Source: a virus
Reading direction: 5' to 3' (one strand)
Virus record (IMG/VR): IMGVR_UViG_3300050821_008190
Coordinates: 1 to 27,630 of that record
Length of the DNA: 27,630 nucleotides
The notes under the pieces are model-generated. The model did no database searches. It saw nothing but the letters and a program-made list of their open reading frames with translations, and had not been told where the DNA came from. Of this stretch, positions 1 through 27,630 are shown piece by piece; the first letter of the stretch is position 1, and each line of letters starts with the position of its first letter. Both the position numbers and the translations under genes were made by a program.

Positions 1-702
1 GATGTCGCAGTCGGTGATCGAGTTGCCGTACATCGGGGTTGAGTCGGTGTTCAGCGAGCCGAGCTGGATGCCGTACCCGCAGTTGTAGATGTAGCAGCCG
101 CGGATGTGGCTGTACTGGGGCATCCGGAGCTGGATCGCCGGCGTGCTGTTGCTGACGGTCCCGGTGTACGAGTTCTGGATGGTGCAGCCTTCGATCACGA
201 GCCCGGTAGGGGATGTGAAGTGGACGAGGCTGTTGCCCGCGGTGGTCTGGTTGGCCTGGTTGCCGTCGAAGGTGAGACCCGGGCCGATCCGAACATTGCT
301 CAGCGCGCTGGTGGCGTTAATGATGGGCGTGGTGGTGGCGGCGGCGAGGATGAGCGTTGCCGCCGCACCGCGGATCGTGGTGCCGCTTACAGCCGGGGCC
401 AGCCCCGAGGAGATCTTGTACGTGCCGGCCGGGATGTAAACGGTTCCGCCGCCGGCGGGGACCGCGTTGAGCGCGTTCTGGATCGCGGCGGTGGAGTCCG
501 CGGTGCCGGTGGGGTCGGCGCCGTACTGGGTGACGACGTTGATCCAGTCGACCACCGCCACCGCCGGGGAATGCACCTGGGCGAGAGTGATCTTCTTCGT
601 CGTCCCGGTGCCGGCCATGCTGATGTCGTCGACGTCGACGACCGGCAGCACATCCGCGGAGGCGGGGGCGGTGATGGCCGTGTACGAGGTGATCTTGCCC
701 AT
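1..702 (-). CDS. Tail spike with pectate-lyase-like beta-helix (partial, N-terminal 234 aa)
   Basis: This gene is read leftward and is cut by the window edge without a stop. The start is the ATG at 702, because an in-frame TGA lies just upstream. The first 45 residues (MGKITSYTAITAPASADV...) look like the short N-terminal domain that attaches actinophage tail proteins to the virion. From about residue 52 comes VVDWINVVTQYGADPTGTAD, the typical entry of pectate-lyase-like right-handed beta-helix spikes, then GTVYIPAGTYKISS and helix rungs with N/G-rich turns (VIEGCTIQNSY, IRGCYIYNCGYGIQLG). Such spikes bind or degrade surface polysaccharide at the virion tip. The nucleotide sequence coding for the beta-helix entry matches the opposite-strand spike at 1347-4052, so the two are paralogues. 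Catalytic residues cannot be assigned. The fold is likely and the substrate unknown. Confidence 0.8.
   Translation of the reverse strand, partial: MGKITSYTAITAPASADVLPVVDVDDISMAGTGTTKKITLAQVHSPAVAVVDWINVVTQYGADPTGTADSTAAIQNALNAVPAGGGTVYIPAGTYKISSGLAPAVSGTTIRGAAATLILAAATTTPIINATSALSNVRIGPGLTFDGNQANQTTAGNSLVHFTSPTGLVIEGCTIQNSYTGTVSNSTPAIQLRMPQYSHIRGCYIYNCGYGIQLGSLNTDSTPMYGNSITDCDI
500..540. repeat. 41-bp inverted repeat, left copy (in leftward spike)
   Basis: Positions 500-540 are the exact reverse complement of 1797-1837. Beyond a 3-base mismatch the match continues for 12 more bases (544-555 against 1782-1793), and partial identity continues on the other side. The repeat encodes the beta-helix entry (NVVTQYGADPTGTA) in both spike genes. 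Because the genes point away from each other, the copies are inverted and enclose about 1.26 kb carrying both 5' ends. Confidence 0.95.
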
Positions 703-751
703 GGCCGTTCAGTCAACTAGACCCAGGCCCCCGACCGCGGGCAGGCGCGCC

Positions 752-1276
752 CTACCGGAACTGGATGTAGGCCACGTCAGGGATCCCGTCGAAGATGATC
801 GGGACCGGCTCATACCCGTACACCTGCGGGGGGACCGGCAGCAGCGCCCACCCGCCGGTGTACACAGCGCCGCCCGCTTCGTCCTGCAGCTCCACCCCGG
901 CTTCGTCCTGCAACGGCAGCCCGGCTTCGTCGAAGATGGTGTCGCCGGTGATCTGCTGGACCTGCCCCGGGATCGTGACGGTGTGCGACCCGGCCGGCTC
1001 GACAGCGTCCACGTCGTCGAGGGGGAGCGACACGGTGACCGGGGAGGTCTGCGGGTTGTAGATCAGCAGCCCGGACCCGACCGCGGGGTACACCCAGTCC
1101 CCCGACACCGGATTGGAGGTCATGTCGACAGGGTGGCCGTCATGGGCGCAGTCCTGCCGCGGGTACGGCCCCGGCGCCGCGGAGGTGATCCCGTAGCCGG
1201 CCTGGTAGGTCCAGTCGTAGACATCCTCGAAGTCGGGGGCCGTACCGGGGATGGCCGGGTCGTTCGGGTTCGGCAT
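752..1276 (-). CDS. Uncharacterised phage protein with DEAG repeats, 174 aa
   Basis: I do not recognise a named family. The reading frame stays open further upstream, but the first 200 codons there are the shadow of the opposite gene. The protein sense begins at MPNPNDPAIPGTAPDF; the ATG at 1276 is chosen, and an ATG four codons earlier (1288) is also possible. The N-terminal part is aromatic (FEDVYDWTYQAGYGITS). The middle reads like a beta-sandwich (VSLPLDDVDAVEPAGSHTVTIPGQ). Near residues 125-150 there are three imperfect DEAG repeats. The C-terminus is Pro/Tyr rich. There is no signal peptide or membrane segment. It lies 49 bases upstream of the leftward spike and probably shares its transcript, which suggests a virion or spike-associated protein. 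Confidence 0.7.
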   Translation of the reverse strand: MPNPNDPAIPGTAPDFEDVYDWTYQAGYGITSAAPGPYPRQDCAHDGHPVDMTSNPVSGDWVYPAVGSGLLIYNPQTSPVTVSLPLDDVDAVEPAGSHTVTIPGQVQQITGDTIFDEAGLPLQDEAGVELQDEAGGAVYTGGWALLPVPPQVYGYEPVPIIFDGIPDVAYIQFR

Positions 1277-1346
1277 GGCACCCAGCATCCCAGCCGCCCG
1301 GCCCGTTAGCCTCCATGTGACGGGCGGGAAACGGCGGTAGTCCGCG
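1277..1346. promoter_or_regulatory. Divergent intergenic region between the leftward and rightward tail genes
   Basis: Seventy bases separate the two divergent starts (1276 leftward, 1347 rightward), so both promoters, if present, must lie here or within the coding ends. The rightward gene has a purine-rich stretch (GGCGGGAAACGGCGG) as a weak ribosome site. No convincing -35/-10 pair is visible. Confidence 0.4.
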
Positions 1347-4052
1347 ATGCCCTGGGTTGTGCCGGCGAACACCCACGCTGTCGGTGACACCGGCCACACC
1401 AACGACCACAACGCGATGGCCACCGACCTGGCCCTCATCGCGGCCGCGCTGCCGGTGGTCAACAGCGGCCTGTCCGGCGCCACCGCCGCGACGAGGTTCG
1501 CGGGCGGCACCGTCTCCGGGGCGCCGAGCTCAGGTGTGTTCGCGACCGGCGACTTCGTCATCGACCAGTCGGGGAACATCTGGATCTGCACCGTCGCCGG
1601 GTCGCCGGGGACGTGGGTGCTGGCCGGGACCGGCGGCGGCGGCACGATGATCAACCCGATGACCACGACCGGGGACCTGATCAAGGCCGGGTCGGGCGGG
1701 TCACCGCAGCGGCTGGGCATCGGGTCTGCCGGGCAGTTCCTGACCGTATCCGGCGGCGCGCCGGCGTGGACGACAGCCGGCGTGGTCGACTGGCTGAACG
1801 TCGTCACCCAGTACGGCGCCGACCCCACCGGCACCGCCGACGCGACGACGGCGATCCAGAACGCCATCAACGCGGGCACCGGCCCGGTGTACCTCCCGGC
1901 CGGGACCTACAAGATCAGCTCACCGCTGACACTGGCCAACGGCACCATCATCATCGGGGACAGCGACGGCGGGTACGGCGGCGCGTACCCCCCAGGCATC
2001 ACCGAGATCACCCTGGCCAGCGGCTCGAACTGCTCGATGATCCTGGCCCCGGCGACGGCGAACTACTGGAAACTGTCCGGCCTGCTGCTCAACGCGAACG
2101 GCGCCGGGCAGGCCGGGCCCGCGCAGACCGGCACGGCCGGGGCGGCGCTCCACGTCGAGGACGGCGGATCACCGGCGGAGCTGCAAGCCGAACTGGACGC
2201 CGTCTACATCGAGGACTCCTACAACGACGGCCTGTATATCGGGCTGAACCGGCGGGCCCTGTACGCGCGCAGGTGCAAGTTCATCGAATCCGGCAAGAAC
2301 GGCTCAACCGTCTACGGCGCCGGCAGCGGGGTCACCTGCAACTACTCCGACCATGTGTTCGACGCCTGCCAGGTCGGCAGTTCCCTGCATCACGGGTACA
2401 ACCTGACCGCCGCCAACGCATCCTCTATCCGGATCACCAACGGGGACATTTACGGCAACGGGCAGGACTGGGCGGCGGTCACCCCGACCACCGTCGCGGC
2501 CGGGTCGAACGGGCAGGCAGTCTCCGGGCTGACCGGCGCCGGGGTCCTCAACGTCGCATCCACCAGCGGGTTCCCGTCGGCCGGGTCGCTGCTGATCAAC
2601 GTGTCCACCGGCCAGGTTGCCGTGTCCTACACCGGGACCAGCGGCGGCAACCAGTTCACCGGGGTGGTCGTATCCGCCACGCAAGGCAACCAGGGCGGCA
2701 CCCTGGCCACCGGCCAGGGGGTGTACCTGCTCGGCGGCGACGCGATCCACGTCGGCTCCCAGTGCTCAGGTATCTACATCGCCGGGAACTCCCTGGACCG
2801 CAACCTGGGCTGCGGCGTGTTCGCGGAAACCTCCGTCGTGGGCGTCAAGATCACCGGCAACCGCTTCACCTCGAACAGTGCCGCCGCTAACGGGCTGCTC
2901 CCGCACCTGATGATGATCAGCCCGCAGGCGAACGGGGTCACGTTCGCCGGGAACGGCGTCGAGCCGCTGGCCAGCGGCTACTCCAACCTTGCCAGTTACG
3001 TCGCGCAGTGCAACGGGACGGGCCGCTGGTACGACGTCGCCAACTCGTGGGCCTCCAGTTACGTTTCCACCGGTTCCTACACCAACCTCGCCGCCGGGCT
3101 GCAGCCGTTCTCCAACGGCACGTTCCTGGTGCAGTCCAACAACACCGGGACCGTCACCCAGCAGGTCAAGGCCCTGTCCGGGCAGACAGCCGACCTGACC
3201 CAGTGGCAGAACAGCGGCGGCACCCCGCTCGCGAAGGTCGATGACACCGGCGCTGTCACCGCGCCGCTGCTGGCGGCCAGCGGGCTCACCGGGGCGGTCG
3301 CCGCGGCCAGGTTCGTGGGCGGCACCGCCTCGGGTGCGCCGACTTCGGGGACGTTCGCCGTCGGCGACTTCGTGATCGACCAGACCGGCCACATTTACAT
3401 CTGCACTACCGCCGGGACGCCGGGCACATGGGCCAACGCCGGGTCCTCCTCGGGGGTGTCGACGTTCAACTCGAGGTCCGGGGCGGTGGTCCCGGGGAAC
3501 GCCGACTACCTCGCGGTGGCCTCGGGTGGGCTGACCGGCGCGACCACCGCCACGAGGTTCGTCGGCGGGACCGCGTCGGCCGCCCCGAGCTCGGGGACGT
3601 TCAGCACGGGCGATTTCGTGGTCACCCAGTCGGGGCTGATCTTCATCTGCACCGCCGGCGGGTCCCCGGGCACATGGAGCAGCGGGTATGCGCTGCTGTC
3701 CGGCGCGACGATGACCGGGTACCTGGCCCCCGCCGTCGTCGCGCTGACGTTCGTCGGGTCCGGCACCACCCTGGTCAACGCCGCGCTGGGGAACGACTTC
3801 CGGCTGACCGTGACCGCGTCGACGACAACGATCGGGAACCCCTCCAACCCGGTGGACGGGCAGCGGATCGACTTCACGATCACCCAAGGCGGCGCCGGGT
3901 CATTCACCGTCGCCTGGGGAGGCAACTACGACTTCGGCGCCGCCGGGACACCCACCTTGTCGACCGCCGCCGGCGCGATCGACATCATCGGGTTCGTCTA
4001 CAACGCCGCCAAGGGCAAATGGCTGGCCCTCGGCGCGGCGTTCGGGTTCTGA
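1347..4052 (+). CDS. Tail spike / fibre with right-handed beta-helix, 901 aa
   Basis: The ATG at 1347 gives an N-terminus (HAVGDTGHTNDHNAMATDLALI) that is typical of actinophage tail proteins and likely anchors it to the baseplate. Residues 42-94 form the first of three similar modules (RF-GGT-S-AP-SG-F--GDFV-DQSG-I-ICT--G-PGTW); the others are near residues 647-699 and 729-780. From about residue 147 (VVDWLNVVTQYGADPTGTAD) to about 560 is a pectate-lyase-like beta-helix with GTYKISS and repeated G/N-rich turns. After the helix come VSTFNSRSGAVVPGNADY, a phage-fibre motif, and a C-terminal beta domain (MTGYLAPAVVAL... to FVYNAAKGKWLALG) common at fibre tips. The role is receptor or polysaccharide recognition, possibly with cleavage. 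It is paralogous to the leftward spike. The stop at 4050-4052 lies three bases before the next gene. Confidence 0.85.
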   Translation: MPWVVPANTHAVGDTGHTNDHNAMATDLALIAAALPVVNSGLSGATAATRFAGGTVSGAPSSGVFATGDFVIDQSGNIWICTVAGSPGTWVLAGTGGGGTMINPMTTTGDLIKAGSGGSPQRLGIGSAGQFLTVSGGAPAWTTAGVVDWLNVVTQYGADPTGTADATTAIQNAINAGTGPVYLPAGTYKISSPLTLANGTIIIGDSDGGYGGAYPPGITEITLASGSNCSMILAPATANYWKLSGLLLNANGAGQAGPAQTGTAGAALHVEDGGSPAELQAELDAVYIEDSYNDGLYIGLNRRALYARRCKFIESGKNGSTVYGAGSGVTCNYSDHVFDACQVGSSLHHGYNLTAANASSIRITNGDIYGNGQDWAAVTPTTVAAGSNGQAVSGLTGAGVLNVASTSGFPSAGSLLINVSTGQVAVSYTGTSGGNQFTGVVVSATQGNQGGTLATGQGVYLLGGDAIHVGSQCSGIYIAGNSLDRNLGCGVFAETSVVGVKITGNRFTSNSAAANGLLPHLMMISPQANGVTFAGNGVEPLASGYSNLASYVAQCNGTGRWYDVANSWASSYVSTGSYTNLAAGLQPFSNGTFLVQSNNTGTVTQQVKALSGQTADLTQWQNSGGTPLAKVDDTGAVTAPLLAASGLTGAVAAARFVGGTASGAPTSGTFAVGDFVIDQTGHIYICTTAGTPGTWANAGSSSGVSTFNSRSGAVVPGNADYLAVASGGLTGATTATRFVGGTASAAPSSGTFSTGDFVVTQSGLIFICTAGGSPGTWSSGYALLSGATMTGYLAPAVVALTFVGSGTTLVNAALGNDFRLTVTASTTTIGNPSNPVDGQRIDFTITQGGAGSFTVAWGGNYDFGAAGTPTLSTAAGAIDIIGFVYNAAKGKWLALGAAFGF
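1797..1837. repeat. 41-bp inverted repeat, right copy (in rightward spike)
   Basis: This is the exact reverse complement of 500-540. It codes for the same beta-helix entry peptide. The pair could support homologous inversion of the DNA between them. Confidence 0.95.
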
Positions 4053-4055
4053 CCG

Positions 4056-4715
4056 GTGCCCACTGTCACCCTGACCTCCGCATCGACATCGCCATGGCCG
4101 GTGCCGTACGGCGTCACCCAGATCTCCGTCGAGGCGTGGGGGGAAGGGGCGATCGGCGGCGGGCAGTCCACCCACGGCGGCGGCGCCGGCGAATACGCCG
4201 CCGAGGCCACCCTGAACGTGCCGTCCGGCGGGACCTGCCCGTTCACCATCGGTGCTGGTGACACAGGCACGAACACCACCTTCGCGGGTAGCACGGTGAC
4301 GGTGACCGCGCACGCCGGCACCGCCGGTACGGGCACCGGCGCTGGCGGGACGGGCAGCAGCAACAGCGTCCATGAGAACGGCGGGTCGGGGGGTGCCGGG
4401 GCCGGGTCAGGGCTGAACAAGGCCGGCGGTGGCGGCGGCGGGTCCGGTGGCGCTTCCGGGGCCGGAGGCAACGGCGGTGCCGCGTCAGGTTCGACCCCGG
4501 GGTCTGCCGGGACGGCCGGGTCCGGGTCCCCTGGGGGCGCGGCGGGCGGCGCCGGGGCTAGCCCCGGCGCCGGGACGGCGCCCTCCGGTACGGCACCCGG
4601 TGGCGGTGGCGGCGGGGCTGGCACGTCCGGGACGGCGGGGGCCGGTGCCGGCGGGCAGATCATCATCACCTACGCCACCCCGCAGACGGGGACGTTGCTG
4701 CTGAAGTTCCCCTGA
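4056..4715 (+). CDS. Glycine-rich minor tail protein, 219 aa
   Basis: The GTG start at 4056 lies three bases after the spike stop, so the two are probably co-translated. Residues 1-80 form a beta domain (TVTLTSASTSPWPVPYGVTQISVEAWGEG split by GGG turns), matching the glycine-rich tail proteins of actinophages in which a compact beta unit precedes Gly-rich loops. Residues from about 85 to 205 are very rich in Gly, Ala, Ser and Thr (GGGGGGSGGASGAGGNGG and similar runs), which suggests a polyglycine-II or flexible tip. The C-terminus (QIIITYATPQTGTLLLKF) returns to beta structure. It likely forms part of the tail tip with the preceding spike. Confidence 0.75.
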   Translation: MPTVTLTSASTSPWPVPYGVTQISVEAWGEGAIGGGQSTHGGGAGEYAAEATLNVPSGGTCPFTIGAGDTGTNTTFAGSTVTVTAHAGTAGTGTGAGGTGSSNSVHENGGSGGAGAGSGLNKAGGGGGGSGGASGAGGNGGAASGSTPGSAGTAGSGSPGGAAGGAGASPGAGTAPSGTAPGGGGGGAGTSGTAGAGAGGQIIITYATPQTGTLLLKFP

Positions 4716-4718
4716 CTC

Positions 4719-4747
4719 TGGCGGCAGCCAGGAACCGGGCGTAGAAT
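4719..4747 (+). promoter_or_regulatory. Candidate promoter for the 105-aa gene
   Basis: A TAGAAT box (4742-4747) follows a TGGCGG (4719-4724) at 17 bases. The -10 matches the actinomycete consensus well and the -35 poorly. Transcription would start near 4754, immediately before the hairpin-forming leader. Confidence 0.45.
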
Positions 4748-4756
4748 CCGCAGTAA

Positions 4757-4840
4757 GGCGGGCCGCTCTTGGGCCAAGGCGACACACGGACTCAAACCTG
4801 CTGCGGCTCAGCTCAACCGGATACGTACCCGCGGCCCGCC
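4757..4840 (+). other. Possible structured 5' leader RNA
   Basis: GGCGGGCCGC (4757-4766) pairs perfectly with GCGGCCCGCC (4831-4840), closing a 64-base interior that contains the small hairpin GCTG-CGGCT-CAGC. The closing stem would begin only a few bases after the predicted transcription start. A strong ribosome site (AGGAGG, then ATG at 4869) lies 20-30 bases downstream. The fold resembles a cloverleaf in size, but no T-loop or anticodon arm could be built, so it is not called a tRNA. Confidence 0.4.
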
Positions 4841-4868
4841 CCCCAGGCTTCACCACACAGGAGGACCG

Positions 4869-5186
4869 ATGCCCACGATCCACGTCGACGCCACCGCATG
4901 GTTCGACACCCTCAAGCCGATCAACCCGCCCCGCTTCGACGACCAGCACCCGAACTGGTGCACACGCCACTACGCCCCCGCGATCCGCCTCCACGGTGAC
5001 GGCACCGGGGTGTCCCTCGACCTCGCCAAGCAGATCGTCGACCTGATCCGCCCCCAGCTGCCTGCGGCCCGGCCGATCACGAACGGGCAGATCCTCGAGT
5101 ACCTCCGCACCGCCGGCCCGTGGTGCTGCATCGCAGGTGACGACCGGATGTACACGATCTGGGCCCGTTGGCTCCCCGCAACGTAG
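4869..5186 (+). CDS. Uncharacterised protein, 105 aa
   Basis: The ATG at 4869 follows a textbook AGGAGG at ideal spacing. The protein is soluble and mixed alpha/beta, with aromatic and Cys residues (PNWCTRHYAP, AGPWCCIAGDDRMYTIWARW). There is no membrane segment and no recognised domain. It stands alone between its own candidate promoter and leader and a strong terminator, and it converges with the GntR gene. A small independently expressed gene at the junction of tail and regulatory regions could be expressed in the lysogen, but its role is unknown. Confidence 0.75.
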   Translation: MPTIHVDATAWFDTLKPINPPRFDDQHPNWCTRHYAPAIRLHGDGTGVSLDLAKQIVDLIRPQLPAARPITNGQILEYLRTAGPWCCIAGDDRMYTIWARWLPAT

Positions 5187-5242
5187 AAGCTGCCGGTAGT
5201 CTGGGTCCGATCCTTGGCAGGCCCCCCGCTGCCAGGGCCTAC

Positions 5243-5279
5243 GCGGGCCGCTCGTCCTCCCCCCCGACGAGCGGCCCGC
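5243..5279 (+). terminator. Strong Rho-independent terminator, possibly bidirectional
   Basis: A perfect 14-bp stem (GCGGGCCGCTCGTC / GACGAGCGGCCCGC) with a 9-base C-rich loop is followed by CTTCTTTC on the rightward strand. It lies between the convergent 105-aa gene and the GntR gene. Confidence 0.85.
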
Positions 5280-5285
5280 CTTCTT

Positions 5286-6032
5286 TCAGGCCGCGTACTC
5301 GTTTTCGGTGACCCGCCCGGCTTGCAGGACGTACTCGCCGTACACCAGCGTCTCGGCCGGGTCGAACCACATCCACACCTCGGCCAGCACCGCCGCGCCG
5401 GATACCAGGTTCAGGTGCGGTCCTTCCCGGCCGTCGTCGCGGATGTGCCGGGCTTCGCGGGCCTGACGGCCCCGGACCACCCGACGGCCGGTCCGCTGCT
5501 CGATCAGCCTCACCGCCCCGCCCGGATCACCGATGGGCGCGGCCTGCATCAGCTCCGGGACCGGATCCCCGAACTGCGGCGGGTACCACTCCACGGACAG
5601 CATGAACGGCACCCCGGCGTGGTCGTAGTGGATCTGCTCCCGGCGGATCACGGGGGTCAGCCCGTCCATCCTGACGGGTTGCAGGCCGAGCAGCGGCCGC
5701 ACATACGCGGGGGCATCGACCAGGCCGGCGTTGAGGACCTCGACCCGTTCGGAGGCGGGGAACCGGGTCCAGGTGAGCCGCTGCTGCGGGCCGGCCACGG
5801 TCCGGCCCGGGCGGGCCACGTACCCGCGGCCGGTTGATTCGGCGACCCCGTCGGTTTCCAGCCAGCCTAGCGCCCGGTGCGCCGTCGACCGGGACACCCG
5901 GTATTCGGCGGCGAGGTCGGTGACGGACGGCAGCAGCGCGCCGTCCGGGTATTCACCGGCTGATATTCCGGCTGAGAGCCGGTCGTGGATCTGCTCGGCG
6001 AGCGGCTTGGGCCGCTCCAGTGGTCCGGACAT
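5286..6032 (-). CDS. GntR-family repressor with UTRA domain (KorSA-like), 248 aa
   Basis: Residues about 10-75 form the GntR winged helix: PLAEQIHDRLSAGISAGEYPDG, then LPSVTDLAAEYRVSRSTAHR and the wing GVAESTGRGYVA. Residues about 85-245 match the UTRA/chorismate-lyase-like effector domain of the HutC subfamily (PVIRREQIHYDHAGVPFMLS, ending in LVYGEYVLQAGR). KorSA of pSAM2 and similar regulators of Streptomyces conjugative elements belong to this family and repress transfer and replication genes. The ATG at 6032 has a GGGAGG eight bases upstream on its strand. The gene diverges from the transfer-like operon at 6158, which is the expected arrangement for its control. The ligand is unknown. Confidence 0.9.
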   Translation of the reverse strand: MSGPLERPKPLAEQIHDRLSAGISAGEYPDGALLPSVTDLAAEYRVSRSTAHRALGWLETDGVAESTGRGYVARPGRTVAGPQQRLTWTRFPASERVEVLNAGLVDAPAYVRPLLGLQPVRMDGLTPVIRREQIHYDHAGVPFMLSVEWYPPQFGDPVPELMQAAPIGDPGGAVRLIEQRTGRRVVRGRQAREARHIRDDGREGPHLNLVSGAAVLAEVWMWFDPAETLVYGEYVLQAGRVTENEYAA

Positions 6033-6157
6033 GAAACCGGCCTCCCGTGTGTTGTAGAAATACGTGCGTCCGGTAGTGGCTGATTATCTTGCCACGGGAC
6101 AAGTGTCTGTTGTTCTATGGATAGCACGCGCACTGGCTGACTGGAAAGGAACCTGGC
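6033..6157. promoter_or_regulatory. Divergent control region of the GntR gene and transfer-like operon
   Basis: This region is distinctly AT-richer than its surroundings. On the leftward strand a GATAAT box (6083-6088 read on plus as ATTATC) can serve the GntR gene. The inverted repeat CTTG-N8-CAAG (6088-6103) abuts this box, and GACA-N2-TGTC (6099-6108), GTA-N4-TAC (6055-6064) and CTA-N4-TAG (6115-6124) lie nearby. These are candidate GntR operators. AAAGGA (about 6144-6149) serves the GTG start at 6158. Confidence 0.55.
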
Positions 6158-6886
6158 GTGACGGGCGAAGCATCAGGCAAGCGGATCCGTGATATCCGGC
6201 TGTCCGGCGCGTGGATGCCGCGGACCGCGATCGCTGTCGGGGTCGGCACCACCATCGCGATGAACGTCTACGGCGGCCTGTGGGACGGCGGGACGGGCGG
6301 CGCGGTGGTCGCCGCGCTATACCCGGTCGCGCTCGTGGTGTCGCTGGAGACGCTGATCTGGATGGTCCGCCGCGGGAAGGGCTGGATCCCGGTGGCGGAT
6401 CACTGGGAGCAGTGGTGCGCTGTGCTGGCCCTCGCGGGGCTGGCCGTCATCACCGGGATCATCTCCTACCTGCACGCGCTGACGGTACTGCAGCGGACCG
6501 GCAGTTACGCGGTGGTTGCGCACCTGGGGCCGCTGGTCCCGGACCAGCTGATCCTGACGGGGACGCTGGCGCTGATGGCGGCGGCGCGGCTGACCGCCGG
6601 GCAGGCCAAGACCACGGCAACGACTACGACGGTCAAGGAGCCCGCCAAGGCCACACGGCAGGCGCGGCCCCCGAAGGCGCGCCGTTCCGGCCCTGGCCGC
6701 CCCGAAATCGAGGTCGTCCTGCCGGACGGCGCGCTGGCCGCTGCGGTCGCTGCGAACGTCCCGGCCCGCCGGTTCAAGCCGTGGGTCTTCGAGAACTACC
6801 AGGTCACCGTCGACATCAGCCGGTACAAGGCCAACGAGCTGCTTAAGGGCGCCCGCACGAACGGCCACAACCACGGGGAGGCGTGA
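6158..6886 (+). CDS. Four-helix membrane protein with C-terminal basic region, 242 aa (DUF2637-like)
   Basis: The GTG at 6158 is preceded by AAAGGA. Four hydrophobic segments are visible: about residues 22-41, 47-69 (ALYPVALVVSLETLIWMV), 86-110 and 130-147. After residue 150 comes a Thr/Lys/Pro/Arg-rich basic linker, then a helical tail (VPARRFKPWVFENYQVTVDI, ending in SRYKANELLKG) that could bind DNA. This layout resembles the DUF2637-type membrane proteins found next to the transfer genes of actinomycete plasmids and integrative elements; that assignment is by architecture only. As the first gene of the operon it diverges from the repressor and overlaps the next gene (TGATG). It may be a spread or entry factor at the membrane. 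Confidence 0.7.
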   Translation: MTGEASGKRIRDIRLSGAWMPRTAIAVGVGTTIAMNVYGGLWDGGTGGAVVAALYPVALVVSLETLIWMVRRGKGWIPVADHWEQWCAVLALAGLAVITGIISYLHALTVLQRTGSYAVVAHLGPLVPDQLILTGTLALMAAARLTAGQAKTTATTTTVKEPAKATRQARPPKARRSGPGRPEIEVVLPDGALAAAVAANVPARRFKPWVFENYQVTVDISRYKANELLKGARTNGHNHGEA

Positions 6887-7104
6887 TGGCCAAACGGAAC
6901 CTGGAACTGCTGATCGTCCGGAACAACCGGGTCGAGGACCGGGTCGACGCGGTCGGCGACCCGGAAGACATCTCCTGGCTGGAAGGGCGGCTCCGCGGGT
7001 GGCTGCAGGGCGGCCACTGGCACGAGAAGACCTGGGCGCAGTTCGAGGTCCGGGCCCGGGAAGCGTCCGGCGGGCAGACGATCAGCACCGCGAGGGTCGT
7101 ATGA
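6886..7104 (+). CDS. Small uncharacterised protein, 72 aa
   Basis: The ATG at 6886 overlaps the preceding stop (TGATG) and has GGGGAGG six bases upstream; a GTG one codon earlier is less well spaced. The product (MAKRNLELLIVRNNRVEDRV...) is charged and soluble, with a predicted helix around WLEGRLRGWLQGGHW. No family is recognised. It is translationally coupled on both sides (ATGA overlap with the next gene), so it very likely acts with the operon products. Confidence 0.7.
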   Translation: MAKRNLELLIVRNNRVEDRVDAVGDPEDISWLEGRLRGWLQGGHWHEKTWAQFEVRAREASGGQTISTARVV

Positions 7105-7388
7105 GCCGCCACGGGGCGTACGCCAACCGGAACCGGGCGCACCGCGACTACCAGGCCCGGGTGCTGGAGCTGGCCCGGGCGCAGGGGTCGTGGGAGGAGC
7201 TGCGGGTCACGTTCGACGCGTTCCGGGCGGCGGTGAAGCTGCTCCGCAAACGCCGCCCCCCCCGGGGGACACCGCCGGGTGTGCATGAGACCCAGGCCGA
7301 GACGCTGACCCGGCAGGCCATCAGCTATCTCGCCGAGCTGGCCCGGCGGATCGACGCGGGGGACTTCGACGCGAGGAAGGCGACCTGA
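7101..7388 (+). CDS. Small basic helical protein, 95 aa
   Basis: The ATG at 7101 overlaps the previous stop (ATGA). The same frame is open further upstream, but that part is the shadow of the preceding gene. The protein is Arg-rich and predicted mostly helical (NRAHRDYQARVLELARAQGS, then FDAFRAAVKLLRKRRPPRG, and a C-terminal helix SYLAELARRIDAGDF). It could bind nucleic acid through its basic patch. No family is recognised. Confidence 0.7.
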   Translation: MSRHGAYANRNRAHRDYQARVLELARAQGSWEELRVTFDAFRAAVKLLRKRRPPRGTPPGVHETQAETLTRQAISYLAELARRIDAGDFDARKAT

Positions 7389-7389
7389 C

Positions 7390-7860
7390 ATGACGCTCTA
7401 CAGCGTCCCCGACCGGGACGAGCACGACCCGGAGGAAGGAAGTCCCGGAACTTCCCCCGAGCTCCGATCGACTGCGCAGACACACGCGCCCGCGCGTAGC
7501 ATCCGCCCCCCGGCCCCGTCAACTTCCCCCGCGGAAGCGGTGGCGGCGCCGGAGTTCGGGGCGTGGCTCACCGGGGCGGTGGAGTGGCTCACCGGGGTGC
7601 TGGACAAGCCCGGGACCCTGCTCCACGCGGGCCCGCCGTCGTTCCGGCAGGCCCACGCCCGGCACGTCGAATGCGCCTCCCACCATCAGTGGGCCGTCGC
7701 CCGGTCGGGGCGGCTGCTGTTCGGTTACATCCACCTGGCGTGCGTCAAGCCCGCCCTGAACTACCTGGAGTGGGCGACCGACTCGCCGCTCCGCCTGACC
7801 ATCCATGTCCTGCTCGGGGTGGCCGTGTGGCTGACCCTGCTGCTGGGCGGCTACCTGTAA
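7390..7860 (+). CDS. Proline-rich protein with C-terminal membrane anchor, 156 aa
   Basis: The ATG at 7390 starts one base after the preceding stop. Residues 1-55 are disordered and rich in Pro, Ser, Glu and Ala. A middle region holds FGAWLTGAVEWLTGVLDKPG and His/Cys residues (HARHVECASHHQWAVA). The C-terminus (RLTIHVLLGVAVWLTLLLGG) is one clear membrane helix. Similar tail-anchored small proteins are common beside transfer genes of Streptomyces plasmids, but no named family is claimed. It is followed after 12 bases by another membrane protein gene. Confidence 0.7.
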   Translation: MTLYSVPDRDEHDPEEGSPGTSPELRSTAQTHAPARSIRPPAPSTSPAEAVAAPEFGAWLTGAVEWLTGVLDKPGTLLHAGPPSFRQAHARHVECASHHQWAVARSGRLLFGYIHLACVKPALNYLEWATDSPLRLTIHVLLGVAVWLTLLLGGYL

Positions 7861-7872
7861 CGGAGGCCTCTC

Positions 7873-8295
7873 GTGTTCCTCGGTATCAGCCCCGACCAGT
7901 GGGGCGCCATTCTCCTGGTCATCTCGGTCGTCTTGTACTTCCTGCGGATCTTCGCGAAGCTCCGGGCGGTCCTCGCGTTCCTGGGGGTGTGCCTGCTCGG
8001 CGGGGGCCTGTTCTCCTCGTTGCTGGTCCGCGGCGCGCATGCGGTGTCGTCGCTGACCGACTCGCTGGTCGGGAAGATCTTCGGGGTGGCGGTCCCCGGC
8101 CTGATCGTGATCGTGCTGGGGATCTTTTTCATCCACGACCTGCACCCCAAGGGCGGCGGCGCGTCGAAGCGGACGTTCTGGCTGGGAATCGCGCTGGCCG
8201 CTTTCCTCGTCGCTGGCGTGTCGACGTTCGCCACCCTGAACGGAATACCGGCCGACGTGCATAACGGCGTGTCGACCGTGACGTCCGGTGGCTGA
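7873..8295 (+). CDS. Small integral membrane protein with four helices, 140 aa
   Basis: The GTG at 7873 has GGAGG six bases upstream. Hydrophobic segments lie near residues 9-26 (WGAILLVISVVLYFLRIF), 30-52, 69-90 (IFGVAVPGLIVIVLGIFFI) and 103-123. The short loops and absence of conserved catalytic motifs suggest a structural membrane component. It may correspond in role to the small Spd membrane proteins that help intramycelial plasmid spread, by context only. Confidence 0.7.
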   Translation: MFLGISPDQWGAILLVISVVLYFLRIFAKLRAVLAFLGVCLLGGGLFSSLLVRGAHAVSSLTDSLVGKIFGVAVPGLIVIVLGIFFIHDLHPKGGGASKRTFWLGIALAAFLVAGVSTFATLNGIPADVHNGVSTVTSGG

Positions 8296-8297
8296 CA

Positions 8298-9248
8298 ATG
8301 GCTGAGCTGCTCGCGATCCTGATCATCGCCTACGCGGTCAAGGCGATGATCCAGGACTCCAAGACATCCTGGCAGGCGCACCGGACGCGGAACCCGAAGA
8401 AGGCCGGTAACCGGACCGGGCTGCGGGATCTGGCGTACTGGCTGCATCAGGTGGCGCATGGTTTCCCGACCGCCCGGCACGGGTTCATGTCGGGGTGGCA
8501 CCGCGGCCGCAACGCCCACCATCAGGCGATGACCGCCGGGGCCCGGGCCCGCGCGGAGCACGCCGAGCAGCGAGTGAAGGTCGGCACGGACCTGGCCGGC
8601 TACCGGCAGCGGCGCCAAGACGCGCTGGCCCAGCTGGACGAGCAGCACAAGCGGGCGATGGCTGACGCGTACAAGGACCTGGACGAGCAGAAGCCCCCGC
8701 CGGACCCGGACGCCAGCCCGTACACATACCAGCCGCCCGGACCGCCAGCACCGTGGCCGGACATGGACCAGCACGACCCGCCGGACCCCGACCCGGGGCC
8801 GGCGAACACCAGTCAGCAGGGAGACAGCACCATGGGCGAAACCAACTACGCGGGTGTCAAGACCCGCATGCAGCAGGACATGACGACCGCTGAGCAGCAG
8901 GCCGCCGACGCGAAGGCCGCTGAGGCCGGCGCGGAGCAGCGGGTCCAGGAAGCCGAGCAGGCCAAAACGTACGCGGCGAACACGGCCGATGAGATGCAGT
9001 CCCTCGAGGTGGACGGGGGCACGCTCGGCGCGATGGCGGAGCACCTGGACGCCCTCGACGCCGCGAAGGTCGCCGAGCAGAACCTTTTCGAGGCTGTGCA
9101 GGCCGCCCATCAGGCGTGGCAGCGGGTGCAGGAGTCCGCGCAGCAGGTGATCACCGCGATGGACGCGGGCGGTCACGGGAACCTGGCCGAAGCCCACGCG
9201 GACGCTGCCGCCGGCGGCGCCCAGAAGGAGTTCTACACCGAAAGGTGA
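8298..9248 (+). CDS. Membrane-anchored coiled-coil protein, 316 aa
   Basis: The ATG at 8298 lies two bases after the previous stop. Residues 1-18 (MAELLAILIIAYAVKAMIQD) form an N-terminal anchor with little else outside. Residues about 75-130 are a charged helix (ARAEHAEQRVKVGTDLAGYR, then QLDEQHKRAMADAYKDLDEQ). Residues about 131-175 are a Pro/Asp-rich spacer. Residues 179-316 are a long Ala/Gln/Glu-rich helical region with heptad character. A good internal ribosome site divides the two halves at residue 179. The gene ends five bases before the DNA translocase gene, so its product may be a partner of the translocase at the membrane. No family is recognised. Confidence 0.75.
   Translation: MAELLAILIIAYAVKAMIQDSKTSWQAHRTRNPKKAGNRTGLRDLAYWLHQVAHGFPTARHGFMSGWHRGRNAHHQAMTAGARARAEHAEQRVKVGTDLAGYRQRRQDALAQLDEQHKRAMADAYKDLDEQKPPPDPDASPYTYQPPGPPAPWPDMDQHDPPDPDPGPANTSQQGDSTMGETNYAGVKTRMQQDMTTAEQQAADAKAAEAGAEQRVQEAEQAKTYAANTADEMQSLEVDGGTLGAMAEHLDALDAAKVAEQNLFEAVQAAHQAWQRVQESAQQVITAMDAGGHGNLAEAHADAAAGGAQKEFYTER
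8818..8834 (+). promoter_or_regulatory. Internal ribosome site and in-frame ATG (8832) in the coiled-coil gene
   Basis: AGGGAG (8818-8823) lies eight bases before an in-frame ATG at 8832, which begins MGETNYAGVKTRMQQDM. Initiation here would give a 138-aa soluble coiled-coil protein (8832-9248) lacking the membrane anchor. The full-length start at 8298 has no comparably good site. Confidence 0.55.
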
Positions 9249-9253
9249 CCCTG

Positions 9254-11491
9254 ATGGCGCGTCGCACGCAGTCAAAGCCCCGCCGGACCCGTCAGGAGGT
9301 CCCGCGGTTCAGCAAGCCTGCCCGGGCGGCGCGCCGCCGTCAGGGGCTGCCGTTCTGGGCGTCGGAGTCCCAGGGCCTCCCGTTCTGGTCGCAGCCCACC
9401 CGCGGTGGGCGCGGGGGTATCCCGGCGGGGGTGATGTCGGAGCGGGACGCGCGCCGGTTCGCGGAGCAGTTCGCGGCGCGGCTCACCGACGCGATGGGCC
9501 AGCAGGCGGCGGGCGCGCCGGTGATCCGCGGGCGGGTCGACTACGGCAGTGAGGTCGTCCGCCGTAAGCCGGTGGCGCCGCCGCAGCCGAGGTTGCGGAC
9601 GTGGCGGTTCCGGCGGCATGTCCAGCCGTTCGCGTGGCTGGCCGCGCTGATCGCGGCCGGGGCGGGGCTGGGTCATGTCCCGCATCACCCGCTGTGGTGG
9701 GGCCTGGCCGCCGGTGTGCTGGTGCCGCTCGGCATGGTCTCGGTGGCCGGGCAGCGCCGTAAGGACTGCACGCAGGTGTTCTCCGGGTGGGTGCGGCGGT
9801 TCACCCGCTGGCAGGCGCTGGCGACGTCGGTGTGGCTGCCGGTGATGGCCGCCTACGGGATCCGGCCGGCAGCGCCGTGGGTGCTGGTGTCCTGCGCGCC
9901 GTTCCTGGCGTTGTGGGTGCGGCACTACCGGTGGGTGCAGGGCAAGGTTGAGGTCCCCCCGGCCGCGCCTGCCGGCCCGTCGGATGACACGCGGACGTGG
10001 GCGGCGCTGGCCGGGCAGCAGAAGTGGAAGGCGATCCTCGGCCCCGCTGAACCCTTGGATGGCGGGGGGCGCCGGTTCAAGGTGCAGTGCGACGGGGTCA
10101 AGACCGTCATCAAGGACATCGTGGGGAAACCCGACAACGTGGCCGGGGCGTGGCACCGGCCGGTGACCGAATGTTTCGCGGAGCGGGACCCGCAGGGGGT
10201 CGCGTCGCGGGGGTACCTGACGATCCTGGGGTCCTCGACGCTGCAGGACACCCGCTGGTGGGACGGGCGGGGGATGGACAAGCGGACCGGGCTGGTGCGG
10301 ATCGGCCGGTTCGCGGACGGGCAGACGGCGCACACCAAGTGGTACACCCCCCGGTACGGCACCCGGCATGACCTGTTCTCCGGGACGACCGGGTGCGGGA
10401 AGACGGAGCTGCTGAACCTGTACGTGTTCGCGGCGCTGCTGACCGGCTGGTTCGTGCCGGTGATCTGCGACCCGCAGGAAGGCCAGTCGCTGCCGTTCTG
10501 GCAGGACCGGTGCCTGTACGCGTCAGGGGTCGGGCAGGTGGAGAGGCGGATCCGCGGGTTGCACGCCGGGTTCCTGGACCGGTCGTCGGTGCTCGGCCGG
10601 ACCCCGTGGAACGACGACGGGGTCCGCATGCCGGGGATGCCGTTTTTCGACTATGAGCTGCTCGGCGGGCGGTGGCCTATGGTGCTGGTCATCATCGACG
10701 AGGCCCACATGGTCCTGCGGGACGGCGACAAGCAGCAACGGCAGATCGTCGCCTACGTGCTGGAGATGGCGAGGCTGATCCGCAAGGCGGGCGGCAAGAT
10801 GGTGCTGGCCACGCAGGTGCCCGGCCTGGAGGACCTCGGCGGGAAGCAGGCGTTGCGGGACATGCTCCGCGGCGGGAACGTGTGGTCCGGGCGGACCGCG
10901 AACAAGGTCGCGTCGGGGATGCTGGGGCTGGCTAAGGACCCGTCGGAGATCCCCCGGTTCTTCGGTGACCAGACGGAAACCGCCGGGCTGTCCTACACCG
11001 CGGGGCCGGATAACCGGCCGGACGCGCCGATGCGGACCGACCGGATACCGAAGGAGCTGTACCGGAACCCGCCGCCGGTCCCGGTGCTGGATGACCGGTT
11101 CCTTGAGGTGATGGACCGGGCGATGCGGGAGGCGGTGTCACCTTCGTCCACAGTGGCACCCGTCACGGGGGCACCGGCACCGGCCGGCGCGGTCCCTGCG
11201 CCGCGCCGGCCGCTGTTCGGGGCCCGGCACCTGACCGCCGTCCCCGACCTCGACCCGGAGGATGCCCCGGCCGGGCGGCGGTGCGCCGACGCGGTGCTGC
11301 GGGTCCTGACCGCCGACGGGGGTCCGCTGGAGCGGGGGGTCATCATCGAGCGGGCCGGGCTGGTGTCGAAGGAGTGGGGCCGTCGGTCGCCGTGGACGAT
11401 CAAGGCGGTCGGGAACGCTCTGCAGGCCATGACCGCCTCGGGGACGATCGTCCAGCCCGCTGGGAAGGGCACCGCCTACCGCATCCGGTAA
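9254..11491 (+). CDS. FtsK/SpoIIIE/TraB-type membrane DNA translocase, 745 aa
   Basis: The ATG at 9254 is chosen because the open frame before it is only the shadow of the upstream gene. Residues 1-105 are basic and cytoplasmic, with a repeated GLPFW motif. Four membrane segments follow at about 120-215 (PFAWLAALIAAGAGLG, WWGLAAGVLVPLGMVSVAG, SVWLPVMAAYG, PWVLVSCAPFLALWV). The motor domain shows Walker A FSGTTGCGKTELLNL near residue 380, Walker B MVLVIIDEAHMVL near 480, and LATQVPG. The C-terminus (about 670-745; VLRVLTADGGPLERGVIIER, then SPWTIKAVGNALQAM) is a winged-helix-like DNA-recognition domain. The TraB/TraSA proteins of Streptomyces elements have this build and move double-stranded DNA between mycelial compartments. 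Here the gene lies upstream of the packaging genes. Transfer is the likeliest role; other DNA-pumping roles are possible. Confidence 0.9.
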   Translation: MARRTQSKPRRTRQEVPRFSKPARAARRRQGLPFWASESQGLPFWSQPTRGGRGGIPAGVMSERDARRFAEQFAARLTDAMGQQAAGAPVIRGRVDYGSEVVRRKPVAPPQPRLRTWRFRRHVQPFAWLAALIAAGAGLGHVPHHPLWWGLAAGVLVPLGMVSVAGQRRKDCTQVFSGWVRRFTRWQALATSVWLPVMAAYGIRPAAPWVLVSCAPFLALWVRHYRWVQGKVEVPPAAPAGPSDDTRTWAALAGQQKWKAILGPAEPLDGGGRRFKVQCDGVKTVIKDIVGKPDNVAGAWHRPVTECFAERDPQGVASRGYLTILGSSTLQDTRWWDGRGMDKRTGLVRIGRFADGQTAHTKWYTPRYGTRHDLFSGTTGCGKTELLNLYVFAALLTGWFVPVICDPQEGQSLPFWQDRCLYASGVGQVERRIRGLHAGFLDRSSVLGRTPWNDDGVRMPGMPFFDYELLGGRWPMVLVIIDEAHMVLRDGDKQQRQIVAYVLEMARLIRKAGGKMVLATQVPGLEDLGGKQALRDMLRGGNVWSGRTANKVASGMLGLAKDPSEIPRFFGDQTETAGLSYTAGPDNRPDAPMRTDRIPKELYRNPPPVPVLDDRFLEVMDRAMREAVSPSSTVAPVTGAPAPAGAVPAPRRPLFGARHLTAVPDLDPEDAPAGRRCADAVLRVLTADGGPLERGVIIERAGLVSKEWGRRSPWTIKAVGNALQAMTASGTIVQPAGKGTAYRIR

Positions 11492-11524
11492 CCCCCGGGT
11501 GACGCCACGTTCAGGAGGACACCA

Positions 11525-12178
11525 GTGACTGCTCGGCGTAAGGCCCCGTACCGGGGTGTCATCTTCGGGTCTGCGGCCGCCGCCGGGCCGGTGGCGTGGC
11601 AGTGGGCCGGTGAGGCGGGCCACGCCGGCGGGCTGGCCGCCCTGACGGTGGCGGGCCTGGTGGTGGTGCCGGTGGTGATGCTGGCGGTGATCACCACGCC
11701 GGTGGCGCTGGCCAAGGCGGCGGTCCCCAAAAGGTTGCGGCGGTGGTGGCGGCGCGGCGGGCACTGGTGGCGGCCCGGCGCGGCCAGGCACCCTAGGCCG
11801 AAGGCGCTGCTGGTCCGGATGGTCCGGGCGGCTGACCGGAACCGGTGTGTCGGCTGCGGCATCACCCAGGCGCAGCTCGCTGCGCTGAACATGATGGCCG
11901 CGCCATGGGAGGGGCAGCGGCGCCGGTCCGGGATGCAGCTGGATCACTTTTTCCCGTTCGCGCTGGGCGGCAACCTGATCCTGTGGAACCTGTTCCTGCT
12001 GTGCCCCCGCTGTAACCAGATCAAGTCCAACTACTGGCGGGACCCGGACACCGGGCGGGTCACGTACCGGCCGTTCTGGGGGCTGGCCGACCGGCATGAG
12101 GCAGCCCGGATCGCCCGCCTGGAGTGGCTGCACCGGTTCAACCTGGCCCGGTGGTGGCGCGCCGCGTGGGCGCTGTGA
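11525..12178 (+). CDS. Membrane-anchored HNH endonuclease-like protein, 217 aa
   Basis: The GTG at 11525 has an ideal CAGGAGGACACCA in front. Two hydrophobic stretches occupy about residues 12-27 and 38-65 (GLAALTVAGLVVVPVVMLAV), followed by an Arg/Trp-rich cytoplasmic linker. The HNH core lies at about 103-165: CVGCG, MQLDHFFPFALGG, NLFLLCPRCNQIKSNYW. Both CxxC zinc pairs, the DH pair and the final N...K are present, so it looks catalytically intact. HNH proteins beside terminase genes assist packaging in HK97-like phages, but those are soluble. The membrane anchor suggests action on DNA at the envelope, perhaps together with the adjacent translocase. Confidence 0.85.
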   Translation: MTARRKAPYRGVIFGSAAAAGPVAWQWAGEAGHAGGLAALTVAGLVVVPVVMLAVITTPVALAKAAVPKRLRRWWRRGGHWWRPGAARHPRPKALLVRMVRAADRNRCVGCGITQAQLAALNMMAAPWEGQRRRSGMQLDHFFPFALGGNLILWNLFLLCPRCNQIKSNYWRDPDTGRVTYRPFWGLADRHEAARIARLEWLHRFNLARWWRAAWAL

Positions 12179-12240
12179 GGGGTTCTACCTAACCTGGGTG
12201 GTGGCGGGCGCCACACCCCGGATTGAGGGGCGGGATTGTT

Positions 12241-12489
12241 GTGCGGCTGACCGAGGATGAGGCTGATTCGATGGCGGCGAACTGCGGTCGCTGCTGGGCC
12301 AAGCCCGGCGACCGGTGTGTCACCCCGGCCGGGGGACGGTGCGACCGGCCGCACCAGGCGAGGGTCCGGCGGGCGGTGCGGCGGGGGCTGGGCGGCGGGG
12401 TGGGCCGCGCTTTGCTGGCGCAGTGGCGTGCCGACGGCAAGGTCGAGGCGGCGCCGGTTACTGTGGGGGCATGCCCGCCGACGACGTGA
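12241..12489 (+). CDS. Small zinc-binding phage protein, 82 aa
   Basis: The GTG at 12241 follows GAGGGGCGGG; an earlier TTG (12223) is possible. The core is CGRCWAKPGDRCVTPAGGRC followed by DRPHQAR, the pattern C-x2-C...C...PH-x2-R found in many short actinophage zinc-binding, probably DNA-binding proteins. The remainder is Arg/Gly rich. It overlaps the next gene by 19 bases, so it is likely expressed with the packaging genes. Confidence 0.75.
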   Translation: MRLTEDEADSMAANCGRCWAKPGDRCVTPAGGRCDRPHQARVRRAVRRGLGGGVGRALLAQWRADGKVEAAPVTVGACPPTT

Positions 12490-12920
12490 CCCGGACGAAG
12501 GTCGCGGATCGCCGCGCTGCGGTGCTCCGGGCGATGGCCGCCGGTTTCACGTGGACCCAGATCGCGGACACGGTCGACGGGGTCAAGACCGCCCGGCAGG
12601 CGGCGGAGGACGCCCGGCAGGGCCTTCACGATCAGATGGTGCTCCGCAAGCTCGCCGCCGGGGACCGGGACGCCCTCATCGAACTCGAGCTGGTTTCCCT
12701 CGGGTCGGTGCAGCGGACCGTCGAGGGGATCATGCGCCGCGCCGCCGCGGACCCCGGCAAGGGTGACGACATGGCGTTGCGGGCGGCGCAGCGGCTGCTG
12801 CAGGTCGCCGCTAAACGGCATGAGCTCCTCGGCCTGACCCACGGCCCGCAAGCCGGGCAGCCGGCGGATGAACTGGCGGCGCGGCGCGCCCGGCTGGGTG
12901 TGCGCCGCGGAACCGGCTGA
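12471..12920 (+). CDS. Candidate small terminase subunit, 149 aa
   Basis: The ATG at 12471 starts inside the previous gene; the longer upstream frame is a shadow. Residues about 12-45 (RRAAVLRAMAAGFTWTQIAD) form a helix-turn-helix, typical of the DNA-binding N-terminus of small terminases. It is followed by a long helical region (LHDQMVLRKLAAGDRDALIE) and AAQRLLQVAAKRHELLGLTH, resembling the oligomerisation part of such proteins. The tail is Arg-rich. It precedes the large terminase by 2 kb with small genes between. It could instead be an HTH regulator. There is no direct family match that can be proved by eye. Confidence 0.6.
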   Translation: MPADDVTRTKVADRRAAVLRAMAAGFTWTQIADTVDGVKTARQAAEDARQGLHDQMVLRKLAAGDRDALIELELVSLGSVQRTVEGIMRRAAADPGKGDDMALRAAQRLLQVAAKRHELLGLTHGPQAGQPADELAARRARLGVRRGTG

Positions 12921-12946
12921 CATCGGCTGTGCCAGGCCGTTAGGGT
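12917..12946 (+). promoter_or_regulatory. Candidate promoter before the 125-aa gene
   Basis: CTGACA (12917-12922) is spaced 18 bases from TAGGGT (12941-12946), and the ATG follows at 12955. The -35 differs from TTGACA by one base. The predicted transcript would be nearly leaderless. Confidence 0.5.
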
Positions 12947-12954
12947 CAGGGGTC

Positions 12955-13332
12955 ATGACCAACGCGGCCCCAGCCCCCGCCCAGCAGGCCACCCTCCTGG
13001 CGGTCAAGCAGCTGATCGTCGCGCTGTACCAGCAGCTCGCCGCCATCCAGACGACCCTTGGAGTGATCATGACCGAAGACGCGACCGCGGCTGCTGAGGC
13101 CGCCGACATCCTCGCGCAGGAGTCCGCCGCCACGGCGGTGCTGCAGCAGATCCAGGCTGCGTTCGCGACCGTGCTGGCTGACGCCGCGTCCGCGGGGCTG
13201 TCCCCGACCACCATCGCGTCGCTGCAGCAGGCGCAGGCCGCCGCTGACGCGTTCGGTCAGGCGATCGCCGCGGCCGGGTCGGCTGACGCGGCGAACGTGC
13301 CGCCTGCCGCCACGCCGCCGCCGGCCGGCTAA
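12955..13332 (+). CDS. Alanine-rich helical protein, 125 aa, with alternative internal start
   Basis: The ATG at 12955 opens a protein with long amphipathic helices (TLLAVKQLIVALYQQLAAIQ) and Ala/Gln-rich repeats (DILAQESAATAVLQQIQAAF), ending in a Pro-rich tail. Such small coiled-coil proteins are common in actinophage head regions and lack known function. An in-frame ATG at 13069 has GGAG five bases upstream (13060-13063) and would give an 87-aa form starting MTEDATAAAEAADIL. Either start may be used. A terminator follows. Confidence 0.7.
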   Translation: MTNAAPAPAQQATLLAVKQLIVALYQQLAAIQTTLGVIMTEDATAAAEAADILAQESAATAVLQQIQAAFATVLADAASAGLSPTTIASLQQAQAAADAFGQAIAAAGSADAANVPPAATPPPAG

Positions 13333-13358
13333 AGGCTGCCCCCCCTGGGCAACGGCAG

Positions 13359-13389
13359 CAGCCCGTCATCTCCCTGCGGTGGCGGGCTG
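13359..13389. terminator. Bidirectional terminator-like hairpin
   Basis: CAGCCCGTCA (13359-13368) pairs with TGGCGGGCTG (13380-13389) with one G-T pair, followed by TTTGCTG. It lies between convergent genes. Its sequence closely resembles the hairpin at 14271-14309. Confidence 0.7.
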
Positions 13390-13397
13390 TTTGCTGC

Positions 13398-13931
13398 TCA
13401 GAGCGGCTTGCCGCCCGCCAGGGCCTCCGCGAACACGCGGGTGATCGTCTCCTCGGCGATCCCCACCCCGGTTTTGCCGATGGTCAGGACCGCGCTGGAC
13501 ATCACCGCGGCATCCTGCCCGGTGACTTCCTCGATGAGTCTGCTCGCCCCGGCGTGCCGGTCGGTGCGGCGCATCCCGAGGGGTCCCAGGATGGCCCCGG
13601 CGGGTCTGTCGCCGGCGTCCAGTTCCTGGCATGCGGCGGCGGTGAGCCGGGCGGGGAGCCATAGCAGCGACGTGGACGCCGCGACCTGGCCGTCGGCGAT
13701 GAGCAGGCCGTGCCGCCAGTGGCAGGCCATCTCTCCCTCGGCGTCGAGGCGGTGCTGCTCCCGGCTGGTGAGGGGACGTTCCCCGGAGGCGAGGACCTGG
13801 AGTTGCACGGGGCCCTGGGTCATGTCTTCGAGCAGGGCAGTGAGGGGTTTCGGGGAGGCGTTCATCCAGGCGGCTAGCACGACGGCGACGTCTGCGGCGG
13901 CCACGCCTTGGTAGAGCGACGACACAAGCAT
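13398..13931 (-). CDS. Leftward gene with possible chorismate-lyase/UTRA-like fold, 177 aa
   Basis: The ATG at 13931 is preceded six bases upstream by TACAAT (13938-13943 on the opposite strand), so the message may be leaderless. The middle, ERPLTSREQHRLDAEGE followed by ADGQVAASTSLLWLPARLT and AGAILGPLG, resembles the chorismate-pyruvate lyase-like (DUF98/UTRA) pattern of a basic R-x-L entry, an LLWLP strand and a G-x-IL-x-PLG turn. This is a weak fold guess, not a confirmed family. It is a lone leftward gene with a terminator at its end inside a rightward block, as expected for a lysogen-expressed moron. Confidence 0.6.
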   Translation of the reverse strand: MLVSSLYQGVAAADVAVVLAAWMNASPKPLTALLEDMTQGPVQLQVLASGERPLTSREQHRLDAEGEMACHWRHGLLIADGQVAASTSLLWLPARLTAAACQELDAGDRPAGAILGPLGMRRTDRHAGASRLIEEVTGQDAAVMSSAVLTIGKTGVGIAEETITRVFAEALAGGKPL

Positions 13932-14081
13932 GCGCGCATTGTAAGCATCCCGTAACTTAATCCGCTAGACCCTCTTGAACTCTCCGCGCAGGCAGGGTTA
14001 CGCTCGGGATTGCGCTTGCGTCATGTAGAAGCGCGCGGTCGGAGACCCGCCCGTGACGGGGGTGCGTTAGGAGGCCTGCCC
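13932..14081. promoter_or_regulatory. Divergent promoter region
   Basis: Leftward: TACAAT six bases before the ATG at 13931. Rightward: TTGAAC (13975-13980) with 18 bases to TACGCT (13999-14004), which is a fair match to the vegetative actinomycete consensus. A GCGCTT/AAGCGC hairpin (14012-14034) begins at the predicted transcription start. AGGAGG near 14069 serves the ATG at 14082. Confidence 0.5.
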
Positions 14082-14255
14082 ATGACCCCGTACGTCTGGT
14101 TCCACGGTGCGCCACCCGTCTGGTTCCACGGTGCGCCACCCACGCGTGCCGCGGCCGCCGGTTTCCCGCCGTCGCTCATCATCGCCGTCGTCCTCGCCCT
14201 CGCCCTGGCCGCGACCGTCTCGCTGCTGCTGCGCCGCCGCGCTGTCCCGGCCTGA
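14082..14255 (+). CDS. Small single-span membrane protein with duplicated motif, 57 aa
   Basis: The ATG at 14082 has AGGAGG about eight bases upstream. Residues 5-20 are an exact tandem duplication of VWFHGAPP. Residues about 30-50 (SLIIAVVLALALAATVSLLL) form one membrane helix followed by RRR, consistent with an inner-membrane protein whose C-terminus is cytoplasmic. No family is recognised. It has its own promoter and terminator and so is a separate expression unit. A holin is conceivable, but no endolysin is nearby. Confidence 0.65.
   Translation: MTPYVWFHGAPPVWFHGAPPTRAAAAGFPPSLIIAVVLALALAATVSLLLRRRAVPA
14094..14141 (+). repeat. Exact 24-bp tandem duplication
   Basis: Bases 14094-14117 and 14118-14141 are identical and in frame, encoding VWFHGAPP twice. 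No silent differences are present, so the duplication is recent or maintained. Confidence 0.97.
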
Positions 14256-14270
14256 CACCCCCGGACAGCG

Positions 14271-14309
14271 AGCAGCCCGCCACCTTCCTGCCTGTGGTGG
14301 CGGGCTGCT
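14271..14309. terminator. Bidirectional terminator-like hairpin
   Basis: AGCAGCCCGCCAC (14271-14283) pairs perfectly over 13 bp with GTGGCGGGCTGCT (14297-14309). It separates the rightward 57-aa gene and the leftward 86-aa gene and resembles 13359-13389. Confidence 0.75.
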
Positions 14310-14320
14310 GTGCGCCGGGG

Positions 14321-14581
14321 CTACTCGGCGCCCTGATGCTTGTAGGTGTCGTACGGGTGGGATGCGTGGGTGCCGGACCCGGGCGGGTTGTGGGTCATCC
14401 CCGCGTAGTTCTGGTCCAGGTGCGTCGGGCCGCCGGACGTGGCCGTCGCCTGCGCGGCGAGCCACCCGGCGTCGCCGTTCGGGTCGGCGCCGTGCGCTCC
14501 CGGCTGGCCCAGCGGCATCCGCGGGGGCAGCTCGTCGCCCTTGGCGTTGTCGCCCGCCGGGTTGAGTTCCTCGGTGGCCAT
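14321..14581 (-). CDS. Small acidic Gly/Pro-rich protein, 86 aa
   Basis: Read leftward from the ATG at 14581, with GGGAG six bases upstream on its strand. The protein (MATEELNPAGDNAKGDELPP...) is hydrophilic, probably disordered, and rich in Gly, Pro, Asn and His, with no membrane segment. It ends near a bidirectional hairpin. No family is recognised. Confidence 0.6.
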   Translation of the reverse strand: MATEELNPAGDNAKGDELPPRMPLGQPGAHGADPNGDAGWLAAQATATSGGPTHLDQNYAGMTHNPPGSGTHASHPYDTYKHQGAE

Positions 14582-14675
14582 CAGTTCTCCCTCGGTCGGT
14601 GACGGCGCTACTGAGTAGCAGGCTACGCCCGTGTGGGTGCCGGCCAGGGGATTGGCGGCGGGTTACTCTCTGGGA

Positions 14676-14909
14676 ATGGCGGTCAAGGCGGGCAAGAACA
14701 CCGTGTACGTCCGGGACGACGACGTGGCCAGGATCAGCCGGTCCGGGCTGAGCATCATGGGGCTGGCCCGCGAGTCCCTCGACCTCCGCGACCGGCTCAC
14801 CACGGCGCTGACCCCAGCCGGGGACGGGTGCAGGCACCCGAAGAACATGCGGGACACCAAGAACGGCTCCCGCTGCCGGTGCGGCGCGATCGGCCTCGAC
14901 CCGAAGTGA
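14676..14909 (+). CDS. Small protein with Cys cluster, 77 aa
   Basis: The ATG at 14676 is chosen over upstream in-frame codons because the sense (MAVKAGKNTVYVRDDDVARI) starts here. TACTCT lies six bases upstream, so it may be leaderless. The C-terminus has GCRHPKNMRDTKNGSRCRCG, a possible C-H-C-C metal site. The stop overlaps the GTG start of the large terminase (GTGA), implying translational coupling. Small Cys-rich genes just before the large terminase are common in actinophages; the function is unknown. Confidence 0.7.
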   Translation: MAVKAGKNTVYVRDDDVARISRSGLSIMGLARESLDLRDRLTTALTPAGDGCRHPKNMRDTKNGSRCRCGAIGLDPK

Positions 14910-16561
14910 CCATCACCCTCCCGGTGGCGGGGCCGGTGTCGCCGCTGCTGTCGATCCCCGGTTTGAAGGTGCCGGCGTTCGCGTCGATCCCCGAGTACCA
15001 CGACACCTTGGGTGACGAGGCGATCGACTTCAACCGGGAAGTGTGCGGGCTGTACCCGGACCCGCAGCAGGAACTCGCCATCAACATCATCTTCGCCCGC
15101 GACAAGCGGGGCCGGTCCGCGGCGTTCTCCGCCACGCTGATCGCCGCCCGGCAGATGCTGAAGACCGGCGTGTTCAAGATGGTGGTCCTGCCGTGGCTGT
15201 ACCTGTTCGAGGAACCGATGATCACCTGGTCCGCGCACCGCGCCGAAACGTCGTTTGCGGCGCAGGAGGACCTGGAGAAGATCATCGACGCGTCCGACAC
15301 GCTCCGGCGGGCCACCCGCCGGTTCGTCCACGGGAACGGCGCCGAGGCGATCGAAACGGTTTCACGGTGCAAGGTCTCCTTCCGGACCCGGACCAAGACC
15401 GGGGGGAAGGGCCTGTCCGCGAACAAGGTGATCCTCGACGAGGCGTTCGCCCTGCAGCCGCTGCACATGGGCGCGTTGCTGCCCACCCTGACCGCTATGC
15501 CTGACCCGCAGGTGCTGTACGGGTCGTCGGCGGCGATGGAAGATTCCGTGGTTCTGCACGAGAAGATCGAATCGGGGCGGCCCGGCACCGAACGGGACTG
15601 GGGCACCGACCAGCCGCTCCACCGCCTCGTCACCGGGCCGATGGCCGCGGCGTATCTGGAGTGGTGCGCGCCGCCGCCGGAGATCGCCTGCGACGCCGGG
15701 ACGGCCTGCACCCACGCCCGCACGGCGGCGGGGTGCGGGTGCGACAAGGCGGAATGGCTGCTGCGCGCCAACCCGGCGGTCGGCCCGGCTGAGCTGATCG
15801 GCACCCGCGGCGGCCCCCGGTCCACGATGGATTACCTGATCGCCGAACGGAAAGAGCTCCCCGCCCTGGAGTACGCGAGGGAGCGGATGGGGTGGCATGA
15901 GAAGGCCCGCGCGGGGGCGTCCCCGATCCCGATGACGATGTGGTACGGGCCGTGCTCGGACCGGGAGTCCACCCCCGCGGCCGGGTCGGCGCTGGCTTTG
16001 GCGATCGCGGTGGCCAAGGACAAGTCGATGGCGGCGATCGCGCTGGCCGGGTGGCGGCCGGACGGGCTGCCGCACGGGGAGCTGGTCGAGCACCTGCCCG
16101 GCACCGGGTGGCTGATGGACCGGCTGCTGGGGATCGTGGGGCGCCGGAAGCCGTGCTGTGTGGTGATGGACCCCCGCGGGCCGGCGGGCGGGTTCGAGAA
16201 GGCGTTGCGCCTCAACGGGTTCCGGACCGTCCCGAAGACCCCGTCGAACGCGTGGATGGTGGACCGGCCGCCGCCGGTAGCCGAGGGGAACCATGTCCTG
16301 ATGGTGGTGTCGTCGGTGGAGGACGCGCAGGCGTGCAACATGCTGGCCGACCGGGTGATCGAGGGGACGTTCCGGCATCCGGACCAGGGCCCGTTGAACA
16401 TTGCGGTGCGGGATGCCCGGTCGCGGCCGGTGGGGCAGTCGTGGGCGTGGGATGAGGACACCGGGAAGGACGTCACCCCGGTCAAGGCGGTCACCCTGGC
16501 GCAGATCGGGCTCGCCACGTACGGGGCGAAAAGCACGCTGACCCCGTTCGCGATGTTCTGA
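14906..16561 (+). CDS. terL: Large terminase subunit, 551 aa
   Basis: The GTG at 14906 overlaps the previous stop; the open frame before it is a shadow. The ATPase half has a degenerate Walker A (AARQMLKTG, residues 80-88) as in many HK97-type terminases, Walker B VILDEA (D178, E179) and the coupling motif YGSSA. The nuclease half shows VAKDKSMAAIALAG (about 370-383), VVMDPRGPAGGFEKAL and a final SWAWDEDTGKDVTPVKAVTL segment. The product packages DNA by docking at the portal, encoded 0.6 kb downstream. Unusually, the first RNase H-fold aspartate, expected where the sequence reads AIAVAKDKS (Ala368), appears to be alanine. The length is normal for the family. Confidence 0.88.
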   Translation: MTITLPVAGPVSPLLSIPGLKVPAFASIPEYHDTLGDEAIDFNREVCGLYPDPQQELAINIIFARDKRGRSAAFSATLIAARQMLKTGVFKMVVLPWLYLFEEPMITWSAHRAETSFAAQEDLEKIIDASDTLRRATRRFVHGNGAEAIETVSRCKVSFRTRTKTGGKGLSANKVILDEAFALQPLHMGALLPTLTAMPDPQVLYGSSAAMEDSVVLHEKIESGRPGTERDWGTDQPLHRLVTGPMAAAYLEWCAPPPEIACDAGTACTHARTAAGCGCDKAEWLLRANPAVGPAELIGTRGGPRSTMDYLIAERKELPALEYARERMGWHEKARAGASPIPMTMWYGPCSDRESTPAAGSALALAIAVAKDKSMAAIALAGWRPDGLPHGELVEHLPGTGWLMDRLLGIVGRRKPCCVVMDPRGPAGGFEKALRLNGFRTVPKTPSNAWMVDRPPPVAEGNHVLMVVSSVEDAQACNMLADRVIEGTFRHPDQGPLNIAVRDARSRPVGQSWAWDEDTGKDVTPVKAVTLAQIGLATYGAKSTLTPFAMF

Positions 16562-16578
16562 CCGGTACCGTGGGCGCC

Positions 16579-16893
16579 ATGAGTATCGCCCCCGAGGGTG
16601 TCGCCCCGACGATCGCGGCTGCCGGCCCGCTCGGCGCCCCTTTCGCCCGCGACTCCACCCACGGCCCCGGTGACCTCGGCCAGCCGCCGGCGATCCGGCT
16701 GGCTGAGGTGCTCCGGCTGCAGCCCGGGGACCGGCTGATCATTCACGCCGACGGCACCGTCGGCCTGGGCCCGGGCGGTGCCCACAAGCTAGCCGCCGAA
16801 GCCCACGATGCTCTGCGGCTCGGTGAGCTCGGCTTCGACGTGCCGGTGCTGGTGACCGCCCCCGGCCTGCGGATCGAGGTGCTCCGCCCGTGA
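16579..16893 (+). CDS. Uncharacterised small phage protein, 104 aa
   Basis: The ATG at 16579 is chosen; an in-frame GTG three codons earlier is possible and no clear ribosome site is visible. The C-terminal half (EVLRLQPGDRLIIHADGTVG) has a small beta-barrel look, like AbrB or SpoVT-type strands, but no family is claimed. It sits between the terminase and portal genes and overlaps the next gene by four bases. Confidence 0.65.
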   Translation: MSIAPEGVAPTIAAAGPLGAPFARDSTHGPGDLGQPPAIRLAEVLRLQPGDRLIIHADGTVGLGPGGAHKLAAEAHDALRLGELGFDVPVLVTAPGLRIEVLRP

Positions 16894-17126
16894 CCACGGA
16901 CACGATGGAGCTGCACCGGCAGCACATCACCAGCAAAGCCAAGGCGGCCAGGCCCGGCCCGGCCCTGCTGATGCTGCTGACCGGCCTGTTCATGGGGCTG
17001 GGGTGGGTGCTGGGCACGCTGGGCGGGGTGCTGTGGTTCTGTGTGGCCTGGGCCTGGTATGCCGCCGCTGAGGGGCTCGTGACGGGCTGGAACTCTAGGC
17101 CGCGGGTGACCGCCCCGCCCGGATAA
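16890..17126 (+). CDS. Small membrane protein, 78 aa
   Basis: The GTG at 16890 overlaps the preceding stop (GTGA). After a charged N-terminus (HRQHITSKAKAARPG) there is a hydrophobic stretch from about residue 25 to 62 (ALLMLLTGLFMGLGWVLG and GGVLWFCVAWAWYAAAEGL), enough for two membrane helices. It ends in a basic tail. Its presence between terminase and portal is unusual; function unknown. Confidence 0.65.
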   Translation: MTTDTMELHRQHITSKAKAARPGPALLMLLTGLFMGLGWVLGTLGGVLWFCVAWAWYAAAEGLVTGWNSRPRVTAPPG

Positions 17127-17135
17127 GGAGCCCTG

Positions 17136-18581
17136 GTGGCAGGGATGGTAGACCGGGTGCGGGGACGGGCCGCATCCCTGTACGGGACCCGAGGCGACAC
17201 GCCGGCATCGCAGGTGTCGATGCGGGACATGTCGATCTCGCTGGACGAATGGGCCAGCTACTTCAGTTTTGGTGGCTTGACCTATCCGCTGATCCAAACC
17301 ACGATGGGCAGCGTCGACAAAGAGCGGATTGTCGGCAACGCGATCGCCGCGTTCGAGGGTGTCTCGTCGGTGTTCTCGCTGATCCAGGCGCGGGTGCAGG
17401 TGTTCGCGCAGATCCGGTTCCAGTGGACGAGGTTCTCGGGTGCGATGCCCGGTGACCTGTTCGGCACCGACGACCTGCGGGTGCTGGAGAAGCCGTGGCC
17501 GAACGGGCACACCGCCCAGCTGCTCGCCAAGATGGAGATCGACAACTCGATCGGCGGCAACGCGTACATTGTGCGGCCGCGGAAGGACCGGCTGGCTAGG
17601 TTGCGGCCGGACCTGGTGACGATCTGCCTCGGGTCGGAGTACGACATGGAGTCCCCCGCCGACGCCCCCGACGTGGAGGTCGCCGGGTACGCGTACTTCC
17701 CGCGGTCGGGGAAGCCGGAGTGGTTCTGGCCGTGGGAGATCGCCCACTACGCCCCGCTGCCGGACCCGAACTTCCAGTTCCTGGGGCTGTCGTGGATGAC
17801 GCCGTGCCTGCGGGAGATCCAGGCTGACGCGTTGACCACCGAGCACAAGTACCGGTTCTTCGCGAACGCGGCCACCCCGAACATGGCCATCAAGTTTGAC
17901 CCGTCCGTCGGGATCGAGCAGGTCAGAGCATTCAAGGAGCTGGTGGAGAACGAGCATAGGGGCGCGTTCAACGCCTACAGGACCTTGTATCTGGGCGGCG
18001 GCGCTGACCCGGTGCCGATCGGCACCAACTTGCAGCAACTCGACTTCGCGGTCACCCAAGGGCACGGCGAAGCACGCCTCGCCGCGGCCGCCGGGGTGCC
18101 GGCGTCGTGGGTCGGGTTCTCCGAAGGTCTCCAGGGCAGCAGCCTGAACGCGGGGAACTTCAACGCCCAGCGCCGCCGGCTGATGGACGGCACGATGCCG
18201 CACCTGTGGACCGCCGCCGCGAACGCTCTCGAAGCGGTGGTGCCGCCGCCGGACTCCCACGCGAACCTGTGGTACGACACGCGGATCCCGCCGATGCGGG
18301 AAGACGCCCAGGACATCGCGACGATCCAGCAGCTGCAGTCGCAGGTGATCTCCGCGTATGTGATGCAGGGGTTCACGCCGGAGTCGGCGGTCAAGGCGGT
18401 CGCGAACAACGACATCAGCCTGCTGAAGCATTCGGGGGCGATGTCGGTGCAGCTGCATAAGCCCGGTGAGGGGCCGCTGCCGCTGGCCTCCGGGAACGGC
18501 GCCAAGCCGAAAGCCGGGGCGGGCGCCGCGAACGGCAACTCGGCCACCGGCGGCGGGGGATCTCAGTCAGCCACCGGGTAG
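17136..18581 (+). CDS. Portal protein, HK97 gp3-like, 481 aa
   Basis: The GTG at 17136 has AAGGAG six bases upstream. The sequence shows the family's hallmarks: VSSVFSLIQARVQVFAQIRF near the N-terminus, HTAQLLAKMEIDNSIGGNAY (the portal wing/stem entry), NFQFLGLSWMTPCLREI, QGHGEARLAAAAGVPASWVG, and SLNAGNFNAQRRRLMDGTMP. The last 45 residues are a disordered Gly/Ala/Ser tail. Twelve copies would form the ring at the capsid vertex through which DNA is packed. The length is usual. The position between large terminase and protease-capsid gene is the canonical HK97-type order. Confidence 0.92.
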   Translation: MAGMVDRVRGRAASLYGTRGDTPASQVSMRDMSISLDEWASYFSFGGLTYPLIQTTMGSVDKERIVGNAIAAFEGVSSVFSLIQARVQVFAQIRFQWTRFSGAMPGDLFGTDDLRVLEKPWPNGHTAQLLAKMEIDNSIGGNAYIVRPRKDRLARLRPDLVTICLGSEYDMESPADAPDVEVAGYAYFPRSGKPEWFWPWEIAHYAPLPDPNFQFLGLSWMTPCLREIQADALTTEHKYRFFANAATPNMAIKFDPSVGIEQVRAFKELVENEHRGAFNAYRTLYLGGGADPVPIGTNLQQLDFAVTQGHGEARLAAAAGVPASWVGFSEGLQGSSLNAGNFNAQRRRLMDGTMPHLWTAAANALEAVVPPPDSHANLWYDTRIPPMREDAQDIATIQQLQSQVISAYVMQGFTPESAVKAVANNDISLLKHSGAMSVQLHKPGEGPLPLASGNGAKPKAGAGAANGNSATGGGGSQSATG

Positions 18582-18588
18582 AGAGCGG

Positions 18589-18816
18589 TCAGAGATCCTC
18601 ATCCGGGTCATGGTCCGCCACTGGGCCCGCTGGGTTGGTCAGCGCGTAAATCCGCTCGTCAGCGAAGTACGTCACCTCGATCATCACCGCCTGCGCAGGG
18701 CGGGCCCGGATCACGATCTCGCTGATCCGGTTCCGGTCGTGGACGATCCCGGCCGCTTCGAGCGCCTCCGTGAACGACCAGGGCGTGACGGTCCGGGGGT
18801 TGTCGTTAGTGGCCAT
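18589..18816 (-). CDS. Small leftward protein between portal and capsid genes, 75 aa
   Basis: Read leftward from the ATG at 18816, with AGGGGG just upstream on its strand. The product (MATNDNPRTVTPWSFTEALE) appears compact alpha/beta (VMIEVTYFADERIYALTNPA) with an acidic tail. No family is recognised. Its stop is eight bases from the portal stop, and the two genes converge. Confidence 0.6.
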   Translation of the reverse strand: MATNDNPRTVTPWSFTEALEAAGIVHDRNRISEIVIRARPAQAVMIEVTYFADERIYALTNPAGPVADHDPDEDL

Positions 18817-18936
18817 GCCCCCTGATCCTGCCGGATGTACCGGCGTGCCCGGCCTGGTTTCCGGTGTTCAGCGGGGCACGGCGGTACGGTGGTGGCCAGC
18901 GGCGGGCAGCCAGCGACCTGTAAGCGGGAAGGGCGC

Positions 18937-21900
18937 ATGACAGCCTCGGACACGCGGCGGGTCCGCCGGGCGCTCGACGGTGACCGTACCGTCACGGCCA
19001 CGCGGGCTTTCCCGCTTGATGACATCCGGGTCCTGAGCCGGGCGCAAGGCGGTGACGGCCGCACCGTTGAGGCGTACGCGGCGGTGTTCCTGCGGCCCAC
19101 CGAGATCATGGACCAGGACGGCCACTACAACGAGCAGATCGACCCGCACGGGTTCGACAAGACGTTGCAGCAGCGCCGCAAGCAGGTGTTCTGCGTCTAC
19201 AACCACGCCAAGAGCCTGGGCGGCACCCCGTCGGACATGTGGTCGGTGCCGGTCGGGACGCCGCTGCCCGGCAACGAGGGGATCCGCGCTGACGCCAGGG
19301 GGCTGCTGACCGTCACCCGGTACAACACCGACCCGGCCTCAGACCGGATCCTGGAAGCGATCAAATCCGGGTCGCTGACCGGGATGTCGTTCACCGGGGT
19401 GTTCCTCCGCTCCGACCCGGAGCTGACCGGCCCGTGGGCGGAGTACGGCCCGAACCGGATGGGTGAGCTGCCGCTGGTGAACCGCTTGGAGATCGCCCTG
19501 ATCGAGTACGGCGCCACCCCGATCCCGGCCTATGAGGACGCGATGATCGTCGGGGTCCGGAACCGGGATCCGGAGCGGGAGTCGATCCGGATCCTGACGC
19601 CCGACGTGATCCGCGCCATGGACGGGCAGCACGCTGAGTCCGCGCAGGACGACGCCGCCCGGGCGCTGACCATGGGTGACGGGCCCCGGCTGACGCCGCA
19701 GCAGGGGCAGGAACCGTCGGGGGTCATCCACCCCGACGTGAAGGCCACCCCGGCGCACAAGGCTGGCACGCTGGTCACTCCCGACGACCCGCACGAGGCC
19801 AAATGGGATTCGCAGCAATGGCTGAACGGGATGACGTTCCCCGCCGACCTGCAGCACATGCATTCGGTGTATGCGCTGTATGACACGTCGGGGCAGTTCG
19901 CGGACGGGACGTTCCCCCGGACGGCGGGGTACCTGCCGCACCACGTGGTCGACGGTGACGGGCGGCCCGGCGCGGCGCACCCGGACGCGGTGCAGGAGGC
20001 GCTGGACAAGCTGGATGTGCTGCCCGTCACCGACGAGGCTAAGGCGGCCGCGCGGAAGCACCTGGAGGGTCACATGGCCGAGGACGACACCGCCGACTCC
20101 GAGGTTGATGTCACCCACGGGCCGTCGTCGAACGCGACGAACGGGTCCGGCACCGGTCAGCTGGCCTCGGTCGTACCGACCTCGAGCTCCGTCCGCGACG
20201 ACGAAACCGCCGAGCACGAGCGCGCCGAGGACGAGGACGCTGGCGGACAGGCGCGGACAGATCAGGACACGCAGGCCGAGGATGAGCAGCACCAGCGCGC
20301 CGACACCTGGACCGGGCAGATGCGCGCGGCCGACGAGTACGCCCAGGCGGTGCTGGAGGTTACCGGGGACGGCCCCGCGGCTGCCAACGCGGGCCTGCGT
20401 CTGCTGATGGGCCTGGTGGCGGGCCGGTCATTTGACCCGGACCATGACGGCGACAACGACGCCACCGCAGCCGGCGACACCGACCACGACTACTGGGACG
20501 CCGACGGGACCCAGAAGAAGGCGGTCCCCGGCAAGCCGATGGAGAGCCGCGGCGGTGACGCGCCCGGCGACGGCTCCAAGCCCTACGGGAACGTCAAGTA
20601 CGCCGACAACGGGCTGCAGGAAGACGGCAAGAAGCGGTACCCGCTCGACACCGACGAGCACATCAAATCCGCCTGGGAGTTCATCAACGAGGAGAAGAAC
20701 GCGGCGAAGTACAAGCCGGCGGACCTGGCCACGGTCAAGGCCGCGATCAAAGCCGCGATGAAGGGACACGGCCACGACGTTTCCGAAGACGACACGTCTG
20801 GTGATAAAAAGAGCACCAGCAGTTCCGGCAGGCAGCCCGCCACCCAGGACTCCACGGAGCGATCCGGGAGCACCGAGGGTACGGACCCGCCAGAGCCTGA
20901 GACTGCGACTGATGACGCCGCGCCGCGCCAAGATGCGCACCCGGCTCCCGACAGCAACGCCACACGCACCACTGGGAGTACGGCTATGGACGGCCCGATG
21001 AAGGTCGCAGAACGCAAGCAGCGCCTCGAGGAGATCCGGGACCGGATGAAGGTCCTGCACGCCCTCGCCCCGGACGGGGACCTGCCCGCGGAGTTCACCG
21101 CGGAGTGGACGTCCCTGTCGGAGGAGATGACCCGGCACGACACGGCGATCAAGGACGCCGCCACCAGGGCCGCGATGGTCGCCTCCTTCACCAGCAAGGA
21201 AGGCGCCCCGGACCCGGCCGCCACCGAGGGGACCGGCAACACCGCCGGGTTCACCGGCGGCCAGGAAGGTGGCCAGGAAGGCGCCCCCGCGCACCGTAAC
21301 GGCAGCAACGGTGACCGGGGGACCCCGCAGTTCATGCGGCGCCCTGGCCGGTCGGACCGGGACATGGCCTGGTACGACCCGGGCCTGATCGCGATGCGGG
21401 CCGGTGACATGACTCAGGCCCGCACCCAGCTCCGCGACCGCGCCATGTACGTGCTGGAGGAAGGGTCCTTCCCCGCCGCGGGCAGGGTGCCGCACAACCG
21501 GCCCGAGGACGGCCGGATGTCCAACCTGACGGTGGAGGACTGCCAGAGCCGGGTCTCGCAGCTGCTCGACTCGATCGACGGGCCGCAGAAGAACGGTGAG
21601 GGCGGCGGGGTCCTGGCCCGCAGGATCATCGCGACCGGCAACCCGGTCTATGAGGACGCGTTCGGGTTGTGCCTGGAGCGGCTCTCGTCCGTGGGCCTGA
21701 CCGAGGCGCAGTCCCGTGCCCTCGCGCTGGGTGTCGACCCGTTCGGTGGTTACGCGGTCCCCTACCAGCTGGACCCGACGATCATCCTCACCTCCAATGG
21801 TGCGATCAACCCGATCCGGCAGCTCGCCCGGGTCGAGACGATCACAGGCAAGGAATGGGATGGCGTCACCTCCGCCGGCGTCGTGGTGTCGAGGGCGGCT

Positions 21901-22614
21901 GAAGGTGCTGAGGTCGGCACCGGCGACGCCCAGCTGGTCCAGCCCACGGTGCGCACCACCCGGGTGCAGGGTTTCGTGCCGTTCTCCGTGGAACTGGACG
22001 TCTCCTGGGGTGCCCTCCGCAGTCAGATGACCGGCCTGCTGATGGACGCCAAGGACGTCGAGGAAGCCACCTCGTTCATCACCGGGAACGGGGTCGCCCC
22101 CAACGTCAACGGCCTGGTCTACTCCGTGTCGTCGCAGTCCGCATCGGTAGGAACCGCCTCCACCGTCTACACCGCCGGGACGGGCGCCCTAGCGGTGGCC
22201 GACCTGTACTCGCTGGAAAACGCGATGGCCCCCCGGTTCCGGCAGCAGTCCGGGTACCTGGCCTCCCGGACGATTTACAACAAGTTCCGGCAGCTGTTCC
22301 AGGCCCTCGCGTCGGCCGCGTTCGACTCCTGGGTGCGCCCGTCCGCTGGGCAGCCGGCCACCTTCAACGGCTACCCGGCTTATGAAGTGTCGTCGATGAC
22401 CGGGACGATCGCGTCGGGGCAGTACGCGATGCTGCAGGGCGACTTCAAGCAGTACATCATCGTCGACCGGGTCGGGATGGGGATCGAGTTGATCCCGCAT
22501 CTGTTCGGGCCGACGAACAGGTACCCGACAGGTCAAAGGGGCATCCTGGCGATCTGGTTTAACAACGGCCAGCTGCTCGCCGCGAACGCGTTCCGGCTGC
22601 TCGAGATCACCTAG
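18937..22614 (+). CDS. Prohead protease-scaffold-major capsid fusion, 1225 aa
   Basis: The ATG at 18937 follows GGGAAGGG; upstream codons are not protein-like. Residues about 20-215 match the HK97 prohead protease (S78), with the likely catalytic His90 in CVYNHAKS and Ser151 in LTGMSFTG. Residues about 278-380 form a second module (KWDSQQWLNGMTFPADLQHM, then GYLPHHVVDGDG and KAAARKHLEGHM) seen in other phage protease proteins. Acidic linkers follow. Residues about 550-612 resemble the DUF6582 module (KKRYPLDTDEHIKSAWEFIN, then AAIKAAMKGHGHDVSEDD). Residues about 684-760 are a coiled-coil delta-type scaffold (RKQRLEEIRDRMKVLHAL). Residues about 930-1225 are an HK97-type shell (DPFGGYAVPYQLDPTIILTS to RGILAIWFNNGQLLAANAFR). 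Protease-capsid fusions are known; this one is exceptionally long and has several inserted domains. Cleavage should release the shell. Confidence 0.9.
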   Translation: MTASDTRRVRRALDGDRTVTATRAFPLDDIRVLSRAQGGDGRTVEAYAAVFLRPTEIMDQDGHYNEQIDPHGFDKTLQQRRKQVFCVYNHAKSLGGTPSDMWSVPVGTPLPGNEGIRADARGLLTVTRYNTDPASDRILEAIKSGSLTGMSFTGVFLRSDPELTGPWAEYGPNRMGELPLVNRLEIALIEYGATPIPAYEDAMIVGVRNRDPERESIRILTPDVIRAMDGQHAESAQDDAARALTMGDGPRLTPQQGQEPSGVIHPDVKATPAHKAGTLVTPDDPHEAKWDSQQWLNGMTFPADLQHMHSVYALYDTSGQFADGTFPRTAGYLPHHVVDGDGRPGAAHPDAVQEALDKLDVLPVTDEAKAAARKHLEGHMAEDDTADSEVDVTHGPSSNATNGSGTGQLASVVPTSSSVRDDETAEHERAEDEDAGGQARTDQDTQAEDEQHQRADTWTGQMRAADEYAQAVLEVTGDGPAAANAGLRLLMGLVAGRSFDPDHDGDNDATAAGDTDHDYWDADGTQKKAVPGKPMESRGGDAPGDGSKPYGNVKYADNGLQEDGKKRYPLDTDEHIKSAWEFINEEKNAAKYKPADLATVKAAIKAAMKGHGHDVSEDDTSGDKKSTSSSGRQPATQDSTERSGSTEGTDPPEPETATDDAAPRQDAHPAPDSNATRTTGSTAMDGPMKVAERKQRLEEIRDRMKVLHALAPDGDLPAEFTAEWTSLSEEMTRHDTAIKDAATRAAMVASFTSKEGAPDPAATEGTGNTAGFTGGQEGGQEGAPAHRNGSNGDRGTPQFMRRPGRSDRDMAWYDPGLIAMRAGDMTQARTQLRDRAMYVLEEGSFPAAGRVPHNRPEDGRMSNLTVEDCQSRVSQLLDSIDGPQKNGEGGGVLARRIIATGNPVYEDAFGLCLERLSSVGLTEAQSRALALGVDPFGGYAVPYQLDPTIILTSNGAINPIRQLARVETITGKEWDGVTSAGVVVSRAAEGAEVGTGDAQLVQPTVRTTRVQGFVPFSVELDVSWGALRSQMTGLLMDAKDVEEATSFITGNGVAPNVNGLVYSVSSQSASVGTASTVYTAGTGALAVADLYSLENAMAPRFRQQSGYLASRTIYNKFRQLFQALASAAFDSWVRPSAGQPATFNGYPAYEVSSMTGTIASGQYAMLQGDFKQYIIVDRVGMGIELIPHLFGPTNRYPTGQRGILAIWFNNGQLLAANAFRLLEIT
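20974..20988 (+). promoter_or_regulatory. Internal ribosome site and ATG (20986) for a capsid-only product
   Basis: GGGAG (20974-20978) lies seven bases before the in-frame ATG at 20986 (residue 684), which begins MDGPMKVAERKQRLEEI exactly at the scaffold-capsid boundary. Initiation would make a 542-aa delta-domain-plus-shell protein. Another in-frame ATG at 20074 (residue 380) has GGAGGG four bases upstream. Confidence 0.55.
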
Positions 22615-22655
22615 GATTTCCGCCGCCGCGCTGCGGCATGCGGAACGAAAACCGT

Positions 22656-22701
22656 CCCCCGGACCCGGAGGTAAACGCCCGTCACGTTCCGGGTCCGGGG
22701 G
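22656..22701 (+). terminator. Hairpin after the capsid gene
   Basis: CCCCCGGACCCGG (22656-22668) pairs perfectly with CCGGGTCCGGGGG (22689-22701) around a 20-base loop. There is no T-run after it, so it may be a weak terminator, a Rho-independent L-shaped terminator or an mRNA stabiliser that sets capsid dosage. Confidence 0.6.
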
Positions 22702-22734
22702 CGGCTCGCTAGGGTGTAGATGGGGTGACCAGGG

Positions 22735-23118
22735 TTGCTGCGGGGTATCGCCAAGGACCTGACCGCCGGGAAACCGGCCCGGCTGGTCACCGCCGGCCCG
22801 GACGACGTCCACATCTGGGTCGGGATCGGCACCTACGGCGCGACCGGTGTGTCCGGCGGCCCGAACTTTTACGTCGGCGGCCCGAAGATCAAGACCGAGC
22901 TGGGGCATCTGGAGTCGGGGAACACGTGGGAGTCGGACCTGGAGGAAGGCGAGGAGGTGTGGGTGCTGCTCGCCGAGGAACTCCCGTTCGCGACGACCTG
23001 GCGGATCTCCGCCACCGTCCGGTCCGTCTCCAGCCGGAACGGCGGCCGCCACGCCGCCCAGGACCCCGCCCCGCAGTTACGTGTATGCCATAACGGAATA
23101 CGCGTAACGAATATCTGA
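22735..23118 (+). CDS. Uncharacterised head-region protein, 127 aa
   Basis: A TTG at 22735 is the best start, since an earlier in-frame ATG meets TGA at once; a TAGGGT box lies at 22710-22715. The protein is beta-rich (DDVHIWVGIGTYGATGVSGG, then GEEVWVLLAEELPFATTWRI). No family is recognised. The position just after the capsid gene suggests a decoration or head-completion protein. The last 20 codons lie in an unusually AT-rich segment that forms a hairpin, so the C-terminus may be a recent acquisition. Confidence 0.65.
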   Translation: MLRGIAKDLTAGKPARLVTAGPDDVHIWVGIGTYGATGVSGGPNFYVGGPKIKTELGHLESGNTWESDLEEGEEVWVLLAEELPFATTWRISATVRSVSSRNGGRHAAQDPAPQLRVCHNGIRVTNI

Positions 23119-23137
23119 AACAAAGTTACAGATATTC
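23076..23137. other. Two abutting hairpins in an AT-rich island
   Basis: GTTACGTGTAT (23076-23086) pairs with ATACGCGTAAC (23098-23108) with one G-T pair. Directly after it, GAATATCTG (23109-23117) pairs perfectly with CAGATATTC (23129-23137). The second hairpin contains the rightward stop (23116-23118) and the leftward stop (23136-23138), so a bidirectional terminator is the simplest reading. Confidence 0.6.
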
Positions 23138-23285
23138 ACGGCATCGCGGCGGCGGCGATGCACAGCAGCCCGGCTGGCGGGACCCACCAGGGGACCGGTG
23201 TCCCGTCTGCGCCGCCGGCCAGCCACAGGGCGGCCAGCACCACCCCGGCGATCGTCGCAGCCCATCGCAGCGTCCTGTGCTCCAT
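23136..23285 (-). CDS. Very small membrane protein, 49 aa
   Basis: Read leftward from the ATG at 23285, which has GGAG eight bases upstream; a longer open frame to 23348 exists. The sequence (MEHRTLRWAATIAGVVLAAL, then PVPWWVPPAGLLCIAAAAMP) is two short hydrophobic segments joined by a Gly/Pro turn. It could be a small membrane hairpin. It is independent of the rightward transcript and ends at the AT-rich hairpin. Confidence 0.5.
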   Translation of the reverse strand: MEHRTLRWAATIAGVVLAALWLAGGADGTPVPWWVPPAGLLCIAAAAMP

Positions 23286-23530
23286 GTGATCGGCTCCGTC
23301 CCCGCCCGCCAGCCTGGTGATACCCGTTGGTAAGTAAGTAAACGGCACAGCCGCGCCGCGCGTATGTAAGTAAGGTTCCGCGGGGAGGCGCGCAGCAGCG
23401 GACTTCTAGGGGTTTGCCGACCTGCATTCCGGCCGTGAAGCCGACCCCTGTCAGCGGCCGGGCGCGCCTCCACCCCCGCTGACCTGCCCGGCCCTAGACT
23501 CCCGCGTGTCCCCAAGGTGACGGGAGAACC
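23286..23530. other. Non-coding region with repeats and hairpins
   Basis: No gene is supported here. GTAAGTAAGTAA (23330-23341) and TGTAAGTAAGG (23365-23375) share a GTAAGTAAG direct repeat. GGCCGGGC (23456-23463) pairs with GCCCGGCC (23486-23493). A TAGACT box (23495-23500) is a possible -10 for the gene at 23531, without a good -35. Confidence 0.45.
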
Positions 23531-23791
23531 ATGGATCAGAAACCGAGCGTCTGCCGGGCCGTGCATTACGTCTCCTACGGCACCCCAGGCGGCGAGTACA
23601 CCAGCGAATGCCGGGCCGCGACGATCACCGAGGTGCCGGAGCTGCTGCTGGCCGAGGACACCACCGGCGGCCAGGTCCCGGTCGGGTTGTGCGTCATGAA
23701 CCCGACCGGGCTGTTCTTCATCCGGTCGGTCCCCTATGACGGCTCCGCGGCACCGGCGGGCGGCACCTGGCACTGGCCGGAGCGGGTGTGA
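23531..23791 (+). CDS. Small conserved-looking actinophage protein (WHWPE-type), 86 aa
   Basis: The ATG at 23531 has GGGAG five bases upstream. The sequence RAVHYVSYGTPGGEYTSECR, CVMNPTGLFFIRSVPYD and the terminal GTWHWPERV form a pattern I recall from many actinophage genomes, without a known role. Conserved Cys, His and Trp residues suggest a small structural fold. The stop overlaps the GTG start of the glycosyltransferase gene (GTGA), so it heads the sugar cassette. Confidence 0.75.
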   Translation: MDQKPSVCRAVHYVSYGTPGGEYTSECRAATITEVPELLLAEDTTGGQVPVGLCVMNPTGLFFIRSVPYDGSAAPAGGTWHWPERV

Positions 23792-25059
23792 CCCGCTGGC
23801 TGCTGCACGGTAATTACCCCGACGTCGGGTCCGGGTACGGGACGCAGCTGGGGTACCTGGCGGAGATGCTCGCCGGCCTGTACGGGCGGGAGAACATCGC
23901 GATCTCCGCGTTCCACGGGATCTCCGGGTTCGTGTCCGACCCGGCCAAGGGCGGCGGGTGGCACGGGATGCGGGTGTACCCGGTGGGGCAGGACGCCTAC
24001 GGCGGTGACATCGTCGGGATGCACGGCACCCACTTCAAAGCGGACATCATCTTGTCGCTGATGGACAACTGGGCGCTGCACCATCAGACGCTGGTCGGGA
24101 AGCGCCATGTGGCGTGGATGCCGATCGACTGCTCCAACCCGGACGTCCCCGCGATGTCCCTCGGGCTGCATGACACGAACCGGCTGCTGGCCAACCCGGG
24201 GACGGTGGTGCTGGCCATGTCGCAGTTCGGGTACGACGTTATGCAGGAGGCCCGGAAGGCGCTGCTGCTGCCCAACCCGGTGTTCTACGTGCCCCACATG
24301 ATCGACACGGGCACGTTCCGGCCCGTCGACCCGGCCACCCGCGGCGCGATCCGGAAGGGCTTGAAGATCGACGACCGGTTCGCGGTCCTGACCATCGCCG
24401 CGAACCGGGATAAGTCCCGGAAGAACTACGCGCACATGGCCCGGGCGGTGCTACGCGCGTTGAAGGGTGACCCGCGGCGCCAGATCCCGGCGTGCCCGGA
24501 CCTGATCTGGATCCTGCACACCGAGGAGTCCAACCCCCGCGGCCACGACCTGAAGATGCAGTTCGACCGGGTGGGGCTGCCGAAGACGGCGTACCGGTTC
24601 TCCGCGCAGTACCCGCAGGCGATCGGGGAGATCGAGGACTGGCGGCTGGCCGGGACGATGGCCGCCGCCGACGTCGGGTTCCAGGCGTCCCTGGCCGAGG
24701 GGTTCGGCCTGCCGAACGCCGAAGAAATGAGTTGCGGGACCCCTGTCATAGCGACGGCCGGGTCCGCGATGACCGAGGTCGTCGGCAAAGGCGGCTGGCT
24801 GGTCAAGGGGCAGCCGCACTGGGCGACCGGCCACGAATCCTACTGGGTGGAACCGGACCACGACGGCATGGTGCGGGCGTTGCGGGACGCCTATGCCAAG
24901 GGCCGCTCCTACCAGGCGAAGAAAGCCGCCGCCCGCCCCCACATCGAGCAGAATTACGCCCTGGATGTGGTGCGGGACACCCACTGGGCGCCCACCCTGA
25001 AATCCCTCCACGACCACTTCGGGTTGCCAGATGACCGCCGCCAGATCATCGCGGACTAA
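23788..25059 (+). CDS. GT-B glycosyltransferase, GT4-like, 423 aa
   Basis: The GTG at 23788 overlaps the previous stop. The N-terminal half has a nucleotide-binding-fold opening (WLLHGNYPDVGSGYGTQLGY) and VAWMPIDCSNPDVPA. The C-terminal half has FAVLTIAANRDKSRKNYAHM and the diagnostic E-x7-E region ASLAEGFGLPNAEEMSCGTP, which binds the donor nucleotide-sugar in GT4 enzymes. It would transfer a sugar from an activated donor to an unknown acceptor in the cytoplasm; no membrane segment is visible. It overlaps the next gene by 29 bases. The acceptor could be a virion protein, nucleotide or cell-surface precursor. Confidence 0.85.
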   Translation: MTRWLLHGNYPDVGSGYGTQLGYLAEMLAGLYGRENIAISAFHGISGFVSDPAKGGGWHGMRVYPVGQDAYGGDIVGMHGTHFKADIILSLMDNWALHHQTLVGKRHVAWMPIDCSNPDVPAMSLGLHDTNRLLANPGTVVLAMSQFGYDVMQEARKALLLPNPVFYVPHMIDTGTFRPVDPATRGAIRKGLKIDDRFAVLTIAANRDKSRKNYAHMARAVLRALKGDPRRQIPACPDLIWILHTEESNPRGHDLKMQFDRVGLPKTAYRFSAQYPQAIGEIEDWRLAGTMAAADVGFQASLAEGFGLPNAEEMSCGTPVIATAGSAMTEVVGKGGWLVKGQPHWATGHESYWVEPDHDGMVRALRDAYAKGRSYQAKKAAARPHIEQNYALDVVRDTHWAPTLKSLHDHFGLPDDRRQIIAD

Positions 25060-25714
25060 TAAAACTAATAACCCGCCGTTGTGGTCGATCCTGATTGCGA
25101 CGCTGGCGTCGCGCCGGGACCGCCTCGCCGAGCTGCTCGGGGTGCTGCTGCCGCAGTGCGACGCTGACGGGCGGGTTGAGGTGATCGCCTGCTGGGACAA
25201 CGGGGAGCGTTCCCTGGCCAGCAAACGGCAGGCGCTCCTCGCTGAGGCCGCCGGCACCTGGGTGTCGTATTGCGATGACGACGACATGGTCGACGGCGAG
25301 TTCGTCCGCGAGGTGACCGCGGTGATGCTGCCCGCCGCCCCCGACATGGTGGCGTTCCGGCACGCCTATTACGTCGACGGGCACCTGAACGCCACGATCG
25401 TGACCGGCCTGCAGTACGGGCAGCCCCGCACGGACGGCGGGGAGATCATCCGGCCGGTCACCCACATCCAGCCGATCCGCCGGGTGCTGACCGCGGGGGT
25501 GTCGTTCGGCCGGTCGGACATGGGGGAGGACCGGGCCTATGTGCTGCAGGTGTGGCCGCGGCTGAAAACCCAGATGGACGCGGGGGATGGCCGGCCCCTG
25601 TATCACTACCGGCACAACCCCAACGATTCTGTCCAGCGGGCCCTGGCGCCGCATACGGGCCTGGCCAGGCTGGATGTCACCTCACCCTGTTTCCGATGGA
25701 TCGAGGCCTCATGA
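25031..25714 (+). CDS. GT-A glycosyltransferase, GT2-like, 227 aa
   Basis: The ATG at 25031 lies within the end of the previous gene; the short AT-rich N-terminus (TNKTNNPP) precedes the fold, and a TTG at 25079 is an alternative. The core begins WSILIATLASRRDRLAELLG, the usual GT2 first strand, followed by CWDNGERSLASKRQALLAEA and WVSYCDDDDMVDGEFV, where the Asp cluster is the DxD-type metal-sugar site. The C-terminal part (SFGRSDMGEDRAYVLQVWPR, YHYRHNPND) includes an ED pair typical of the acceptor-side base. It overlaps the methyltransferase gene (ATGA). Confidence 0.85.
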   Translation: MTAARSSRTNKTNNPPLWSILIATLASRRDRLAELLGVLLPQCDADGRVEVIACWDNGERSLASKRQALLAEAAGTWVSYCDDDDMVDGEFVREVTAVMLPAAPDMVAFRHAYYVDGHLNATIVTGLQYGQPRTDGGEIIRPVTHIQPIRRVLTAGVSFGRSDMGEDRAYVLQVWPRLKTQMDAGDGRPLYHYRHNPNDSVQRALAPHTGLARLDVTSPCFRWIEAS

Positions 25715-26328
25715 ACCGGCTGCCGTTGACGTTGCTGGATGACTACCGGGAGCGGCTCACCGACCCGGGCACCGAGCGGGAACCGAACGACATCAAGGAT
25801 GAGATGCCGTACCTGCTGGGTGCGGCGTCGGGGTACACCAAGTGCCGGGTGCTGGAGCTCGGGGTGCGGACGGGCCGGTCGACGTCGGCGTTCCTGACCG
25901 CGGCCGCCCGGACCGGCGGGCATGTGTGGTCCGTTGACGTGAACGAGCCGGTGGTCCCGGCGCAGTGGGCCGACAGCGGGTACTGGACGTTCAAACGGGC
26001 CAGCGACATGGATGTGGTTCCCGAGATCGAGGGGTGGCCCGCCTCGTACCACGTGCTGTTCATCGACACGTCCCACCAGCGGGCCCACACCCTGGCTGAG
26101 CTGCGGAAGTTCGTGCCGTACGTGGAGCCCGGCGGGGTGGTGCTGTGCCACGACACCAAGCTCCCCGGCCGTGAGGTGGCCTTGGCCCTCGACGAGTTCT
26201 GCGGCGACTACCACCAGCAGGCGCGGGAGATGCCGTGGCGGCCGGGGCTGTTCACCCCACCGGAGGCCAGGTGGATGGAGCGGGGCGGCTGGTGCGGCCT
26301 CGGCGTCCTGGAGAAGCCGAATGGTTGA
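25711..26328 (+). CDS. Class I SAM-dependent methyltransferase, 205 aa
   Basis: The ATG at 25711 overlaps the previous stop (ATGA). The glycine-rich SAM loop is VLELGVRTGRSTSAF (about residues 47-61), followed by HVWSVDVNEP with the acidic ribose-binding residue. Later come YHVLFIDTSHQRAHTLAELR and FVPYVEPGGVVLCHDTKLPG, matching the Methyltransf_24 / CmcI-like group that often modifies sugars or glycans. It sits between two glycosyltransferases, so O-methylation of the sugar they add is the likely role. The acceptor is not known. Confidence 0.85.
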   Translation: MNRLPLTLLDDYRERLTDPGTEREPNDIKDEMPYLLGAASGYTKCRVLELGVRTGRSTSAFLTAAARTGGHVWSVDVNEPVVPAQWADSGYWTFKRASDMDVVPEIEGWPASYHVLFIDTSHQRAHTLAELRKFVPYVEPGGVVLCHDTKLPGREVALALDEFCGDYHQQAREMPWRPGLFTPPEARWMERGGWCGLGVLEKPNG

Positions 26329-27070
26329 GGTGGCCGGGGCGTCCGGGTCGGGGATTTCCGCCGCCCCCGTCCTGCTGGTCTGCCCCACCCGCGCCCGGGC
26401 CGGGAACGCGAGGCGGCTGATCGACACGTGGGGCCGCACCGGTGTGTGCTCGGACCTGATCTTCTGCGTCGACGACGACGACCCTCAACTGCCCGCCTAC
26501 CGGGCCCTGATGGGTGAGCGGATGTTTCACCGGGGGGTTGTGACGTGGCTGCGCGGGCCGCGGATGTCGTTGTGCGGCTGGACCGACCTGGTGGCCGCCG
26601 AATACGCGCCCCGGTACCAGGCGCTCATGTCGATCGGTGATGACCACGTCCCCGAAACCGGCGCGTTCGACCTGAAGCTGTACGACGCCGCCGCCATCGA
26701 CGGCGGCGGGTTCGCCTATGGCGACGACGGGGTCCAGCATGAGAACCTGCCGACCGCCTGCCTGATCACCACCAACATCCTCCGCGCTTTGGCCGGCCCG
26801 GACGGCAAGCCGAGGATGTGCCTGCCCGGCGCCAGGCACATGTTCACCGACGCGTACTGGCGGGACCTGGCCGCCGCCGCCGGGTGCCGCTACTACCTGC
26901 CGCACGTGTCGGTGCGTCACCTGCATCACATCACCCGCGCGTCGGTCCGGGACCAGACCTACCTCGACGGGGAAGCGTCCTGGGCTGCTGATGAGGCCGT
27001 GTACCGGGCGTGGCTAGCCGACCGGATCGGGTTCGACGCCACCATCGTCAAGGAGGTTATCGGACAGTGA
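26321..27070 (+). CDS. GT-A type glycosyltransferase-like protein, 249 aa
   Basis: The ATG at 26321 overlaps the methyltransferase stop by eight bases. The protein begins APVLLVCPTRARAGNARRLI, then LIFCVDDDDPQLPAYRALMG, and YQALMSIGDDHVPETGAFD with a second acidic cluster, the arrangement of a GT-A fold. GGFAYGDDGVQHENLPTACL and the His-rich VSVRHLHHITRA fit an acceptor and metal-binding C-terminal region. It resembles glycosyltransferase-like proteins of actinophages rather than classical GT2. Its stop overlaps the next gene (GTGA). Confidence 0.75.
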   Translation: MVEVAGASGSGISAAPVLLVCPTRARAGNARRLIDTWGRTGVCSDLIFCVDDDDPQLPAYRALMGERMFHRGVVTWLRGPRMSLCGWTDLVAAEYAPRYQALMSIGDDHVPETGAFDLKLYDAAAIDGGGFAYGDDGVQHENLPTACLITTNILRALAGPDGKPRMCLPGARHMFTDAYWRDLAAAAGCRYYLPHVSVRHLHHITRASVRDQTYLDGEASWAADEAVYRAWLADRIGFDATIVKEVIGQ

Positions 27071-27630
27071 TTTGGGACACCGTGATGTACCGGGATGAAG
27101 ACGCGATGCTCGAGGTGCGCCTCGAAGCGTGCAGCGGGTTCGACGTCACCCACGTGCTGACCGAGGCCCCCTGGACCCACCGGGGGATCCCGAAGCCGCT
27201 GCACTTCGCTGAGTGCCTGCAAGGCACCCCGGAAACGAACGCCGCCTACCTCAAAGAACTGCGGATCGCCCACATCGTCGACGACTGGCAGCCCGACGTG
27301 TACCCGTGGGTGAACGAGCATCACCAGCGGAACCGGGCGTGGCCGCTGATCGACTCGGCCGCCGATGATGATGACTGGGTGCTGATCTGCGACCTGGACG
27401 AGATCCCCTCCCCGGAGCTGCTCGGATGGCTGGCCAAGTACCCGGGCCGGTTCGGGCCGGTGTTCCAGGTGCCGATGCGGACATACCTGTTCGCCGTCGA
27501 CTGGGCGGCCGGTGTCCTGCCAACCTGCGTGGTCGCCGCGGCCGGGTGGCTGCGGGAGCAGGCGAAGGACGGCAACTACCTCGCGGAGGTCCGGGACAGC
27601 CGCTCCCGGTGGGAGACGGTCCACGTGTTC
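27067..27630 (+). CDS. GT17-like glycosyltransferase (partial, first 188 aa)
   Basis: The GTG at 27067 overlaps the preceding stop, and the frame is open to the window edge. The start, IWDTVMYRDEDAMLEVRLEA, followed by VTHVLTEAPWTHRGIPKPLH, is the signature opening of family GT17 (beta-1,4-N-acetylglucosaminyltransferase-like), and DDDDWVLICDLDEIPSPEL carries its DxDE metal site. YLKELRIAHIVDD and NEHHQRNRAW also fit. The family adds GlcNAc or related sugars to glycans; bacterial and phage members are mostly uncharacterised. It is the fifth enzyme of the cassette. The C-terminus is outside the window. Confidence 0.85.
   Translation, partial: MIWDTVMYRDEDAMLEVRLEACSGFDVTHVLTEAPWTHRGIPKPLHFAECLQGTPETNAAYLKELRIAHIVDDWQPDVYPWVNEHHQRNRAWPLIDSAADDDDWVLICDLDEIPSPELLGWLAKYPGRFGPVFQVPMRTYLFAVDWAAGVLPTCVVAAAGWLREQAKDGNYLAEVRDSRSRWETVHVF

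Follow-up and report, generated by a model that had tools for sequence, protein, structure and literature searches.

Bacteriophage Mu expresses one set of tail fibres at a time. In bifidobacterial prophages, the Rin system combines a flanking tyrosine recombinase, 11-bp sites and several silent C-terminal cassettes, with inversions detected in reads, and these prophages also possess an inverted locus that lacks a recombinase (PMC6109161). At the spnIII locus, long repeats support inversion without a local recombinase or RecA (PMC6620402), and the modularity of phage spikes through exchange of anchors and helices is established (PMC6872550). Here we describe two divergent spike genes of an uncultured phage that share an exact 41-bp inverted repeat, which the original prediction took for a possible spike-swapping switch. 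Our analyses lead us to conclude that the repeat is probably DNA that encodes a conserved protein module carried by two back-to-back mosaic spikes, and hence a product of ordinary spike mosaicism.

Genomic setting of the spike pair

The window, by which we mean the whole stretch of DNA analysed, is a linear IMG/VR virus record of 27,630 bases with a GC content of about 70%, and it holds an incomplete phage genome. The tail-spike genes lie at its left edge, and the features that concern us are as follows.

1-702, minus strand: spike A (5' part only), an ORF from an ATG at 702 that runs off the contig start
456-555 (minus) against 1782-1881 (plus): extended entry-module homology, 100 nt, 88% complementary
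500-540, minus strand: left copy of the 41-bp repeat, exact match, in spike A
752-1276, minus strand: ORF of 174 aa that shares the strand of spike A and lies upstream of it, within the hypothetical invertible segment
1277-1346, no strand: 70-bp intergenic region separating the divergent transcription units of the two spikes
1347-4052, plus strand: spike B, 901 aa, ATG at 1347
1797-1837, plus strand: right copy of the 41-bp repeat, exact match, in spike B
14870-16561: terminase
17136-18581: portal
18835-22614: joint prohead protease and capsid ORF

The host of this phage is probably an actinobacterium, because the closest described portals come from Gordonia, Rhodococcus and Mycobacterium phages (approximately 40% identity to the window portal). 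The ORF at 18835-22614 is a single frame of 1259 aa with S78 prohead protease, DUF6582 and HK97-type capsid domains, and represents either a protease-capsid fusion or a frame with an internal start that is not resolved. Directly past this capsid region, positions 23788-27630 contain a run of sugar-modification genes encoding a group-1 glycosyltransferase, a GT2-like protein (below cut-off), a Methyltransf_24 protein and a GT17-family protein that is cut by the contig end. Between 5286 and 11491, a GntR-family regulator on the minus strand comes before small ORFs and a protein resembling FtsK/SpoIIIE (the PHROG match is weak), a gene set that recalls actinobacterial plasmids or integrative elements and possibly reflects phage-plasmid traits. 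A 24-bp exact tandem duplication (14093-14140) is found within an ORF upstream of the terminase.

Spike A is cut by the contig start such that 234 aa are visible, comprising a short anchor (aa 1-49) and then the beta-helix entry from VVDW on. Spike B possesses a long anchor (aa 1-145), a beta-helix entry from aa 146 and a tail-fibre-like C-terminal part. Both belong to the PF12708 (Pect-lyase_RHGA_epim) beta-helix tail spikes, with matches at 3e-17 (spike A, aa 53-124) and 3e-14 (spike B, aa 149-207) and bit scores of 63.5 and 53.7 in the two spikes, above the curated cut-off of 27, and receptor-binding or depolymerase activity is predicted for them. PHROG 2234 (tail spike) is matched at 9e-16 by spike A and at 2e-8 by the other spike, and the PHROG matches of spike B include tail spike and tail fibre families. 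No known relatives were recovered when the 174-aa ORF that separates the spikes was used as a query, and no promoter-like or terminator-like site was found in 1277-1346. Spike B also contains a 168-nt (56-aa) unit in three copies of approximately 73% identity, one located 5' of the beta-helix (1456-1623) and two past it (3271-3438 and 3517-3684).

A repeat at the joint between anchor and helix

The two copies of the 41-mer (AACGTCGTCACCCAGTACGGCGCCGACCCCACCGGCACCGC) are exact reverse complements, as confirmed by sequence match, and encode the residues NVVTQYGADPTGTA, which in each gene fall within the N-terminal (entry) portion of the PF12708 match. Pfam and PHROG matches agree with the original prediction that the repeat lies within the beta-helix entry of two oppositely oriented spike genes, and the two copies are indeed in the same codon phase, each beginning on a codon boundary (codon 55 of spike A, counted from ATG 702, and codon 151 of spike B, counted from ATG 1347). 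A gapped match around this core reaches approximately 135-145 nt at 81% identity. Homology between the two spikes ends abruptly upstream of VVDW, with none detected upstream of the VVDW codons, and fades downstream. A repeat search of the window recovered only these two entry copies and no set of silent C-terminal cassettes marked by a short recurring site.

Given that only 500 bp separate the repeat from the left end of the contig, and that a repeat of 41 bp can confuse low-k assembly steps, the wrong arms may have been joined across it, in which case the true pairing of anchors and helices may be reversed. We regard such a phase error as very improbable: reads and final k-mers are usually longer than 41 bp, and the distinct flanks on both sides of both copies mean that the repeats are real in any pairing. 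A chimera generated by MDA leaves a single repeat copy at its junction, and this origin was set aside given the two copies with distinct flanks seen here.

We searched viral contigs in three scans that used the spikes or their entry segment as queries and found that high-GC phages repeatedly carry the module DW[LIV]N-[VA]VTQ[YF]GADPTG, which stands behind several unrelated anchors. It follows a TTxGDLI-type anchor, like the TTTGDLI segment of spike B, in record L200 (41% GC), an anchor like the THAVGDTGHTNDHN start of spike B in records L106 and L196, and SxxTPPxxFHVTD-type anchors in records L102, L190 and L197. In record L198, an A-like anchor (DVLPIVDISDHSMDASGSTRKITIANL) precedes a different entry and the GADPTG module forms a second entry further inside; exact runs against the 41-bp core reach 26 bp in other records, the longest being in this one. 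The tested records that carry the closest entry modules have no detectable homologue of the window portal, and the module DNA in the best of them is 76-88% identical. Two such records reach 88% over 73-76 nt, the same value as for the two copies within the window, and the module is thus a common joint of spike mosaics. Because the module occurs behind various anchors and in phages without a portal relative, the repeat is best read, from these comparisons, as lying at a joint between modules that is in wide reuse, not at a dedicated recombination site. By blastn, the Arthrobacter phages Tillums and Swim match 103 bp of the entry module at 74% identity; tblastn searches of phage records with each spike gave no match at 1e-5, and a degenerate DNA pattern for QYGADPTGTAD matched no other viral contig.

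Among the within-contig pairs of entry segments compared, the sole other inverted one, in record L146 (22 bp shared), was rejected as a parallel since it joins a spike-like gene to a partner whose N-terminus resembles a lipoprotein signal peptide. Separately, one record (L187, 4326-8540) is the circular 87.9-kb Streptomyces plasmid NZ_CP109440.1, a probable phage-plasmid; besides phage tail genes it encodes a tandem pair of beta-helix spikes whose anchors are nearly identical.

Before inverted repeats within homologous tail genes are called switches, they have to be set against a null at the codon level. Dinucleotide shuffles, which are the wrong null for coding homologues, give 0 expected chance matches for the 41-mer. 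In a codon null in which aligned residues were fixed and codons were drawn independently from the window's codon usage, the longest run had a median of 14 nt and a 95th percentile of 23, and the probability of a run of at least 41 was 3.4e-4; pure chance is rejected under both. The 41 bp are likewise the longest exact run among 34 within-contig entry-segment pairs (runner-up 23), a sample that includes some pairs from overlapping or near-identical contigs and consists mostly of lower-GC phages and mostly of tandem pairs. A run that exceeds both codon bias and the other pairs calls for recent shared ancestry, duplication or conversion. Synonymous identity at shared-residue codons is 16/16 in VVDW plus the core compared to 18/29 downstream (Fisher P 0.004, post hoc, with the boundary picked after viewing the data), as expected of an exchange that ends at the joint. 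When a run of 16 identical codons was permitted anywhere in the homologous stretch, permutations gave P 0.041, and the local excess of the 41 bp over its 88%-identical surroundings is borderline.

Spike mosaicism would account for these observations as follows. The module, VVDW[IL]NVVTQYGADPTGTAD, would span the linker to a PF12708-type beta-helix together with the helix entry, and in the sampled phages it is the joint that fuses different virion anchors to different receptor-binding helices. One of the two spikes may have gained its helix or its anchor fairly recently by duplication, conversion or recombination inside this joint, and recent exchange together with a strong GC-rich codon bias would have left 41 exact bases. 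We count in favour of mosaicism that in both genes the 41 bp fall within the region matched by PF12708 and that the module recurs behind other anchors, and against mosaicism alone that 41 exact bases exceed codon bias and that repeated inversion would also homogenise the copies. More generally, the mosaic make-up of spikes can give rise to long exact repeats where anchor meets helix.

Consequences of inverting the segment

Inversion of positions 541-1796 in silico yielded an A-anchor plus B-helix frame of 805 aa and a B-anchor plus A-helix frame that is open to the contig end, both without internal stops. The arithmetic of the original prediction was therefore right in that an inversion of approximately 1.26 kb would exchange the anchors in frame. 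As the copies are inverted, occasional homologous inversion is possible, and RecA-type or phage single-strand-annealing recombination could from time to time invert the 1.26 kb and swap the anchors; a low-rate, homology-driven swap of this kind is thus conceivable from the layout of the locus. Its effect on host range is uncertain, because both spikes stay complete and only the pairing of anchor and helix changes.

We next consider whether homologous recombination inverts 541-1796 often, without programming, so that both pairings occur in populations and the 41 bp are kept identical. The in-frame products and the presence of exact identity precisely where non-homologous anchors meet homologous helices are compatible with this. 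However, 41 bp is short for RecA-type recombination, mismatches and a gap break the downstream homology, and the completeness of both spikes in either orientation leaves no clear selective consequence. Neither the opposite arrangement nor an inverted junction was present among the viral contigs and records compared. Recombinase-independent inversion is documented at pneumococcal spnIII, with frequencies per colony of a few percent or higher, but the repeats there are 85 and 333 bp and a 15-bp repeat at that locus needed CreX (PMC6620402). We therefore consider an active switch of this type unlikely, and it is a little less likely still that the spike pair swaps anchors by recombinase-independent inversion with the conserved protein joint doubling as the recombination site.

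Site-specific inversion by a recombinase located elsewhere on the phage or in the host, akin to Gin, Cin, Min or Rin, is extremely improbable. The incompleteness of the phage genome in the window leaves room for such an enzyme, a tyrosine recombinase/integrase domain is present in several of the portal relatives, and actinobacterial phages are known to harbour both the Rin tyrosine-recombinase shufflon of receptor-binding proteins and an inverted locus without an adjacent recombinase (PMC6109161). Against this, the Resolvase family (PF00239) had no match in the window or in 12 relatives while positive controls matched, and Phage_integrase (PF00589) had no match in the window, in keeping with the original statement that no recombinase is visible in the contig. 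The 41 bp contain no internal dyad symmetry, the best partial dyad being 7/12, and the coding sequence of a common motif fully explains the repeat. With recombinase, dyad and cassettes all absent in the window, Mu-like or Rin-like programmed inversion was rejected.

Neither orientation was seen in a relative: the 30-bp centre of the repeat is absent from all other IMG/VR viral contigs searched, and the 18 portal-relative records contain no PF12708 gene. That the repeat acts as a switch is not supported, given a motif that is near-identical at the DNA level in phages without a portal relative, the lack of site-specific features and the lack of an inverted junction or alternative orientation in the records compared. 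Overall, support for a switch is partial at most and nothing points to a programmed or frequent one; the 41-bp repeat, as the widely shared start of a putatively sugar-binding helix, would permit spike parts to be swapped by accident and is not evidence of a built-in switch.

Comparison with described systems

The likeness to the Mu G segment is a loose one. As in Mu G and P1 C (Gin, Cin; PMC6109161), inverted repeats lie in oppositely oriented tail genes, whereas here no invertase or recombination site was found and both spikes would stay complete either way. Rin and the recombinase-less locus of bifidobacterial prophages (PMC6109161) resemble our locus in belonging to actinobacterial phages, and inversion there swaps parts of receptor-binding proteins; by contrast, the window is without a tyrosine recombinase, 11-bp sites and silent cassettes, and no inversion was found. 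The spnIII hsdS locus of Streptococcus pneumoniae (PMC6620402) likewise has inverted repeats inside coding modules, but these are 85 and 333 bp in length, lie in different genes and have measured switching. Where two spikes diverge as they do here, the joint could enable a phage to rearrange the parts that bind its receptor, with no enzyme devoted to the task. PF12708 beta-helix phage spikes and depolymerases with exchangeable anchors, such as the receptor-binding proteins of Klebsiella phages (PMC6872550), share with our pair an architecture of anchor and beta-helix modules and exchange near the anchor-helix boundary, and in contrast to them the two divergent spikes described here share an unusually long exact stretch at that joint.
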